DNA of 64,000 nt, taken from Tuwongella immobilis (GTDB lineage Bacteria; Planctomycetota; Planctomycetia; Gemmatales; Gemmataceae). Below the pieces are notes generated by a model. That model saw nothing but the letters and a program-made list of their open reading frames with translations, was not told the DNA's origin and searched no databases. Where the stretch lies: assembly GCF_901538355.1 (NCBI RefSeq), contig NZ_LR593887.1:744001-808000 (forward strand), in the 5' to 3' direction. A program made the position numbers and the translations under genes. Positions 1-64,000 of the stretch are shown one piece after another (positions within the stretch are counted from its first letter, which is position 1; each line of letters starts with the position of its first letter).

Positions 1-694
1 GCCGTTCATACGCATCGGGCCGCGAATCCGCCAAGAATTCCGCGATGGCTTGCGGCGTGGGCGGTAGGCCGGTCAGGTCGAAACTCAGCCGCCGAATCAG
101 CGTGGCACGATCCGCTTCGGGGGCAGGGCGCAAGCCTGCCGATTCCAGCTTGGCCAGAATAAACGCATCGATGGGGTTGCGAATCCAAGTGGATGGCGTG
201 CCCGAGAGTGTCGGCGGCGTGGGTGCCGTCACGGGGCGGAAGGCCCAGAAGTTGCGCTGTTCGTCGGAAATCGCAAAGCCTTTGGGACCAGTGGGACGCC
301 CCTCGTTCGCAAGTTTGGCGGGCCAGGGGGCACCGAGTCGGACCCATTCGCGGACCGCGTCGATGTCGCTGGCAGCGAGTTTTCCCTTGGGGGGCATCTG
401 CACATCGCCGGTGTAGGTCAGCACCTGTACGAGCAAACTCATGTCGGGTTTGTGCGGGACGATCGCCGGCCCGGAATCCCCACCGCGAAGCAGATTGGCC
501 CGCGAGGTCAGATCCAACCCCGCTTTGATTTTGTCGCCTGCATGGCAGCTTTGGCAATGCGTGAGCAACAGCGGACGAATCTTGTTCTCGAAAAGATCAT
601 CCCCCGAGTCGGCCCGCGCGCCCGAAAGCGAGAGGCTGAGCAGCAGGCCGATCGACAACCAACCAAGACTCGACAACCCAAGGCGAGTGCGCAT
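1..694 (-). CDS. Planctomycete cytochrome c (PSCyt1/PSCyt2) protein, C-terminus beyond window
   Basis: The frame stays open from an ATG at 694 to the left edge, giving 231 residues of a longer protein. Residues 1-29 look like a signal peptide (basic start, Leu/Ser-rich core, cleavage near ARA). A haem-binding CQSCH follows at residues 47-51, then the GDKIKAGLDL and MPPKGKL segments typical of the PSCyt1 domain, then a segment ending in LTGLPPTP, which is the usual start of PSCyt2 (DUF1549). Family members normally continue into a C-terminal DUF1553 domain and are exported proteins of about 800-1100 residues. GGAG lies 9 nt before the start. The exact function is unknown; a periplasmic haem or redox role is inferred from the motif. 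Confidence 0.85.
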   Translation of the reverse strand, partial: MRTRLGLSSLGWLSIGLLLSLSLSGARADSGDDLFENKIRPLLLTHCQSCHAGDKIKAGLDLTSRANLLRGGDSGPAIVPHKPDMSLLVQVLTYTGDVQMPPKGKLAASDIDAVREWVRLGAPWPAKLANEGRPTGPKGFAISDEQRNFWAFRPVTAPTPPTLSGTPSTWIRNPIDAFILAKLESAGLRPAPEADRATLIRRLSFDLTGLPPTPQAIAEFLADSRPDAYER

Positions 695-962
695 CAATTC
701 GTTCTCCACGGAAGGAGGGAGAGAACCGCGTGGGGATCCGAATTGTAATCGGAAACGACCGCAGATGCCAATTCGATTTTGGAAGGAAACCCCGACTCAT
801 CTTCGCCTTGGATCTCATCAATCGCCCGCAGTCACAATCCAGCGAATGACCAAGGCGAACGATTGTCAGTTGGGAGTTCCATGATGCGATACGGGCTTCA
901 TCACCTGGGAGGTGACATCGCCTTGCGCGACGGCATCCATCGCGGAGTGGTGGTTCGAGTGA

Positions 963-1232
963 CTACGGTTTGCCGGTCCGTTGCCAGAATGCGGCGTTGG
1001 CTTGAGCGATTGCGGATTGGCTCATACCGGCATTGCGTTGGGCGATGAGGGCGGCCATTCGCGTTTTGAATCGTTTGCGAAATGCCTTGGCCCGCCGTCG
1101 CTCGGTACCGTTGACAAAGAACGACCGCCGCCGCAATTCCCAGAGCACACCTTCGCGATCGAGCTGTTTTTTGAGCCGCCGCAGCGCTGCCTCGACGGGT
1201 TCGCTGTCTGTCATCACAATTCGGATTCCCAT
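963..1232 (-). CDS. rpsU: 30S ribosomal protein S21 (bS21)
   Basis: This 89-aa basic protein matches bS21: SEPVEAALRRLKKQLDREG, then LWELRRRSFF, then a Lys/Arg-rich run. It binds the platform of the small subunit and helps initiation. The ATG at 1232 is chosen because it aligns with the usual family start (MGIRIVMTDSEP); the frame is open upstream but that extension does not look like S21. No clear Shine-Dalgarno is seen. The C-terminal tail (about 25 residues, QRNAGMSQSAIAQANAAF) is longer than in many S21 proteins. A strong sigma-70 type promoter lies about 200 nt upstream, so the mRNA should have a long 5' leader. Confidence 0.85.
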   Translation of the reverse strand: MGIRIVMTDSEPVEAALRRLKKQLDREGVLWELRRRSFFVNGTERRRAKAFRKRFKTRMAALIAQRNAGMSQSAIAQANAAFWQRTGKP

Positions 1233-1437
1233 GCTGGGACGGCTTGATCGGCTGCCGTTTTGCCGGTGGAACGAGTGGATGGTCTCAGAACGAATGGGCT
1301 TCATCGCCTCGTTGGTTCGTTGAGCCATGAGTTTGGGAATGTTCGCCTGGTGTTTCAATGCTGGTTCGATGCCGGCATTCCGTTGATTGTCGATGGCCGA
1401 ATCGGGGCAACGTGCCAGATTCGAAATCAACATTCGC

Positions 1438-1467
1438 AGTATAATTCACCCAAGCATTGGTTGTCAA
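1438..1467 (-). promoter_or_regulatory. Sigma-70 type promoter upstream of rpsU
   Basis: On the minus strand there is a perfect TTGACA, an 18-nt spacer and TATACT. It points at rpsU and predicts a leader of about 200 nt. The surrounding bases (TTGACAAC, then AATG, and CTGCGAATG after the -10) are shared with the promoter at 16985-17014. The rest of 1233-1760 holds no gene I can support. Confidence 0.6.
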
Positions 1468-1760
1468 AGCGAATCGGATTGAACATGATCGGTTGACTAT
1501 TGTCGGGAGTGGTGGGTGGTGGTCGCGGATTTGACTGCGGATGGGGAGCAGCGAAAAAAAACTTGCCGAACAACTGGAAATTCTCATCAATTCTGACTAG
1601 TAAAGGAACTTGATGTTGTGGTAACTTATTGTTCGGTGACGGCTCTTATCGCTCGCCCATCACGCGAAAAACCGAGAGGATGATTGAGTTTGTCAGTTAC
1701 CGTCGCGCTGGCAGACCGCAATGACTCACATTGGATTGATGCACCAGAGGACGTTTCAAC

Positions 1761-2120
1761 GTGGGAAAGTTTGATTCGATTTTGCAAGAAGCGATGACGA
1801 TTGATGGAGCACTCGGTGTTGCGCTGGTGGACTACAAGAACGGCATGTGCCTGGCCTCGCTCGGAAACGGGATCAACCTGGACGTCGCCGCTGCCGGGAA
1901 CACCGAAGTGATGCGCGCCAAGATGCGCACGATGGCCAGCCTGAAATTGAAGGACACGATTGAGGACATCCTCATCACGCTGACCTCGCAATATCACATC
2001 ATCATGCCGTTGGCTTCGACCCAAGAACTCTTCTTGTATCTCGCGGTCGATCGCCGTCGTGCCAACCTCGCACTGGCCCGTTACAGCCTGCGACAAATCG
2101 AAAAACAACTCGTGATGTGA
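1761..2120 (+). CDS. Roadblock/LC7 domain protein
   Basis: This 119-aa protein starts at GTG (GAGG 10 nt upstream). It consists of one Roadblock/LC7-type domain: an N-terminal helix (FDSILQEAMTIDGALG), a central sheet (ALVDYKNGMCLASLG) and a C-terminal amphipathic helix (LARYSLRQIEKQLVM). Such proteins usually regulate small Ras-like GTPases (MglB type) or act in signalling complexes. No GTPase gene is adjacent, so the partner is unknown. A good intrinsic terminator follows at 2163, indicating a monocistronic unit. Confidence 0.75.
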   Translation: MGKFDSILQEAMTIDGALGVALVDYKNGMCLASLGNGINLDVAAAGNTEVMRAKMRTMASLKLKDTIEDILITLTSQYHIIMPLASTQELFLYLAVDRRRANLALARYSLRQIEKQLVM

Positions 2121-2162
2121 GTGTTTCCCGTCGAATTTGACGGAAACTCCATCTAGCCAATG

Positions 2163-2195
2163 GATCCTTCTCACGCCACAAGAAGGATCTATTTT
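2163..2195 (+). terminator. Intrinsic terminator after the Roadblock gene
   Basis: A 9-bp perfect stem (gatccttct paired with agaaggatc, 9-nt loop) is followed directly by TATTTT. A second, bulged stem sits just before it at 2123-2147. Confidence 0.65.
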
Positions 2196-2349
2196 CGGGA
2201 ATCGCGCAATCGGTTTGACCGAACCTTCCGTCGGGGCACGATGCCCGATCCCACCTCCGGCTCATCGGCCATTCACGAACCCACCAATCGGCTGATTCCT
2301 CCAAGCGAAATGTCCGCTCGGATTCGTCCGGTCGCAGATCGACACCAAC

Positions 2350-2718
2350 TCACGGCTCGGGTGTCGCGTCTTCTGTGGGAAGCTCGAAGATGCCGTGCTG
2401 GAATCGTTCGAACCAACCCGCAACGCAGTGCTGCAATTCGCTTTGGTTACACCAATAGTCGGCGATCTGACCGAAGATGTCATACCGACTGATGTTGAAA
2501 CCGTCCTCAATATCGTTGTACCAGAGGCACTCCTGGCCGACGATCGCCACCACCCAGAATCCGCCGCCGTCATCGCCAATCGGCGGAAGTGCCCACTTGA
2601 CCGGACCAATCCGCACGCGCTCCCAGAACGCCAACACGCGCGGCGTCATGCCCCCCTCGGCGACCGCAATCAGCGACCGAAGCTCCGCTTCGCCAATGGG
2701 CTGCCACATCTCATCCAT
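2350..2718 (-). CDS. Hypothetical protein
   Basis: This 122-aa protein has no recognised domain. It looks soluble and acidic, with aromatic-rich segments (FWVVAIVGQECLWYNDIEDGF) that resemble the compact alpha/beta proteins often found as SUKH-like or immunity-type proteins; that similarity is only an impression. The start is supported by GAGGG 8 nt upstream, and a near-consensus promoter lies 44 nt upstream, so it is probably expressed alone. Confidence 0.65.
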   Translation of the reverse strand: MDEMWQPIGEAELRSLIAVAEGGMTPRVLAFWERVRIGPVKWALPPIGDDGGGFWVVAIVGQECLWYNDIEDGFNISRYDIFGQIADYWCNQSELQHCVAGWFERFQHGIFELPTEDATPEP

Positions 2719-2761
2719 CGCTGAACCCTCGGATCTTGAGGAATCGAATTATCTAATAATT

Positions 2762-2790
2762 ATGATAATTTGTATGCATGCAAGTGTCAA
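2762..2790 (-). promoter_or_regulatory. Sigma-70 type promoter for the 2718 gene
   Basis: On the minus strand: TTGACA, exactly 17 nt, TATCAT, inside an AT-rich patch. It sits between the VOC gene stop (2801) and the start at 2718 and points to the latter. Confidence 0.65.
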
Positions 2791-2800
2791 GATTGTTCGG

Positions 2801-3190
2801 CTATTGAGGCGACTGATGTTGAAGCCGTTCTTTTGTGGCGATGATTTCGACGGTGTTGCCGTCAAGGTCGCGCATGACCGCTCGCCGTCCCCATCCCGAG
2901 TCTTTGGGCCCATCCACCAGCGATGCGCCCAAGTCACAAAGCGATGGTACGAGTGTATCGACCGAGTCCACATGAAATCCGATTCGGATATTGGTCGTTG
3001 GTCCCTGACCCGGACCGACCGGATACAACTCGAAAACGAAGCCGTGGCTCCACGATGCGTAGTGTTCTGGACCACTCCCGTGTCGTTCGAGGGTGAACCG
3101 CAGGCCGAGTGCTTGATAGAACGGAACGGCTCGATGGATATCCGGCGACCGCAGGACCAGCAGATTGGCGATGGGTAGTGAGGCGTGCAT
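2801..3190 (-). CDS. VOC (glyoxalase/bleomycin-resistance) family protein
   Basis: This 129-aa single-domain protein has the paired beta-alpha-beta-beta-beta pattern of the vicinal oxygen chelate fold. It opens with LLVLRSPDIHRAVPFYQALG and ends with the family's closing motif MRDLDGNTVEI. A conserved early metal-ligand His is not obvious and the late Glu (VEII) is present, so metal binding is uncertain. The substrate cannot be predicted. The ATG at 3190 (GCGGAAA upstream) is preferred over an in-frame TTG eight codons earlier. Confidence 0.8.
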   Translation of the reverse strand: MHASLPIANLLVLRSPDIHRAVPFYQALGLRFTLERHGSGPEHYASWSHGFVFELYPVGPGQGPTTNIRIGFHVDSVDTLVPSLCDLGASLVDGPKDSGWGRRAVMRDLDGNTVEIIATKERLQHQSPQ

Positions 3191-3393
3191 TGGACATTTT
3201 CCGCGATGGAGCAATCCGAATCATCCGCAATGAGGATTATCTCCATTCTCTTGCTGTCTTGTCCATCGTTCTGCATGGCGGAAATCCACCCCAGGCAACG
3301 CACTCAGACAGTCTCCGCCGAGTTCGAGTTCCGTTCGTGAGGCGGTTGCGTGGGATTTTGAAGGGACGGTCGAGTGCTAGTTGTGGTTTGGTG

Positions 3394-4140
3394 TCACCAG
3401 TAACCGCCATTGACACCGAATGCCTGGCCGGTGATCCAGCCGGCTTCCTCGGAGACCAAGAAGGCGACAACGCGAGCGATGTCGGCCGGTTCGCCGATTC
3501 GCCCGAGTGCGGCTTGGCTGGCGAACTGCTTGACCACATCCTCGGATTTTCCGTGCCGAAAGAGATCGGTGTCGGTTGGACCGGGGCGGATGGCGTTGAC
3601 GGTGATTCCGCGGTGGCCGAGTTCCTTGGCCAAGACCGCCGTCATCTGTTCGATGGCCATTTTGCTGGCCGCATAGACCGCGTATCCGGGGATTGGTGCC
3701 CCCTGAAACGAGGCTGAAATGTTGACAATTCGGCCGCCATTACGAAGCCGCCGAGCCGCCTCACGCATGGCAAAGAATGCACCGCCCAGGTTTGTCTCGA
3801 ACACCAGTCGGAATTCGTCGTCGGTGAATTCTGCCAGTGGTTTTCGGATTGCCCGACCGGCGTTATTGACCAGGATATCCACAGGACCGAACTGGCGTTC
3901 CGCGTCATCGAACAGACGACCGACTTCGTCTGATTTCCCGACATCGGCTTGGCTGGCCACGGCTCGCCCACCATTTGCTTCGATGGTCCGAACCACCTCG
4001 GCGGCCCGGTCAGCGTTCCCCGCGTAGTTGACCACAACGGCGATGCCGTCTTTGGCGAGTCGTTCGGCGATCCCACGGCCGATGCCCCCGGATGCCCCCG
4101 TGACAATCGCGACTTTGCCGACGATATTCCCGTTCCCCAC
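3394..4140 (-). CDS. SDR family NAD(P)-dependent oxidoreductase
   Basis: This 248-aa protein is a classical short-chain dehydrogenase. The dinucleotide-binding TGASGGIG is at residues 14-21, NNAG at 92-95, and the catalytic set is Ser142 or Ser144 with Tyr156 and Lys160 (YAASK). The C-terminus has GEPADIARVVAFLVS and ITGQAFGVNGGYW, as in FabG-like enzymes. The GTG start at 4140 is preceded by GGAGGAGG at good spacing. The substrate is not predictable; an Asn after the first strand (VVVNYAG) suggests NADP(H), which is weak evidence. Confidence 0.88.
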   Translation of the reverse strand: MGNGNIVGKVAIVTGASGGIGRGIAERLAKDGIAVVVNYAGNADRAAEVVRTIEANGGRAVASQADVGKSDEVGRLFDDAERQFGPVDILVNNAGRAIRKPLAEFTDDEFRLVFETNLGGAFFAMREAARRLRNGGRIVNISASFQGAPIPGYAVYAASKMAIEQMTAVLAKELGHRGITVNAIRPGPTDTDLFRHGKSEDVVKQFASQAALGRIGEPADIARVVAFLVSEEAGWITGQAFGVNGGYW

Positions 4141-4387
4141 CGCGAAACCCTCCTCCAATCGCCCAGGAACTGCGTTCAAGCCCCCTCCGCACGGGGCCAC
4201 ATTCCGAATCCACCCATGATGATAGCACGATTGCCTCGCACCAAGTTGGGCATGCTTTCCCGACGGCAATCGATTGGCCGAGATGGCCCCATCGGATTCC
4301 AGCGATCACCCGCCCGCATGCCGTTGCTGATCGGGTGCCTGGCGATTCGACACCGCCCCTGGCAACTCGGCCGTATCCCACGCGCAG

Positions 4388-4843
4388 TCAGATTCCAAGA
4401 TGCAGAAGATACGCCCGGCCCGTGCTCGCTTTCTCGGCAAAGTCGGCGATGTCGGTGAGACATTCCACCACCGAATTTCGCGTGGCGGTGATCACGGCAT
4501 ACTGGCCCGATGAGGATGGAGCATCTGCGGCCCATTCAAACCCGCCCGTCAATTCAAGGGTGTCTGGCCCTTCTTGAAGGAGCGCCGCCCAGAGTCGAAA
4601 AATGCGTTCGGCTTTGGCCGCTCCGGACTTGGTGATGATCGTTGGGCCGTCGTAGTTCAGTCCGAAGCCGCTCCAGTGCTTCGGATTCGCCGGATTGATC
4701 GAAGGAACCCACCGCAACGTATCCATCAGGTAGAGAACGATATCATCGTGGAGCACCCGTGCGTTCGGGGCGTGCAGATAATTCAGGTAATCGGAATAGT
4801 CGTGGCCGCTCTCTGGCAGCAGCAGAAACTCATGCATCAGCAT
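4388..4843 (-). CDS. Hypothetical protein
   Basis: This 151-aa protein is of unknown function. It has no signal peptide or membrane segment. Its centre has a WSGFGLNYDGPTII motif and a helix AAKAERIFRLWAALLQEG, and it ends in GRAYLLHLGI. The ATG at 4843 is chosen because AGGTGA lies 6 nt upstream; a GTG at 4852 and an ATG at 4837 are alternatives. Size and composition are like immunity-type proteins, but no toxin gene is next to it. Confidence 0.6.
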   Translation of the reverse strand: MLMHEFLLLPESGHDYSDYLNYLHAPNARVLHDDIVLYLMDTLRWVPSINPANPKHWSGFGLNYDGPTIITKSGAAKAERIFRLWAALLQEGPDTLELTGGFEWAADAPSSSGQYAVITATRNSVVECLTDIADFAEKASTGRAYLLHLGI

Positions 4844-5485
4844 CGGCGTCACCTGGAATGGACGAAAACTTCCTCACTGGGTCGAATTGGCTATGTCTTG
4901 GTGATCCTCGGCCACACAGGTACCACTCATGCGAACGACGTCGGCTTCAGCAATGTGATGACGCAAACCCTCGCCGAATCCGGCCACGCAATCAGGCATG
5001 ATCCGGAACGCAATTTGGCATTGGATCCGCGATTGCTCCGTAGCACCAACGAAATGCGAGCAAGCTGGATGATCGCAGAAACACTTGCCAGTTCATCTAT
5101 CAAGAGGGTAGCCGAGTTGATTGCTGGAAAAATGGTAACCATAGATCGGTTGTGTTTCAAGAGCATCGTTTGGGCTTTTTATCATGATGGCCGTCCGAAT
5201 GCGCTCGCTCATCCGCTGGCGCGCTCGAGATCGTCGGCGATTGCGAGGGGGCCGCAAATCCGGTTGGCGGCGGATTCCAGTTCGCCCGCCGGTGGCTTGC
5301 TGCGGCAAAGCATCTCGCGGCAAAGCATTCCTCGGCAACGCTTGTCGAAGAAGCCCTCGCGGTTGCGGAGAGCGCGACGAGCGGATCGTTCGGCACGACT
5401 TACTCGCGGGGCTGCGAAGCCGTTCGCTGCCGCTGTCGCCCTGGCCGAGTATCGGCAACCACCACCGGCGAATCGGCTGTGGTCT
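4844..5485. other. Intergenic region left of the LRR array
   Basis: No convincing gene in either direction. The left part (about 4930-5180) is more AT-rich than its surroundings. The part from about 5238 holds the left copy of the repeat that flanks the LRR array. Confidence 0.4.
5231..5355 (+). repeat. Left flanking direct repeat of the LRR array
   Basis: The stretch starting cgattgcgaggggg and running through gcggcaaagcatctcgcggc is matched at roughly 80 percent, by eye, in the same orientation by 14711-14815. The left copy has an extra segment of about 20 nt. The two copies sit just outside the first and last LRR genes. Confidence 0.55.
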
Positions 5486-5487
5486 TA

Positions 5488-5543
5488 TATAATCTGTGGG
5501 ACATTACGATCTGGCTGGTATATGCTAGTCAGGGTGTTGTCTC
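5488..5543 (+). promoter_or_regulatory. Leader of LRR gene 1: -10 box and hairpin
   Basis: A TATAAT at 5488-5493 is followed within about 10 nt by a diverged copy of the array's hairpin, with loop ggtatatgct and right arm agtcagggtgttgtctc at 5527-5543. The left arm is altered (acgatctggct) and pairs only partly. No clear -35 box is visible. Confidence 0.4.
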
Positions 5544-5608
5544 AATAATGTCTGGCGTTTGCCCAACGGGTGATTCGAACCTACGATCCATTCCCAAGAG
5601 GAAGTCCG

Positions 5609-6280
5609 ATGCGCGTGTTGCTGAGTGTGCTGGTGGTGCTTGCCGGTATGGTGGCGTCGTGCCAGAAGCCAGCGAAAGAAGAGCTGCCCGAGAAGTCGGC
5701 CCAAGGGGCGGCGAAGACGGAGTTGCCCGAGAAGATCGTCCAGGCGTGGACCGACGCCGGGGCCCAGGTCGGCTGGCTCACGGTCAATAAGTTTGCGAAT
5801 TTTCGCTGGGAGAAACAGGCAACGGCTGGTTCGGTGCTGGCGTTCCGATTCCTCCCGGGGAAGGAGAGCGTGATTGCCAACCTGCCCGCGCCCGAATCGC
5901 CGTTCGGACTCAACTTGGGTATCGCGAGGGTGACGAACGCCGGGCTGAAGGTGCTGGCCGGTCTGACGAGCCTCACCGTGCTCGACTTGTTTGACTCGCA
6001 GGTGACGGACGCTGGGCTGAAGGAACTTGCCGGTCTGAAGAACCTCACCGCGCTCGACTTGGGTAGCACGCAGGTGACGGACGCGGGGCTGAAGGAACTG
6101 TCCAGTCTGACGAGCCTCACCACGCTCGGCTTGATGAGCACGAAGGTGACGGATGCTGGGCTGAAGGAACTTGCCGGTCTGAAGAACCTCACGTCGCTCA
6201 ACTTGGTTGGTACGAAGGTGACGGAGAAGGGCATGGCGGAGTTGCGGAAAGCGATGCCGAAGTGCCTGATCACTGGCTGA
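5609..6280 (+). CDS. LRR lipoprotein, array gene 1
   Basis: This 223-aa protein has a lipoprotein signal (MRVLLSVLVVLAG, lipobox VASC) and a short Lys/Glu/Pro linker (KEELPEK, KTELPEK). A conserved globular part of about 60 residues follows (AWTDAGAQVGWLTVN to LPAPESPFGL), then four 24-residue leucine-rich repeats of the VTDAGLKEL...L..LDL type and a cap. It is the smallest of six tandem paralogues. Start: ATG after AAGAGGAAG. The protein is probably anchored to a membrane and exposed to the periplasm; the ligand is unknown. The globular segment differs from its paralogues (FANFRWEKQ versus FEWANK), so this copy is the most divergent at that point. Confidence 0.85.
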   Translation: MRVLLSVLVVLAGMVASCQKPAKEELPEKSAQGAAKTELPEKIVQAWTDAGAQVGWLTVNKFANFRWEKQATAGSVLAFRFLPGKESVIANLPAPESPFGLNLGIARVTNAGLKVLAGLTSLTVLDLFDSQVTDAGLKELAGLKNLTALDLGSTQVTDAGLKELSSLTSLTTLGLMSTKVTDAGLKELAGLKNLTSLNLVGTKVTEKGMAELRKAMPKCLITG

Positions 6281-6340
6281 CACCGCCCGTGAGGTCGGCG
6301 AATGCGGGCCGGCTTCGATCTCGGCGAATCGGCTGTGGTC

Positions 6341-6399
6341 TTAAATAATCTGTGAGAGACAACACCCTGACTGGTATATGCTAGTCAGGGTGTTGTCTC
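6341..6399 (+). promoter_or_regulatory. Leader of LRR gene 2: -10-like box and perfect hairpin
   Basis: The AT-rich TTAAATAATC at 6341-6350 is followed by a perfect inverted repeat: gagacaacaccctgact at 6356-6372 pairs over 17 bp with agtcagggtgttgtctc at 6383-6399 around the loop ggtatatgct. If the AT-rich box is the -10, the stem would start at or near the transcript 5' end. Confidence 0.55.
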
Positions 6400-6464
6400 A
6401 ATAATGTCGGGCGTTTGCCCAACGGGTGATTCGAACCTGCGATCCATTCCCAAGAGGAAATCCG

Positions 6465-7445
6465 ATGCGCGTGTTGCTGAGTGTGCTGGTGGTGCTGGTT
6501 GGTATGGTGGCGTCGTGCCAGAAGCCAGCGAAAGAGGAGCTGCCCGAGAAGTCGGCCCAAGGGTCGGCGAAGACGGAGCTGCCCAAGAAGTCGGCACCAG
6601 TGCCGGTGAAGACGGAGCTGCCCAAGCAGTCGGCACCAGAGCCGGTGAAGACGGAGCTGCCCAAGCCGCTGCCCGAGAACATCGTCAAGGCGTGGACCAG
6701 CGCCGGGGCCGAGGTCGGCTGGTTCACGGTCGTTGAGTTCGGGGGGTTTTTGAAGTGGGCGGACAAGGCCGAGGCGGGTTCGGTGCCAGGGTTCCGATTC
6801 CGCACGTGGAAGGAGGGCGTGATCGCCAAACTGCCCGCTCCCGAATCGCCGTTCGGACTCAATTTGCGTTTCACGGAGGTGAGGGACGCTGGGATAAAGG
6901 AGCTGTCCGGTCTGAAGAGCCTCACCACGCTCGATTTGCTTGGTGCGTTCGTGACGAACGCCGGGATGAAGGACCTGTCCGGTCTGAAGAGCCTCACCAC
7001 GCTCAACTTGGCTGGCACGATCGTAACGGATCCCGGGGTAAAGGACCTGTCCGGTCTGAAGAGCCTCACCACGCTCAACTTGGAGGGCACGTTCGTGACG
7101 GACGCCGGGGTGAAGGACCTGGCCGTACTGACGAGCCTCACCAGGCTCGGGTTGGGTTGCCCGAAGGTGACGGACGTTGGGGTGAAGGACCTGTCCGGTC
7201 TGAAGAGCCTCATCACGCTTGATTTGTCGAACACATTGTTGACGGACGCCGGGTTGAAAGAACTGGCAGGTTTGACGCGCCTCACCACGCTCGGGTTGGC
7301 TTGCCCGAAGGTGACGGACGTTGGGGTGAAGGACCTGGTCAGTCTGAAGAGCCTCACCACGCTCTACTTGGGTGGCACGCAGGTGACGGCGAATGGCGTG
7401 GCGGAGTTGCGGAAAGCGTTGCCGAAGTGCCGGATTACTCGCTGA
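6465..7445 (+). CDS. LRR lipoprotein, array gene 2
   Basis: This 326-aa paralogue has the same lipoprotein signal (VASC lipobox), a longer linker with three KTELPK-type repeats, the conserved globular part (AWTSAGAEVGWFTVV to APESPFGLNL), about seven LRR units and the cap VTANGVAELRKALPKC. Repeats alternate between VTDVGVKDL and LTDAGLKEL types, and two units carry a Cys (LGLGCPK, LGLACPK) not seen elsewhere in the array. AAGAGGAAA precedes the ATG. The protein is presumably a cell-envelope binding protein; no enzymatic motif is present. Confidence 0.85.
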   Translation: MRVLLSVLVVLVGMVASCQKPAKEELPEKSAQGSAKTELPKKSAPVPVKTELPKQSAPEPVKTELPKPLPENIVKAWTSAGAEVGWFTVVEFGGFLKWADKAEAGSVPGFRFRTWKEGVIAKLPAPESPFGLNLRFTEVRDAGIKELSGLKSLTTLDLLGAFVTNAGMKDLSGLKSLTTLNLAGTIVTDPGVKDLSGLKSLTTLNLEGTFVTDAGVKDLAVLTSLTRLGLGCPKVTDVGVKDLSGLKSLITLDLSNTLLTDAGLKELAGLTRLTTLGLACPKVTDVGVKDLVSLKSLTTLYLGGTQVTANGVAELRKALPKCRITR

Positions 7446-7505
7446 CACCGCTCGTGAGGTCGGCGAATGCGGGCCGGCTTCGATCTCGGCGAATCGGCTG
7501 TGGTC

Positions 7506-7564
7506 TTAAATAATCTGTGAGAGACAACACCCTGACTGGTATATGCTAGTCAGGGTGTTGTCTC
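7506..7564 (+). promoter_or_regulatory. Leader of LRR gene 3: -10-like box and perfect hairpin
   Basis: Virtually identical to the leader of gene 2: TTAAATAAT, then the perfect 17-bp stem 7521-7537 with 7548-7564 and loop ggtatatgct. Confidence 0.55.
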
Positions 7565-7629
7565 AATAATGTCGGGCGTTTGCCCAACGGGTGATTCGAA
7601 CCTGCGATCCATTCCCAAGAGGAAATCCG

Positions 7630-8835
7630 ATGCGCGTGTTGCTGAGTGTGCTGGTGGTGCTGGTTGGTATGGTGGCGTCGTGCCAGAAGCCAGCGAAAGA
7701 GGAGCTGCCCGAGAAGTCGGCCCAAGGGTCGGTGAAGACGGAGCTGCCCAAGCAGTCGGCACCAGTGCCGGTGAAGACGGAGCTGCCCAAGCAGTCGGTC
7801 CAGGAGCCGGCGCAGACGGATCTGCCCAAGCCGCTGCCTGAGGCGGTCGTCAAGGCGTGGACTGACGCCGGGGCCGCTGTCGGCTGGATTACGGTCAATG
7901 ACGTCAGTCTGTTTGAGTGGGCGAACAAGGCAACGGCGGGTTCGGTGCCTGGGTTCCGATTCGACATGTGGAAGGAGGGCGTGATCGCCAACCTGCCCGC
8001 TCCCGAATCGCCGTTCGGACTCTTTTTGAGGTTCACGTCGGTGACGGACGCTGGGTTGAAAGAATTGGCTGGTCTGAAGAGCCTCACTCTGCTCGCCTTG
8101 AACAGGACGCCGGTGACGGACGCTGGGTTGAAGCACCTGTCCGGTCTGAAGAGCCTCACCTCGCTCAACTTGAATGGGACGCAGGTGTCGGACGCTGGGT
8201 TGAGGGAACTGTCCGGTCTGGAGAACCTCACCCTGCTCGACTTGACTCTCACGCGGGTGACGGACGCTGGGTTGAAGGAATTGGCCGGGCTGAAGCGTCT
8301 CACCACGCTCAACCTTGGTATCACGAAGGTGACGGACGTCGGGGTGAAGGACCTGTCCGGTCGGAAGAGCCTTACCATGCTCCACTTGAATGGGACGCAG
8401 GTGACGGACTCGGGGGTGAGGGAATTGTCCGGTCTGAAAAACCTCACCCTGCTCGACTTGAGTACGACGAAGGTGACGGACGCTGGGTTGAAGCACCTAT
8501 CCGGTCTGAAAAACCTCACCACACTCAACTTGAGTACGACGAAGGTGACGGACGCTGGGTTGAAGGAACTGTCCGGTCTGAAAAACCTCACCAGGCTCGA
8601 ATTGTACGAGACGCAGGTGACGGACTTGGGTTTGAAGGAACTGTCCGGTTTGAAGAGCCTCACCACGCTCCACTTGAATGGGACCCAGGTGACGGACGCT
8701 GGGTTGAGGGAACTTGCCGGTTTGAAGAGCCTCACCACGCTCTACTTGAATGGCACGCAGGTGACGGCGAATGGCGTGGCGGAGTTGCGGAAAGCGTTGC
8801 CGAAGTGTTATATCACTGGCGGACGCCGCCCTTGA
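7630..8835 (+). CDS. LRR lipoprotein, array gene 3
   Basis: This 401-aa protein has a lipoprotein signal with lipobox VASC, a KTELPK-type linker, the conserved globular part (AWTDAGAAVGWITVNDVS to APESPFGLFL), about ten LRR units and the cap VTANGVAELRKALPKC. It is almost identical to the next gene (offset exactly 1378 bp), so the two are a very recent tandem duplication. Differences cluster in the signal and linker (LVGMVASC here, LAGMVASC there). Dense, regular repeats predict a curved solenoid with a constant Lys/Asp edge. Confidence 0.85.
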   Translation: MRVLLSVLVVLVGMVASCQKPAKEELPEKSAQGSVKTELPKQSAPVPVKTELPKQSVQEPAQTDLPKPLPEAVVKAWTDAGAAVGWITVNDVSLFEWANKATAGSVPGFRFDMWKEGVIANLPAPESPFGLFLRFTSVTDAGLKELAGLKSLTLLALNRTPVTDAGLKHLSGLKSLTSLNLNGTQVSDAGLRELSGLENLTLLDLTLTRVTDAGLKELAGLKRLTTLNLGITKVTDVGVKDLSGRKSLTMLHLNGTQVTDSGVRELSGLKNLTLLDLSTTKVTDAGLKHLSGLKNLTTLNLSTTKVTDAGLKELSGLKNLTRLELYETQVTDLGLKELSGLKSLTTLHLNGTQVTDAGLRELAGLKSLTTLYLNGTQVTANGVAELRKALPKCYITGGRRP

Positions 8836-8887
8836 GGTCGGCGAATGCGGGCTGGCTTCGATCTCGGCGAATCGGCTGTGGTCTTAA

Positions 8888-8942
8888 ATAATCTGTGAGA
8901 GATTACGATCTGGCTGGTATATGCTAGTCAGGGTGTTGTCTC
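8888..8942 (+). promoter_or_regulatory. Leader of LRR gene 4: -10-like box and diverged hairpin
   Basis: AT-rich taaataatc is followed by gattacgatctggct, the loop ggtatatgct and the intact right arm agtcagggtgttgtctc (8926-8942). The left arm matches the gene 1 leader rather than those of genes 2 and 3, so pairing is partial. Confidence 0.45.
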
Positions 8943-9007
8943 AATGACGTCTGGCGTTTGCCCAACGGGTGATTCGAACCTGCGATCCATTCCCAAGAGG
9001 AAGTCCG

Positions 9008-10213
9008 ATGCGCGTGTTGCTGAGTGTGCTGGTGGTGCTTGCCGGTATGGTGGCGTCGTGCCAGAAGCCAGCGAAAGAGGAGCTGCCCGAGAAGTCGGCC
9101 CAAGGGGCGGCGAAGACGGAGTTGCCCAAGAAGTCGGCACCAGTGCCGGTGAAGACGGAGCTGCCCAAGCAGTCGGTCCAGGAGCCGGCGAAGACGGATC
9201 TGCCCAAGCCGCTGCCTGAGGCGGTCGTCAAGGCGTGGACCGACGCCGGGGCCGCTGTCGGCTGGATTACGGTCAATGACGTCAGTCTGTTTGAGTGGGC
9301 GAACAAGGCAACGGCGGGTTCGGTGCCTGGGTTCCGATTCGACATGTGGAAGGAGGGCGTGATCGCCAAACTGCCCGCTCCCGAATCGCCGTTCGGACTC
9401 TTTTTGAGGTTCACGTCGGTGACGGACGCTGGGTTGAAAGAATTGGCTGGTCTGAAGAGCCTCACTCTGCTCGCCTTGAACAGGACGCCGGTGACGGACG
9501 CTGGGTTGAAGCACCTGTCCGGTCTGAAGAGCCTCACCTCGCTCAACTTGAATGGGACGCAGGTGTCGGACGCTGGGTTGAGGGAACTGTCCGGTCTGGA
9601 GAGCCTCACCCTGCTCGACTTGACTCTCACGCGGGTGACGGACGCTGGGTTGAAGGAATTGGCCGGGCTGAAGCGTCTCACCACGCTCAACCTTGGTATC
9701 ACGAAGGTGACGGACGTCGGGGTGAAGGACCTGTCCGGTCGGAAGAGCCTTACCATGCTCCACTTGAATGGGACGCAGGTGACGGACTCGGGGGTGAGGG
9801 AATTGTCCGGTCTGAAAAACCTCACCCTGCTCGACTTGAGTACGACGAAGGTGACGGACGCTGGGTTGAAGCACCTATCCGGTCTGAAAAACCTCACCAC
9901 ACTCAACTTGAGTACGACGAAGGTGACGGACGCTGGGTTGAAGGAACTGTCCGGTCTGAAAAACCTCACCAGGCTCGAATTGTACGAGACGCAGGTGACG
10001 GACTTGGGTTTGAAGGAACTGTCCGGTTTGAAGAGCCTCACCACGCTCCACTTGAATGGGACCCAGGTGACGGACGCTGGGTTGAGGGAACTTGCCGGTT
10101 TGAAGAGCCTCACCACGCTCTACTTGAATGGCACGCAGGTGACGGCGAATGGCGTGGCGGAGTTGCGGAAAGCGTTGCCGAAGTGTTATATCACTGGCGG
10201 ACGCCGCCCGTGA
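9008..10213 (+). CDS. LRR lipoprotein, array gene 4 (near-identical to gene 3)
   Basis: This 401-aa protein has the same layout as gene 3: lipobox VASC, linker, globular part, about ten LRRs and the cap. From the globular part onward only scattered changes separate it from gene 3 (for example GLENLT to GLESLT). The leader, signal peptide (LAGM) and first linker unit (SAQGAAKTELP) instead match gene 1. It therefore looks like a chimera made by unequal crossing-over or gene conversion between gene 1-like 5' sequence and a gene 3-like body. Confidence 0.85.
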   Translation: MRVLLSVLVVLAGMVASCQKPAKEELPEKSAQGAAKTELPKKSAPVPVKTELPKQSVQEPAKTDLPKPLPEAVVKAWTDAGAAVGWITVNDVSLFEWANKATAGSVPGFRFDMWKEGVIAKLPAPESPFGLFLRFTSVTDAGLKELAGLKSLTLLALNRTPVTDAGLKHLSGLKSLTSLNLNGTQVSDAGLRELSGLESLTLLDLTLTRVTDAGLKELAGLKRLTTLNLGITKVTDVGVKDLSGRKSLTMLHLNGTQVTDSGVRELSGLKNLTLLDLSTTKVTDAGLKHLSGLKNLTTLNLSTTKVTDAGLKELSGLKNLTRLELYETQVTDLGLKELSGLKSLTTLHLNGTQVTDAGLRELAGLKSLTTLYLNGTQVTANGVAELRKALPKCYITGGRRP

Positions 10214-10260
10214 GGTCGGCGAATGCGGGCCGGCTTCGATCTCGGCGAATCGGCTGTGGT

Positions 10261-10314
10261 CTTAACTAATCTGTGTGATATTACGCCCTGGCTAGTATAT
10301 GCTAGTCAGGGCGT
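10261..10314 (+). promoter_or_regulatory. Leader of LRR gene 5: -10-like box and hairpin
   Basis: cttaactaat is followed by acgccctggct (10283-10293), loop agtatatgct, and agtcagggcgt (10304-10314). The arms pair except for one G-T position. Relative to the gene 2 and 3 stems, a change of A to G in the left arm (acac to acgc) is matched by T to C in the right arm (gtgt to gcgt), so pairing is kept. Confidence 0.5.
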
Positions 10315-10385
10315 CCCCTCAATGACGTCTGGCGTTTGCCCAACGGGTGATTCGAACCTGCGATCCATTCCCAAGAGGAAGTCCG

Positions 10386-12110
10386 ATGCGCGCGTTGCTG
10401 AGTGTGCTGGTGGTGCTTGCCGGTATGGTGGCGTCGTGCCAGAAGCCAGCGCAGACGGAGTCGTCCAAACCGCTGCCCGAAACGGTTGTCAAGGTGTGGC
10501 CCAAGCCGCTGCCGGAGAAGATCGTCAAGGCGTGGACCAAAGCCGGAGCCGCTTTCGGCTGGATTACGGTCAATGATCTCGGGTTCCCGCAGTGGGCGAA
10601 CAAGGCAACGGCGGGTTCGGTGCCTGGGTTCCGATTCGACATGTGGAAGGAGGGGGTGATCGCCAAACTGCCAGCTCCCGAAGCGCCGTTCGGACTCAAC
10701 TTGAGTTTCACGGAGGTGACGGACGCGGGGGTGAAAGAATTGGCCGGTTTCACGAGCCTTACCATGCTCGACTTGAACGGGACGCAGGTGACGGACGCTG
10801 GGGTGAAGGAGCTAGCCGGTCTGCAGGACCTTACCATGCTCGACTTGGTTGGAACGGCAGTGACGGATGCCGGGGCGAAGGAACTGGTTCGTCTGCCGAG
10901 CCTCACCATGCTCTCCTTGTCTGACACGGAGGTGACGGACGCTGGGGTGAAGGACTTGGCCGGGCTGAAGCGCCTCACCACGCTCGACTTGGGTCGCACG
11001 CAGGTGACGGATCAGATGTTGCAGACGCTGCGAGAGATCGGCCTGTTGCACGCGTTCAGCAAGGCTTCTGCCGCCAATGGCAAGCGACCAACTCGGGTCG
11101 AAGACATCATCACGCTCGACTTGTCGAACACGCTGGTGACCGACGCTGGGGTGAAGGAACTGGCCGTTCTGAAAAGCCTCACCACGCTCGACCTGTCTCA
11201 CACGAAGGTGACGGGCGCTGGGCTGAAGGACTTGGCCAGTTTGACACGCCTCACCGAGCTTGATTTGCCGAACACATTGTTGACGGACGCCGGGTTGAAA
11301 GAACTGGCCGAGCTGAAGAGTCTCACCATGCTCACCTTGGGGTTTTCGCAGGTGACGGACGCCGGATTGAAGGAACTGGCCGGTTTGACGCGCCTCACCA
11401 CGCTCAACTTGACTGGTATGCATGTGACGGACGCTGGGGTGAAGGGATTGGCCGGGCTGAAACGCCTCACCACGCTCAACTTGGGCTTCACGCGGGTGTC
11501 AGATCAGATGTTGCAGACGCTGCGAGAGATCGGCCTGTTACACGCGTTCAGCAAGGCTTCTGCCGCGAGCGGCAAGCGACCAACTCGGGTCGAAGACATC
11601 ATCACGCTCGACTTGTCTGAGACGGATGTGACGGACGCCGGGCTGAAGGAACTGGCCGAGCTGAAGAGTCTCACCACGCTCAACTTGTCTTACACGAAGG
11701 TGACGGTCGTTGGGCTTAAGGAACTCGCGGGTCTGACGCGCCTCACCTCGCTCGACTTGCGTCACACGTGGGTGACGGATCAGATGTTGCAGACGCTGCG
11801 GGAGATCGGCCTGTTGCACGCGTTCAGCAAGGCGTCTGCCGCCAATGGCAAGCGACCAACTCGGGTCGAAGACGTCACCACGCTTGACTTGTCTAACACG
11901 GAGGTGACGGACGCCGGGCTGAAGGAACTGGCCGGTCTGACGAGCCTCGCCACGCTTAACTTGGGTTTCACGGAGGTGACAGACGCAGGGTTGAAGGAAC
12001 TGGCCGAGCTGAAGAGCCTCACGATGCTCGACTTGTACGGGGCGAACGTGAGCTCGGGGGCGGTGACGGAGTTGCAGAAAGCGTTGCCAAATTGCCAGAT
12101 CGTTCACTGA
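10386..12110 (+). CDS. LRR lipoprotein with interrupting modules, array gene 5
   Basis: This 574-aa protein has lipobox VASC, a short linker with a different composition (TESSKPLPETVVKVWPKPLP), the globular part, and about thirteen LRR units. These are interrupted three times by a module of about 35 residues beginning TDQMLQTLREIGLLHAF and ending KRPTRVEDI. The cap differs (VSSGAVTELQKALPNCQIVH), matching gene 6 rather than genes 1-4. The modules may be loops or variant repeats protruding from the solenoid. AGAGGAAG precedes the ATG. Confidence 0.85.
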   Translation: MRALLSVLVVLAGMVASCQKPAQTESSKPLPETVVKVWPKPLPEKIVKAWTKAGAAFGWITVNDLGFPQWANKATAGSVPGFRFDMWKEGVIAKLPAPEAPFGLNLSFTEVTDAGVKELAGFTSLTMLDLNGTQVTDAGVKELAGLQDLTMLDLVGTAVTDAGAKELVRLPSLTMLSLSDTEVTDAGVKDLAGLKRLTTLDLGRTQVTDQMLQTLREIGLLHAFSKASAANGKRPTRVEDIITLDLSNTLVTDAGVKELAVLKSLTTLDLSHTKVTGAGLKDLASLTRLTELDLPNTLLTDAGLKELAELKSLTMLTLGFSQVTDAGLKELAGLTRLTTLNLTGMHVTDAGVKGLAGLKRLTTLNLGFTRVSDQMLQTLREIGLLHAFSKASAASGKRPTRVEDIITLDLSETDVTDAGLKELAELKSLTTLNLSYTKVTVVGLKELAGLTRLTSLDLRHTWVTDQMLQTLREIGLLHAFSKASAANGKRPTRVEDVTTLDLSNTEVTDAGLKELAGLTSLATLNLGFTEVTDAGLKELAELKSLTMLDLYGANVSSGAVTELQKALPNCQIVH

Positions 12111-12301
12111 CACTGCTGACGATTGCGAGGGGCGGCGAATGCGGGCCGGCTTCGATCCCGGCGAATCGGCTGTGGTCCCGCACCTTCTGCGTGACATTTC
12201 GACCTGACTGGTATATGCTTGATAGGGTACCTCCTCAATGACGTAGGGCGTTCGCCCAACGGGTGAGGCGAACCCGCTCTCCATCCCCAAGAGGAAGTCC
12301 G

Positions 12302-14701
12302 ATGCGCGCGTTGCTGAGTGTGCTGGTGGTGCTTGCTGGTATGGGGGCGTCGTGCCAGAAGCCAGCGAAAGTGGTGTTGTCGGAGACGTCGGCCCAAGAG
12401 CCGGCGAAGACGGAGTTGCCCAAGCCGCTGCCCGAGAATGTTGTCAAGGCGTGGACCAAAGCCGGAGCCGCGTTCGGCTGGATTACGGTCAATGATCTCG
12501 GGTTCCCGCAGTGGGCGAACAAGGCAACGGCGGGTTCGGTGCCGGGGTTCCGATTCTACAGGTGGCAGGAGGGCGTGATCGCCAAACTGCCAGCTCCCGA
12601 ATCGCCGTTCGGACTCTATTTGAGGGTCGCGTTGGCTAACACGCCGGTGACGGACTTGGGTTTGAAGGAATTGTCCGGTCTGAAGAATCTTACCACGCTC
12701 GACTTGTGGGACTCGCCGGTGACGGACGCCGGGTTGAAGTACCTGGCTGGGCTGAAGAGCCTCACCTCGCTCAACTTGGAGGGCACGAAGGTGACGGGTG
12801 TGGGTTTGAAGGAATTGGTCGGTCTGAAGAATCTTACCGCGCTCAACTTGGGTTGGACGCCGGTGACGGACTTGGGTTTGAAGTACCTGGCTGGTCTGAC
12901 GAACCTCACCACGCTCGACTTGTATGGGACGAAGGTGACGGGTGTGGGTTTGAAGGAATTGGTCGGTCTGAAGAATCTTACCGCGCTCAACTTGGGTGGG
13001 ACGCGGGTGACGGACTTGGGTTTGAAGGAATTGTCCGGTCTGAAGAATCTTACCACGCTCGACTTGTGGGACTCGCCGGTGACGGACACCGGGTTGAAGT
13101 ACCTGGCTGGGCTGAAGAGCCTCACCTCGCTCGACTTGGGTGGGACGAAGGTGACGGACGCCGGGTTGAAGGAACTGTCCAGTCTAAAGAGCCTGACCAC
13201 GCTCGACTTGGGTGGGACGAAGGTGACCGACACCGGGTTGAAGGAGTTGTCCAGTCTGCCGCGGCTCACCACGCTCTCCTTGGGTGGGCCGCTGGTGACG
13301 GACTTGGGTTTGAAGGAGTTGTCCGGTCTGAAGAACCTCATCTCGCTCGACTTGTCTGACACGCTGGTGACGGACTTGGGTTTGAAGGAGTTGTCCAGTC
13401 TCAAGAGCCTGACCACGCTCGACCTGTCTGACACGAAGGTGACAGACGCTGGGTTGAAAGAATTGTCCAGTCTGAAGAGCCTGACCAAGCTCTACTTGAG
13501 TGGCACGCCGGTGACGGGCGTTGGTTTGAAGGAATTGTCCGGTCTGAAGAACCTGACCAAGCTCTACTTGAATGACACGCAGTTGACGGATCAGGTGTTG
13601 CAGACGCTGCGAGAGATCGGTCTGTTACACGCGCTAGTCAATATTTCTGCCGTGGTCGACAAACAGCGAGTTTGGGTTGAAGACATCAACACGCTCGACT
13701 TGTCGAACACGCCGGTGACGGACGCTGGGCTGAAGGAACTGGCCGGTCTGAAGAGCCTGACCACGCTCAACTTGCTTGGCACGCCGGTGACAGACGCTGG
13801 GTTGAAAGAATTGTCCAGTCTGAAGAACCTGACCAAGCTCTACTTGAATGACACGCAGTTGACGGATCAGATGTTGCAGACGCTGCGAGAGATCGGCCTA
13901 TTGCACGCGTTCAGCAAGGCTTCTGCCGCCAATGGCAAGCGACCAACTCGGGTCGAAGACATCACCTCGCTCGACTTGGGGTTTACGAAGGTGACGGACG
14001 CTGGGTTGAAGGAACTGTCCGGGCTGACGAGCCTCACCTCGCTCGACTTGTCTAGCACGCAGGTGACGGACGCTGGGTTGAAGGAACTGGCTGGGCTGAC
14101 GAGCCTCACCACGCTTAACTTGTCTCTCACGCAGGTGACAGACGCTGGGCTGAAGGAACTGGCTGGGCTGAAGAGCCTGACCACGCTCTTCTTGAATGGC
14201 ACGCAGGTGACGGACGCCGGGTTGAAGGAACTGTCCGGGCTGAAGAACCTTACCACGCTCAACTTGACTCGCACGCAGGTGACGGACGCCGGGTTGAAGG
14301 AACTGTCCGGTCTGAAGAGCCTCACCTCGCTCGACTTGTCTAGCACGCAGGTGACGGACGCCGGGTTGAAGGAACTGTCCGGTCTGAAGAACCTTACCAC
14401 GCTCCTCTTGGCTGGCACGCAGGTGACGGACGCCAGGTTGAAGGAACTGTCCGGGCTGAAGAGCCTCACCACGCTCGACTTGGGTGGTACGTGGGTGACG
14501 GACGCTGGGTTGAAGCACCTGTACGGTCTGAAGAGCCTCACCACGCTCATCTTGAGTAACACGAAGGTGACGGACGCGGGGCTGAAGGAACTGGCCGGTC
14601 TGCCGAGCCTCAACGAGCTGTACTTGAATGACACGAAGGTGACGGCGAATGGTGTGGCGGAGTTGCAGAAAGCGTTGCCAAATTGCCAGATCGTTCACTG
14701 A
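12302..14701 (+). CDS. LRR lipoprotein with about 24 repeats, array gene 6
   Basis: At 799 aa this is the largest paralogue. Its signal ends in GASC (LAGMGASC), followed by the linker, the globular part with an altered stretch (FRFYRWQEGV), and roughly 24 LRR units in three subtypes (VTDLGLKEL, VTGVGLKEL, VTDAGLKEL). Blocks of two to three repeats are themselves repeated, a sign of expansion by slippage or recombination. Two interrupting modules occur: one standard, one diverged (LHALVNISAVVDKQRVWVEDI). Its leader hairpin (12202-12230) has decayed. It is the last gene of the array. Confidence 0.85.
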   Translation: MRALLSVLVVLAGMGASCQKPAKVVLSETSAQEPAKTELPKPLPENVVKAWTKAGAAFGWITVNDLGFPQWANKATAGSVPGFRFYRWQEGVIAKLPAPESPFGLYLRVALANTPVTDLGLKELSGLKNLTTLDLWDSPVTDAGLKYLAGLKSLTSLNLEGTKVTGVGLKELVGLKNLTALNLGWTPVTDLGLKYLAGLTNLTTLDLYGTKVTGVGLKELVGLKNLTALNLGGTRVTDLGLKELSGLKNLTTLDLWDSPVTDTGLKYLAGLKSLTSLDLGGTKVTDAGLKELSSLKSLTTLDLGGTKVTDTGLKELSSLPRLTTLSLGGPLVTDLGLKELSGLKNLISLDLSDTLVTDLGLKELSSLKSLTTLDLSDTKVTDAGLKELSSLKSLTKLYLSGTPVTGVGLKELSGLKNLTKLYLNDTQLTDQVLQTLREIGLLHALVNISAVVDKQRVWVEDINTLDLSNTPVTDAGLKELAGLKSLTTLNLLGTPVTDAGLKELSSLKNLTKLYLNDTQLTDQMLQTLREIGLLHAFSKASAANGKRPTRVEDITSLDLGFTKVTDAGLKELSGLTSLTSLDLSSTQVTDAGLKELAGLTSLTTLNLSLTQVTDAGLKELAGLKSLTTLFLNGTQVTDAGLKELSGLKNLTTLNLTRTQVTDAGLKELSGLKSLTSLDLSSTQVTDAGLKELSGLKNLTTLLLAGTQVTDARLKELSGLKSLTTLDLGGTWVTDAGLKHLYGLKSLTTLILSNTKVTDAGLKELAGLPSLNELYLNDTKVTANGVAELQKALPNCQIVH

Positions 14702-14710
14702 CACTGCTGA

Positions 14711-14815
14711 CGATTGCGAGGGGCCGCAGGTGCGGTTGGCGGTGGATTCCGGTTCGTGCACCGGCGGCTTCCTGCGGCGAAGCATCTCGCGGCGACGCTC
14801 GTCGGGAAGCGGATC
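14711..14815 (+). repeat. Right flanking direct repeat of the LRR array
   Basis: Same orientation as 5231-5355; it shares gattgcgagggg, cggttggcgg, ggattcc and gcatctcgcggc. A short version of its first part (gacgattgcgaggggcggc) also follows LRR gene 5 at 12118-12136. The remaining bases to 15046 hold no gene I can support. Confidence 0.55.
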
Positions 14816-15046
14816 GAATATCGCATGCTGGAGATGGATGGTTGCATGCCTTTCGCCGAACAACCTGTGTCTCCCTTCCAATGGCATCGCATTCGATGGG
14901 AACCACGTGGTTTTCCACCCCGCTTCCGGGAGGATGAATCACCACGTCGGTTCGCCTGCCGAATTGCCCGTCCATCTGCCATCGTACTTGGGGAGTTGCC
15001 CCGCCGATTGGTCTGCTGATGATCCTCGGTCGTCGCCGAGTTGCGA

Positions 15047-16354
15047 TCACCAGGAATTGAACAGTCGGTTGACCTCCGCTGCGGTCAGTGTCAGGTTGCA
15101 TTCCGGTCCCGCGTCTTGCAGCAGCTTTTTGGCGAGGAGTTGGTTGGTGGGGCCAAGGATGTTGAAGTGATTCGCACCCGGAACGACAAAGAATTGCAAC
15201 TTGGGATTCAGCGACCGCTTCGCCATGGTGCGCAGTGCGGCGGCGTTGCCATTCGATTCCCCCTCGAAGACAAATACCGGGCTGCGGATGGAGTGCAACC
15301 AGTTGATCGGCGAGCGCAGTTGAAGCTCGGTGGGGTTCTGGAGCGAAAAGGCGGTGTTGTCGATTCCGTACCGCAAGATGTCTTCCACGGGGCCGAATGA
15401 GAAGACGGCCCGGAAGGCATCGGAACTGGCGGCCGTCAACAGGGCCAGCGTGCCACCCGTGCTATGGCCACCCAGGTAGATGCGATTGGGATCGATGAAT
15501 GGCTGCGTGCGGAGAAAGGCAGCGGCGGCCAGGACATCGTCCACTTCGCCCAGGAATCCTTCTTTCTTGCCCGGATTGTCGTTCCCTCCCCGAAGCGAAG
15601 GGAACATCATCATCAGACCTGCCTTGCGATATTCGGATGCCGATTGCCCACCCAGAATCCCGGCATCCTTCCAGCAACCCGCATCGATGGTATTGCAGTC
15701 GCCGCCGGTAATCCAGATGATCGCCGGGTGTTTTTTGCCATCCTTCGGATCGGGTGTCAGGTAGGCGGCCAACTTGCCCGGCGGTGCATCGTACTGGACC
15801 AACGAGAAGATTTCCGCGGGCGGTTTCTGCACGGGAGTCGGTTTCGAGGCCGGTTCCGAGGGGAGCAACGTGGTTTGAAATCCCTGTCGTGCCTCCGTCA
15901 GAGAAATGTCATTGTCCTGCGGGTAGGGATTGCGCTGCGGCGATTGAAACCGAAAGCCCTGTTGTCCATCCTCCGTCGCATAGTCCAAAATCAGCCCCGC
16001 CGGCAGCATGGCCGCGCTGGTTTTGTCCAGCAGCACCAGCACATTTCGGGACCGGATCAGAATATCCTCCTTGTCCTCAACGTCGCTTTGCATGGTCATG
16101 GTGAATTGATTGTTGCGACGAGCAATCCGCAGAAACTTGTCCTTGGGATTGTGCGCACGAGCCCGTTGCAAGAGTTCCACGACGGAGCGTGTCAGGACCA
16201 GTCGAGGCGTTTCTTCCGTCTGGGAGCGGTCACGCTTCGAATCGACTTGGGAGGTCGGTTTCACCTCGACCGGGGAGACATCGCGGGCCGGCGGCTCCGA
16301 ATTGCAGCCAACCATGAGCAGCACGCCACCGAGAAACAAGCACGAACGAATCAT
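15047..16354 (-). CDS. Alpha/beta-hydrolase lipoprotein with IscA/HesB-like N-domain
   Basis: This 435-aa protein has a lipoprotein signal (LFLGGVLLMVGC, lipid Cys17). Residues about 70-140 read like an IscA/HesB (Fe-S biogenesis fold) domain: a FLRIARRNN strand, a central VLVLLD, and AGLILDYATEDGQQGFRFQ followed by SPQ where IscA has NPN. All IscA ligand cysteines are missing. A prolyl-oligopeptidase type hydrolase follows: WITGGDCNT oxyanion region, nucleophile Ser298 in GGHSTGG, an acid near FVFEGESNG, and His396 in GANHFN. The ATG at 16354 is preferred over an upstream TTG. It is probably an envelope esterase or peptidase of unknown substrate. Confidence 0.8.
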   Translation of the reverse strand: MIRSCLFLGGVLLMVGCNSEPPARDVSPVEVKPTSQVDSKRDRSQTEETPRLVLTRSVVELLQRARAHNPKDKFLRIARRNNQFTMTMQSDVEDKEDILIRSRNVLVLLDKTSAAMLPAGLILDYATEDGQQGFRFQSPQRNPYPQDNDISLTEARQGFQTTLLPSEPASKPTPVQKPPAEIFSLVQYDAPPGKLAAYLTPDPKDGKKHPAIIWITGGDCNTIDAGCWKDAGILGGQSASEYRKAGLMMMFPSLRGGNDNPGKKEGFLGEVDDVLAAAAFLRTQPFIDPNRIYLGGHSTGGTLALLTAASSDAFRAVFSFGPVEDILRYGIDNTAFSLQNPTELQLRSPINWLHSIRSPVFVFEGESNGNAAALRTMAKRSLNPKLQFFVVPGANHFNILGPTNQLLAKKLLQDAGPECNLTLTAAEVNRLFNSW

Positions 16355-16508
16355 CAATGCACTCACTTTTCGAAAGTTCCGCAACCCGGATTATTCGCTG
16401 TTTCTACCGCGGGCGGATTGCACCTGCTCAGCCGAACCACCGTTGGTTGCCGATCGACACCGCTTCCGCTCGAATCGCGATGCCGACGCTGATTCAGCAT
16501 CCTGAGAA

Positions 16509-16862
16509 TCAGCGGGCGAAATCAAACTGGGGTGGGACGGGCCGCACGGCCACCCGTGGCCCCCATCGGGATGCCGGCTCGTGCTGGATGTCGCCGAGCA
16601 AAATCCAGTATGCGGTATGCAACTGCGGCCCGGCACCCAGCCAGGCCTGCATGAGCGCGCCGCCGAGATACTCTCCGCCGGGAGGCAACGCGGCCCGAAC
16701 CGCCTCGCACGCAACGGGATCGGCCAGCGGAACGCACGCATCGGAATCCCAGTCGAACAGCCGTGCGCCATCGGCGTCCAGCCACAATCGACCGGCGACG
16801 AACAACGGCCCATCCCAATTGACATGGGCCAACAACTCCCGCACGGACAACGTGATCGACAA
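16509..16862 (-). CDS. Hypothetical protein
   Basis: This protein of about 117 aa has no known domain. A pattern such as WDGPLFVAGRLWLDADGARLFDW suggests a small beta-barrel (OB-like), unverified. The start is uncertain: a TTG at 16862 has GGGAG 6 nt upstream, while a TTG at 16922 would add 20 residues. A promoter at 16985-17014 fits either start. Confidence 0.55.
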   Translation of the reverse strand: MSITLSVRELLAHVNWDGPLFVAGRLWLDADGARLFDWDSDACVPLADPVACEAVRAALPPGGEYLGGALMQAWLGAGPQLHTAYWILLGDIQHEPASRWGPRVAVRPVPPQFDFAR

Positions 16863-16984
16863 CGAAGACTCCCGCCGCCGAGCTGCTGATTCGATTCCCT
16901 GCGACTGCGCTCCAACCCGCAAACATTGGGCGAATTGCGCTCGCCGCTTGCGACGACACGGCGATCTCGAAGATTGACATTCGC

Positions 16985-17014
16985 AGTTTAGTTTACCTGC
17001 TCATTCGTTGTCAA
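16985..17014 (-). promoter_or_regulatory. Sigma-70 type promoter upstream of the 16.9 kb gene
   Basis: Minus strand TTGACA, 18 nt, TAAACT. The spacer and downstream bases (ACGAATG, GGTAAAC, CTGCGAATG) closely resemble the rpsU promoter region. Confidence 0.55.
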
Positions 17015-17153
17015 ATGGATTCGAGCCGAAATTCCGTTGTCGAGCCATGGCCGACGATTCGTGAATTCGACCGGCGGCGAATCCGAGTTGGCCGCATGCG
17101 AATGCGGATTCGGGGGCGGGGATGGTCGCGGTGGACAACGGCGGCGTCCGGGG

Positions 17154-17795
17154 CTAGTCCGCTGCAATTGCGTGGAAGAGGTCGCGGAGCAAAGCGAACG
17201 GAAAGTCTCGATTGCGGCGTGTGCGGAGCGAATAGACGTCTTCGCCACGAGCCACCCAGCCTTGCGTGCGATCCTGTACCCAATCGAAGGATGCCCGCTC
17301 GATGGATCGCGTGTGCGAGTCGACGCGAGCGATCTCTTCGCCGCTGAATTGGCCCGATTCCCGCATGGCGGCTCCGAGCATCGCGGGGAGCCAATCGCCG
17401 TATTCCGGCAGCGGGCTGACGTACAATCCCAGCAGCAGCCGAGTCATCCACGGTTCGCCACCGTCGGGCTGGGCATCCAGGTAGCGGAGCAACGCTTCGC
17501 ATTCCTCCCGCCGGAAGAGGTCGCTCATCTGCTGGCAGTCCATCCAACCGAGGAGCGCCGCCGTGGCGAGGGACGGGTGATGCAATTCCAGCCGGTGCCC
17601 CGATGCGCCAACCGTCAGCACAAACGCGAATTGCTGAGGAAATTCGAAGGTGATCTGCACATCGGGCAGGGCCGTGACTCGGATGGTCGGCAGGTCGCGC
17701 GTGAGGGAATCACACCCTCGAAAATCAATCCCGGCGGCGAGGTAACGAATCCAGAAGGAGCGATCATGTCGCACCGGCTCCGGGATGATCGGCAT
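17154..17795 (-). CDS. Hypothetical protein
   Basis: This 213-aa protein is soluble with no recognised domain. It is rich in Trp/Tyr/Leu; the middle reads LELHHPSLATAALLGWMDCQQMSDLF and the C-terminus is basic then helical (NRDFPFALLRDLFHAIAAD). The ATG at 17795 is preceded by AGGAGGG, a strong signal. It is codirectional with the small genes upstream and may share transcription with the 92-aa zinc-ribbon gene, which ends 64 bp away. Confidence 0.65.
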   Translation of the reverse strand: MPIIPEPVRHDRSFWIRYLAAGIDFRGCDSLTRDLPTIRVTALPDVQITFEFPQQFAFVLTVGASGHRLELHHPSLATAALLGWMDCQQMSDLFRREECEALLRYLDAQPDGGEPWMTRLLLGLYVSPLPEYGDWLPAMLGAAMRESGQFSGEEIARVDSHTRSIERASFDWVQDRTQGWVARGEDVYSLRTRRNRDFPFALLRDLFHAIAAD

Positions 17796-17859
17796 CGTTG
17801 GCCCTCCTGCGTCGCCATCGCCCCACCGCGACATCGCGGCGAATCTCCGCCAGCGAATG

Positions 17860-18138
17860 TCAGTCCGTATCTGACTCCGAGTCGGGGAGCGGCGTGAGCC
17901 ATTCGAGGAACAATTCGGGGTTGTCGCCCACGCATTCAGGACAAAACACCATACTGATATACCGCAGATAGCAACCGACGACTGGATCATCGAGCACAAT
18001 CATCGCGCTACATGACAGACAGTGCGTGTGATCGCCATCATGCGGCGCGGACCGCCAGCCATGCATCGGTTCCAGCGGCAACACAAAACTCTGCGAAATC
18101 TCCCGCAAATGCTCCAGCCGCTTGGTCGATATCTTCAT
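17860..18138 (-). CDS. Small zinc-ribbon-like hypothetical protein
   Basis: This 92-aa protein has CLSC at residues 40-43 and CPEC at 66-69, a spacing that suggests one zinc ribbon or treble clef. The surrounding segment DHTHCLSCSAMIV adds nearby His residues. The tail is acidic (PDSESDTD). A repeated leader lies immediately upstream, and the upstream frame's TGA overlaps this ATG. Function is unknown. Confidence 0.65.
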   Translation of the reverse strand: MKISTKRLEHLREISQSFVLPLEPMHGWRSAPHDGDHTHCLSCSAMIVLDDPVVGCYLRYISMVFCPECVGDNPELFLEWLTPLPDSESDTD

Positions 18139-18159
18139 CAGCCGCGTTCCTCCACCGTC

Positions 18160-18246
18160 GAATGAAATCGCCCGCTCACCATGTCGATGCCCACCATGTC
18201 GATACGCGGAATCGCAGCCGCAATCACGAGCCGTCGGTTGCTGTGG
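18160..18246 (-). repeat. Shared leader repeat, copy a
   Basis: Contains the core seen at all copies (minus strand: CTCGTGATTGCxGCTGCGAT, then TCCGCGTATCGxCATGG, then GAATGAAATCG on +). Copy a carries an internal duplication of ACCATGTCGATxC. It begins inside the last codons of the 18224-18583 gene and ends just before the next start at 18138. Confidence 0.65.
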
Positions 18247-18583
18247 CGTCGGGTTCGGCCTGGCTTTCGCAGCCCCAATACTCCCGCCCTTCCGTCACCA
18301 CCTGACACATCTTGGCAACGACTTCTTCTTCGGGGTATCCTGTAAACACGATCCCCCACCCATCGACGCACCAGATCTGGCGGACTGACCATCCATGCAG
18401 GAACGGAAGGACTCGTTTCGGCTCCCAGAGTAGATTCCGCGCCATCGGCGTCAACCCAACGTAGACCGTGTGAGTGTCGCCTTCGCTGAAAACCATCGCC
18501 GTTGCCCCGTTGCCAAGTGTCCAACGCGAATAGACGACACCACGGGAATCAGGCTCTCGCAGTTCAAGCAGCCGTCGATGCAT
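18224..18583 (-). CDS. Hypothetical protein
   Basis: This 119-aa soluble protein is of unknown family. It starts at an ATG with GGAGG 9 nt upstream. It has a beta-rich pattern (GVVYSRWTLGNGATAMVFSE, then HTVYVGLTPMARNLLWEP) and a tail ending PDATATDGS that overlaps a shared leader repeat. The gene ending at 20509 has a very similar tail (PDAAATDGSV), hinting that this 3' end was duplicated together with the spacer. Confidence 0.65.
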   Translation of the reverse strand: MHRRLLELREPDSRGVVYSRWTLGNGATAMVFSEGDTHTVYVGLTPMARNLLWEPKRVLPFLHGWSVRQIWCVDGWGIVFTGYPEEEVVAKMCQVVTEGREYWGCESQAEPDATATDGS

Positions 18584-18604
18584 CAGCCGCGTTCCTCCAC
18601 GTGC

Positions 18605-18665
18605 CGAATGAAATCGCTCGCTCACCATGTCGATACGCGGAATCGCAGCTGCAATCACGAGTCGT
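18605..18665 (-). repeat. Shared leader repeat, copy b
   Basis: About 60 bp, nearly identical to copies c and d over the core. It lies between the DUF1559 stop (18700) and the ATG at 18583. In this copy the frame through the repeat is in phase with the following gene. Confidence 0.7.
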
Positions 18666-18699
18666 GGTCAGGTGCCGTGTGGAACGGGGCGGCGGGACC

Positions 18700-19680
18700 T
18701 TATTCGGCGACGACCTCGCCCCCGGCCCGTGTGCCCATCGCCCGCCAGATCGCCTGCGGGATCGTGTTGGTGACGAATCGTACCGATCCGTCAAGCATCA
18801 GCGCGTTGACACCTTCGCTGTGGTAACTGCGAGCCGTCACCACCCGATAGCTCTGCTGTGGGTTGCCCGGCCCAACACGGGCAGAAGTCCAATCCACGTC
18901 GTAGGTTACCCCATTGGAAGTGTACGAGACTTTGGTGTTTGGTGGAAAGGTCGTGGTGATGCCGCTTTGGAGAGTGCGGCCAGTTACCCATTGCGTGTGG
19001 CAGTAATCCGGGTCAAAGTTCCCGCCGTAGGCAATCACTTGAGCTGGTGCGGATGGCGGTGGAGTGTTGGGGGCTGCTGGTTGGCCTCCGTCAAGCAGTG
19101 CGGGAGTGAAGGACTTTACGTCTGCCGCACAAAGAGTGGTGCTCAATCCATCGGTGATGGCACCGAATGCGTGCCGGTAGTTGTAGCCGAAGGGACCATC
19201 GCCGCCTTGGGCGGTTGTTTGGTCCAGGCCCAGCCAGGTGCCGATGCAGAATCCGTAGTTGGTGGGGTAGAACTCGACCCCGCCGTCGAACCGGGTGCCG
19301 TCTTTGGGGTCACTCGGACAGCGGTAAAGGGGAATTCTGGTCTTGCAGATATCCGGTTGGGCAGCATATCCAATGGCGAAGCTGACGCGGGCACTCAAGT
19401 TCCCTTGCTCGATGAACGGTAGAATGCGAGCGTGAACGGAGTATCCCGAGAAGGTGCTGCCAACCGACCACGTTGCCTGCGGTGGCAGTCCGTTGTTCGC
19501 GTCATGGTAGCCATGAATGGCCAGCCCAATCTGTTTGAGGTTGTTGGCGCACCAGATGCGGGCGGCGGCCTCGCGAACCTTCTGGACCGCCGGTAAAAGC
19601 AATCCGATCAAGATGGCGATGATGGCGATCACCACCAACAACTCGATCAACGTAAACGCACCACATCGACGAACACTCAT
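18700..19680 (-). CDS. DUF1559 domain protein (type II pseudopilin-like)
   Basis: This 326-aa protein has a prepilin-type N-terminus: GAFTLIELLVVIAIIAILIGLLLPAV, with Phe-Thr-Leu-Ile-Glu after the leader-peptidase site and Glu at the +5-like position. The DUF1559 body follows (KVREAAARIWCANNLKQIGLA) and ends with the H-x9-DG signature (HSEGVNALMLDG). The family is greatly expanded in planctomycetes and is thought to be processed and exported like pseudopilins; the substrate or partner is unknown. GGAGG precedes the ATG. A shared leader repeat sits directly upstream. Confidence 0.93.
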   Translation of the reverse strand: MSVRRCGAFTLIELLVVIAIIAILIGLLLPAVQKVREAAARIWCANNLKQIGLAIHGYHDANNGLPPQATWSVGSTFSGYSVHARILPFIEQGNLSARVSFAIGYAAQPDICKTRIPLYRCPSDPKDGTRFDGGVEFYPTNYGFCIGTWLGLDQTTAQGGDGPFGYNYRHAFGAITDGLSTTLCAADVKSFTPALLDGGQPAAPNTPPPSAPAQVIAYGGNFDPDYCHTQWVTGRTLQSGITTTFPPNTKVSYTSNGVTYDVDWTSARVGPGNPQQSYRVVTARSYHSEGVNALMLDGSVRFVTNTIPQAIWRAMGTRAGGEVVAE

Positions 19681-19701
19681 CGGTATTTCCTCCGCCGCCA
19701 A

Positions 19702-19774
19702 GTGGAAACGCTCGCTCACCATGCCGATACGCGGAATCGCAGCTGCAATCACGAGCCGCCGTTGGCTGTGGTGT
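19702..19774 (-). repeat. Shared leader repeat, copy c
   Basis: Full copy of the core with the extra CACCACAGCCAACGG end. It fills the gap between the SUKH stop (19779) and the DUF1559 start (19680). Confidence 0.7.
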
Positions 19775-19778
19775 CCTG

Positions 19779-20432
19779 TTATTGCTGAACCTGCGCGAGT
19801 GCCTCGTTCAGCCAGGATTGGTACCAGCGCAGGAACGACACGCGAGCAGCGCCGGCCTCCTCCAACGGACGCAGCCCAGCTTTGTCGACGCGGTCGTCGC
19901 ACCAGACGTTGCCGGCCTCCGGTCCGGTGACGACCAACCACTGCCGGTACGCGCATCCGAGATGGCAGATCGGGATCGCACCGTTGAGGTTGAACGGCGA
20001 CCAGTACTTCTCCTCCCAGAGGTTGTACGCATCCTCATATTCCGGGTCTTCGGCGATGTCCCGCTCCAAGTCTTCCTCCGGCTCGCCAGACAAGTCGTTC
20101 CATGGCTCGGTGTGCGGGAATGGCTCGGACAACACACCGACAAACGCACCTGGCGCATGCCACGCCGCGTGGCCGAACCCGTCGTCCATTTCACCGAGTT
20201 TGAACAACCCGTAAGCCGGCCCTGCGCCGCCGTTGCCGACGTGAATCAAAAAACCACGGTACTCGGCGGGAAGTTGGATCTGGTGTGTCCGCTCGAAATC
20301 ACGCACGGCTTCCTCGGTCAGAGGTGGGTGCGTCCGGAAGCCATGCATTTGACTGCCGAACACATCCAGCGGTTGCGGCGATTCACGAAGGGTCGCCAGT
20401 GCGTTACGGATGCCAGCAAAGGTGTCCTGCAT
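19779..20432 (-). CDS. SMI1/KNR4 (SUKH) family protein
   Basis: This 217-aa protein has the SUKH opening: PPLTEEAVRDFERTHQIQLP followed by AEYRGFLIHVGNGGAGPAYGLF, the family's LP..Y..FL...NGG signature. The later part has an acidic segment (EEDLERDIAEDPEYEDAY) and IPICHLGCAYRQWLVVTG. SUKH proteins are commonly immunity proteins of polymorphic toxin systems, and some are regulatory. No toxin is adjacent here. AGGAGG precedes the ATG at 20432. It shares strand and spacing with the surrounding small unknown genes. Confidence 0.85.
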   Translation of the reverse strand: MQDTFAGIRNALATLRESPQPLDVFGSQMHGFRTHPPLTEEAVRDFERTHQIQLPAEYRGFLIHVGNGGAGPAYGLFKLGEMDDGFGHAAWHAPGAFVGVLSEPFPHTEPWNDLSGEPEEDLERDIAEDPEYEDAYNLWEEKYWSPFNLNGAIPICHLGCAYRQWLVVTGPEAGNVWCDDRVDKAGLRPLEEAGAARVSFLRWYQSWLNEALAQVQQ

Positions 20433-20508
20433 GGGCTTGTCCTCCTGCTTCGAACCACTTCGCCCACCCGCCAACTGGGATCGATGCGTGATCCGTTTTC
20501 ACGAACGC

Positions 20509-20763
20509 CTACACGCTTCCATCGGTTGCAGCAGCGTCTGGGGCGGCGTTTGCGCTGCCCGACCACTCGCTGATTGCAAACACCGCCGGGGGCAACTCGG
20601 CGAGTGCCTCGGGTGGGGCTTCCACGCGGTAAATGTCCACGCAGCACCCGCAGCCCTCGTTGTCCGACACGAATGCCAGGCTCGACCGCCACCGATCCAG
20701 CCACGCCATCACTGCGGCCTGTTCGGGGATGCCAACATCTACGCAGATCGTAGCCCTCTGCAT
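20509..20763 (-). CDS. Small hypothetical protein with CGCC motif
   Basis: This 84-aa protein starts with TICVDVGIPEQAAVMAWLDRW, has SDNEGCGCCVDIYRVEAP in the middle, and ends PDAAATDGSV. The three cysteines are compact enough for a metal or redox site, which is speculation. GGAGG precedes the ATG, and a shared leader repeat lies 20 bp further up. It may be cotranscribed with the SUKH gene that starts 77 bp downstream. Confidence 0.6.
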   Translation of the reverse strand: MQRATICVDVGIPEQAAVMAWLDRWRSSLAFVSDNEGCGCCVDIYRVEAPPEALAELPPAVFAISEWSGSANAAPDAAATDGSV

Positions 20764-20781
20764 TGTGCCATCCTCCACCAC

Positions 20782-20848
20782 CGAATGAAATCGCTCGCTC
20801 ACCATGCCGATACGCGGAATCGCAGCTGCAATCACGAGTCGTCGGTTG
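20782..20848 (-). repeat. Shared leader repeat, copy d
   Basis: Full core, nearly identical to copies b and c. It sits in a 311-bp gap; the remainder of that gap (20849-21074) shows no gene. Confidence 0.7.
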
Positions 20849-21074
20849 CAGCTCTGGTTCGGCTTCAGAAGCTCCATTTTTGAACAAACAGGCACAACCC
20901 ACAACCCACGGCAATCTTCGGAACACCGACACACTTCAAGATTCTCAACCAACATGACACCGATCAACAGCCGTCGAGATTGCATTGAGGTCGTTCGCGC
21001 CGAGGGATGTGGTTGCACTCACCACTCGTTCCGGTATCGCGTCGTTTGCTCCGGCGAAGGGGTCGGAATCTGGG

Positions 21075-21314
21075 TCAGGTGGGAGCGGACCGCGTGCGGA
21101 TGAGCCGCGATCCAAGCTGGAATGCCACAGCGTAGCCGATCGACATGGCGACCCCCAAAAGTCCCCAGAGTGCCAGCGCTCCGCCCGCTCCGCCGAGGCG
21201 AGCAACTGCCACCGGCTCCAGCAGCGGATAAGCGCCCTGCCAGGCGGCCCAACCGAGCGCCACTCCGGGAATCAGGATGAACAGTGCCAACGCGGTCCGT
21301 CGAGTCTCAGACAT
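21075..21314 (-). CDS. Small two-TM membrane protein
   Basis: This 79-aa protein starts at ATG with GGAGG 6 nt upstream. Two hydrophobic segments are visible: TALALFILIPGVALGWAAW near the N-terminus and ALALWGLLGVAMSIGYAVAF near the C-terminus, followed by a basic tail. No family is recognised. Confidence 0.6.
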   Translation of the reverse strand: MSETRRTALALFILIPGVALGWAAWQGAYPLLEPVAVARLGGAGGALALWGLLGVAMSIGYAVAFQLGSRLIRTRSAPT

Positions 21315-21529
21315 CGGAACCTCCGGTGACCTTCCGCCGCCGAACAACGCCGTTGCGTGGCACCGCCACATCGCGGCACCCTCCACAACACCCCCAATTG
21401 GCGGGGGCCAATGCAGTGTCTCGTTCGGCTGCCGACACTGCGTCCATCTCCGCAGATTTCCACACGCGATTCAATCGCATTCCCATCGAACCATCCCGGC
21501 ATCGGCGATCGTCCCGGTTTGGCGTGTCG

Positions 21530-22228
21530 TTATGTCTGGACCGTGTACCCAAACAATCCGACGATGCTGCCGCCGGCTGTCAGTCCGATGGCGAGTCGGG
21601 GGAGCACACAGCCGGTGATCTCGGTGCCCTCCGGCCACTGCTCGCGGGGCAAGTCTTCCAAGGCTCCTTGGTCCCCAATCTGAACGAACGCGGTGGATAC
21701 GAACTCGGGCCGCTCGCCGAACCACTGGAGCATGGCCCGCCACGGTCCGAACGGCTCATCTTCCGATTCCGATTCGTTCTGCTCGACTGCAGACCACCAG
21801 TTGGTGCCCTCGGCCAACGGCTCAATGGTGATGGTGGCAGGCGGGAAGATGGTGCCACCAAACCGCGAGCGGATCAACGCTTCGTCGATGCTCGCGGGAA
21901 CCGGCTCGCCGACCGACCCGGCGATGAAGAACCCCTGGAACGCATCGCCAGACTCGGACCCCATGCCAACGGGAACTCCCGCCATCAGCTCGGCGACTTC
22001 TGCGGCCAGCTCTCGGCATCGGGCCAACTCGTCCGCATCCACGGCGTGGCGCACCGGGGCACCCTCACGGGCAATTTGGCCGCTTCCATACACCACCGTT
22101 CGCCGGGAGATGATGTTGTTGGGCCACTCCGCGGTGGGATCGCCAACATCGTAGTGTTCCATGCACTCCCGGATCACGGCAAGCCGCTCGGGGTCGGGCT
22201 CGAATTCGGTCAGTGGTGCCTTGTCCAT
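21530..22228 (-). CDS. Hypothetical protein
   Basis: This 232-aa acidic soluble protein is of unknown family. It begins MDKAPLTEFEPDPERLAVI, has a middle segment SRFGGTIFPPATITIEPL, and ends in a Gly-rich hydrophobic tail (AIGLTAGGSIVGLFGYTV). GGAG 9 nt upstream supports the start at 22228, which overlaps the end of the preceding membrane-protein gene by 19 nt, suggesting coupled translation. No catalytic motif is visible. Confidence 0.6.
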   Translation of the reverse strand: MDKAPLTEFEPDPERLAVIRECMEHYDVGDPTAEWPNNIISRRTVVYGSGQIAREGAPVRHAVDADELARCRELAAEVAELMAGVPVGMGSESGDAFQGFFIAGSVGEPVPASIDEALIRSRFGGTIFPPATITIEPLAEGTNWWSAVEQNESESEDEPFGPWRAMLQWFGERPEFVSTAFVQIGDQGALEDLPREQWPEGTEITGCVLPRLAIGLTAGGSIVGLFGYTVQT

Positions 22229-22440
22229 CCGTGCGTTCTCCGTTCGCCGAGAAATTCCAACTCAATTGCAATCGCATCCCGAACCGCCCGAATCAGGACT
22301 GTCACGGCGACCGCCAGCACGACGAGAACGATCGCCCATTCGACCGCTGTGCCGAGCCGATCGTCGATGAACTCGCGGAGTGTCGCACGGATTCGCTGAA
22401 ACACACGACGAATTCTGTCGCGGAACTGGGAGATCATCAG
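22210..22440 (-). CDS. Small single-TM protein
   Basis: This protein of about 76 aa has a basic amphipathic N-terminus (MISQFRDRIRRVFQRIRATL), one hydrophobic segment (AVEWAIVLVVLAVAVTVLI) and a basic tail. The start is uncertain (weak ribosome-binding site); an upstream ATG at 22563 would fall inside the predicted promoter. It overlaps the next gene by 19 nt. Confidence 0.45.
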   Translation of the reverse strand: MMISQFRDRIRRVFQRIRATLREFIDDRLGTAVEWAIVLVVLAVAVTVLIRAVRDAIAIELEFLGERRTHGWTRHH

Positions 22441-22530
22441 AAAGCCGATTCCGTCGAATCCATGCTGGCATTCGGGCGATTGCAATTCGACGCATCCACG
22501 CAACCCGCGGAGCCGCGATTGTCGGATCGA

Positions 22531-22559
22531 ATCGTATTCGTGCAAATGTCCGTTGTCAA
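22531..22559 (-). promoter_or_regulatory. Sigma-70 type promoter, 22.5 kb
   Basis: Minus strand TTGACA, 17 nt, TACGAT, driving the small TM gene and the 232-aa gene. The bases TTTGACAACGGACATTTGC are identical to the promoter at 23660-23688. Confidence 0.5.
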
Positions 22560-22682
22560 ACACGATTTCCGCAGAATCCCCATGTCAGGCGATTGCCGAA
22601 TCGCCGCGAAATCGATCGCGGAAGCAGCGGACTGCGGCAGGGGCCACAACAGAGGCGGATGTGCCCGTTGGATCGGCTGGCT

Positions 22683-22754
22683 GAAATGAAGAATCACCCG
22701 CCATGCCGAGGCGCGGAATCGCGGAAGGAATCACGAGCCATCGGCTGTGGTGCT
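22683..22754 (-). repeat. Shared leader repeat, diverged copy e
   Basis: Matches the core with several changes (GGAAGGAATC in place of GCTGCAATC on +). Unlike copies a-d it is about 240 bp from the next start. The gap 22441-22772 otherwise contains only the promoter at 22531. Confidence 0.5.
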
Positions 22755-22772
22755 TGGGTGGGGGTTCCTGTG

Positions 22773-23441
22773 CTAACTACCTTCGCGGACGAATTTCGGC
22801 TTACATGACCGCTCGACACCGTTCCGCTCCTGATAAACTCGCCCGATCGCGTGGCATACGTTGGCGGTTGGACCGCACTGACACTTGTGGGTTTCCAAAG
22901 GGTCTGTGTGTCCACAGTCCTGACAAGTTAGTTTGGAGAGAATTCGGTTGAGTGTGCGTTCTCTCTTGCCCATTTCAAGGATAATGTCGTCAAATTCGCC
23001 CTGATCCCATGTCGTCGAGAGTCGTGCGTACGTCAACTTCTGGAATAGCCAGAACGCTTTCTGTCTGAACTCCAAGGCATGTTCGTACTCGCCAAGTTCG
23101 TTCCAGGCAAAAGCCAGCAGACAAGCTGTTTGGAAGGATTTTTGATAGTAAGCGACTTGGTTGTCTCGCGAACCGAAAAAGCGTTCCATCTCGTTGTCGC
23201 CAGCAGTCTCGAACCGCGTCATTGCGAGTTCCATGAGTGTGCAGGCTGACCGCCGGTCGGCGGCTGGATCTTTGCTGCTCTTGGACCGACGGAGCGAGTT
23301 TTGTGCCACCGCAAGTTCTTGGTCGCCAATTTTTTCCAGGGTGAGTTCCAGTTTACTGTCGATGAAGGAGATAACCAGTTTGCCCCCTTCATAAGCGAGC
23401 TTGACGCCATCAAGTATCATCATGAACTCGTGTAGGCCCAT
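22773..23441 (-). CDS. Hypothetical protein with C-terminal zinc ribbon
   Basis: This 222-aa protein is largely helical; the middle resembles a TPR-like hairpin (SFQTACLLAFAWNELGEYEH, then ALEFRQKAFWLFQ). Near the C-terminus CQDCGH and CQCG form a likely zinc-binding site. The N-terminus (LDGVKLAYEGGKLVISFIDS) is hydrophobic but too short for a clear membrane anchor. AAAGGA supports the start. A promoter lies about 220 bp upstream. Function is unknown. Confidence 0.6.
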   Translation of the reverse strand: MGLHEFMMILDGVKLAYEGGKLVISFIDSKLELTLEKIGDQELAVAQNSLRRSKSSKDPAADRRSACTLMELAMTRFETAGDNEMERFFGSRDNQVAYYQKSFQTACLLAFAWNELGEYEHALEFRQKAFWLFQKLTYARLSTTWDQGEFDDIILEMGKRERTLNRILSKLTCQDCGHTDPLETHKCQCGPTANVCHAIGRVYQERNGVERSCKPKFVREGS

Positions 23442-23659
23442 GGCTTATTCCTTTCGACGGTGGACCAACAGCCAAAGACTCGAGAACCCACCTCCGGTTC
23501 GCCTTTTCTGCCGTCGACCGACCCAGCTCGCCCGCCAGCCGAACATCGGTGAGCCGTGAATTTCCAGAATCGCATCATGCCGCCAATTCGTTGTTGGTAT
23601 CCTGGCGGTTGTGATTGGAATAATCAGGATTATCATTGTATCTGGAATAGTCATCTACA

Positions 23660-23688
23660 ATGCTATGATGGCAAATGTCCGTTGTCAA
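23660..23688 (-). promoter_or_regulatory. Sigma-70 type promoter, 23.7 kb
   Basis: Minus strand TTGACA, 17 nt, TAGCAT. Predicted to transcribe the 222-aa gene starting at 23441. The gap 23442-23893 has no other supported feature; its right half is strongly G-rich on +. Confidence 0.5.
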
Positions 23689-23893
23689 ATGAAATCGTTA
23701 AATCATTTCTCTGCCGAGCGTTTGCTGAAATTTGGGATGTGCGAAGATTCGATCGCTTTGGGATTCGAGGGGGATTCCCGGCGGGCCGCGAAGGGGGCGG
23801 GGGGCCGGGCCTTCGCGGTGGGGATGGGATGTGTGACGCGGTGCGTGATGAGGGGCGGATCGGCGGCGGGATGGAGCGGGGAGGCGGGGCGAA

Positions 23894-24319
23894 TCAGCGG
23901 GTTGGGCAGGTGCCGTTCGGGCAGGGGACGATCCAAATGGGGCGGCCTGTCGGTGACATCACCGAGCGAAGCATCGTTGGCGATCTAGGGCTGGAAATCG
24001 GGATCGGTGCCGTGACCGATGACGGGACCGTGACCGATGACGGGACCGTGACCGATGACGGGACCGGGGCTGTGGCTGGGGCCGTGACCGAAGCCGAAGC
24101 GGCATCCGGGGTGGAAGATGCGGCGATTGCGGGAGTTGCCGGGGACGGCGGGGCGGTGTCAGCGGCGGTTGCGCCGGTGGTCCCAGTGGCGGTCGCGGCA
24201 GGGGTCGGGGCGGCGGTGAGGATGGGCGGTTCGGGCATGCTCAGGGCCAGGGCGGCGCGGGCACGCAGGGTATCCATCATCGACACGACTACGCCAAGAA
24301 TCATGAGCATCAACGTCAT
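23894..24319 (-). CDS. Small Ala/Pro/Thr-rich protein, last gene of the NTPase cluster
   Basis: This 141-aa protein has a hydrophobic N-terminus (MTLMLMILGVVVSMM), a long Ala/Pro/Thr/Ser low-complexity middle with three PSSVTV-type repeats (from an exact 18-bp tandem repeat), and a C-terminus GRPIWIVPCPNGTCPTR with two cysteines. Its start overlaps the peptidase stop by 4 nt, which supports it being a real cotranslated gene. It may be a small membrane-anchored or exported protein. Low complexity makes the call less certain. Confidence 0.5.
   Translation of the reverse strand: MTLMLMILGVVVSMMDTLRARAALALSMPEPPILTAAPTPAATATGTTGATAADTAPPSPATPAIAASSTPDAASASVTAPATAPVPSSVTVPSSVTVPSSVTAPIPISSPRSPTMLRSVMSPTGRPIWIVPCPNGTCPTR
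24011..24064. repeat. Three exact 18-bp tandem repeats
   Basis: Unit cgtgaccgatgacgggac repeated three times without change. It lies inside the 141-aa gene and encodes the repeated SSVTVP segment on the minus strand. Confidence 0.85.
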
Positions 24320-25452
24320 TGCGGAATCTCCAAATTCGATCCTTTTTTGGACACCAGCACAAGCTGCGAATGATCATTGGGGTGGCGATTGGGAGATCGC
24401 CGAGTTATCCAATCGAGTTGTCGGGCGGGAAAGCCGACGACATCGGAGAATGCCCAGGAATCGCCCTGGCGAAGCATTTTGTCGATAATCTCGGCATCGG
24501 CCCAGAAGCCGGCGGGCGAGGGATTGCCGGCACCGAGCGGGCCACGGTGATAGCGTTCGCCCCAGGAATTGAGGATAAATCCGCCGGGACGGTCGGCCCG
24601 CACGCCCACCAGTGCCATGCAGTGCGGCCAGGTTCCCTGCGGTTTGGCGAATCCCTGGGCGTCGCGCTGGGCAGAAAATCCCTGCATGGAGCAGATGGCG
24701 ATTGGGTAGCCGTTGCGAATCGCCTGCCGACATTCGGCCCACGATTTCACGGGGATGACGGTCTGCACGGGATGCAGTCGTGCTTGGGCTTTCAGCGGTT
24801 CGGGCACCCCTTGGCGGCCCCACAATCGGCAGCGGTCCTCGCGGTATGCGGTCAAATCGAGGTCGCCGAATCGGTCGCGTGGCACGACCCCGAATTCCTG
24901 CACCCATCGGGCGGCCCATGCGCCAATGCTCCCATCGCCGGTGAGCTGTCCGCCGCCGATTTCGACGCGCGAGCCTGCATAGACCACCTCGGTGGAGAGG
25001 TCGCGATAGCGGGGCGACGGGAGGCCATCGCCGCGAAGTCGGGCGATCTGCACGCATTGCAGATGCTCAATGGCGGCGACTGTGCCGAAGGCGACGCACG
25101 AGCCGACACTCCCCTGATCGCGAGCAGGGAGGAGTTCGCCGGTGACGGTGCGGCAGGCATCCCACAGAAACACATCTTCCGGCCCGGCAACGGGTTGCTG
25201 ATAGGCTGGTGTCTCGCGAAACGAGCGTTGCGGCAGCCCGGCAACAACTTTGGCGACCGCCTCGGGATCGGCTACCCAGCCGAATGCGGGCGGCGGAAGC
25301 GGCGGTTCCGGGGGGACATTCGGCGTGGGCGATTGCGGGCCGGGGCAGAGGCCGAGCATGGTCAGCACAGACGCCGCGGCAAGCACAATCGGCCACACCC
25401 AGGCGGGCAGTTTGGTCGCCCATTGCGGCTTGGGAATGCGGTACCAATTCAT
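24316..25452 (-). CDS. Membrane-anchored papain-like (C1) cysteine peptidase
   Basis: This 378-aa protein has one N-terminal TM (WPIVLAAASVLTMLGLC), a Pro-rich spacer (residues about 40-56) and a C1 peptidase domain. Its oxyanion Gln and catalytic Cys119 lie in RDQGSVGSCVAFG, His277 in WPHCMALVGV and Asn295 in FILNSWGERY, in the canonical order. The active site should face outside the cytoplasm. There is no long inhibitory propeptide. It overlaps both neighbours by 4 nt, so it belongs to a tightly coupled operon. The substrate may be a cell-surface or envelope protein. Confidence 0.85.
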   Translation of the reverse strand: MNWYRIPKPQWATKLPAWVWPIVLAAASVLTMLGLCPGPQSPTPNVPPEPPLPPPAFGWVADPEAVAKVVAGLPQRSFRETPAYQQPVAGPEDVFLWDACRTVTGELLPARDQGSVGSCVAFGTVAAIEHLQCVQIARLRGDGLPSPRYRDLSTEVVYAGSRVEIGGGQLTGDGSIGAWAARWVQEFGVVPRDRFGDLDLTAYREDRCRLWGRQGVPEPLKAQARLHPVQTVIPVKSWAECRQAIRNGYPIAICSMQGFSAQRDAQGFAKPQGTWPHCMALVGVRADRPGGFILNSWGERYHRGPLGAGNPSPAGFWADAEIIDKMLRQGDSWAFSDVVGFPARQLDWITRRSPNRHPNDHSQLVLVSKKGSNLEIPQ

Positions 25453-26168
25453 GGTGCGAGTTCCTCCAACGCGTGGGCGATTCGGGCGAATAATTCTGCC
25501 GCCGATCGACGCATTTCGGGCGTCAATCGCTGGTCGGCGTTGGTGCCGAGCGTTTTGCCAATTTCCTCACCAATCGCTTTGCGAATCGTCGGCAGGGCAT
25601 CGGCCGGGAGCATCACCGTGGCCGCCGATTTCAGCCGCGACGCAAGTTCCGCCGTGGTTTGCAGTTCGGTAATTTCCGCAAAGCGAACCGCTTCCCGAAA
25701 CAGCGCAACCAGCGCGAGCCGATGCGTCGATTTCTGGGCGTGTTGCTCGCCGTCGTACAACGACTGCAATTTCAGCCGCAACGGATCAACGGGTGGTGAT
25801 GGATTGGGACCGGGCGGAATCGGCGTTGGCGGTTGTGGCGGCGTCGGCGGTTGCGGCGGGGAAGCGGGGCGAACGCGAATCGTGCAGATGGCCGGCTGCG
25901 AGGGAAGATCGCCGGCGGCGGTGTACGCCAGCACGCGATAGTCGCCGGGCTGCGGGGCCACAAACAACGCCTTGCCATCGAGATACGGCAACACATCTGC
26001 CGCATCGGAGAGACTGACCCATCGCACGACTTTGCCCGTCGATTCGGCTGTGAGCACCACCAGCCGCCCCGGTCGGGCATCGAGTGTTTCGGGAAGCCGA
26101 ATGGTAGGCTCGGCAAACGCCACACTGGGAAGAAGCAACAGAAGATAGGAGATTGTCGATCGGTTCAT
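25449..26168 (-). CDS. Secreted hypothetical protein of the NTPase cluster
   Basis: This 239-aa protein has a signal peptide (STISYLLLLLPSVAFA). An Ig-like or beta-sandwich domain follows (IRLPETLDARPGRLVVLTAE to GDYRVLAYTAAGDLP), then a Pro-rich hinge (residues about 130-150), then a helical C-terminal half of about 90 residues. ATG at 26168 is chosen because GGGGG lies 7 nt upstream; a GTG two codons earlier is possible. It overlaps the peptidase start by 4 nt, so the two are presumably coexpressed and both extracytoplasmic. Confidence 0.7.
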   Translation of the reverse strand: MNRSTISYLLLLLPSVAFAEPTIRLPETLDARPGRLVVLTAESTGKVVRWVSLSDAADVLPYLDGKALFVAPQPGDYRVLAYTAAGDLPSQPAICTIRVRPASPPQPPTPPQPPTPIPPGPNPSPPVDPLRLKLQSLYDGEQHAQKSTHRLALVALFREAVRFAEITELQTTAELASRLKSAATVMLPADALPTIRKAIGEEIGKTLGTNADQRLTPEMRRSAAELFARIAHALEELAP

Positions 26169-26198
26169 GCACACCCCCTTCGCATTTCGACAGATGCA

Positions 26199-26220
26199 GT
26201 TCTGAACATTTGCTCAGAAC
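26199..26220. other. Inverted repeat in the intra-cluster gap
   Basis: gttctga and tcagaac form a perfect 7-bp stem with an 8-nt loop, in the only sizeable gap (about 140 bp) of the six-gene cluster, upstream of the secreted-protein gene. It could be an operator or attenuator; no promoter is obvious. Confidence 0.3.
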
Positions 26221-26311
26221 CACATTCGTCGGGAAATGCGATTTCGCTAGGGGGGATGCCAATTTTTCCCCAATTTTTTTCGGGGAGCCGTCCTCACACC
26301 ATCTGAGATGC

Positions 26312-27580
26312 TTACCAATCTTGATATTTTCGCCAGATGTAATCGATCACACCTAATACCATATAAATCGGTACCATGCACAGGAAATAAAAGAGATTCC
26401 ATCCCGATGCCGAGGCTAAATCGGTGACACCGTCGGCGATTGAATCGGGATCAATTTCACCGCGTGTGATGACGCCGACCAGTCCCACAAATCCTTTCAC
26501 CGTTAATGCGGCACCGGCAGTTAACGATACCTGAAGTTGTTTCCCACTTCGTGGAAGCATGAGAAAATAAACTTCACCCCGTTGGACGGAGTCGCCGACC
26601 GTGACATCATAATCCAGTCGGACTCGTTGGGAGAGTAACGGATCGGTAAGAATGGTAATTTGTGTTTGCCAAATTCCATTCTCATAAATGGTGGGTGAGG
26701 TTTCGATTAATCCGGGGACATCATAAAAGCGTAAATCTTTTCGATGTTGATCGGAGTTGGAAATTCGCAACAGATATTGATGCTGCTTGCCGTGAACATG
26801 GAATTCGCCGTTGAGCAGGGCGATGGGTTTCTGTTGCTCTTTGTCGAGCAGTTGCACGGGATCGCGGGTTAATCGTCGCGGTTCGAGAAAGCGAAACAGC
26901 CGCGAATTCTGTTGGGCCAATTCCTCGGCGGTGGCAGCGGGCACGGGAAAACTGCGATTCACTTCATAATCCACGCCGTGAATCACGGTCCGGGCATGAA
27001 CACGGAGTTGATCGCCGACTAACACCATTTCTAACGATTCGGGCGTATCCGGCTTCCATTGTTTGAAATGCCGCTTGAGCGGACCCGAACGAATATGCTC
27101 CGAAGGGGAGAAATTCAACTCCAACGATTCAATCGCTTCCGGGCTTCGGTGAATGAATGTTAATTCACATTTCACCGCTTGATCGTAGGCGCAGATGCGT
27201 TTGAAATCCCATTCCAGCCATTGCTCCAGCGGGGCAATGACGCGGAATTCCCGATCCGGAAATGATACAATTTCGTTCTTGGATTGATCCGGAAGATACG
27301 GATTCACCTGAATCAGCATCATCTTGGCGTTGAACATTCCCTGTTCGGGGAAGGTCACGCCGAAGGTGATGGATTGCGAATCGCCGGGAAATAGCACGAT
27401 ATCCGTGGGAAACAGATCGGTATTGACCACGGCGTTGGGCACGGCAACGGTGACGCTGGGAATGCGGACCACGTCGGTGCATTCGCTGGGGCGGGTGACG
27501 CGGACATGCACCAGGTGCATTTGCCCGGCGACAATCCGGTCCCACGGATTTAACCATTCAATGAGAATTGGCGGGTTCAT
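26312..27580 (-). CDS. Beta-rich protein with C-terminal membrane anchor, NTPase cluster
   Basis: This 422-aa protein has no signal peptide. The first about 340 residues have alternating strands resembling stacked beta-sandwich domains (MHLVHVRVTRPSECTDVVRI, then FPGDSQSITFGVTFPEQG). Near the C-terminus are a hydrophobic stretch (LTVKGFVGLVGVITRG) and a clear TM (NLFYFLCMVPIYMVLGVIDYI) followed by a basic tail. It starts 11 bp after the NTPase stop. The topology is unclear: without a signal the beta region may be cytoplasmic and tethered to the inner face of the membrane. No known family is recognised. Confidence 0.7.
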   Translation of the reverse strand: MNPPILIEWLNPWDRIVAGQMHLVHVRVTRPSECTDVVRIPSVTVAVPNAVVNTDLFPTDIVLFPGDSQSITFGVTFPEQGMFNAKMMLIQVNPYLPDQSKNEIVSFPDREFRVIAPLEQWLEWDFKRICAYDQAVKCELTFIHRSPEAIESLELNFSPSEHIRSGPLKRHFKQWKPDTPESLEMVLVGDQLRVHARTVIHGVDYEVNRSFPVPAATAEELAQQNSRLFRFLEPRRLTRDPVQLLDKEQQKPIALLNGEFHVHGKQHQYLLRISNSDQHRKDLRFYDVPGLIETSPTIYENGIWQTQITILTDPLLSQRVRLDYDVTVGDSVQRGEVYFLMLPRSGKQLQVSLTAGAALTVKGFVGLVGVITRGEIDPDSIADGVTDLASASGWNLFYFLCMVPIYMVLGVIDYIWRKYQDW

Positions 27581-27591
27581 GGTGGGGTTCC

Positions 27592-29622
27592 TCAGGGTGC
27601 TTCCGCGTTGCCGGTGGATTCGGTTTCCAGTGGCGTATCGGTGGCACTCACCGCCATGGCCGCTTGCAATTTCTGGACGGCAAATTGGATGAAATCATGC
27701 AGATAGGTGCTGGAAATTAAGCGCTGCATGAGCGTGTTGAGGACGTTGAGATTCTCCGCGGAATAATTCGCCCGGCGGGAATTAATTTCTAACATGGCCC
27801 GGAGTTGCAGGTCTTGTTCTTCGGGGCAGTGTCCTTTTTCGATCCGATCGAGATAATTTTCTTTCACATAGTTGGACAATTCGGGCAGTGGCTGCCAGCG
27901 CACCAGGTAGACGAATTTGGTGAGTCTCTCGCGGCGGTAGAGAAATTCGTTGACCAATTCGGGGATTTCCTGGGTATATCGGCGGCCCAGGCTGGCGATG
28001 TTGACTTCGATGGTGCGCGAATTTTCGGATTGGCCGATGCGCAGACGCAGGCAGGGAATGCGGTCCAGGTCGCTGCGGATGGCTTCGCGGATTTCCAAGC
28101 GGTGATATTCTTTGAGAATGTCTAACACTTCACGGGTATTGAAGAGCCGCTCTAACAGCGACAAATGCAATTCCGCGAATTCTCGCCCGGCCGATCGCTC
28201 GGTTTCTTTCGTCAGTCGGTTCAATTCGTATTGGAAATCCAATTGCGATTCCACCGCCAATTTCCCGATCCGCTCATGAAATGCGCGATCGAATTTTTCT
28301 AAGCAGCTTCGCAGAGTACCGACACCGACAAGCGACCGAAGTTCATCTACTTGAAATGGAATATAAGGATTATCAAGTTTAGAAAAACTATCGGCAACAA
28401 TTGGATCATCACTCAGCCAATATCGAATTCTCGCGCGATACAGTTGAAGAATCTGCTCGGGATTCGGTAACTGCAACGTGAATTGCTTGTCCATCCGAAT
28501 TCGATCTTGGAATTGCCGCTCCATTTTGGGATGCAGCCGATCTCGCAGATCGAGCGTCATCGTGAATAAAATTACCACATTGGAGAGCGTGTTATACAAC
28601 TCGCTAAGATGGGTGAAGAAATCACGCCATTGGTTATCATTCTCAAATAATTCATCCCGCCCTTCGGTTTGATCGAAGGTCAGCAAAAATACCCGTGGTT
28701 TGCAGGGGTATTCGGGCCGATCCAATTCTTTGGAGACGGAGACCGAAAACAGATGCGCCAGGAGCTTAATTGCCTCGAATTTCAGATAGTGGCGATCGAG
28801 ATTTTCCGCGGTGCCAAGCAACTGCGCCAAGTAGCCATCATCTTGGCGGCCCCGGAACCAATGCAAAATCCGCTCCCGCCGATTCAGCGGATTGTCTTCT
28901 GATTCGGGGAAGGCATATGCCATTAACAGCTTGAGAATGTAGCGATGGGTGAGATTGCTGCGATCGCTCAAAAACCGATCGCAAACATAATCGCCAAATT
29001 GACCCAATTGCAGATATTGAAAGACTTTCGGATCTCGTTGTTGGGTCATGGCGAGCAGGTCGGGATATTGCACCCGGCGGAACCACGACCAGATTCCTTG
29101 GGAATCGCCGGAGCGTTTCACACAGGATTTCCAACCCAACGGAGTTTCTAACAGAATTTCCAACGCCCGAAACGCAATCGTCTGGATTCGTTCCAGCAAC
29201 ACATGCGGTTGGGTGGGTGAGGGGTGCGTGAGTGCCGCGATCACCCAATCCAACAATTGCCCTTCAAATTCTTCCAGACGCCAATGATTGGAACCGCCGA
29301 CAAATAAATAGTCGGATTGTTCCATGGGGCTGACATCTTGGAAGGTCCGCAGCAGGTGCGATTTGCCCACACCGGCATCACCGGAGAGCAGAATCACTTG
29401 GGATTTCTTCTCCCCGTTGCGCACGGATTGAATCACATCCCGAATGTGTTGCCGGAGCGGTTCGTTAATATCGGGTAAATCACAACTCAATCGTCGGCCG
29501 GAATGGGTTGTAATTCGGTCATCGAATGGTGAGAGATTCACCATGCGATCCGATTGCGGCATCCGCCGTTTGAATTCGCGTTGGATTTCCAGTTCGGCTA
29601 AGGGGGCGTTGGGCGTAGTCAT
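27592..29622 (-). CDS. Large P-loop NTPase (AAA/STAND-like), NTPase cluster
   Basis: This 676-aa protein has Walker A GDAGVGKS at residues 81-88 after an N-terminal strand (SQVILLS), and a probable Walker B VFLLTFDQTE at 311-320 preceded by a long helical insertion. The NVVILFTMTLDLRDR segment resembles the sensor strand of AAA+/STAND ATPases. The remainder (to 676) is helical without recognised repeats; a Q rather than a second acid follows the Walker B Asp. It lies 3 bp after the winged-helix-like gene. The energy-using core of a conflict or signalling system is a reasonable inference; the family could not be named. Confidence 0.75.
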   Translation of the reverse strand: MTTPNAPLAELEIQREFKRRMPQSDRMVNLSPFDDRITTHSGRRLSCDLPDINEPLRQHIRDVIQSVRNGEKKSQVILLSGDAGVGKSHLLRTFQDVSPMEQSDYLFVGGSNHWRLEEFEGQLLDWVIAALTHPSPTQPHVLLERIQTIAFRALEILLETPLGWKSCVKRSGDSQGIWSWFRRVQYPDLLAMTQQRDPKVFQYLQLGQFGDYVCDRFLSDRSNLTHRYILKLLMAYAFPESEDNPLNRRERILHWFRGRQDDGYLAQLLGTAENLDRHYLKFEAIKLLAHLFSVSVSKELDRPEYPCKPRVFLLTFDQTEGRDELFENDNQWRDFFTHLSELYNTLSNVVILFTMTLDLRDRLHPKMERQFQDRIRMDKQFTLQLPNPEQILQLYRARIRYWLSDDPIVADSFSKLDNPYIPFQVDELRSLVGVGTLRSCLEKFDRAFHERIGKLAVESQLDFQYELNRLTKETERSAGREFAELHLSLLERLFNTREVLDILKEYHRLEIREAIRSDLDRIPCLRLRIGQSENSRTIEVNIASLGRRYTQEIPELVNEFLYRRERLTKFVYLVRWQPLPELSNYVKENYLDRIEKGHCPEEQDLQLRAMLEINSRRANYSAENLNVLNTLMQRLISSTYLHDFIQFAVQKLQAAMAVSATDTPLETESTGNAEAP

Positions 29623-29625
29623 GGC

Positions 29626-30630
29626 TTAAATCCATTGAACATAATAATACAGGGTGTGATCTCGATAAATCGCTAATTCACGTTGTTCGGCCTTGTGAAC
29701 TTCATTGAGAACGCGAAGTTCGATTTCGCGGTTTTGGCTCATATTCCACAGGGTGTTGTGGAAATCTTCGACGGTGAGGGCGGGGTAGCGTTTCTTCGCT
29801 TCGTGATAGAGTCGATACAGGTGGACCAACTTGTGCCGAAATTCGACGAAAAGGCACAGGTGGTCGTATGCTTCTTTGAGCAATGCGGGCAGCGGCTTGC
29901 TGGGGGCACTGCTGGCGGGGGCCGTTGCGGTTGTGGCGGCCGGTGCGGCGGCGGGTTTGGCGGCAGCTGCGCCACTGGGAGCGGCAGTTGGGGCGCTTGG
30001 AGCACTGGGAGCGGCACTGGGAGCGGCGGTCACGCCGAGCTTCAATTGTACGGCGGCGAGAATGTCGCTGGCCGAGATGTTCAGCGTCTTCAGTCTCTCG
30101 ATTGCCCGGACGATCTTGTCGAATTCGGCCTTGTTGGGGCTGGTGGTGTACCAGACCGGGGCGGGCGGGGCGTTCTTGCTGTAGCGATCGCGGCCGACCA
30201 GGAAGAGTTGTTTGCCGTCCAGCAATCGCTTCAGCACGGCGTTGAACGCATCCATGGCCGGTCGGCCTTCGCGGGCACCGGGTTTCCCCAATTGCGCGGG
30301 CGTGATCGGGTCGGCGGTGGCGGCGGCGAGACGGTCTTGCACGCGGGCTTCGATCACCGATTCGATCGATGGCGGCTGCTTGGCCGAATAGCGCGGCCCA
30401 CTCGCGGCCGTCCCAGGATATTCAAACGCACGCTTGGCAGCAACTTCCGCCGCAATCGCCGCTTGAATCGCATCATCCGCCGGCGGAGGCGGCAGCGGTG
30501 CTTTCCTGGTGCCGCGCGGGTAGAGTCGGCGAATCTGCGTGATAATCGCACGCATGGCCAACGGTTGTTCGGTTGCTTGCAGGATGTGTTGCAGTTGTTC
30601 GATCAGTTGCGGGGCGGCGGCGGTGGACAT
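29626..30630 (-). CDS. Multi-winged-helix-like protein, first gene of the NTPase cluster
   Basis: This 334-aa protein seems to contain three small helical modules joined by Ala/Pro linkers: residues 7-40 (QLIEQLQHILQATEQPLAMR), about 125-205 (DAFNAVLKRLLDGKQLFLV, a Tyr-rich strand, then helices), and 250-334 (LLKEAYDHLCLFVEFRHKLV to REIELRVLNEVHKAEQR, with a final strand). The last module looks like a winged helix. GGGAG precedes the ATG. It could be the recognition or DNA-binding subunit partnering the NTPase, whose gene begins 3 bp later. The winged-helix reading is by eye only. Confidence 0.65.
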   Translation of the reverse strand: MSTAAAPQLIEQLQHILQATEQPLAMRAIITQIRRLYPRGTRKAPLPPPPADDAIQAAIAAEVAAKRAFEYPGTAASGPRYSAKQPPSIESVIEARVQDRLAAATADPITPAQLGKPGAREGRPAMDAFNAVLKRLLDGKQLFLVGRDRYSKNAPPAPVWYTTSPNKAEFDKIVRAIERLKTLNISASDILAAVQLKLGVTAAPSAAPSAPSAPTAAPSGAAAAKPAAAPAATTATAPASSAPSKPLPALLKEAYDHLCLFVEFRHKLVHLYRLYHEAKKRYPALTVEDFHNTLWNMSQNREIELRVLNEVHKAEQRELAIYRDHTLYYYVQWI

Positions 30631-30935
30631 CGGGAAACTCCCACTGTGGGTTCAGGGCATCAATCCATGGCGATATGGTAACGGTCTTTTACCTCCGTGA
30701 GAAAGGGAGAATCCAAATCGGTTGGAACTACCGATCCAAGAGTCGCGCAGTGACAGCGATCGGTGAAGATAGATGATATCGAGAATCTTTGCGGATACCA
30801 GCAAAAGAGTCGAAAATCGTTCCGGAGTTGTGGTAATCCACCAGGCGAAATGCGCTGTGGGATCGGCCAGCGTGGCGCGATCCCGCAGCGGTGGTGCGTG
30901 TCGGAAATGGCGGTGTCGTGAGGCGTGGCGCGAAA
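30631..30935. other. Intergenic region upstream of the NTPase cluster
   Basis: 305 bp between the M48 gene and the cluster's first gene. It must contain the cluster's leader, but no consensus promoter or terminator stood out. Confidence 0.4.
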
Positions 30936-32798
30936 TTATTGGCCCAGGCCGAGGCGGATGGCGAGGAACAGGCCGCCAAAGAGCATTAGCCAGCCGACGA
31001 GTCGAGCGGCCAAGTAGGTGTAGCAGGTGCGGGTGGGCATGCTGCCGTCCAGCGTTTCGATGCGGTAAATCTCGAAATACGGGATCGGAGCGCGGCGGAA
31101 CCAGCCTTCCACGCGCACGGTTTTGCCCTGGTAGTCGTTCGCCTTCAGCAGGCCGAAGAGGAAGTTCCAGAGGCCCAGCGGCTGTTGATAATCCAACAGC
31201 AGGATGCCGGTTTGATCGCGCATCACGAAATCTTCGCAGTAAATCAGGCCGGGCACGCCTTTGCCGATGACTTCGCCGGTGACGGTGGCGGTGACGGGGC
31301 GGACGGGCGAGACCTTGATATGCCCCAACAGAGCGGCAACGGTCAGGTGTGGGTGCAGATTGCCAGCGTATTTGAAGTGCGTTTTCAGCAGCGATCCCAG
31401 CCCGGCGAAGATGACCGGCAGCGACCACCAAGCCGCCGAGGTGGCCCCGAACATCGGTGCGGCCAGGGCGATGCCGACACCCAGAATCGCGCCCAAAATC
31501 GGGGCGATCATCACCAGCAGATCAACCAGGAAGTCGTCCCAATATGATTCGGGCTTCTTGCGGGTGAAGGTGAATTGCGGTTCTTGGCCCAGCACGGCGG
31601 CCTGATCGCTCAGATACGCAAGTCGATTGGCAACCAGGGGATGCGTCGAATTCAATTCGTAGAATTTCGCCCAGGGATTCCAGAGATCCCATTGCATGGC
31701 GGACTGCACGCGACCAGGATCGAGCGTGGCCGGGCTGCCATCATGTGGCGGGAGCGGCGGCGGGGTTGCATCATTGAACGAATTCGAATTCAGATTGTCG
31801 CTCGGATCATTGGACGCGGATGTGATGCGGGCGCGGGAGTCGGGAGCTGCGTTGAGCGCGAGATTCAACGAACTGCGATGATCGAAGATATTCAGTGCCC
31901 CCATGGCACCCGTCGCGGCGGGAGATTTGTTCTTGGCATCGGCTTCGGAGCGTCCGACCCCGGCGGCGAGTCCGTAGCCGATTTTGACCAGGGAGCGGGC
32001 CAAGGCGTTGGGGTTGCCGGTGGCTTGCCCGGCAAAGCGATCGGCGGCATATTCGCGGGTGCGGCTGAACCACAGCACCAGATATTCCGACACCACATAG
32101 AGCAATCCGGCGGTGATGCCGATGGCCATGGCCGGCCCTTTGGTGCGGCCTTCACCCGCGCGGCCGATTTGCGTGGCGGTGCGATAGACATAATACAGCA
32201 GCAACGGCACCAGATTCGCCAGCGTCATCAGCGCCATATCCCAATTGCGCAGGTGGCCAAATTCGTGGGCGATGACGGCGTCCAACTCGTCGGGTTCGAG
32301 CAATTCAATCAGGCCCGTGCTGAGGACGATTCGAGCATCGCCGGGCATGCGACCGTAGGTGAAGGCTTGCGGGGCACCATCGCGGATCAGCCCGAACATG
32401 GGGAAGGTGATGCCGTCGCGTTCGCAGAGTCGTTCGATGAGTTCCCGTAAATGATCGGGAAGTTGGCGCGGTTCGATCCATTCCATGGAATACAGCCACG
32501 ACAGGCTGAGGTCCATCAGCCAGGGGCCGATGGCGTATTGCAGCAGCACAAAGAGGACGCCGATGCCGACGGCAATGTTGGGGGTGGTGACTTCGAATTC
32601 GACGAGCAGAATGAGCACGGCACCGACGAGGGCGTATAACAACGTCATGGTAAACGCGGATCGCAGGAACAGATTGGGCAACGCGAGCATGCCCGATGCC
32701 AGCGATTGGCGGCGGTCCCATTCGCGGGCGGCCAATTCGGGATCGTGCAGCGGATCGGGTTGCGAGTCGGGCGCGGAATTGGGGGCGGCGGCGCTCAT
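30936..32798 (-). CDS. M48 family (HtpX-like) membrane metalloprotease with extra C-terminal region
   Basis: This 620-aa protein has two TM segments near the N-terminus, then the zinc motif HEFGH (His178, Glu179, His182) and two further TMs. RTREYAADRFAG supplies the third ligand Glu. An Asn/Pro-rich insertion separates this from HPLVANRLAYL. Usual HtpX proteins are about 290-330 residues; here about 200 more follow with two TMs and an OB/NfeD-like beta region (TATVTGEVIGKGVPG). The ATG at 32798 is supported by GGAG. The likely role is membrane protein quality control. Confidence 0.85.
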   Translation of the reverse strand: MSAAAPNSAPDSQPDPLHDPELAAREWDRRQSLASGMLALPNLFLRSAFTMTLLYALVGAVLILLVEFEVTTPNIAVGIGVLFVLLQYAIGPWLMDLSLSWLYSMEWIEPRQLPDHLRELIERLCERDGITFPMFGLIRDGAPQAFTYGRMPGDARIVLSTGLIELLEPDELDAVIAHEFGHLRNWDMALMTLANLVPLLLYYVYRTATQIGRAGEGRTKGPAMAIGITAGLLYVVSEYLVLWFSRTREYAADRFAGQATGNPNALARSLVKIGYGLAAGVGRSEADAKNKSPAATGAMGALNIFDHRSSLNLALNAAPDSRARITSASNDPSDNLNSNSFNDATPPPLPPHDGSPATLDPGRVQSAMQWDLWNPWAKFYELNSTHPLVANRLAYLSDQAAVLGQEPQFTFTRKKPESYWDDFLVDLLVMIAPILGAILGVGIALAAPMFGATSAAWWSLPVIFAGLGSLLKTHFKYAGNLHPHLTVAALLGHIKVSPVRPVTATVTGEVIGKGVPGLIYCEDFVMRDQTGILLLDYQQPLGLWNFLFGLLKANDYQGKTVRVEGWFRRAPIPYFEIYRIETLDGSMPTRTCYTYLAARLVGWLMLFGGLFLAIRLGLGQ

Positions 32799-32987
32799 GC
32801 CAGGTGACTCCGAACGGTGCGAATTCGGGAAATTTTCACGAGTGAATCGAATCGATATTCGCACTGCCGGGGGGCATCTTCACGTGGAAATGGTGAAATG
32901 CGGGAAAAAAATCGGATTCCGATGATTCTCGGGACGATGCCAAAAAATGCTCAGGCGATGATTTTGTGCTGTCAGCAAAAAAAAGGA

Positions 32988-33407
32988 TCAGGTGACGCCG
33001 GTTTGCCAGACGGTGGCAGGTGGAACGGCGGGTGCCCAGTCGCGTTCGGCTTGGATTGCGTTGCGGAATTCGGCCCAGACGCAGTGGATATGGTAGGGGG
33101 CTTCGAGATCGCAGGCGAGTTGGGCGCGGCTCAAAGCGGCGTCCCAATCTCCGGCGAGTGCCAATTCCAGGGCGGCTTGGCCGTGTTCGCGGGCGAGTGC
33201 GGCGACGGCTTCCAGGCGATCCAGCCAGGCGGAGGCTTCCTGCCAGGCGCGGGATTCTTCGCCGGCGGTGGCGTTGGCCAAAAGCGTCGCTTGGCGCGCG
33301 GTCATGCCGTTGAGATTGAACAACCGGGATCCGAATGCGGTGTCCCAATCGCAGCCCTGCCATTGCAACTGGGCGTGGGCAAACGCCTGATGGAGGTTCG
33401 GAATCAC
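32988..33407 (-). CDS. Hypothetical protein
   Basis: This protein of about 139 aa is soluble, helical and Ala/Trp-rich, with QAFAHAQLQWQGCDWDTAFG near the start and repeated EHGQAALELALAGDWDAALS-type helices that resemble TPR units. The GTG at 33407 has GGGAG 7 nt upstream; this start is my choice, as the frame is open further. Function is unknown. Confidence 0.55.
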   Translation of the reverse strand: MIPNLHQAFAHAQLQWQGCDWDTAFGSRLFNLNGMTARQATLLANATAGEESRAWQEASAWLDRLEAVAALAREHGQAALELALAGDWDAALSRAQLACDLEAPYHIHCVWAEFRNAIQAERDWAPAVPPATVWQTGVT

Positions 33408-33633
33408 GTCGGACTCCCGCAAACGGGGTGGTTTCCCACCATGGTGGATTGCTCTTGTGGGTGCGAAACCGTAACATGCAATCGGGGTGCCAAAACCGGA
33501 TTTTGCGTCAGATCGCTCCGAATTGACCCAATCCTTCGGATTTCTGAAAGAATCGAGCCATTTGGTTCCCCCGAGAACGGTAATCGCTTTGCCAACCGGA
33601 AAGCAACTGATCCACGCCAAGGTGCCCAAACGA

Positions 33634-36210
33634 ATGATGGCGCGTCTGCGACACTGGATGACCCGCTTGGATCGGCGAGCATTGGCGTTGGTCATTCCTT
33701 CGCTCTTGCTGGTGCCGACCGCCATTGGCCTATCGGGGTGGAGTTTGTCGGAGTCGGTGACGGCGAGTAGTTGGTGGCAGGAATCGATTCGGATCTTGGA
33801 TCAACTGTCGGCGACGAATCGGCATCTCAATCAGGCGCAGATGTATTGGATTGATGCCAACCGCACGGGGCGGACTGAGGATTGGCGACAGGGGTATGCG
33901 GCGATTATTCGAGTGCAAGAATATTTGAATTATCTTGGCGATTTGACCCGTGAGTCGCCGACCCAGCAGGCCCGACTCGCGGATCTGCGCGGGCCAGTGG
34001 CCGATCTGCGGGCGCGGACCAATCCCGATGATTCGCCCAATTTATCGCTCCAAGAATTGCGCGATCGGTTGCAAGGGATCGAACGCATTCTCGCCGATTG
34101 GGAGCAGTCGCAGGCGATGGTGTTGCTGCGGCGTCAAGAAGAAGCAGTGCAGCAATCGCGGTTTGCGTTTCGGATGGTGGTGGCCACCGGCGGGTTAGCC
34201 GGGCTGATTTCGCTGGGCGCGGGTGTGCTCTTACTGCGCGAGTTGGCCGCGAGACGCCGGGCCGAGGACGAATTACGCCGCAACCAAGACGAACTCGATT
34301 CGCAAGTTCGGGAACGCACCGATCAACTGGGCAACGCCGTCGATTCGCTGCGGGCGATTTTGGACACGGCCGCCGATGCGATCATCACCTTTGATGGCGA
34401 ATTTCAGATTGCGTCGTTCAATCCGGCTGCCGAGCGATTATTCGGAAAATCGCTGCAACAAGTGCAGGCCACCGATATCCGGCGATTGCTCCCGCAGTTG
34501 TTCGAAGAAGGGTCGTTGTCGCGGTTCATTGCCAGCGCACACGCCAACGGTTCCACGGTGTTATCGCTGAATCGGGAGACCGTCGCGTTTGCTCCGAGCG
34601 GGGAGCGGTTTCCGGTCGATGTGGCGCTGGGGATGAATGCCCGGGGGCAGGTGCCGTTGTACACGGTGATTGTCCGCGATATTCGGGAGCGCAAGCGGAG
34701 CGAAAGTCGCATTCGGGAGCAGGCATCGCTGCTGGATTTGGTTCACGAGGCGGTGCTGGTTCGCAGCATCGACGATCATATTCTGTATTGGAATTTGGGA
34801 GCGCAACGGCTGTACGGTTGGACGGCGGAAGAGGCGTTGGGCCAGCATGTGCGGGACTTGCATCAGGTGGACGACGATATTTTGCCGAGTGCCCAGGCGG
34901 CATTTCTGGAACGCGGCGAATGGTCCGGCGAACTGGTCCAACGCACCAAAGCGGGGACGCCGATCATCGTGCAATCGCACTGGACCTTGATTCGCGATGA
35001 ATCGGGACAGCCGCAGTCGAAAATCGTCATCAACATCGACATTACCGAGCGGAAGAAATTGGAATCGCGCTCGCTGCGATCGCAACGGTTGGAGAGCATC
35101 GGCATCATTGCGGGGGGAATTGCTCACGATCTGAACAACGTGCTGACGCCGATTCTGATGTCGATTCGGCTGTTGCAGAAAGATCGGCCCGGTGTGGACA
35201 AAGCCGCATTGCTGAAAACCGCACAAGCCAGCGTCGAACGCGGCTCGCAGATGGTTCGGCAACTGCTCTCCTTCGCCGGCGGAATCGAGGGGCAGCGCGT
35301 TGCCGTGGAGACTAGCCGCGTGCTGGACGAAGTCCTTTCGCTGATTCAACATACGCTCGCCAAGGGCATTCGCATTCACACACGATTGCAACCGAGTTTG
35401 TGGACCGTGATGGGCGACCCCACGCAGTTGGCGCAAGTCTTGATGAATCTGTGTGTGAATGCCCGCGATGCCATGGGCAACGAAGGGGAAATGACCATCA
35501 CCGGGGAGAATATCCTGCTGTCCGATCCGCCGCTTCTGGGGGTGCAACCGGGGCCATTTGTGCGCATCACCGTGGAAGATACGGGCATGGGCATGACGGC
35601 GGAGGTGGTGGAGCGCATTTTCGATCCGTTCTTTACCACCAAGGAATTTGGTCGGGGGACGGGGTTGGGGTTATCCACGGCGATGGGGATTGTGAAATCG
35701 CACGGCGGGGGGATCAACGTCTACTCCGAGCCGGGGCGAGGCACCCGAATGACGGTGTATCTGCCGGCCAATCCCGACGCGGTTCGCTCGCTGGGCTTGC
35801 CGATCGTGCAGCCGATTCGTCCCGGCCAGGGGGAACTGATTCTGGTGGTGGACGATGAAGCCTTGATTCGCAGTACCGCACAAGCCACACTGGAAGGGCA
35901 GGGCTACCGCGTGCGAACGGCGGTGGATGGCTCGGTGGCAATCCAGATCTTGCAGCAAACGCCTAGTGTGCGATTGGTGTTATTGGATATGATGATGCCT
36001 GGAATGGATGGGCCTGCCACGCTGCGCGAGATTCGGCGATTGACTCCCCACCTGCCGGTCATTCTTGCCAGCGGATTGCGACTCACGGGAAGCAACGCGG
36101 AACTGGTTCCGACGATCGCCCAGCGGTTTTTGCAAAAGCCGTATACCGACGAAGAAATGCTGCGTGCCGTTGGCGAGACGCTCACGGTGGTTGCGGTGAA
36201 TCCGGAGTGA
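33634..36210 (+). CDS. Hybrid sensor histidine kinase (CHASE3-like, 2 PAS, REC)
   Basis: This protein of about 858 aa has TM1 (ALALVIPSLLLVPTAIGL), a periplasmic helical CHASE3-like sensor, TM2 (VVATGGLAGLISLGAGVLLL), a coiled coil and two PAS domains. An HisKA domain follows with the phospho-His near residue 498 in GGIAHDLNNVLTPI, then HATPase_c with N-box NLCVNARDAMG and G-box GTGLGLSTAMG, and a C-terminal receiver (VVDDEALIR; phospho-Asp near 785 in VLLDMMMPG). ATG ATG at 33634 has AAGGTG upstream. The next gene, an NtrC-type activator, overlaps or abuts it, so the two are a cognate pair. The signal is unknown. Confidence 0.92.
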   Translation: MMARLRHWMTRLDRRALALVIPSLLLVPTAIGLSGWSLSESVTASSWWQESIRILDQLSATNRHLNQAQMYWIDANRTGRTEDWRQGYAAIIRVQEYLNYLGDLTRESPTQQARLADLRGPVADLRARTNPDDSPNLSLQELRDRLQGIERILADWEQSQAMVLLRRQEEAVQQSRFAFRMVVATGGLAGLISLGAGVLLLRELAARRRAEDELRRNQDELDSQVRERTDQLGNAVDSLRAILDTAADAIITFDGEFQIASFNPAAERLFGKSLQQVQATDIRRLLPQLFEEGSLSRFIASAHANGSTVLSLNRETVAFAPSGERFPVDVALGMNARGQVPLYTVIVRDIRERKRSESRIREQASLLDLVHEAVLVRSIDDHILYWNLGAQRLYGWTAEEALGQHVRDLHQVDDDILPSAQAAFLERGEWSGELVQRTKAGTPIIVQSHWTLIRDESGQPQSKIVINIDITERKKLESRSLRSQRLESIGIIAGGIAHDLNNVLTPILMSIRLLQKDRPGVDKAALLKTAQASVERGSQMVRQLLSFAGGIEGQRVAVETSRVLDEVLSLIQHTLAKGIRIHTRLQPSLWTVMGDPTQLAQVLMNLCVNARDAMGNEGEMTITGENILLSDPPLLGVQPGPFVRITVEDTGMGMTAEVVERIFDPFFTTKEFGRGTGLGLSTAMGIVKSHGGGINVYSEPGRGTRMTVYLPANPDAVRSLGLPIVQPIRPGQGELILVVDDEALIRSTAQATLEGQGYRVRTAVDGSVAIQILQQTPSVRLVLLDMMMPGMDGPATLREIRRLTPHLPVILASGLRLTGSNAELVPTIAQRFLQKPYTDEEMLRAVGETLTVVAVNPE

Positions 36211-36215
36211 ACGTC

Positions 36216-37913
36216 ATGCCACAGGTCTTGGTTGTCGATGATGAGCCATTCATTCTCGAAACCTTCAAGCATCTGTTTGCTTCCGAAGGCATCACCATGT
36301 TGGCCGCCCGAACCGCAGCCGAAGGGCTGACGCTGTTTCGGGAATTTCGTCCGGAAGTCGTGCTGACCGATGTGAAACTCCCCGATCAATCGGGGCTGGA
36401 ACTATTCCGCCGACTCCGGGAACTCGATCCCAAGGCGATGGTCATTCTCATGACCGGCTATGGCACCTCGGAAACCGCCATCGAAGCCATGCGCCTGGGG
36501 GCATACGATTATCTTTCCAAGCCGATCGAGCCGGATCAACTGCTGGAATTGGTGCAGCGGGCCAGCGAAATCAGCCGACTGATGCGCACGCCCGCCGTGG
36601 TGGCTGCCTCCGAGCAAAGCGACGCCGCCGACCTGCTGATTGGCCGCAGTGCGGTCATGCAGGAAGTCTACAAAACCATTGGCCGAGTCGCCCCGCAAGA
36701 TGTCACCGTGCTGATTCTGGGTGAATCCGGCACCGGCAAAGAACTCGTCGCCCGCGCCATCTATCATTATTCCCGACGTTCCAGCGGGCCGTTTCTGGCA
36801 ATCAATTGCGCAGCCATTCCCGAGACGCTCCTGGAAAGCGAACTATTCGGCCACGAAAAAGGTTCCTTCACTGGTGCCGACCGCAAGCGCATTGGCAAAT
36901 TCGAACAATGCAACAACGGCACCCTCTTCCTGGACGAAATCGGCGATATGTCGCCCATGACGCAGTCGAAGGTGCTGCGCGTGCTGCAAGATCAGCAATT
37001 CGAGCGCGTCGGCGGCAACGAACTGGTGCAGACCGATGTCCGCCTGATTGCCGCCACCAATCGCGATCTGGAATCGGCGATGGCCGATGGCAGTTTCCGC
37101 AGCGATCTCTATTATCGCCTGAATGTGTGTACGATTCGCTTGCCGCCGTTGCGGGAGCGGCTTTCGGATCTGCCGCTCTTGATTGAGCATTTTCTGCGGC
37201 GGTTCAATCCCGAACTGGGCAAGTCGATTGTCCGCATCGCCCCCACCGCGCTGGAGTTGATGCAACGGCACGCCTGGCCGGGCAATATCCGCGAGTTGCA
37301 ATCCACAATTAAGCAAGCGTTGCTGATGGCCACTGGCACGACGCTGCTGCCGGAATTTCTCCCCGAGACGCTGCGATTTGGGCTGCAACCGGCCAGTTCG
37401 CTGATGACTTCGCCGATGGTCTACCCGGTGGGCATGCCGCTGGGGCCACGTCCGCGCAGTCTGCCACCGACCCCACAGCCGCCCAGCACCTACGGCGTGT
37501 TGCCGCCCGGAGTGCTTCCCGGCGGACTGCCGATTGCGCCGCTCAATCCGCCCACCGGATCGACTCCGCCGATGGGGCTGCCCATTGGCATGCTCAGCGG
37601 CAATCCGACCAATCCGCCAACGGGCACCCCACCGGCTCACCGGCTCGAGGCCGATTCCACGCTGGCCGATCGCCCGTTCCCCCGGCTCACGCAACTCATC
37701 CGCGATCGAATCAACGCCAACACCGGCAATCTGTACACCGAAATTGTCGAAGCGGTCGAAAAAGAAATGTTCATCGAAGTGTTGCAGTCCACCGATGGCA
37801 ATATCTCGCAAGCCTCGCGGGTACTTGGGATTAGCCGACCCACCTTGCGATCGAAACTCCAAGCATTGGGATTGTCGATTGAACGAACGGCGACGCTTGA
37901 AAATGAGAGCTAA
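36216..37913 (+). CDS. Sigma-54-dependent response regulator, NtrC family
   Basis: This 565-aa protein has a receiver domain with phospho-Asp52 (VVLTDVKLPD). The AAA+ domain has Walker A GESGTGKE at 169-176, sigma-54 contact loop GSFTGA at 216-221 (usual GAFTGA, a common variant), Walker B TLFLDEIGD and WPGNIRELQ. A Pro/Gly-rich stretch of about 100 residues (roughly 380-480) is inserted before a Fis-type HTH (NISQASRVLGISRPTLRSKL). It starts 5 nt after the kinase stop with GGAG inside the kinase end. It activates sigma-54 promoters in response to the kinase; targets are unknown. Confidence 0.93.
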   Translation: MPQVLVVDDEPFILETFKHLFASEGITMLAARTAAEGLTLFREFRPEVVLTDVKLPDQSGLELFRRLRELDPKAMVILMTGYGTSETAIEAMRLGAYDYLSKPIEPDQLLELVQRASEISRLMRTPAVVAASEQSDAADLLIGRSAVMQEVYKTIGRVAPQDVTVLILGESGTGKELVARAIYHYSRRSSGPFLAINCAAIPETLLESELFGHEKGSFTGADRKRIGKFEQCNNGTLFLDEIGDMSPMTQSKVLRVLQDQQFERVGGNELVQTDVRLIAATNRDLESAMADGSFRSDLYYRLNVCTIRLPPLRERLSDLPLLIEHFLRRFNPELGKSIVRIAPTALELMQRHAWPGNIRELQSTIKQALLMATGTTLLPEFLPETLRFGLQPASSLMTSPMVYPVGMPLGPRPRSLPPTPQPPSTYGVLPPGVLPGGLPIAPLNPPTGSTPPMGLPIGMLSGNPTNPPTGTPPAHRLEADSTLADRPFPRLTQLIRDRINANTGNLYTEIVEAVEKEMFIEVLQSTDGNISQASRVLGISRPTLRSKLQALGLSIERTATLENES

Positions 37914-38116
37914 TTTACCGCCTGGTAAAGGATTCGCCTTTCCAATCGGCGGTCTCTTTCCGAATCCAGAAACCATTTTTCCAATTTGATCTCTTTTGCG
38001 ATTGGCATCAAATGTGCGGATTCGTTGAGCTGTTCGGCGACCGATTCGGGATCGCCCTCCCAAATCCCGCCGAACCAAGCTTCGATGTCTGGCTCATCGC
38101 CCAGGGCCAGCCGTCG
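37910..38116 (-). pseudogene. Possible small gene or gene remnant
   Basis: The minus-strand frame reads like a protein (GDEPDIEAWFGGIWEGDPES, then AEQLNESAHLMPIAKEIKL, ending RRILYQAVN) and stops at TAG overlapping the activator stop. It is closed upstream by a TAA within a run of seven A, and no ATG/GTG/TTG start occurs before the middle. Either a 5'-truncated or frameshifted remnant, or a gene with a rare CTG start. The rest of 37914-38195 has nothing else. Confidence 0.3.
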
Positions 38117-38195
38117 AGGCTTTTTTTACGCCCCGCCCGGCCGTTCGGAATTCGTATGATTCGCTGGCAAATGGTCGGGTGAGGGGGATGGTGTG

Positions 38196-39401
38196 ATGGA
38201 TCTTGCCAGTTGGGAATTGCTGCGTTCCTCTGCCGGGCAGACGGCGTTGCGCATGGCCATGCAGCAGATTCCGACCGATGCCACGTTTCTGGCCGAACTG
38301 CAACGACTCAGCCGCGCGGTGGATGCCGACACCGCTCGACTCGCACTTCAACAGGCCATGTTGCGCCAACGTGCCCGCGAAAAATTCCAGCGGGCCGATC
38401 AGATGCTCTTCCAGCGCGAGGCACTCGAACAGGCCACCAGCGAGCCAATCGCTCGTTATCGTGCGGGGCGATTCGCCGGCATGCAGTTGGTGGCCGAGGT
38501 GGGTTGCGGCATCGGCGGCGATTCCCTCGCACTCGCCCAAGTCGCCCCGCTTTGGGCCATCGACCGTGATCCGGTCCGACTCGCCATGGCCGAATACAAT
38601 GTGCAGGTGAACGAGCCGAAATTTCCCGTGCGATTCGATTCGCAGGAGTTGAAATCGCACGATTGGCGCGGCGTAGACGGCATTTTCGTCGATCCCGCCC
38701 GCCGGGTGCAGGGGCAACGCATTCTCCGCGTGGAAGACGCCGAGCCGCCGCTCTCGCAAATTCGCCAGTGGCAGATGCAAGTGCCCGCCGTCGCCGTCAA
38801 ACTCGCGCCCGGCACCGCCCGACTCGACTGGGAACATCAACCCGCCGAGGTCGAATTCATCAGTCGCGGCGGCGAATTGAAAGAATGCGTGCTCTGGTTC
38901 GGCCCCTGGCGATCGGTCGCGCGGCGAGCCACCGTATTGGACCGCGAAGGGCGATTTCTCGGCAGTTTGGCCACCCCATTTCGCATCGGCGCACTGCCCG
39001 ATCCGGTCGAACCACGGGGATACCTGCTCGACCCCGACGCCGCGGTGATTCGTGCGGAATTGCTGGGCGATCTCGCCGAATCGCTGCACGCCGCCCCCTT
39101 GGAAGAGGGGATTGCCCTCTTGACCTGCGACGAGGCCATTTCGACGCCATTCGCCGAATGTTTAGAAATTGAAGCGATTGTTCCGGTGAAGGAAAAGCCG
39201 CTGAAAGCGGAATTACGCCGCCGAAAAATCGGCAGCCTGGAAATCCGCAAACGCGGCGTGTCGATGGACGCCGACGCCCTCGCCCGCGCAGTGCGACTCC
39301 CCACCGGCGACCGCCGCATCCTGCTGGTGACCCCGCTGCACGGCAAACCCACCGGCCTCCTCCTCCGCCGCCTCCCCGAATCCACCCCCACGCGGGATTG
39401 A
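38196..39401 (+). CDS. Class I SAM methyltransferase with THUMP-like domain
   Basis: This 401-aa protein has a helical N-terminal region (about 95 residues), then the SAM-binding motif VAEVGCGIGGDSLALAQ and acidic loop WAIDRDPVR, then FVDPARRVQGQR. The C-terminus (EAIVPVKEKPLKAELRRRKI to RGVSMDADALARAVRL) matches the THUMP-like domain of this methyltransferase family, which probably acts on RNA; the exact target is not known. AGGGGG precedes the ATG; a GTG one codon earlier is possible. Confidence 0.85.
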   Translation: MDLASWELLRSSAGQTALRMAMQQIPTDATFLAELQRLSRAVDADTARLALQQAMLRQRAREKFQRADQMLFQREALEQATSEPIARYRAGRFAGMQLVAEVGCGIGGDSLALAQVAPLWAIDRDPVRLAMAEYNVQVNEPKFPVRFDSQELKSHDWRGVDGIFVDPARRVQGQRILRVEDAEPPLSQIRQWQMQVPAVAVKLAPGTARLDWEHQPAEVEFISRGGELKECVLWFGPWRSVARRATVLDREGRFLGSLATPFRIGALPDPVEPRGYLLDPDAAVIRAELLGDLAESLHAAPLEEGIALLTCDEAISTPFAECLEIEAIVPVKEKPLKAELRRRKIGSLEIRKRGVSMDADALARAVRLPTGDRRILLVTPLHGKPTGLLLRRLPESTPTRD

Positions 39402-39426
39402 ACCAACATTTGGAGGTGACCGTGTG

Positions 39427-40536
39427 ATGATATCCCAGTTCAGCATCAAGAACTTCAAGTGCCTGCGTGACGTGACCGTGAATCTCCAACGCTTCACCGT
39501 CTTCGTCGGCGTGAACGGCAGCGGCAAAACGAGTTTCCTGCAGGCCATCGACCTACTGTGCCGCTCGTTTCGTGGTGATCCAAACGAATTGAACGCGGAA
39601 TACCAGCAGCACCGCTCGTATGGTGCAACCGACGAGGTCGAGTTGGCGTGTCAGTGGGGAGACAGGTTTTTTCGATATCGTTCAAACTCGAGCTTATTTA
39701 TACAGCCGACATTTGGGAGGTTTGAAAATCAAGCTGTTTTTAGGGCGGCTGGGCAGCCTTGGACTCGAGAATTAGCGCACCCGGGGATTGAGGGAATCCC
39801 GGACAACTGGAAGCCATGGCAGATTTCCGAGGGGATCTTGCCCAATCCGGTATGGCTGCGATTGGATCCGAATGTCCTGCGAATCTCGCAGGCGGGGAGT
39901 ACAGTCGATTCCCGGATCATGCAATCCAATGGTCACGGGCTTCACACGGCGACGGCGGCGATGAGCCTGGAAGATCCGGATCTGTGGTTGGTATTGCAGG
40001 AACAATTGCGCCAGATCGTGCCGTCGATTCGTCGATTGCGGCACACTCCGCAGCAGGAGTTGCTGTTCGACACCATCAATGGAAAAGGCTTCAAGGCGCA
40101 TCAGGTGAGTGAAGGAACGCTGCTGACGCTCGGTTTGTTGGCCGCAATTCATGGTGTCAACAAGCCTGGCATTCTGTTGCTGGACGATCTGGATCGGGCG
40201 TTGCATCCCAAGGCGCAGCGGGAATTGATCGATTTGTTGCGAGGCATTCAGAAGACGAATTCGGAGATCCAGATTTTGGCCTCCACCCATTCCCCGTACA
40301 TGCTCGATCGCATGAAGCCGAATGAAATCCAAGTGACTACCCTTCGGGACGATGGATCGACTGCGTGCCAACCGATCACGCATCATCCGGATTTCGAGAA
40401 ATGGAAGGACGAGTTTCAACCAGGTGAGCTATGGAGTTTCTTCGGCGAGCAGTGGGCTTCTGCAAGCAATCCGCCGGGTGAGAATGCGCGTGCGAGCATT
40501 GCCGATGAGACTGGAGCTGGAGCGGAACAACCATGA
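39427..40536 (+). CDS. AAA (SMC/OLD-like) ATPase of a two-gene module
   Basis: This 369-aa protein begins SQFSIKNFKCLRDVTVNLQ, typical of RecF/OLD-type ATPases, with Walker A GVNGSGKT at 28-35. Near the C-terminus are the signature-like HQVSEGTLLTLGLLA, Walker B GILLLDDLDRALHPK and the switch His in ASTHSPYML. The composition of AAA_21 proteins fits. It overlaps the next gene by 4 nt (ATGA). GGAGG precedes both this ATG and a GTG one codon earlier. Such ATPases paired with TOPRIM-like nucleases are common in phage defence. Confidence 0.85.
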   Translation: MISQFSIKNFKCLRDVTVNLQRFTVFVGVNGSGKTSFLQAIDLLCRSFRGDPNELNAEYQQHRSYGATDEVELACQWGDRFFRYRSNSSLFIQPTFGRFENQAVFRAAGQPWTRELAHPGIEGIPDNWKPWQISEGILPNPVWLRLDPNVLRISQAGSTVDSRIMQSNGHGLHTATAAMSLEDPDLWLVLQEQLRQIVPSIRRLRHTPQQELLFDTINGKGFKAHQVSEGTLLTLGLLAAIHGVNKPGILLLDDLDRALHPKAQRELIDLLRGIQKTNSEIQILASTHSPYMLDRMKPNEIQVTTLRDDGSTACQPITHHPDFEKWKDEFQPGELWSFFGEQWASASNPPGENARASIADETGAGAEQP

Positions 40537-41264
40537 CCTGTCGGATCGCGGTCGTTTATGAAGCCGATGGCGACTTTCTCACCGGCACGACGCTGGCCGA
40601 TCGAGTATTTCTGGAAGCCATTGATTGGCTTGAGTCCGAGCAGCTCAGCGACATGCGGGAATGGGTCGGCGAGATCGAGGGGTTCCAGCTGAAATGGAAG
40701 ACGATTCCGCGACTTGCCAGTGAGAAAGGGATTCGAGCACATGGCCATTTCGACGGGGGACCGGGAGCTCCGGATGCGGCGGCGGCACGTCGAGCACTCT
40801 TGATCCTCAAGCCAGAAGCCAACCAATTCGTCGGAATTGTGCTCCTGCGCGACCAAGACCACCAACCGGAACGCCGTCGCGGACTGGAACAAGCACGCGA
40901 CGAATACCGGGGGAATCTCAAGATTGTGATCGGGTTTGCCATCGTCGAACGGGAAGCCTGGGTGCTCAGCGGGTTTGTGCCGCAGTCGAGCGATGAAGAG
41001 AAACGACTCGATGACGAGCGTAAAAATTTGGGGTTTCAGCCGCATGAGCAGAGCCACAAACTCACGGCAAGCAAGGATAATACCGCGAAGCTCAGTCCAA
41101 AGCGGGTATGGGAAGTGTTGACGGGGAAATGCCAAGAACGGGATGCCGCGTGCGTCACCGAGACCTCACTCGATGTCTTGCGGACTCGCGGGCAACAGAA
41201 TGGATTAGCGGCATACTTGGACGAAGTCCGAACCCATTTGGCTCCATTAATCGGAACGCATTGA
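40533..41264 (+). CDS. TOPRIM-like (DUF4276-type) partner of the AAA ATPase
   Basis: This 243-aa protein has an acidic motif early (VVYEADGDFLTG, Glu10), a DxD-like motif in the middle (VLLRDQDHQPER) and a third acid (VEREAWVLSG). That order matches TOPRIM-fold nucleases such as DUF4276 or the OLD C-terminal domain. Its start overlaps the ATPase stop by 4 nt, so the two are made together, like a split OLD nuclease. A role in phage defence is inferred; the family assignment is moderately sure. Confidence 0.65.
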   Translation: MTCRIAVVYEADGDFLTGTTLADRVFLEAIDWLESEQLSDMREWVGEIEGFQLKWKTIPRLASEKGIRAHGHFDGGPGAPDAAAARRALLILKPEANQFVGIVLLRDQDHQPERRRGLEQARDEYRGNLKIVIGFAIVEREAWVLSGFVPQSSDEEKRLDDERKNLGFQPHEQSHKLTASKDNTAKLSPKRVWEVLTGKCQERDAACVTETSLDVLRTRGQQNGLAAYLDEVRTHLAPLIGTH

Positions 41265-41483
41265 CGGCGATGACGTTGGGAATCCGGTTGAAGCGATCCT
41301 CGCAAATCCATCACGCGGGATTGAGTGAGTGGGGGCTTGTGGGCGGGGGGATGAATTGGGGTAGAAATCGGCGGGGTGGGGAGTTTTTCCTGCGGAATCT
41401 CGATGCGGGTTGGCATATGATGAACCACCAGGAACGGAGATCGAACTGGAGTGGCGATCGACCCGTGCGGAGGTGGCTGGATC

Positions 41484-42440
41484 ATGTCGGTGCTGTATCT
41501 CTCGGAAGATGATGTTCGCCAAGTGCTGACCATGGAGTTGGCGCTCGAATCCGTCGAAGCGGGCATCCGAAAGGTCGCCCTCTCCGAGGGGCAAAGTATC
41601 CCCCGCACGCGCTGCCAGACCGACCATGTCATGCTGCATGTGATGTCGGCATCGGCCAAATCGCTGGGTGTGATCGGTCTGAAAACCTACACCACGACCC
41701 GGAAGCAATCGAAGTTTCTGGTGCTGCTGTATGATGGTCGCAGTGGCGAACTCAAGGCGATGATGCAGGCCGATTATCTCGGCCAAATGCGCACGGGGGC
41801 CGCCAGCGGATTGGCGACGCGGCTATTGGCTCCGGAATCCGCCGATACGGTTGGCATTCTCGGTGCCGGGAAACAGGCCCGCACCCAACTCCAAGCGGTG
41901 TGCCAAGTTCGGTCGATTCGCCAGGCCCGCGTATACAGCCCCACCGCCGAGCGCCGCACGCAATTTGCCGCCGAAATGTCGGCACTCTGCGGCGTGGAGG
42001 TGATCCCGGTGGACACCCCCGAGGCGGCGGTGCGCGACATGGCGATTGTCTGCACGGCATCGTCGGCACGCGATCCGATTTTGTTCGGAAATTGGCTGCA
42101 TCCGGGACAGCATTTGAACATTGTGGGATCGAATTTCCTCGGCAAATCGGAAATCGATTTGGAAGTCTGCCGCCGATCGAAAGTCGTCGTCGTTGATAAC
42201 GAAGACCAAGCGAAGCTCGAAGCGGGTGATTTTGTCGAAGCGCTCCGCGAAGGCGTGCTCGACTGGCGCGAAATTCAAGACCTGGGGCATGTGCTGGTGG
42301 GGCGGGCCGCGGGTCGCAAAACGCCTGAGGATATTACGCTGTTCAAATCCGTTGGCGTGGCGATTGAAGATGTCGCGTTGGCCGGGCGACTGTTGCCATT
42401 GGCCCAAGATCGCGGCCTGGGCACTGTCTTACCGATATGA
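41484..42440 (+). CDS. Ornithine cyclodeaminase / mu-crystallin family protein
   Basis: This 318-aa protein has all main family segments: an early YLSEDDVRQVLTME, a substrate region with GVIGLKTYTT, MQADYLGQMRTGAASGLA, then the Rossmann motif VGILGAGKQARTQL and a later VCTASSARDPIL. Members act as ornithine cyclodeaminase, ketimine reductase or alanine dehydrogenase; which one cannot be told here. GGAGG precedes the ATG at 41484. It overlaps the following membrane-protein gene by 4 nt, so the two probably form an operon. Confidence 0.88.
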   Translation: MSVLYLSEDDVRQVLTMELALESVEAGIRKVALSEGQSIPRTRCQTDHVMLHVMSASAKSLGVIGLKTYTTTRKQSKFLVLLYDGRSGELKAMMQADYLGQMRTGAASGLATRLLAPESADTVGILGAGKQARTQLQAVCQVRSIRQARVYSPTAERRTQFAAEMSALCGVEVIPVDTPEAAVRDMAIVCTASSARDPILFGNWLHPGQHLNIVGSNFLGKSEIDLEVCRRSKVVVVDNEDQAKLEAGDFVEALREGVLDWREIQDLGHVLVGRAAGRKTPEDITLFKSVGVAIEDVALAGRLLPLAQDRGLGTVLPI

Positions 42441-43411
42441 TGGCCGACTCGCGACTTCCCGATCCCACCGTCCGCCGCGATCGTCCGTGGTGGTTGTGGC
42501 CGCATCTGCTCAGTTGGGATGCGGTGGCTGTTGGCGTGGTTTGGCAGCTGGCGTTGGCCAAGGCGTTCGCGTTGCCCTGGCATGTCGGATACGCCATCGC
42601 GTTGGGGGCGACGCTGGCGGGGATTTACATGGGCGATCGCCGCTTGGATGTCCGCTCCGGGCGGCCGATTCCAGCGACCGATCGTCACGCATTTCATGCC
42701 GAATTTCGCATCTTCACTGCCATCTTTCCCGTGATATTCCTGCTGATTGGCCTGTTTGCCGCCGTGTGGACGTTGCCGCCTTCCGTGTTGGCAACCGGGG
42801 CGATTTTGGGCGTGCTGATGCTGGCGTATGCGTGGTCGGTGCATGGCTCGTCGGCGACTGCGGGGGAAGTGTCGGGGAGTGGGGCGACGCGTCGCTGGCG
42901 GCTCCCGCGCGTGCCGAAAGAGTGGCTGGTCGGGGGCTTGTTTACACTCGGGGTGGCGATGCCGCTGCTCGCTGCCGATCTCACCCTGATGCCGCTGCGA
43001 TTGGTCATGATGCTACCGACTTTGGTGGCGTTTTTCGCGTTGGTCATCGTCAATTGTCGGCTGATTTCCAGTTGGGAAACCGACCGCACTGTCGAGTTTG
43101 AGGAACTTAGGAACTGGGGATGTCTGGTGCTTGCCCTACCGATGGTGCCGATGATCGTCTCGGGGTTCTTGCCGTTCACGAAGGAGGCCATGGCGATTCG
43201 GGGCACGGGGATACCCGACGATTTGCGATCCTTTTCCGATTTTTTTCGGATCCTTCAATTGGCGCCCGTGGTGTTTATGCCGTTCATCTTGTCGATGAAT
43301 CTGGCGATGTTGGGCTTGTTCTTGCTGGATTCGGTTCGCGGTCGCTGCTCGCCGCGATTGCTCCGGGTGCTGGCCGATGTCGTGCTGTTGACGCCGATCA
43401 TCGGATGTTGA
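42437..43411 (+). CDS. Multi-pass membrane protein (possibly UbiA-like)
   Basis: This 324-aa protein has about eight hydrophobic segments. The loop GIYMGDRRLDVRSG after the second TM recalls the Asp-rich motif of UbiA prenyltransferases, but the second Asp motif is not evident, so enzymatic activity is doubtful. It overlaps the ornithine-cyclodeaminase-family gene (ATGATG at the stop), indicating translational coupling. The function is unknown. Confidence 0.65.
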   Translation: MMADSRLPDPTVRRDRPWWLWPHLLSWDAVAVGVVWQLALAKAFALPWHVGYAIALGATLAGIYMGDRRLDVRSGRPIPATDRHAFHAEFRIFTAIFPVIFLLIGLFAAVWTLPPSVLATGAILGVLMLAYAWSVHGSSATAGEVSGSGATRRWRLPRVPKEWLVGGLFTLGVAMPLLAADLTLMPLRLVMMLPTLVAFFALVIVNCRLISSWETDRTVEFEELRNWGCLVLALPMVPMIVSGFLPFTKEAMAIRGTGIPDDLRSFSDFFRILQLAPVVFMPFILSMNLAMLGLFLLDSVRGRCSPRLLRVLADVVLLTPIIGC

Positions 43412-43540
43412 GCCGATGAATGGTCATGTCTGGGCCGATGCCCACAATCTCGTCAATTTCGGTGGCACATTTCGTCCTGAACCGGTCTGGGAATCTGGGT
43501 GTCTTGAGGAGACTTGTTCCAGCGAAGCGGAGGCGATGCC

Positions 43541-43840
43541 ATGGAATCGGGGTTGGAGCCGTATTGTGCCCTCTGTCTGCGAGTGGTCCCGGAGCGGTTG
43601 TTGACGAAACATCACTGCTTGCCCAAAAGCAAAGGCGGAACGACGGAGCATATTGCGCTGTTGTGCGGGATGTGCCATAGCATGGTGCATACCACCTTCG
43701 AGAATCGCACGTTGGCACGGGAATATGCCTCGGTGGAGGATCTTCGAGAAGCGGCGGAACTGCAACCGTTTCTGAAGTGGGTCCGCAAGCAACCCGCGAC
43801 GCGCAAGACGAAACATGCCCCACGTCGCAACAAGCGGTAA
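43541..43840 (+). CDS. HNH-like zinc-finger protein
   Basis: This 99-aa protein has CALC, then TKHHCLPKSKGGTTE, then LCGMCHSMVH. The Cys pairs and central HH fit a small HNH/treble-clef nuclease fold (HH in the first strand, Asn replaced by Glu/His). The tail is strongly basic (RKTKHAPRRNKR), suggesting nucleic-acid binding. GGAGG lies upstream of the ATG. It may be a stand-alone HNH nuclease; the missing canonical Asn makes activity uncertain. Confidence 0.7.
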   Translation: MESGLEPYCALCLRVVPERLLTKHHCLPKSKGGTTEHIALLCGMCHSMVHTTFENRTLAREYASVEDLREAAELQPFLKWVRKQPATRKTKHAPRRNKR

Positions 43841-43950
43841 GTCGCCAGCAAGTCGCGCAAGTCGGCGAGGAATCATCCAAATCGGTAGCTGGGCGGCAGT
43901 TAGTCGGCACAAGTCGGAAGTGGGCGGTGGTTTGGCAGGGAAGTCGGCGA

Positions 43951-45972
43951 CTACTTCGATCGGTCGGGTGCGGGCGTGGATTCCGCAGGCGGGGCGGCTG
44001 GGGCGAGCTTGCCGTTGGGGTCGCGGATCAGCGGTTCCAGATGTTCCAGGTCGATGTCGCTGAGGTAGGTGGCGGGATCGATGCCACGGGCTTTCAGTTG
44101 GTCCAGAGCGGTGCGGATGCCGGGTTCATCGCGGAAGATGGCCGGGATGAGGAGCGTCATGCGTGGGTCGAGCGGGGGGAATCGCTCGGCGAGTTCCTTC
44201 AATGCCAATTCGGCTTCCGGGCGGTTGTTCTGATGCGCCAGGCAGCGCACGACCTGTGCGGCGGCGACTCGTTGTTTACTCATCAGACGCGGATCGCTGA
44301 CTTTGGCATCTCGATAGCGGCGGAAGTGGGTTAACGCGGTCGACCAATCGCTGTCAATTCGGGACAGACACCCCTCGTAGAAATCGATGATCGGATCATC
44401 GGGAACGGCGGCGCGCTCGGCGTCGATCAGTTGTCGCAAGCGTTTTGCATCGTCCAACAACGGCTGCGCCAGCAGATCAAAGGCGAGCGGTTTGGCGCTG
44501 GCGGGGATTGCCGAAAACCAGGCGATCAACTGCGGGGAACGCTGCCATTCCGGCACCAACGCCAACAACAATTCAATCTGGCTGGATTTGCTCAATTTGT
44601 CCCAGGTGCGTTGAATCGCGGCGGCTTGTTCGGCGGCGGGGCGGGTGCGCAGTTCGACGCGCAGTGCCTCGGCGTGGCCGGTGGCCGATTCGGGTTGGCT
44701 GGTCTGGAAGCGATTCAGATAGACGGCGATGGATGCGTTATCCGTCGCTTCCAGGGCGGTTTCGATGAGTCGCGGCAGGGCGATTTCCGGGTTGGGCATG
44801 GTCATGAGCCGGGTGCCGAGTTCCGCGCGGTCGGCATTGCGGGCATTCAGGCAGGCTCGCAGGGCATCGAGCGCATCCGGCAATTGCGGGGCGGCATCGA
44901 GTGCGCGGCGCAGTTCCGGTTCCGCGCGGCTCCAATTCTGTTCCGCGGCGAGCGATTGGCCGCGAAGTGCCACCAACATCGGATCGTCCCCCAATTGCGC
45001 GAGGGCGGATTCGAGGATTTCGCGGGCGGCGGTTGGCTGCTTTTGAGCGAGTTTCAGGCGGGCACGGGTGATCTGGAAGGCTTCGTTGCCGGGCCAGTGC
45101 CGATCGGCTTCGTCGAGGTCGGCCTCGGCCAAGGCGAGTTCCAGCCGGGCGAGTCGGCATTGGGCCCGCACATGCAGGGCGATTGCTCGCAATTCCGCGG
45201 GCAACATGGTGCGTTCCAGATCGAGCAGCAGGCTTTCGCAATCCGCGAATCGGCCCTGATGCAGCAAGTTTTGGCAGAGTTGATCGCGTTCACTTTCCTC
45301 CTGAATGCGCTCGATTCGAGCGATGCTGGCGCCCGGCTGGTGGAACAGTTCGCGCCAGATGAGATGGGCCCGCAGGCTGAGGCGTTCGCCGGTGCTGAGA
45401 TATTCGATTTCGGTGATTTCCCACGTATCTTGCAGCCGGATCATCCAGATTGCCAGCGGGAGTGAGACGGTGGCGCGGCGCTCATCGCTCCAGCGGGTGA
45501 AGACCACGCCGTAGCGGTCGCGGTCGATCCAGCGGATGCCAAAGGTTGGCACGGAACGCGGGCGGACCTGGGTATTCAATTCCTGGTTGATGATGCGAAT
45601 TTCGCTTTGCAGGGTGGTGCGCAGGCTTTCGCGGACATCGGGTTCCAGCGAATCGAGCGGGTGGTAGCGATTGAATTCGCGGAGGATTCGATTGGGATTC
45701 CAAAATGCATCGGCGGGGAGATCGACAGCGTTGCCGGCGTCGGTGTGACGGGTGCCCTGGCGGAGGGCGGCCCGAAACGCCTCGATTCGGGCAACAATCG
45801 ACTCGGGCACGGGGTCAAGTTGGGTGCCCAAGTCGCGGAAATTAGGCGGCAATTGCTCGGGTGCGAACACGATCGGCGGTTCGGGAACGGTGCGTGTGCC
45901 AAGCATCAGCCAGCCAATGGTGCCAAGCAGCGCCAGTGCCAGCATTCCGCCAATGAACCGCCGTCGTCGCAT
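43951..45972 (-). CDS. TPR-repeat protein with N-terminal anchor
   Basis: This 673-aa protein has a basic start and one TM (MLALALLGTIGWLMLG), then a region of about 150 residues with a beta pattern (VPTFGIRWIDRDRYGVVFTR), then many TPR-like helical hairpins (residues about 200-640), and a Pro/Ala tail. It is likely periplasmic, membrane-tethered, and serves as a scaffold. It begins 23 bp after the PQQ-propeller gene, so the two probably form an operon. Confidence 0.8.
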   Translation of the reverse strand: MRRRRFIGGMLALALLGTIGWLMLGTRTVPEPPIVFAPEQLPPNFRDLGTQLDPVPESIVARIEAFRAALRQGTRHTDAGNAVDLPADAFWNPNRILREFNRYHPLDSLEPDVRESLRTTLQSEIRIINQELNTQVRPRSVPTFGIRWIDRDRYGVVFTRWSDERRATVSLPLAIWMIRLQDTWEITEIEYLSTGERLSLRAHLIWRELFHQPGASIARIERIQEESERDQLCQNLLHQGRFADCESLLLDLERTMLPAELRAIALHVRAQCRLARLELALAEADLDEADRHWPGNEAFQITRARLKLAQKQPTAAREILESALAQLGDDPMLVALRGQSLAAEQNWSRAEPELRRALDAAPQLPDALDALRACLNARNADRAELGTRLMTMPNPEIALPRLIETALEATDNASIAVYLNRFQTSQPESATGHAEALRVELRTRPAAEQAAAIQRTWDKLSKSSQIELLLALVPEWQRSPQLIAWFSAIPASAKPLAFDLLAQPLLDDAKRLRQLIDAERAAVPDDPIIDFYEGCLSRIDSDWSTALTHFRRYRDAKVSDPRLMSKQRVAAAQVVRCLAHQNNRPEAELALKELAERFPPLDPRMTLLIPAIFRDEPGIRTALDQLKARGIDPATYLSDIDLEHLEPLIRDPNGKLAPAAPPAESTPAPDRSK

Positions 45973-45995
45973 GGGAGAATCCTTTCCCGGTGGGC

Positions 45996-47633
45996 TTATT
46001 TCCGCAGGTCGAACGCGGCCATGTCCCGATCGCTACGGACGTAGAGTCGGCCATCGGCGATGGTGGGGGTGTTCCAACTCTTGGTGCCTTCCAGCGGTTG
46101 GATGCGCCAGCCTTCCCGCAACTCGTCGGGAGTGGCTTCGATCAGCACCACTTCGTTGAATTCCGTTTGCATGACCAGCCATTTGCCCACGAGCAGGAGT
46201 TGACCGTGTCCGTAGGCTTGTCCTTCTCGCGGTCGTCGGTCGTCTTTCCACTTCACCTCGCCGGTGCGGGCATCGATGCATTCGAGTTTCCCGTCGTTGA
46301 GGCCATAAATGTGCCCCTGATGCAGCACGGGACTCGTGAATTTGCAGCGCATCACTGTGGATTTGGTGCGATTGAGCAGCTTGGCCTTGAGCGGGCTTTT
46401 GCTGGCAGCATCGCCGTCTGCGGGAGTGACTTCGACCCAGCCGCCACCCACGCCGTAACCGCTGGCCACGAAAACAGTTTTGTCATCCACCACAATCGGC
46501 TGAGCGACGTTGATCCCCTGATTCGTGGTCCAGAGCACGCGCCAGAATTCCTTGCCGGTGGTGGGATCATACCCGGCAATGCCTTCGCCGTCAAAGAGCA
46601 ACACTTGGCGGATGCCGGCGAGGGTGGCCAACATGGGCGAGGAGTAGCCCGCGCGAGCCTTTCCGGATTCCCAGACGACTTTGCCGGTGTCGCGGTCATA
46701 GGCTCGCAGACTGGGTTGACCGGCGGATTGTGCCCCCGGATTGACAATGACGAGATTGTCGACAATGAGCGGCGATCCGCACATGCCCCACATGAGGTTT
46801 TCGTTGTTGGCCAGGATTTCGGCAGTCCATTTCGCCTGGCCGGTGCTGCCATCGAGTCGGGCGAGGTGGCCGGTTGCGCCGAGCGTGTAGACATCGCCGC
46901 GATCAATCGTGGGCGTGGCGCGCGGGCCGGGGCCGCCCAGAACTTCCTGGAATTGGGCCGGATTGGTGTACGCCCAGACTTCTTTGCCGGACTCGGCATC
47001 GTAGCAGACGGTGGCTTCTTGGCTGTCGCGTTGTTCGATGGTCACGAGATAGTCATTGGCCGTGACAATGCCCGCATACCCCCCCCCGATGGGGCGTTTC
47101 CATAACTGCTTGGGCGCTGCGCTGGTGACGGACTCGGGCAATTCCATGCCGGTGATGATGCCGCTGCGGTCGCGTCCTCGGTAGTTGGTGGCATCGGTCG
47201 GTTTTTCCGGCGTGAGTGCGACTGGGCGAGATTGGCCAGCAGAGGCAGTCGTCGCTTCAAATGCGCTCAATTGGGCGGTGACGGATGGCGCGAAGGGATT
47301 GCGGACATGGATCTGCGAATCGCCATCGAAATACAGCACCTGCGTTTGGAATCCGGCAATGATTCCACCCCACCACAGGGCAACAGGGAGAATGCGAGTC
47401 ACCCAACGAAACTTAGTCGCAAAGAGAAACCATGCGGAAAGAATCGCGGTTCCGAACATGACCGACATGAACGTGCCCATGTGTCGGTACATTTCCTCCA
47501 AGTGTCCGTGTGGCCAGGTTTGGAGTCCGACAACCAGCAGAAGAGTAATCACAATCGTCAATTGCGGCACACCGACGCGGAAAATGCGTCGGGCAAGACT
47601 CGGAGAAGTGGGTTCCGATGTCGGTTCGCCCAT
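45996..47633 (-). CDS. PQQ-like beta-propeller membrane protein
   Basis: This 545-aa protein has three TM segments in the first about 110 residues, then a propeller of PQQ-enzyme repeats (DAESGKEVWAYT, DRDTGKVVWESG, DPTTGKEFWRVL, DARTGEVKWKDD). No quinoprotein catalytic or Ca-binding residues are evident, so it is more likely a scaffold or sensor than an alcohol dehydrogenase. Such PQQ-like proteins are abundant in planctomycetes. The downstream TPR gene follows after 23 bp. Confidence 0.88.
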   Translation of the reverse strand: MGEPTSEPTSPSLARRIFRVGVPQLTIVITLLLVVGLQTWPHGHLEEMYRHMGTFMSVMFGTAILSAWFLFATKFRWVTRILPVALWWGGIIAGFQTQVLYFDGDSQIHVRNPFAPSVTAQLSAFEATTASAGQSRPVALTPEKPTDATNYRGRDRSGIITGMELPESVTSAAPKQLWKRPIGGGYAGIVTANDYLVTIEQRDSQEATVCYDAESGKEVWAYTNPAQFQEVLGGPGPRATPTIDRGDVYTLGATGHLARLDGSTGQAKWTAEILANNENLMWGMCGSPLIVDNLVIVNPGAQSAGQPSLRAYDRDTGKVVWESGKARAGYSSPMLATLAGIRQVLLFDGEGIAGYDPTTGKEFWRVLWTTNQGINVAQPIVVDDKTVFVASGYGVGGGWVEVTPADGDAASKSPLKAKLLNRTKSTVMRCKFTSPVLHQGHIYGLNDGKLECIDARTGEVKWKDDRRPREGQAYGHGQLLLVGKWLVMQTEFNEVVLIEATPDELREGWRIQPLEGTKSWNTPTIADGRLYVRSDRDMAAFDLRK

Positions 47634-47743
47634 GCGTGAAAATCTCCAAAAATTCGAGAAATGTCCGGAACCGCCCTCGAATTGGGCGTGTCCTCGGGTA
47701 TTGTAGGGGACCAGTCACGTTCGCAACTGTCGAGGGGCCAACA

Positions 47744-48337
47744 ATGGAACTTTCATCGCGTTGGGATGTGCCGAGTCCGATTTTGTTCAATCGTTGGAAA
47801 CATCATGCCGGTGTCTTGCGTGCGGCGATTGCCTGGGCCGCGGAGCAGGGGCCGAGTGGCTGTCAAACGCTGGCCGAAACGCTGGTCGTGGTCGGCAATG
47901 ATCTGATGGATTGCTACACGGGGGATGAACCGCCCGCATCGATTGCGGTATCCGTGTTTGAAAGTTTGCGGGATGCCGCAGTCCACCAGCCGGAACGCTT
48001 TGCGGAATGGATCGACGCCAACGGCGGCTATCGGCTGCTGGACTTGCCGGATGGCTCGCGCTGGACGCTGCGCCATGGCCGACACGATGCCCGGTATGTG
48101 CATTTGCATCCGGGCCGCTGGTCGCCGCAAACGGTGCGCATTCGTGCGAATGTGCTCAAGACGGCGGTGATGGCCTGGGCCCAGACGTTGGCCATGGGAC
48201 AGACCGAGCCGGACTTGGGCAGCATCAACCAAGTTCGATCCCGGTATTTTCAGTTGGCCCCGGTCGAATCGGTGCGTCCTGACGAGGGTTTGGGCATTGC
48301 ATTAGAACTATTCGCGCCGCGGAACGTGTTGGCCTGA
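47744..48337 (+). CDS. Hypothetical protein
   Basis: This 197-aa soluble protein has helical N-terminal segments (LFNRWKHHAGVLRAAIAWAA) and a central ESLRDAAVHQPERFAEWI. The C-terminal half has a WTLRHGRHDARYVHLHPG region rich in His and Arg. GAGGGG precedes the ATG. No family is recognised. It is divergent from the PQQ-protein gene (starts 110 bp apart), so the short gap must hold both promoters. Confidence 0.65.
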   Translation: MELSSRWDVPSPILFNRWKHHAGVLRAAIAWAAEQGPSGCQTLAETLVVVGNDLMDCYTGDEPPASIAVSVFESLRDAAVHQPERFAEWIDANGGYRLLDLPDGSRWTLRHGRHDARYVHLHPGRWSPQTVRIRANVLKTAVMAWAQTLAMGQTEPDLGSINQVRSRYFQLAPVESVRPDEGLGIALELFAPRNVLA

Positions 48338-48483
48338 TGCGGGTTATGGAAAATCGGCACGGCGGGGTTGGAGCGCGAGAAATCGCTATTGCCCGAAATA
48401 GCCCATCTCGTGTTATCATGCGTCCCACGCAAACCCGCATCCCAGCCGTGACTCGGCTGATCGTCTCATGGAGGAGAAGATCC

Positions 48484-48756
48484 ATGGCCAAGAAATCGAA
48501 TTGCCCCGTGACCCGTCAACAGTTCCGCGACTCGGCGAAGCCGGTGACGGTGATGGTGGGCAATGTGCCGCTGGTGGCGGACCCCAAGGAATTCTCCACC
48601 GGGTCGCTGGGGTGGTATCTCAACGGTAAGACGATGATCGAAATCGACGGCGTCCCCGTTTCCGTGCAAATCGGCCTGAATCTGACCGTGGTGGGTTCCA
48701 AAGAACTGCCGCAAGATGAACCGGAAACCGCCAGCGCAGAACCGGCAGCCGCCTAA
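48484..48756 (+). CDS. Small hypothetical protein
   Basis: This 90-aa protein starts MAKKSNCPVTRQQFRD and has a compact beta pattern (VTVMVGNVPLVADPKEF, then SLGWYLNGKTMIEIDGVPVS) and an acidic Ala-rich tail. GGAGGAG lies 7 nt before the ATG. A possible promoter (TTGCCC and TTATCA, 18-nt spacing) lies near 48390-48420, and a terminator-like hairpin follows, so it is probably monocistronic. Confidence 0.7.
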   Translation: MAKKSNCPVTRQQFRDSAKPVTVMVGNVPLVADPKEFSTGSLGWYLNGKTMIEIDGVPVSVQIGLNLTVVGSKELPQDEPETASAEPAAA

Positions 48757-48831
48757 GTTCGATCCCCGCTCGAAATTCGGGCGAGCAATCGCTGCGAAAA
48801 CCAAAATCGGGCGTGGCCCAGCACGATCCTC

Positions 48832-48879
48832 AAACCCCGGAACCGGTTACGGCTTGCACCGTGACCCATTCCGGGGTTT
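48832..48879 (+). terminator. Terminator-like hairpin
   Basis: aaaccccggaa (48832-48842) and ttccggggttt (48869-48879) pair perfectly over 11 bp with a 26-nt loop, followed by ATTGTTG. The weak T run makes it less than a textbook intrinsic terminator. Confidence 0.5.
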
Positions 48880-48930
48880 ATTGTTGCTGGGCAGATTGCT
48901 CGTGGCTCTCGCATGCGAAGGGATCGACCA

Positions 48931-49863
48931 ATGGAAATCGTACCGTATCACGGCTGGGCGAATAATCTCCGGCTCAGCAATGGTCAAGTGGAGTTGATTG
49001 TCACGTTGGATGTCGGCCCGCGGGTGATTGCGTATCGCCTGTTGCCCGATGGCAAAAACGTGATGAAAAATTACACCGAAATGCTGGGCGGTCGCGGGGA
49101 ACCCGAATGGCAAATTCGCGGCGGTTCTCGCTTTTGGCTGGGACCGGAAGACCTCACCCGCACATATTATCCCGATAACAATCCGGTGACCTATCAGGAA
49201 ATCGCTCCCGGTGCCGTCCGCTTTGTGCCGCCGCCCGAAACGGAATACGGCGTGCAAAAAGAGATGGAAATCTATCTCTCCCCCACCGGCAGCCAAGTCA
49301 AACTGCACCTGCGTGTGACCAACATCGGCAGCGAACCGACCACGCTCTGCCCCTGGGGCCCGACCGTGATGGCACCCGGCGGCGTCGAAATCATTCCGCT
49401 GCCCGAAAAGTTCCCGCACCCCGGCCACCCCAGCCGCGCGAAATCGCCCGCCGACTACGCACCGAATCAGCAAGTCGCCTTCTGGCCGTATTTCGATTTC
49501 AGCGATTCCCGATTCAGCTTCGGTCGCAAATACATCCAATTGCGACAAGACCCCACCAAGGGACCCACCAAGATTGGCTTGGCCCACCGGCTCGGCTGGG
49601 TGGCGTATCTCAACGAGGGAACGCTGTTCGTCATGCGCTTCGGCTACGAAGAAGGGGCGAACTACCCGGACAACGGCGGCAACTACCAATCCTTCAGCAA
49701 TGAAGACATGCTGGAAATGGAGCCGATTGGCCCGATTAGCACCCTGGAACCGGGCCGCTACGCCGAACTGACCATGAGTTGGGAGCTGCACAGCAACGTC
49801 CCGGCCGTCCACACCGAAGCCGAAATCGACGCCGTGATCCTCCCACTGATCCATCGCAACTAA
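48931..49863 (+). CDS. DUF4380 family protein
   Basis: This 310-aa protein has a beta-rich pattern with the DUF4380 landmarks: ELIVTLDVGPRVIAYRL, IRGGSRFWLGPEDLTRTYYP and a C-terminal GRYAELTMSWEL. The fold is probably the galactose-mutarotase beta-sandwich used by carbohydrate-active proteins; a catalytic role is not established. AAGGGA precedes the ATG at 48931. A GC-rich stretch of 233 bp separates it from the next gene. Confidence 0.75.
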   Translation: MEIVPYHGWANNLRLSNGQVELIVTLDVGPRVIAYRLLPDGKNVMKNYTEMLGGRGEPEWQIRGGSRFWLGPEDLTRTYYPDNNPVTYQEIAPGAVRFVPPPETEYGVQKEMEIYLSPTGSQVKLHLRVTNIGSEPTTLCPWGPTVMAPGGVEIIPLPEKFPHPGHPSRAKSPADYAPNQQVAFWPYFDFSDSRFSFGRKYIQLRQDPTKGPTKIGLAHRLGWVAYLNEGTLFVMRFGYEEGANYPDNGGNYQSFSNEDMLEMEPIGPISTLEPGRYAELTMSWELHSNVPAVHTEAEIDAVILPLIHRN

Positions 49864-50096
49864 CCTGCCGCGCGAACCTGCGGCTCGCAAATTCCGCCCA
49901 CCACGCGCCCCGCCGGCCGTCTCTTCCGACGACCCGCGGGGCCGGTTCACATACCATGGCGAAGCCCATCGAGTATGACTCCAGCTCGTCGAGAGAGAGG
50001 GGGCCTTGCCCCTGGTGGCGGTGCGTTGCGTATGATGATCTGCGGTGTGCGAGTTTGGCGGTCGATGGGGGGCCGCGGCGTGAGGCGAGGAGTGCC

Positions 50097-50672
50097 ATGA
50101 CGGAACCGAAATCTCAGTCCGATGCGAATCTTCCGTCCGAGACGCAATCACCGTCGGGGCTGCCGACTTTCACGGGGAGGGATGCTCAACCGGATGGGGC
50201 TGGGTCGCCCATCTCCGCGATTCAGCCACCGCCGTTGCCACGCGATGCAACGCATTCCGACAGGGTGAATTCCGAATCGGTGAATTCGGAGTCGGGGGCT
50301 GGAGCGGGGGCGAAGTCCCCGTTGGCGATTCCCAAGTGGGTGCGGCGGTTTTGTGGTGGGGCGGCGAATCGGCAGGAAGTGACGTTGGCGGTTGCCTCGT
50401 GGTTTGTCGGGGTGGGGATTGTCGGCTTGCTGCTGGTCGCGCAAGTGCTTCCGTTGCAAGCGGTTGGGTTATTGGTGGTGCTCTTGCTGCTCGGTGTGAC
50501 GCATGCGTTGGCCCAGGGTTGGGTGGATCGCCACGCCGGATGGGCGGAGGTGCTGTACGAGGAGCCGAGCAGCAATCCCTGGCGGGAACGCCTCGAATGG
50601 CTGGGGTGGATGACCGCCGTGCTGGTGGTGATCGCTGTCGTTTGGCTAGCGCTGGCCCCCGCTCGGCCTTGA
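50097..50672 (+). CDS. Two-TM hypothetical membrane protein
   Basis: This 191-aa protein has a Ser/Pro-rich N-terminal half (about 75 residues) ending VNSESVNSESGAG, a basic juxtamembrane segment, TMs (LAVASWFVGVGIVGLLLVAQVL with VGLLVVLLLLGVTHALAQGW; probably two to three passes) and a final TM (WMTAVLVVIAVVWLALAP). GAGGAG precedes the ATG. No family is recognised. Confidence 0.65.
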   Translation: MTEPKSQSDANLPSETQSPSGLPTFTGRDAQPDGAGSPISAIQPPPLPRDATHSDRVNSESVNSESGAGAGAKSPLAIPKWVRRFCGGAANRQEVTLAVASWFVGVGIVGLLLVAQVLPLQAVGLLVVLLLLGVTHALAQGWVDRHAGWAEVLYEEPSSNPWRERLEWLGWMTAVLVVIAVVWLALAPARP

Positions 50673-50748
50673 TCGCCGGCGGGTGCGTTCGCCATGGCAA
50701 TGACAATTCGACAAGGACTTCCAAGTCTCGATCCAGGACGTTCACCGA

Positions 50749-50820
50749 GCCCCATAAGCGGGCCCCGCAGCGGGTCACAGCCGTGGTCTCAGCCACCGCT
50801 GCGGGGCCCGCTTATGGGGC
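50749..50820. repeat. Perfect 25-bp inverted repeat
   Basis: Arms 50749-50773 and 50796-50820 are exact reverse complements (starting gccccataagcggg), separated by 22 nt. It lies between two convergent genes, so a bidirectional terminator is possible, but no T run follows on either strand. The rest of 50673-50996 is without a gene. Confidence 0.85.
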
Positions 50821-50996
50821 AAAAAGAACAACGGGCTGGAGAACGCAATCGCAGGCAACATCACCCCAGGCGGAACACCTGAGAATAGTCTCCTTGCTCG
50901 ATTCATTGCTGGTTGAGATGTTACGGCATGATCCAGTCGATGTCGAGAGATTGTTGCATTTTCCCATCGCAATTGCGAATCGTGCGGGGTGGGTGG

Positions 50997-51878
50997 TTAA
51001 TCGATGAGTAAATCCAACACGACGACAATGAATAGACCGATGCTGACAATCGCGTTGACACCGAAGAAGGCTTGGTTGACGCGGGTGAGGTCGTCGGGGC
51101 GGACGAGCGAATGTTGGACTAGCAGCAGCAGGGTGAGTAACCCCAATCCCACCAAGTAGATCGGGCCGAGATGGGTGGTGGTAAGTGTGACGGCGAACAG
51201 CAGGCCGGGCATCACTAGATGGCAAGCCAGGGCCACCCGCAGCGCGCCGGCAATTCCCAAGCGCGCGGGGACGCTGTGCAGGCCGACATTGCGGTCGAAA
51301 TCGGCATCTTGGCAGGCGTACAAAATATCGAATCCCGCCACCCAGAAGAATACCGCAAGTCCCAGCATGATCGGGGTTTGCAGCTCGGTGATTCCGCGAA
51401 TCGCAATCCATGCCGCCACCGGGGCCAGCATCAGCGACGCTCCCAGCCAAAAGTGCGACAACGACGTGAACCGCTTGGTGTACGAGTAGCCCAGCACGAA
51501 CAGCAGCACCGGCAGCCCCAATCGGAGTGGCCAGGGGTTGGGCGGCTCGCGCAGCAAGAATATTCCCGTCGATGCCAGAAATAATCCGCCGCTCATCACC
51601 GCGAACCAGGCGACGCTGGAGGTGGAGAGAATTCCGGCGGGGATGTGGCGGTTGGCGGTGCGCGGGTTGGCCGCATCGAACCGACGGTCGATCAATCGAT
51701 TGAACGCCATCGCCGACGTGCGGGCGAACACCATGCACATCAAAATGCCAAGCAAATCCACCCAGCGGAATGGCTCATCCTTCCAGGCAATCGCCGCACT
51801 CACCAGCGCAAATGGCAGGGCGAAGACGGTGTGACTAAAGCGGATCAGCCCCAACAGGGCATTCAAACGGCTGAGCAT
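50997..51878 (-). CDS. UbiA-family prenyltransferase (MqnP/UbiA type)
   Basis: This 293-aa protein has eight to nine TMs and both prenyl-diphosphate Asp motifs: NRLIDRRFDAANPRT and DADFDRNVGLHSVPA, as in 4-hydroxybenzoate or menaquinone-pathway polyprenyltransferases. It transfers a polyprenyl chain to an aromatic quinone precursor in the membrane. Planctomycetes generally use menaquinone, so MqnP is more likely than UbiA; the sequence cannot decide. ATG at 51878 with GGAG 6 nt upstream is preferred over the longer frame. Confidence 0.85.
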   Translation of the reverse strand: MLSRLNALLGLIRFSHTVFALPFALVSAAIAWKDEPFRWVDLLGILMCMVFARTSAMAFNRLIDRRFDAANPRTANRHIPAGILSTSSVAWFAVMSGGLFLASTGIFLLREPPNPWPLRLGLPVLLFVLGYSYTKRFTSLSHFWLGASLMLAPVAAWIAIRGITELQTPIMLGLAVFFWVAGFDILYACQDADFDRNVGLHSVPARLGIAGALRVALACHLVMPGLLFAVTLTTTHLGPIYLVGLGLLTLLLLVQHSLVRPDDLTRVNQAFFGVNAIVSIGLFIVVVLDLLID

Positions 51879-52075
51879 GGAAGGCTCCGCAAGGTCCGCT
51901 CGGCGGACGAGGGCAGGGGGGAGTTCCCGCCTGCAACTGGGAATCGAACCGATCCCCGAGCATTTCGGCAACGGAGACAGTCGGCATTGTACTTCTGCCG
52001 GGCCACGGGTATGGGCACGACATACGACCTCGGCGGCGGTTCGTCGAGCGGCAAGGCACGGATTCGAGGAATGTC

Positions 52076-53167
52076 ATGGCAGGGTATCGCGGGCATTTGA
52101 GTCTGTCGACTCCGTGCGGGGTCGCCGTCGGTGTGTTGGGGGTGACCTACTTCGGCGTGCAGCCGACCGTCGGCATCCTCGGCGGGGTCATGTGTACCCT
52201 CAGCGGCATGCTGCCCGATTTGGACAGCGATAGCGGCGTCCCCATGCGGGAAACCTTCTGCTTGCTCGGCGCGATGGTCCCCATGCTGCTGCTGCGCCGC
52301 TTGACGCAATCATCATTGAGCGAAGATCAGTTGCTGCTCGTGATGATTGGCCTGTATGCCGGGGTTCGATTTGGACTCCAATCAATCTTTAAGCATTTTA
52401 CCGTCCACCGGGGGATGTTCCATTCCATCCCGGCAATGCTGATCGCAGGTGGTGTGGCATTCGAGAGTTACGGCAGCGAACACTACAGCGATCGACTCTA
52501 TTTGGCCTGCGCGGTGATGATCGGATTCTTCTCACACTTGTTGCTGGATGAGATTTATTCGGTCAAAGTCAGCTTCGGCGGTGTGAAGTTCAATCAATTC
52601 GCAGGAACTGCGATCAAGTTCTTTTCGCCGTCATTGCGTGCGAATCTCGCCTGCTACGGGTTGTTGATTGTGGTGTTGGGGTCCGTCGAAGTCGATTTGC
52701 GGCAAGACACCGGATACAGCCTCGTCGATGTGGTCAAGAACCCGCGCATTCTGAAGACGGAACAGGAAATCCACGCGCCGCAAATGTTTAGCCCGCAAGG
52801 AGATACGCCGCCGGGATTCTTCCCGAATCTCCACAAGCCCGTGCCCAAGAGCCAATCGCCGGAAACGCCAACAATCCAACCGTCGCCCAAGGGACAGGGG
52901 CCGAAACCGAAGGAAGTCCCCTCGCCGAATCCGAATGGAAATTCGTGGGTAGATTTGAAACTTCCGCCGCTGCCGGTAATCGGTGGCCAGGGGAACCCGC
53001 AACCGGCCCCAACATCGCCATCAGCCGTGCCCACGGGCACTCCGGTGGCCAAGCCACGCGGCGGCAACTCCTCGCCGAACGGAATCACCCTCGGTCGCCC
53101 GGAAACCGCCCCGCAGTCGACCACGGAATCCGAGTCGCCATTCCGATTATTGCCGCGACAACGCTAA
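52076..53167 (+). CDS. Membrane-bound metal-dependent hydrolase (YdjM/DUF457 family)
   Basis: This 363-aa protein has an N-terminal about 200 residues matching DUF457: GMLPDLDSDSG, HRGMFHSIPAML and a His/Asp pair in GFFSHLLLDEI, with several TMs. The C-terminal about 140 residues are Pro/Gly/Ser-rich and probably disordered. GAGGAA precedes the ATG. The biochemical role of the family is poorly known. The tail may be cytoplasmic or exported. Confidence 0.82.
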   Translation: MAGYRGHLSLSTPCGVAVGVLGVTYFGVQPTVGILGGVMCTLSGMLPDLDSDSGVPMRETFCLLGAMVPMLLLRRLTQSSLSEDQLLLVMIGLYAGVRFGLQSIFKHFTVHRGMFHSIPAMLIAGGVAFESYGSEHYSDRLYLACAVMIGFFSHLLLDEIYSVKVSFGGVKFNQFAGTAIKFFSPSLRANLACYGLLIVVLGSVEVDLRQDTGYSLVDVVKNPRILKTEQEIHAPQMFSPQGDTPPGFFPNLHKPVPKSQSPETPTIQPSPKGQGPKPKEVPSPNPNGNSWVDLKLPPLPVIGGQGNPQPAPTSPSAVPTGTPVAKPRGGNSSPNGITLGRPETAPQSTTESESPFRLLPRQR

Positions 53168-53258
53168 TTCTCGCTGCTCTGCTCTTGCCAAGTCCCCCGT
53201 TCGCAAGCCACAATTCCATCAGCAGTTGGATTTGTGGTCTGCAAACGGGGGATCGTTC

Positions 53259-53555
53259 ATGCCGATGTATGTCTACGCGGTGATCCTGCCAGATGGCACC
53301 GATGGCGATACCTTCGAGGTGTTGCAAAGTATTTCCGAGCCGCCACTTACGGAACATCCCGAGACGGGCCAACCCGTCCGCCGTGTGATTACCGCTCCGA
53401 ATGCGCCCAAGGCGTGGACCGACACCCACGCCAAGGCCAATCTCAGCGATAAAAATCTCGAACGCCTCGGCTTTACGAAGTACAAACGGGCCGGCGGCGG
53501 GAATTATGAGAAGACGGCTGGCAGTGGCCCGGATGTCATTTCCGCCAACGATTAA
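53259..53555 (+). CDS. FmdB-like protein lacking the zinc cysteines
   Basis: This 98-aa protein aligns with the FmdB putative regulatory zinc ribbon: MPMYVY at the start, FEVLQSISEPPLTEHPETG, then PVRRVIT. The usual CxxC pairs are replaced (VILPDG and HPETG), so it cannot bind zinc in the usual way. The C-terminus contains LSDKNLERLGFTKYKRAGGG, also typical for FmdB. GGGGGA precedes the ATG. It is followed by the ABC ATPase gene after 3 bp, suggesting an operon. Confidence 0.75.
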   Translation: MPMYVYAVILPDGTDGDTFEVLQSISEPPLTEHPETGQPVRRVITAPNAPKAWTDTHAKANLSDKNLERLGFTKYKRAGGGNYEKTAGSGPDVISAND

Positions 53556-53558
53556 TCC

Positions 53559-54674
53559 ATGACGGATTTTTGCATCCAAAATCTGTCGAAAACCTATGCC
53601 ACTGGCCAAGTTGCGCTCGATGGGGTCTCCCTATCCCTGCCGCTTGGCCAGCATCTGCGCATCATTGGGCCCAGTGGTGCTGGCAAATCGACATTGCTGC
53701 GGTGTATCGCCGGGCTGGAATCGCCCGAACCGCAAGCCGTAATTCAACTTGGGGCAACGGCACTGCATGCGCTGCCACCTCATCAACGGGGCATTGGCTG
53801 GGTGCCGCAACGCCCCTTGCTGATGCCCGATCGCCCCGTCATCGAGCAATTGCGCTGGGGGGCCAGCGAATCACGATGGTTGCGTCGTCAGACGATTGTG
53901 GAGTGGTTGGATCTCGGGCCACTGCTGCATCGGCGACCGCACCAACTGTCCGGCGGCGAGATTCAGCGCATCGTCCTCGCCCGACTGTTCTTGCGAGAAT
54001 GTCTCCTTTGGCTGCTCGATGAACCGACTTCCTTTCTCGATCCGCCCCGCCAACGAAATTTTCGAGAACAATTGCACTTGCTCCAGGCCGAATCGGGCGT
54101 CACAATCCTAGAAGTGACACACGATTGGAACGCGATTCGTTCCGATTCCCCGGTCGCGGTGCTTCTGTCCGGGCGGCTTTGCCAAATGGGGCTGCCCCGA
54201 GATTTGCTGCATCACCCGGCGCATCCGCTGGTGGCTGAGGCACTTACGCCCACGCTCCCCGGACAAATTTGGAATCGGTTTGCCGGTCGCTGGCAATCGT
54301 CCGTCACCGGCCAGATGGGATTTCTTCCCGATTCGCCCGGCCCGATGTGGAACCCACCCATCGGCTGGAACGGATCACCGAAATCCGCAAATCGCATCTG
54401 GTTCGGTTGGTCCCAACCCGTTCGCCTGGGCACCCCCCGGACGACCGATTGGTCGTTGGGCGATTGGCGCGTGGTTGCGGTGGATCCGCTCGTCGGTTCC
54501 CCCTCACCCTCCGCGATGATCGACCTCGATCAGGCCGGCCGAAGGGTGCGTTCTTGGCTTTTCCATGCCGACTGGCCCCGGATTGGCGAGGTCGTCCCTT
54601 GCGGGGTCGCCGTTGATGCCGTATCGTACTACGATCACAGCACCGGATTGCGACACGACGATCGGGATGGATGA
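53559..54674 (+). CDS. ABC transporter ATP-binding protein
   Basis: This 371-aa protein has Walker A GPSGAGKST, Q-loop region GWVPQRPLL, signature LSGGE, Walker B LLWLLDEPTSFLD and an H-loop in THDWN, all within the first about 210 residues, as in CysA/PotA/ModC-like importers. The remaining about 150 residues are not clearly a TOBE domain. No permease or binding-protein gene is adjacent, so the substrate is unknown. It starts 3 bp after the FmdB-like gene and ends about 77 bp before nusA. Confidence 0.88.
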   Translation: MTDFCIQNLSKTYATGQVALDGVSLSLPLGQHLRIIGPSGAGKSTLLRCIAGLESPEPQAVIQLGATALHALPPHQRGIGWVPQRPLLMPDRPVIEQLRWGASESRWLRRQTIVEWLDLGPLLHRRPHQLSGGEIQRIVLARLFLRECLLWLLDEPTSFLDPPRQRNFREQLHLLQAESGVTILEVTHDWNAIRSDSPVAVLLSGRLCQMGLPRDLLHHPAHPLVAEALTPTLPGQIWNRFAGRWQSSVTGQMGFLPDSPGPMWNPPIGWNGSPKSANRIWFGWSQPVRLGTPRTTDWSLGDWRVVAVDPLVGSPSPSAMIDLDQAGRRVRSWLFHADWPRIGEVVPCGVAVDAVSYYDHSTGLRHDDRDG

Positions 54675-54751
54675 TTGGGCAGATGCGGGATCGATTGAAC
54701 CACACGACCGACCACCAGTGCTGACCGCTGCGGTTGGGGAGTACGCACACG

Positions 54752-56260
54752 ATGAACAGCTCGGAGTTGCTTCGCTTGGTGAATCAGATGCACCAAGAGA
54801 AGAACATCCCCAAGGAAGTGATCTTCAGCGGGATCGAGGCCGCCATCCAAGTGGCAGCCGAACGTGCAACCGGCAACCAAAATGATGTGGTCGTGGAAAT
54901 CGACCGAATCACCGGGGAAATGCGCGCCACCAAGGGCGGAAATAAGATCGATCCCGAGCTGCTCGGTCGAATTGCTGCTCAATCTGCCAAGCAATTGATT
55001 ATTCAGAAGATCCGCGAAGCCGAAGGCGACACGGTTTTCAACGAGTATCAACGCCTCAAAGGAAAGTTGGTCTCCGGGTTGGTGCAACGGGTCGATTCCG
55101 GAACCGCGATTGTCTCGCTGGGCAAGGCCGAAGCGATCCTGCCGCGATCCGAGCAGATCCCCGGCGAAACCCACCACGTCAACGACCGTGTCAAAGCGGT
55201 GGTCATCGAAGTTAAACGCAATGGCCCGCGTGTGAAGATTGTGCTGTCCCGCAATCACCCGGATTTTGTCCGGTCGCTGTTCGAGCAAGACATTCCCGAA
55301 ATTCAAGACCACACCATCGAAATCAAGGCAGTGGCCCGCGAACCGGGACATCGTTCCAAGATCGCGGTTTCGTCCATTGATATGAAGGTGGACTGCGTCG
55401 GGGCGTGTGTCGGCGTTCGCGGGAGTCGGATCAAGAATATCATCGAAGAATTGAACAACGAACGGATTGATATTGTTCGTTGGAATGATTCGCTGCAAGT
55501 GCTGATTCCCAATGCACTTCAGCCCGCTCAAATCACGGAAGTGTTTACCTATCCGCGATTGGGCCGCGCGATTGTGCTGGTCACCGACGATCAATTGTCG
55601 CTGGCCATCGGTCGCCGCGGGCAGAATGTGCGGCTGGCCAGCAAGCTGATCGGCTGGGATATCGAGATTATGACCCACGAAGAGTTGGGCGAAACGCTCG
55701 AAAAAGCCGAACGGTGGTTCCGACATTTGCCAGGAATTTCCGAAGATGGCGTGCAAACGCTCATCGAAGAAGGATTTTTGTCGTATACTGATGTTACCTT
55801 CTTGGAACCGGCCCAACTCGGGGAGCTGGTGGGCGTCGATGAAGAAGCCGCCGACGAGATGATCCTCTTCGCCGAGGAGATGTCCGAAACCATCGAAAAG
55901 GAAGGCGACCCCTTCGCTCCGCAAGAAAATGCGGAAAATCTGGAATCTGCCGAAACTGGCGAGATGGAATCGGTCGAAACCGATGGAGTGGCTGCCGAAT
56001 CGACCGAAGAAGAGGCCAGCGAAGCGGTTGCGGAAGATGCCTCCGAATCGGAAATGCCTCAGACCGATGGGGAACTCCCCCCGGAAGCATCGGAAAATTC
56101 GCAATCGGATGGAACGGGTGAACCGGAATCGGCTAGCCTGCATCCTGAAGATGCAGTAGAATCAGAAGAACCTGCACTCGCCGAGTCGAGCGAGGAAGCC
56201 AACGAATCAACCCCCACCGAGTCGGACTCCCAAACCGAGCCGACCACCACTCAATCCTAA
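54752..56260 (+). CDS. nusA: Transcription termination/antitermination factor NusA
   Basis: This 502-aa protein has the NusA N-terminal domain (MNSSELLRLVNQMHQEKNI), S1 domain (GKLVSGLVQRVDSGTAIVSL), KH1 and KH2 (GACVGVRGSRIKNIIEEL; AIGRRGQNVRLASKLI) and a helix-hairpin-helix-like part (LPGISEDGVQTLIEEGFLSY). The last about 115 residues are an acidic Glu/Ser-rich tail. It binds RNA polymerase and RNA to modulate pausing and termination. GGGGAG lies 12 nt upstream. It is followed by infB as in many bacteria, but rimP is missing in front. Confidence 0.95.
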   Translation: MNSSELLRLVNQMHQEKNIPKEVIFSGIEAAIQVAAERATGNQNDVVVEIDRITGEMRATKGGNKIDPELLGRIAAQSAKQLIIQKIREAEGDTVFNEYQRLKGKLVSGLVQRVDSGTAIVSLGKAEAILPRSEQIPGETHHVNDRVKAVVIEVKRNGPRVKIVLSRNHPDFVRSLFEQDIPEIQDHTIEIKAVAREPGHRSKIAVSSIDMKVDCVGACVGVRGSRIKNIIEELNNERIDIVRWNDSLQVLIPNALQPAQITEVFTYPRLGRAIVLVTDDQLSLAIGRRGQNVRLASKLIGWDIEIMTHEELGETLEKAERWFRHLPGISEDGVQTLIEEGFLSYTDVTFLEPAQLGELVGVDEEAADEMILFAEEMSETIEKEGDPFAPQENAENLESAETGEMESVETDGVAAESTEEEASEAVAEDASESEMPQTDGELPPEASENSQSDGTGEPESASLHPEDAVESEEPALAESSEEANESTPTESDSQTEPTTTQS

Positions 56261-56697
56261 GGATGCCCAGGTCGGGTGGTGGGGATGGTGTTGGGTGATC
56301 GGGATTGGGACGGTCAATTGGGCATAGGTTTGTGATGAACGGTTTACGGAGGTTGCGGCACGGGCCTGGATGCGGCTGACCCCCGCCAGGCTGACCGGGA
56401 TGACTCCCGACGGTTGCACTGGTCGATCATCCCTGTGCGCTCCGCTTGCAAGCCGGAACGCACCCCCGCAAGTTCGTCACCGCTCGGCCATGGGCCAAGG
56501 ACTTTGTTGACTCCGCAAATCGCGTGGACTACTCCGAATTTCGGGGTTGGTCGGTGATTTTGTGCTAGATCGTCGACAGAGATTTGGTAAACTGTGAAGG
56601 ATCATTGATCGATTTCCCGTGATCCTGCCCCGAGCGAGATGGAGACGTTGGGAGCGTCTCACCGGAGATCCGCTTGCAGTAGCAACCAAAGGAAACG
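56261..56697. other. infB leader region
   Basis: 437 bp without a gene. It contains a small perfect stem just before infB (gagacg 56642-56647 with cgtctc 56655-56660) and a TATA-poor upstream part. A regulatory leader for infB is plausible but unproven. Confidence 0.35.
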
Positions 56698-59600
56698 ATG
56701 CGCGTATACGCTCTGGCTAAAAGTCTGGATGTCGAGAGCAAAGTGCTGCTCGATCTGTGTCGTGATCTGAATTACGACGTCAAAAACCAGCTCAGCAGTC
56801 TCGACGAAGAACAATGCAATGTGATTAAGCAGCGTCTGAAAGGTGCTGCCCCTGCTGCGTCCGCCCCCGTGGAACCGGCACCGGTTCGTCCCATCCCCCA
56901 GACAGGGAATTTTGATACCCGCGTGCGTAACTTAGCCACCCCCAAACCCGCGCCGCGTCGAGACGCCACGGTCCGGGATTCCGAGCCAACACCGGCTCCT
57001 GCAACCCCAACTCCCTCGGCTTCCGCCGAATCCCCCGTAACCACCCCGGCCACCGCTGCGCCGACACCCGCCAAGGCTCCGGCTACGCCCGTGGTGCCGC
57101 CGGTCGTTTCTGCGGTGGTTCCGCCTGCGGCAACACCAGTTGCTGCCAGCGCTCCAGTGGAACCGGTCGCATCCGCCCCGGCGAAGCCAGTTGCCACGCC
57201 GACACCAGCAGCCACGCCTGCTCCGGTGGTTCCGGCTGCTCCGGTCGCTCCGGCCCCAGTCGCGGCGAACCCGGCTGCGGTGGTGACCCCACCGGTTGCG
57301 GTCATCCCGCCAGTTGCCAAAGAAGCGCCCGCCCCTGTGGAAGCGGTCGCACCCAAGTCGGCGGAATCGAAGTCGGCAGAGCGTGTCGAACCAGTCGTAG
57401 CCACGCCCGAAGTGCCTGCGCCGAAAGCGGTTCCGGCTAGCGTACCAGTCGCTCCGGTTGCTGCGAAACCGACCACGACTGCTCCCGTGGAGTTGCCTGT
57501 GGTGACTCCGGCGAGTGGTGCCGTGGCGGCGAAGCCGAGCGTTCCGGCCAGCGAACCTGCCAAGCCGAAATCGGCATCCACGGGTGGGATGACCACGCCG
57601 GCGGGGCGGCCTGGTTCGATGGTGGCTCCACGTGTTGATCCGGTTTCCGCAAAGCCGGCGACTTCGCCAGTTGCGGCTTCTTCGTCCCCGGTGACCTCTC
57701 CTGTGAACCCGACGACCCCTGCCGCACCTGTGACCAAACCTGCTTCGCCCACAACGCCAGCGGCTTCGGTGCCGACCACCACGGCGTCGAACTCGTCGCC
57801 CGCTTCCGGAAGCCCTGCGGCTCCGCAGCGTCCGATGGGGAACCCCGCTCCGATGCGGGATCTCAGTGGGCGTCCGCGCAGTTTGAATTCGGGGCCGCCC
57901 CGCGATTTGTCACGGCCCAACCCGACGAATCGGCCAGCGGGTGGATCGCCCGGTTCGAGCAATCCGCCGAGCGATCGGCCCGCGACCAGCGATCGCACGC
58001 CGAGCAGTGCGGCCCGACCCGGCTCGCTGAGCAATCCGCCGCGTTCGTCGACGACGCCGAGCGGCCCCAGCGGTGGTCGACCGATTACTGGTCCTGCCAC
58101 CGGCGGTGGAAATCCCGCGAGCGGTGGAAATGCCGCCAATTCGCGTGGGGAAGCACCGCGTCGTCCGGGTGATTTTGGACGGCGGGCACCGGCACCTGGC
58201 CCGAACATGCCCCGTGGCGCGGCTGGCCCGGGCGGTCAAGGTGGTCCGGGTGGACAACCGGGACGCGAATCGCCGCGGACACCGCCTGCCTCGACCGGCG
58301 GCGCTGTAAAGCGGACATCGCTGTCGAATTTGTCCCCGGAAGTGCTGGAAAAGCTCCGGCGTGGGGAAGCGGTCAATCTGGATCGTCCGCAGCCCGCTCC
58401 GCAACGACCTGCGGGGGGCGGTGGCCCATCCAATGCCCCGGCTCAGCCTGCGAATGCGGGTGGTCCGGTCGTTATTTCGCCACGCAATCCGGGTGCTCCG
58501 CCAACGACGGAAACCGAGGACGAAGAAGGCCGCAAGGGCGGTACGCCTGGTAAGGTCGGCGATCGGGAAAAACGTCAGATCGACCGTGCCAAGCGGGCCT
58601 CGCAGCGACCCAAAGAAGACGTGGTGCTCCAAGGCGGCCAAGTGTTGGTGGTGGAAAACCCCAACGGCAGCCGGATTCGTTCGGGCGGGCATCGTCCGAA
58701 AGTCAAGGTGCGCCAACCAGTTACGTTGCCGCGGAAGAGTGGCAAGATCCCCATCACGTTGCCCGTTACGGTTCGTTCGCTTTCCGAAGCGATTGGGATG
58801 CGTGCCCCGGAAATGCTCTTGAAGCTCCGGGTGCTTGGTCTCACCACCGTGACGATCAACTCGGCGTTGGATCTGGACACGGCCGAGCTGATGGCGGCGG
58901 AACGGGGTTGCGAGCTGGATATTCGTAAGCCGCAAGATGCGGAAAGCGAAATGCTCGAAGACCTCAAGATCGAAGATGATCCGTCGCGGGTTGAACCGCG
59001 AAGCCCGGTCGTCACGATCATGGGTCACGTTGACCACGGGAAGACCTCGCTGTTGGACAAGATTCGTCGCTCGAACGTGGTGGCGACCGAAGCGGGTGGG
59101 ATTACCCAGATGATCCGCGCCTGGCGGGTCAACCACGAAGGCCGCTGGATTACCTTCTTGGATACGCCCGGTCACGAGGCGTTCACCAAGATGCGAGCCC
59201 GCGGTGCGAACATCACCGACATTGCGGTGATCGTGGTGGCGGCGACTGACGGCGTGATGCCGCAAACCGAAGAAGCGATTAGCCATGCGAAAGCGGCTGG
59301 CGTTTCGATGGTCGTGGCGATCAACAAAGTTGATATGCCGAACGCGAACATCAAGAAGACGGAACAGCAGTTGTATGGTTTGGGCGTGCTGCCGGACAAT
59401 ATGGGTGGTGACACCCCGTTCGTCTACACCTCCGCGACCACGGGCAAGGGGATCGATGACCTGCTCGAACAGATTCTGCTGGTGGCCGAATTGAAGGAAC
59501 TGCGAGCGAACCCGCATCGTCAAGCGGCTGGGGTTTGCTTGGAAGCGCATCTCTCCGGCGACGAAGGGGTGATGGCGACGCTGCTCATTCAATCGGGTAC

Positions 59601-60510
59601 GCTCCGTCGTGGCGAAATCATCCTCTGCGGCGCGGCATATGGCCGGGTGCGGGCGATGTACGACGACCTGGGCAACCTGATCAAGGAAGCCGGGCCAAGT
59701 ACGCCGGTGCGGATTACCGGGTTGGACGATGTTCCGCAAGCGGACGATGCGTTCAACGTGGTGACGGAACTGTCGAAGGCACGCGAAATTGCGGAAAAAC
59801 GCAAGTCGCGGTCGCAAGAATCGTCGATTGCGATTCGCGAGCCGATGAAGCTCGAATCGCTGGGCCAGAAGAAGATCGTCGAACTGAAGATCATCTTGAA
59901 GGCCGAAGCGCGTGGTTCGGTGGAAGCGATCCGCAAGGAATTGGAAAAGCTGACCCACGAAGAAGTTCGGGTGCGTGTGCTGCATGCGGCCATCGGTGGG
60001 ATCACCGAAAGCGACGTGCAACTGGCCCTGACTTCGCCCGATGATACCCTGGTGGTGGGCTTCAACGTGGTGCCGGATGACAATGCGATCCGTTTGGCGG
60101 AATCGCGTGGCATCTCGATCCGCGAATACAACATCATCTATAACCTCCGCGACGACATTAAGGCGGCGCTGGAAGGGAAGCTCAAGCCGGTCGAGCAAGT
60201 GGTTCACCTGGGCCGTGCCGTGGTTCGGGCGACGTTCAAGATCAGCAAGGTCGGGACGGTCGCTGGCTGCTACGTCACGCAAGGGACGATCGAACGCTCG
60301 GCCAAGATTCGCGTCATCCGCGATGGTACGGTGGTTTACCCGCCTGCCGATCGCTCTGCGGGCTTGGAATCGCTCAAGCGCGTGAAGGACGATGCGAAGG
60401 AAGTCCGCGAAGGTGCGGAATGCGGGATGAAAATTGCTGGCTACGACGATCTGAAGTCGGGTGACATCATTGAAGCTTACCGCGTGGATATTGTCCAACG
60501 CACGCTGTAA
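56698..60510 (+). CDS. infB: Translation initiation factor IF-2
   Basis: At 1270 aa this is longer than most IF-2 proteins (about 740-1000). The N-terminal IF2N helix is [21 protein letters not shown] Pro/Ala/Thr/Gly-rich linker of roughly 550 residues follows, then a second IF2N-like helix. The GTPase domain has G1 GHVDHGKTS near residue 776, DTPGHEAF and NKVDMPN, followed by domains II to IV. It delivers initiator tRNA to the ribosome. AAAGGA precedes the ATG. The next frame begins within the stop (TAATG), so coupled translation is likely. Confidence 0.97.
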
Positions 60511-60557
60511 TGAATGAACCGAACGAGCATCGTTCAGGCCCAACCGGAGCCGGTCCG

Positions 60558-60851
60558 ATGATGGTAGGAACCTTGCGGGTACGGATGCGAGTGCGGGAAG
60601 CGCGCTCGCTGAAAGACAAGCGCCAAGTGGTTCGTTCCATCTTGGATCGGCTTCGCAGTGCGTTTTCGGTGGCCGCTGCCGAGGTCGATTGTTTAGACGA
60701 GCATCAAGTTGCCGATCTGGGCATCGCCTTGGTGGGGCCGGAAGCGCAACCGCTTCACCGTCAACTCGAACAAATTCGGGACCATCTCCGTCGTCATCCC
60801 ATTGCGGAATACCTCAGTGGCCAGATTACGGTTGATCGGGTGTTGGATTGA
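60558..60851 (+). CDS. DUF503 domain protein (YlxP-like)
   Basis: This protein of about 97 aa opens MMVGTLRVRMRVREARSLKD, with KDKRQVVRSILDRLRSAFSV then VAAAEVDCLDEHQVADLGIA: the DUF503 pattern, commonly found between infB and rbfA (ylxP in Bacillus). It may act in ribosome assembly or antibiotic response. The start at 60558 has GGAG 8 nt upstream and matches the family N-terminus; an earlier ATG at 60510 overlapping the infB stop would add 16 residues. Confidence 0.88.
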   Translation: MMVGTLRVRMRVREARSLKDKRQVVRSILDRLRSAFSVAAAEVDCLDEHQVADLGIALVGPEAQPLHRQLEQIRDHLRRHPIAEYLSGQITVDRVLD

Positions 60852-60903
60852 TCCAACTCCGTGAGGTGGTCCATTTCTTGCCGATCATGAGGAACGAATA
60901 TCG

Positions 60904-61494
60904 ATGAAATCGCATCGGTTGGCCCGGATCAATTCGGTGATTCGCGAGGTCGCCAGCGAGACGATCTTATTTGAGATCAAAGATCCGCGCGTGAAAATGG
61001 TGACCGTGACGCGAGCGGAAGTCTCTGCGGATTTGCAACATGCGAAAATTTACGTTTCGGTGCTGGGGACCGAAGCGCAGACGAAGACCGCGCTGCATGG
61101 GTTGCGCTCGGCGGCAGGGTTCGTGCAATCGCGGCTGGGCGATCGCATGAAGTCGCGCTACACCCCCGTGTTGCACTTTGTCATTGACGAAGGTGTCAAG
61201 AATAGCATTGAAATTACTCGTTTGATTAACGAGGCGTTGAAGAACGGGAAGCCCGACGAAGATAGCAATTCGGAAGAACATTTTCGAGACGAGCTTGATT
61301 CTGCGTCGGAATTGGGGGAAAATGAGGACTTCACCGAGGAAGACGACGATTCGGAAGATTTGAGCGAATCGACCGACGCGGATGAGTCGTCCATCCCGGC
61401 GAATTCGGCGACTTCGAAATCGGCAGATTCTGCTGCTTCCGCTGCACCGCCACCTTCTCCGCAGACCGGGGCCGCTGATGGATCAGCGGGATAG
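60904..61494 (+). CDS. rbfA: Ribosome-binding factor A
   Basis: This 196-aa protein has an RbfA core in the first about 120 residues (RINSVIREVASETILFEIKD, then VTVTRAEVSADLQHAKIYVS, then TPVLHFVID). About 75 residues of Asp/Glu/Ser-rich tail follow; usual RbfA is about 120 residues. RbfA helps 30S maturation by binding near 16S helix 1. Together with nusA and infB this is the conserved maturation/initiation cluster. Confidence 0.94.
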   Translation: MKSHRLARINSVIREVASETILFEIKDPRVKMVTVTRAEVSADLQHAKIYVSVLGTEAQTKTALHGLRSAAGFVQSRLGDRMKSRYTPVLHFVIDEGVKNSIEITRLINEALKNGKPDEDSNSEEHFRDELDSASELGENEDFTEEDDDSEDLSESTDADESSIPANSATSKSADSAASAAPPPSPQTGAADGSAG

Positions 61495-61508
61495 ACCGCG
61501 GTCTGACC

Positions 61509-62273
61509 ATGTACCGCTCGTCTGAGAAAGTCGCAACGCGAACCATGGCCACGACCAGCAACAAGCAGGCATGGATTACCCAACTCGTCACCGTGCTCAA
61601 AAAGAAGTACGATCCGGCGGTTGAGGCATCGGGGGGAACCCGTCTCGTTTTGGATGAAATGGTGTTTGGCATCCTGCGCGAGGGGACGACTCGCGAATTG
61701 GCCGAACCGGCATTTCACACCTTGCGAACGCGGTTCTTTGACTGGAACGAAATTCGGGTCAGTCAATTGGACGAACTGGAAGAGGCATTGGGCTGTTTGC
61801 CCGATGCCACCGCCAAGGCGAAGCGGATTCTGGGACTGCTTCAGGAAATTTTCGAGACGACCTTCTCCTTCGATCTGCAATCGATGGATAAGAAGGGGAT
61901 CAAGCAGGCGGGCAAGCAGATTGCTCGCTATCAAGATGTGAATGACTTTGTGGTGGCCTGGGTGACGCAGCAAGCCCTTTCGGGGCATGCTCTTCCGTTG
62001 GATCTGCCGAGCATTCGGGTCTTGGCCCGTTTGGGGCTATTGGATCTGGCCGAAGCCGAGGAAGCGAACCGCGAGGCACTGCGAGGCTCGCTGGAAAATC
62101 TGGTCCCGAAGGCGAAGGGGCCAATCTTTACCGAATCGATCAGTTTGCTGGCACGCGATACCTGCTTCGAAGAAGCCCCCGCGTGTGAGAACTGTGTGTT
62201 GCGCAGCGAATGCTCGCATGGGCAGCAGCAAACGGCGTCGGCCCCCGCGCAGCCGCGACCGAAATCGCGCTGA
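61509..62273 (+). CDS. Endonuclease III-like Fe-S protein
   Basis: This 254-aa protein resembles endonuclease III in the C-terminal half: Asp and Arg-Val in PLDLPSIRVLARLGL aligned with VDTHIFRV, and the [4Fe-4S] motif C-x6-C-x2-C-x5-C in CFEEAPACENCVLRSEC. The helix-hairpin-helix with catalytic Lys (LPGVGRKTA in the family) is replaced by KKGIKQAGKQIARY, so AP-lyase activity is doubtful. The start is at 61509 or 61545; neither has a strong Shine-Dalgarno. It may be a divergent glycosylase. It follows rbfA after 14 bp. Confidence 0.8.
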   Translation: MYRSSEKVATRTMATTSNKQAWITQLVTVLKKKYDPAVEASGGTRLVLDEMVFGILREGTTRELAEPAFHTLRTRFFDWNEIRVSQLDELEEALGCLPDATAKAKRILGLLQEIFETTFSFDLQSMDKKGIKQAGKQIARYQDVNDFVVAWVTQQALSGHALPLDLPSIRVLARLGLLDLAEAEEANREALRGSLENLVPKAKGPIFTESISLLARDTCFEEAPACENCVLRSECSHGQQQTASAPAQPRPKSR

Positions 62274-62327
62274 TTATCCCGAGATGGTCGTTAGATCGTC
62301 GAGTGGGTGATGAATTGGAACTGACTC

Positions 62328-62363
62328 CGGCCGTTCTTCGATTCCGAAGGACGGCCGATTTTC
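62328..62363 (+). terminator. Intrinsic terminator after the endonuclease III-like gene
   Basis: cggccgttcttcg pairs over 13 bp (one G-T) with cgaaggacggccg, 4-nt loop, followed by ATTTTCG. It sits between two convergent genes and may serve both. Confidence 0.7.
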
Positions 62364-62414
62364 GTTGCATCTCCGAATTGCAACTGCAACTGCTGATGGG
62401 ATCGATGGTTGCGT

Positions 62415-63260
62415 TCAGGCCGCGCGGCGCACTTGGAAGCTGTGAATCTCGCAGGTGATGAGCGTATCCACCACTTGCATGGCGGTGGGGCGGGATTGCC
62501 AGCGACGTTCGAGCATGGCATCGACTAAGTCGATGAGCGCGGTCGGCCAGGGGCCAGGATAGTCCCAGAGGCTGGCGGCGGGATCGACACGGTGGCGGCG
62601 CATCACTTCTTTGACGCTGCCGGTCGGGTAGGGGAGTTCGCCGGTGAGCATTTCGAATAGCGAAATGCCGAGCGCGTAGATGTCGCCAGCGGGGTGATCA
62701 ACGGCGTTTCGGTCGCACATTTCCGGGGGCAGATAGTTGGGGGTGCCCAACACAAAGCCTTGCTCCAGAACGGCTTGGTTCTCGCCGGGAATGTGCGAGA
62801 AGCCCAGATCGATCAGGACCGCATGCCCGTTATCCACCAGTCGGATATTGTCGGGTTTGACATCGCCGTGGATGAAATTGGCGCGATGCAGGGCATGCAG
62901 GGCATCGGCGGTTTGCCGGGCAATCCAAATCGCGGTCGAATGATCCAAACAATATTCGCGGTACATGCGCTGACGGACGGATTCCCCCGTGATGCGATTC
63001 ATGACGAGAAAATAGGGGGGCTGGGAAAGCCGAGCTTCGAGAATTTTCACCAGGTGCGAATGCTCGACGGCCATGCCCGTGCGGGCCTCGCGGCGGAGCA
63101 GTTGCAGCGCGGTGGCATCATCAAACCAATCTTCACGCAGGACTTTGACGGCAACCTCTTCGTCGGTCTGCACATCACGCCCGGCATAGACAATCGAGGT
63201 CGCCCCATCGCCGAGGCTTTGGAACAGTTCGTATCCCGGAATATGCGGTGGACGGTGCAT
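62415..63260 (-). CDS. Serine/threonine protein kinase
   Basis: This 281-aa protein is a bare kinase domain: a glycine-rich loop (LGDGATSIVYAG), ATP-binding Lys39 (VAVKVL), catalytic Asp133 in HGDVKPDN (HRD replaced by HGD) and a metal-binding DLG (151-153, for DFG). GTPNYLPPE and DIYALGISLFEML follow. No TM or sensor domain is visible, unlike the usual PASTA or TM forms in planctomycetes, so it is cytoplasmic. The HGD and DLG changes are tolerated in many bacterial kinases. Substrates are unknown. Confidence 0.9.
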   Translation of the reverse strand: MHRPPHIPGYELFQSLGDGATSIVYAGRDVQTDEEVAVKVLREDWFDDATALQLLRREARTGMAVEHSHLVKILEARLSQPPYFLVMNRITGESVRQRMYREYCLDHSTAIWIARQTADALHALHRANFIHGDVKPDNIRLVDNGHAVLIDLGFSHIPGENQAVLEQGFVLGTPNYLPPEMCDRNAVDHPAGDIYALGISLFEMLTGELPYPTGSVKEVMRRHRVDPAASLWDYPGPWPTALIDLVDAMLERRWQSRPTAMQVVDTLITCEIHSFQVRRAA

Positions 63261-63395
63261 CGGATTTTGCCAATTTCAGGTCACGGAGAGGGTTCATCTC
63301 CGTTCATCGGCAAAAATGGCAGGTCGGCTTGAGTGCAAAATCGCTAGGGTCGGCAAAATCGGTGTACGAATGGTCGGCGGAGCGAGGTGGAGGAG

Positions 63396-63423
63396 ATCCC
63401 CAGGGGAGAGTGATCCTGGGGAT
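63396..63423. other. Small perfect hairpin after the MFS gene
   Basis: atccccagg and cctggggat pair over 9 bp with a 10-nt loop, 24 bp past the MFS stop. No T run follows on the minus strand, so a terminator role is uncertain. Confidence 0.35.
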
Positions 63424-63446
63424 TCCGGATGCCGAAAGAGGTCGAA

Positions 63447-64000
63447 TTATGCGGTGGGCACTTCGGACTTCGGATCTTCTTCGTAGGGCGGCGATTCGCG
63501 GAAGCCAAACAAGAAGATGAGCATGCAGACGACGGTGATGGCGACGGGGACGAAGAAGACCTTCTGCCAGTCGTTCTCGAAGTAGTCGGCGACTTTGCCG
63601 GACACCAGCGAGCTAATAATCATACCGGCCCCGTAGGTGATGAAGATAATCAACCCTTGGGTACTGCCACGAATGTCTTTGGGAGCGATTCGGTCGGCAT
63701 ACAGGAACGATGCGACGAAGAAGAACCCAAAGCCAAAGCCGTGCAGGGTTTGCGAGGCAATGACCAACTCCCGCGGATCGCCCAACGCGAAGATGCCGTA
63801 GCGGACAGCCCAGGCACCGATGCCGATGGCGATGGTGATGCCGTAGCCGAATTTCTTCAGGGCGAACGGCAGCAGCAGCAGCACCAGGATTTCGGCGACT
63901 TGTCCGATGGCCATGACCATCGGGACGGAGCCTGAGCTGAGGTTCAGGCCGCCCTTTTCGGTGGCGTTGGCATCGAATTCCAGGACGATTCCTGGGATCA
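63447..64000 (-). CDS. MFS transporter, N-terminus beyond window
   Basis: The open frame runs to the right edge (about 184 codons). It has about five TMs, with ILVLLLLPFALKKFGYG and GFGFGFFFVASFLYADRIAP, and an ending typical of nucleoside-proton symporter-like MFS carriers (RESPPYEEDPKSEVPTA tail). The substrate cannot be decided from this half. Confidence 0.8.
   Translation of the reverse strand, partial: IPGIVLEFDANATEKGGLNLSSGSVPMVMAIGQVAEILVLLLLPFALKKFGYGITIAIGIGAWAVRYGIFALGDPRELVIASQTLHGFGFGFFFVASFLYADRIAPKDIRGSTQGLIIFITYGAGMIISSLVSGKVADYFENDWQKVFFVPVAITVVCMLIFLFGFRESPPYEEDPKSEVPTA

Follow-up and report, generated by a model that had tools for sequence, protein, structure and literature searches.

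The six open reading frames that follow one another in the window (the whole 64,000-nt stretch of Tuwongella immobilis DNA that was analysed) are two neighbouring units, a conserved gene trio and a separate peptidase cassette (Table 1). The trio is a conserved yet sporadic three-gene set in Gemmata-type bacteria and encodes a winged-helix (WH) protein, an ORC/Cdc6-type AAA+ ATPase and a membrane protein. A candidate function is defence, with action through the membrane.

Two units in the six-gene stretch

All six frames lie on the minus strand at the positions proposed in the sequence-only reading, with lengths of 334, 676, 422, 241, 378 and 141 aa, and the spacings proposed there were also correct, the intergenic distances being 3, 11, 137 (given as about 140), -4 and -4 bp. 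None of the six proteins reaches a curated cut-off in Pfam, PADLOC, PHROGs or NCBIfam. The earlier statement that no described system could be recognised agrees with the searches, as the trio is below all Pfam and NCBIfam cut-offs and gives only P-loop matches in PADLOC (E 1e-4 or weaker). No published system with this gene set was found in the open-access literature.

Table 1. Features of the six-gene stretch, in window coordinates.
Feature	Position	Strand	Remark
Unit 1, conserved trio (WH protein, ATPase, membrane protein)	26312-30630	-	
Gene 1, tandem winged-helix (WH) protein, 334 aa	29626..30630	-	
Gene 2, ORC/Cdc6-type AAA+ ATPase, 676 aa	27592..29622	-	
Gene 3, Ig-like beta-sandwich and two C-terminal hydrophobic helices, 422 aa	26312..27580	-	
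137-bp spacer between the trio and the unrelated downstream cassette	26175..26311	.	
Unit 2, signal-peptide/papain-like peptidase cassette	23894-26174	-	
Signal-peptide protein, 241 aa, separate cassette	25449..26174	-	signal peptide by eye
Membrane-anchored papain-like (C1) peptidase, 378 aa, separate cassette	24316..25452	-	just below Pfam cut-off
Small Ala/Pro-rich protein, 141 aa, hydrophobic start, separate cassette	23894..24319	-	

The ATPase of the trio was found in 10 of 102 Gemmatales genomes, at 11 loci. Gene order and common strand are preserved at all 11, and gaps within the trio range from -17 to 61 bp at the nine loci measured. The membrane gene occurs in the same 10 genomes, with fragments in two more, and WH matches stronger than E 1e-40 are found in the same 10 as well. 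The conserved WH, NTPase and membrane unit that had been suggested is thus supported, the three genes being together in every NTPase-bearing genome. The trio is broken in one of its 10 genomes. Broken copies of trio genes are present in G024 and G021; in the latter the membrane gene is broken, and neither the WH nor the ATPase gene was detected within 14 kb. In draft genomes, sequencing errors may account for part of the broken copies. In its patchy spread, broken copies and WH-repeat number of 1 to 4, the trio behaves as an accessory set.

Co-conservation is limited to the first three genes. Hence, of the earlier interpretation the WH/NTPase/membrane unit stands, whereas the single six-gene cluster does not, and neither do the protease, signal-peptide and small Ala/Pro genes as its members. 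The common strand and tight spacing in the window speak for a six-gene conflict system with a protease effector, as first supposed, but genes 4-6 were seen next to the trio at one of the 11 loci and at none of the other ten. Of the 102 genomes, 35 have the peptidase and 32 its signal-peptide partner, four paired copies are present in the window's own genome, and G022, G024 and G074 possess both units on different contigs. The two genes are therefore an independent multi-copy pair, and the six-gene system is strongly disfavoured. The peptidase retains papain-type Cys, His and Asn motifs. The Ala/Pro protein is of low complexity, and any conservation is limited to a short segment: on visual inspection, the protein encoded after relatives of the peptidase gene contains a similar ARAALAL-like segment.

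Proteins of the trio

The ATPase has a Walker A motif (GDAGVGKSH) at residue 81, a Walker B-like FDQTEG at residue 316 and, at residue 367, the putative arginine finger MERQFQDRI. Its best solved structural neighbours include Cdc6/ORC (Z 13.1, with 240 residues aligned to chain G in an ORC-Cdc6 entry from Drosophila), TnsC (11.9) and RdrA of RADAR (10.8). By structure match and motifs, gene 2 thus encodes an ORC/Cdc6-type AAA+ ATPase like that of the capture systems discussed below. The partner in RADAR is a deaminase; the trio has none, differs in the C-terminal part of the ATPase, and has an Ig-based membrane protein. A weak sequence match to TnsC (E 0.0059) was also obtained. Likeness to Avs (AVAST) proteins is confined to the P-loop stretch, at 15 bits against an Avs2 cut-off of 1000.

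In the structure model, a lid is present, and a C-terminal alpha-beta-beta-beta-alpha-beta domain occupies residues 497-575, in which a PD-(D/E)XK motif is not evident. The C-terminal end, residues 601-660, is modelled as helices, and wing strands are absent there. MspJI is among the Foldseek matches of the model, the aligned part not being displayed. The C-terminal domain is possibly restriction-enzyme-like, and from this one model it looks like an inactive restriction-enzyme fold that would serve binding.

Gene 1 is predicted to encode two weak N-terminal WH repeats followed by a conserved C-terminal WH-like domain. Among the trio WH proteins the repeat number varies from 1 to 4, in addition to this conserved domain; the counts for L016, L020 and L022 are by construction, since the repeat profile was made from their own units, and those for L017 and the window locus are weak. 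A multi-wHTH protein, as known from a subset of capture systems, is therefore present in the trio as judged by sequence alone. The gene 1 profile also matches the WH partner of one other ORC-like ATPase group.

Gene 3 encodes Ig-like beta-sandwich domains followed by two C-terminal hydrophobic helices, which have low confidence in the structure model; no signal peptide was evident by eye. The earlier description as a beta-rich protein with a C-terminal transmembrane segment was right as to the hydrophobic C-terminus, but two segments are present rather than one. At the threshold used, two C-terminal peaks are seen in six of the nine aligned proteins, a set that includes the window's own, and one in the other three.

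Related ATPases and surroundings of the loci

Profile comparison places the trio in a family of WH and ORC-like ATPase pairs; the trio ATPase matches two further groups of ATPases along 378-432 columns, well past the P-loop region. One paralogous ATPase is near-universal, being found in 92 of the 102 Gemmatales genomes and 68 of the 71 good ones; this core ATPase is highly conserved and uncharacterised by the libraries searched. Given that such a core exists in Gemmatales, the basic job of the family may be chromosomal. As WH detection near the paralogues is incomplete, WH genes beside core ATPases were counted by comparing rows by hand: at least 25 of the 92 genomes have a same-strand WH match ending within 250 bp upstream. 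A WH protein was recognised at five of six core loci read, these five having been found through WH matches, and none at the core locus in the window's own genome, which was chosen without such a match.

A gene with a two-helix C-terminus is absent beside the core ATPase at these six loci; L152 has a downstream hydrophobic frame with one peak, and L158 a different frame with four. At all five sporadic paralogue loci read, the downstream ORF has two C-terminal transmembrane segments, the protein being different from that of gene 3, and a WH protein was recognised beside the ATPase at three. No significant profile similarity was found among the membrane proteins of the different ATPase groups.

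Among six more distant loci read, three adjoin PD-(D/E)XK nuclease, Mad8/HerA-like or McrBC genes: L060 has a PD-(D/E)XK and a Mad8/HerA-like protein (padloc mad8, 3.5e-30), L062 a PD-(D/E)XK-RuvB-like fusion and L064 McrBC. The L062 ATPase is above the Pfam cut-offs of BrxC_BrxD, AAA_16 and KAP_NTPase. These nuclease-linked relatives are very divergent, with long branches and resemblance to the trio ATPase mainly in the P-loop region. Absences in the phylum searches are soft, as only 2 to 4 candidates were scored per genome.

The defence reading is drawn from the links of the distant relatives and the sporadic distribution of the trio. Weighing against it are the near-universal core paralogue, the divergence of the nuclease-linked relatives, the unlike membrane proteins of the groups, the low-confidence helices of gene 3, the lone broken membrane gene of G021, the single model behind the REase-like fold, the lack of the ATPase in plasmid and phage collections and the lack of visible defence genes around the trio. 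The serious rival of this reading, in our estimate rather unlikely, is a DNA-membrane tether or nucleoid organiser, in which the WH protein and ORC-like ATPase would bind host DNA and the Ig/two-helix protein would anchor them, the core pair being basic and the trio accessory. The near-universal core, the WH genes upstream of it and the addition of membrane proteins in the sporadic versions are in accord with a tether, as is the lack of visible defence genes near the trio (see below), whereas the restriction of the trio to 10/102 genomes, in one of which it is broken, the nucleases beside distant relatives and the core ATPases lacking a two-helix gene argue against it.

The defence-rich setting that had been anticipated was not seen around the ten other trios by PADLOC analysis of 64 flanking ORFs; these are mechanical calls of at least 160 aa, some perhaps spurious, and the window's own flanks are outside the set, four neighbours there having been examined with Pfam only. 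At 1e-10 the 64 ORFs match 39 families, and the 25 of these listed match four members each. The 25 are kinase-type models (PD-T4-6, mad6, C3a189, MkoA, PglW), and for this reason they are uninformative on defence. One L015 flank includes a NACHT protein, a single occurrence. A possible fourth gene at L018 and L020, without Pfam match (checked for L020 only), is not general across the loci.

A module for mobile-element maintenance or transposition, with an ATPase in the style of TnsC, MuB or IstB, would fit the ORC/TnsC-like fold, the weak TnsC match and the GC content, which is below that of the flanks at 10 of the 11 loci (in the window, 0.534 against 0.604). Against this, no fourth gene family recurs at more than three of the 11 trio loci, the one found at three being kinase-like, no match of the ATPase was found in plasmid and phage collections, and no convincing inverted, direct or terminal repeats surround the window trio. 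We consider such a module improbable. A scan of viral contigs for the ATPase with short exact peptide patterns, which reach close relatives only, gave nothing. Low GC was rejected as proof of recent transfer; since it is shared by 10 loci, one of them by just 0.004, it is partly a property of the trio genes.

Known systems and proposed function

According to PMC10853773, the neighbourhoods of ORC/Cdc6-coupled HerA/FtsK capture systems combine ORC/Cdc6 with an inactive REase, and some of them also encode a protein with 2-4 wHTH domains. The trio shares with them the ORC/Cdc6 AAA+ ATPase, possibly the REase-like domain after it and, as in some of those systems, a rapidly evolving protein that carries several wHTH domains. 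It differs in having an Ig/two-helix membrane protein in place of a recurring HerA/FtsK or nuclease, and the C-terminal wHTH of the capture ATPase is not seen in the trio model. No HerA/FtsK translocase gene recurs at the 11 trio loci, nor does a nuclease gene indicative of an active REase, such genes being seen solely near distant relatives.

BREX and BREX-related systems (PMC12839542) also have an ORC/Cdc6 ATPase and a separate multi-wHTH protein, and the BrxC_BrxD match of L062 extends this likeness. However, the trio consists of three genes without PglZ or methyltransferase, and its ATPase is about half the size of BrxC (1200-1300 aa); neither PglZ nor a BrxC of that size was matched by Pfam or PADLOC among the six proteins. 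The vWA-MoxR ternary and related systems likewise combine an NTPase with partner genes, also in Planctomycetota, and 2TM effectors (SLATT) occur in some related systems, according to PMC7159879; no Pfam match to vWA or MoxR was found in genes 1-3.

The best reading is that the trio is an accessory module against invaders, built like the published ORC/Cdc6-wHTH 'capture' systems, in which a membrane effector or anchor would replace the nuclease. The chances are about even that the trio is one functional unit and a membrane-coupled relative of the ORC/Cdc6-wHTH anti-invader systems. The variable tandem-WH protein would recognise invading DNA or its replication intermediates, and the ATPase would assemble on it into a ring or filament in an ATP-dependent manner, for which the conserved Walker motifs and the arginine finger would serve; its C-terminal domain, possibly an inactive restriction-enzyme fold, would be used for binding. 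The assembled complex would then act via the Ig/two-helix protein, relaying the signal to the membrane, and membrane damage would most likely halt the infected cell.

More tentatively, the sporadic paralogues of the core WH/ATPase pair could each have acquired a partner that ends in two membrane helices, the partners coming from three families among which no sequence relation is detectable. Such paralogues would then form a new class of AAA+ immune modules that sense DNA and are coupled to the membrane, and their relation to the core would roughly resemble that of Wadjet to housekeeping SMC complexes.

If the defence reading is true, bacterial ORC/Cdc6-wHTH systems are not solely nuclease-based, and DNA recognition is also coupled to the membrane. 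The trio is small enough, at three genes, to be transferred to laboratory strains for direct testing. A near-universal core and its sporadic membrane-coupled relatives, within one order of unusual cell organisation, the Gemmatales, would offer a natural comparison of housekeeping and conflict functions.

Six open reading frames and a conserved three-gene unit

All six minus-strand open reading frames of the sequence-only reading were found in the window (744001–808000 of a 6.69-Mb genome in one contig), with the lengths and spacing claimed. That reading had joined them by spacing in one cluster around an NTPase, the product of gene 2, with a layout resembling conflict systems. Genes 1–3 (the trio) encode a tandem winged-helix (WH) protein, an ATPase and an Ig-like membrane protein, and are separated by a 137-bp spacer from genes 4–6 for a signal-peptide protein, a papain-like peptidase and a small Ala/Pro-rich protein. 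The ATPase search detected gene 2 in 10 of the 102 genomes of the order Gemmatales, and in 9 of the 71 with ≥90% completeness and ≤5% contamination. Searches with each of the six window proteins around the ten other ATPase loci (up to 18 kb, shorter at contig ends) recovered genes 1–3 and found genes 4–6 at none; the single cluster was not borne out.

The three genes occur together, on one strand and in the order WH, ATPase, membrane gene, at 11/11 ATPase loci in 10 genomes, including one broken (L023) and one contig-cut (L017) locus. At the nine loci other than L018 and L023 the intergenic gaps are −17 to 61 bp, some gene starts being set by alignment. Strong WH profile matches (E < 1e-40) fall in exactly the ten ATPase genomes (64/102 once weaker matches elsewhere are included). 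The membrane-gene profile finds 12/102 genomes: to the same ten it adds G007, where a 3.3-kb contig carries a fragment, and G021, whose copy has stops and a frame break, with no trace of the other two trio genes within 14 kb; a further fragment lies at a contig edge in G035. Among 392 sampled genomes of the phylum, with at most four candidates scored per genome, the membrane gene was detected in the window's genome only. The trio is a conserved, sporadic unit, and it matched none of the system models searched.

The peptidase and its signal-peptide partner occur in 35/102 and 32/102 genomes of the order, respectively, and the window's own genome has four adjacent pairs. Three further trio genomes (G022, G024 and G074) also carry the peptidase, but there it and the trio lie on separate contigs. 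At seven further copies inspected by eye, the protein after the peptidase gene has an ARAALAL-like stretch similar to part of gene 6, most clearly at four. The gene 4–5 cassette is a neighbour of the trio, not a component. In three of the four own-genome cassettes (L105–L107), a short membrane protein, holin-like by eye, separates the peptidase from the secreted-like protein that follows.

No counterpart of the M48-family metallopeptidase gene upstream of the trio was detected next to the ten other trios. Kinase-like genes similar to a window reading frame lie near three trio loci (L016, L017 and L021), that at L016 being fused to an FGE-sulfatase domain; this may be chance, since kinases are numerous in trio-bearing genomes. 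Elsewhere in the window, comparing two stretches by blastn showed a 1419-bp segment duplicated directly in tandem (98% identity, shift 1378 bp), with shorter repeats inside; the chosen stretches may cut its ends.

Positions of features in the window and at related loci
Feature	Position or locus	Description
Trio, genes 1–3	26312–30630 (−)	WH protein, ATPase, Ig-like membrane protein
Genes 4–6	23894–26174 (−)	signal-peptide protein, peptidase, Ala/Pro-rich protein
Metallopeptidase gene	30936–32864	M48 family
Kinase-like reading frame	62415–63260	
Tandem duplication	7532–8950 and 8910–10328	
Core ATPase, window's genome	G000:C1:4427077-4429680	L164
Other core ATPase loci	L151–L154, L158	
Third gene, distant locus L060	~300 bp downstream	PD-(D/E)XK protein with Mad8/HerA-like part
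Third gene, distant locus L062		PD-(D/E)XK-RuvB-like fusion
Third gene, distant locus L063		small multi-TM protein
Third gene, distant locus L064		HATPase protein; McrBC-type genes nearby

Properties of the trio proteins

The N-terminal part of gene 1 is a row of WH units, and its C-terminal domain is the best-conserved part. Applied to eight relatives, a unit profile derived from three of the proteins counted recognised 4, 4, 3, 3, 2, 2, 2 and 1 units; it gave two weak units in the window protein and none in the ninth relative (L024), which starts differently and appears coiled-coil-like by eye. Single relatives gave weak Pfam matches to several winged-helix families, SelB-wing_2, TBPIP, HTH_45 and Penicillinase_R among them, and to other families; the window protein matched none of these.

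Gene 2 carries a Walker A motif, a Walker B-like motif (FDQxE) and the conserved segment ERQF-DRI. Its AlphaFold model (10-row alignment, mean pLDDT 82.8, pTM 0.70) has a predicted fold of the ORC/Cdc6 type. Among the VIA-align scores are those with a Drosophila ORC-Cdc6 structure, chain G (Z 13.1, 240 residues), an archaeal Cdc6/Orc1 (12.2), TnsC (11.9) and RdrA (10.8); Foldseek E-values were weak (best 1.9e-3). In the model, residues 497–575 of the C-terminal part form a helix, three strands, a helix and a strand, and MspJI chains occur in the Foldseek rows. Judged from the model and strand letters, this part may be a restriction-enzyme-like fold lacking the catalytic motif.

The gene 3 model (9 alignment rows, pLDDT 78.7, pTM 0.43) shows beta-sandwich domains followed by low-confidence helices at 345–373 and 392–421. 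The first two domains resemble Ig-like domains of macroglobulin, transglutaminase and complement (Z up to 9.9). By hydropathy, the window protein and five relatives have two C-terminal segments, and three relatives have a single one. A signal peptide is not evident in gene 3, hence its Ig part is probably cytoplasmic.

Related ATPases in the order and phylum

A second, core ATPase group with the P-loop GNKGAGKTHLLHSIKHG was reached via the weak WH matches. It is present in 92/102 genomes of the order and 68/71 good ones; in the phylum, with two candidates scored per genome, it was found in 4/382, the window's own genome giving the sole strong match. Two members scanned gave only sub-cut-off Pfam matches, the best to AAA_16. 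No adjoining WH gene was recognised in the window's own genome, and the five other core loci, having been reached through the WH gene, are little proof of WH linkage. By an unselected hand count, at least 25 of the 92 genomes have a same-strand WH match that ends upstream of the core ATPase, within 250 bp of it.

Five loci (L165–L169), chosen from the core-group ATPase list, were read for a third, sporadic group with 30–32% identity to the core. WH was recognised at three, and all five have an open frame downstream whose C-terminus carries two TM segments; no such frame was seen at the six core loci read, the frame after L158 having four hydrophobic peaks. The sporadic-locus membrane proteins form two families (6/102 genomes, three of them read further, and 2/102). 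Their profile similarity to gene 3 is not significant, so the common plan may reflect convergence or an origin too ancient to trace. Profile alignments of the trio ATPase with the two other groups extend across 378 columns (E 9.6e-9) and 432 columns (E 2.8e-12), and that of the trio WH protein with the WH partner of one of these groups across 216 (E 2.6e-12). The tree resolves the trio, the core group and two sporadic groups as distinct clades with support; distant sequences lie on long branches without safe placement.

Those distant sequences come from the phylum, where the ATPase profile matched 25/392 genomes, mostly in the P-loop region alone (at most three candidates scored per genome). 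Six surroundings were read (L059–L064). A WH gene lies immediately upstream of the ATPase at L060–L063 (E 5.7e-13 to 1.5e-4), and the 3.6-kb contig of L059 carries both; at L064 the upstream gene overlaps the ATPase and was not recognised as WH. No third gene was recognised at L061. The L062 ATPase exceeds the Pfam cut-offs of BrxC_BrxD (25.7 vs 22.2 bits), AAA_16 and KAP_NTPase. The WH, ORC-like ATPase and PD-(D/E)XK/Mad8-HerA-like genes of L060, from another Planctomycetota lineage, are themselves a candidate compact defence system.

A possible role for the trio

According to PMC10853773, ORC/Cdc6 neighbourhoods include an inactive REase domain, nucleases and HerA/FtsK, a subset adds a fast-evolving protein of 2–4 wHTH domains, and a counter-invader role is argued; the later PMC12839542 extends the analysis to BREX-related systems. 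The trio shares the ORC/Cdc6 ATPase, the multi-wHTH protein and perhaps the inactive REase domain, but has a membrane protein instead of nuclease and translocase.

For the sequence-only reading, conserved co-occurrence in defence-rich loci would have been support. Genes 1–3 do co-occur, but no defence island was seen at the ten other loci or in the part of the window's flanks checked. Both this and the core relative, which points to an ancestral role on the chromosome, count against a defence reading; the main rival is that the trio is a DNA-membrane tether. Given the parts shared with ORC/Cdc6 neighbourhoods together with a membrane protein, a defence module is favoured, at about an even chance: the WH array would recognise DNA and drive assembly of the ATPase, and the Ig/two-helix protein would act at the membrane. 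The core ATPase, for its part, appears to serve a core, so far uncharacterised, function in the Gemmatales.
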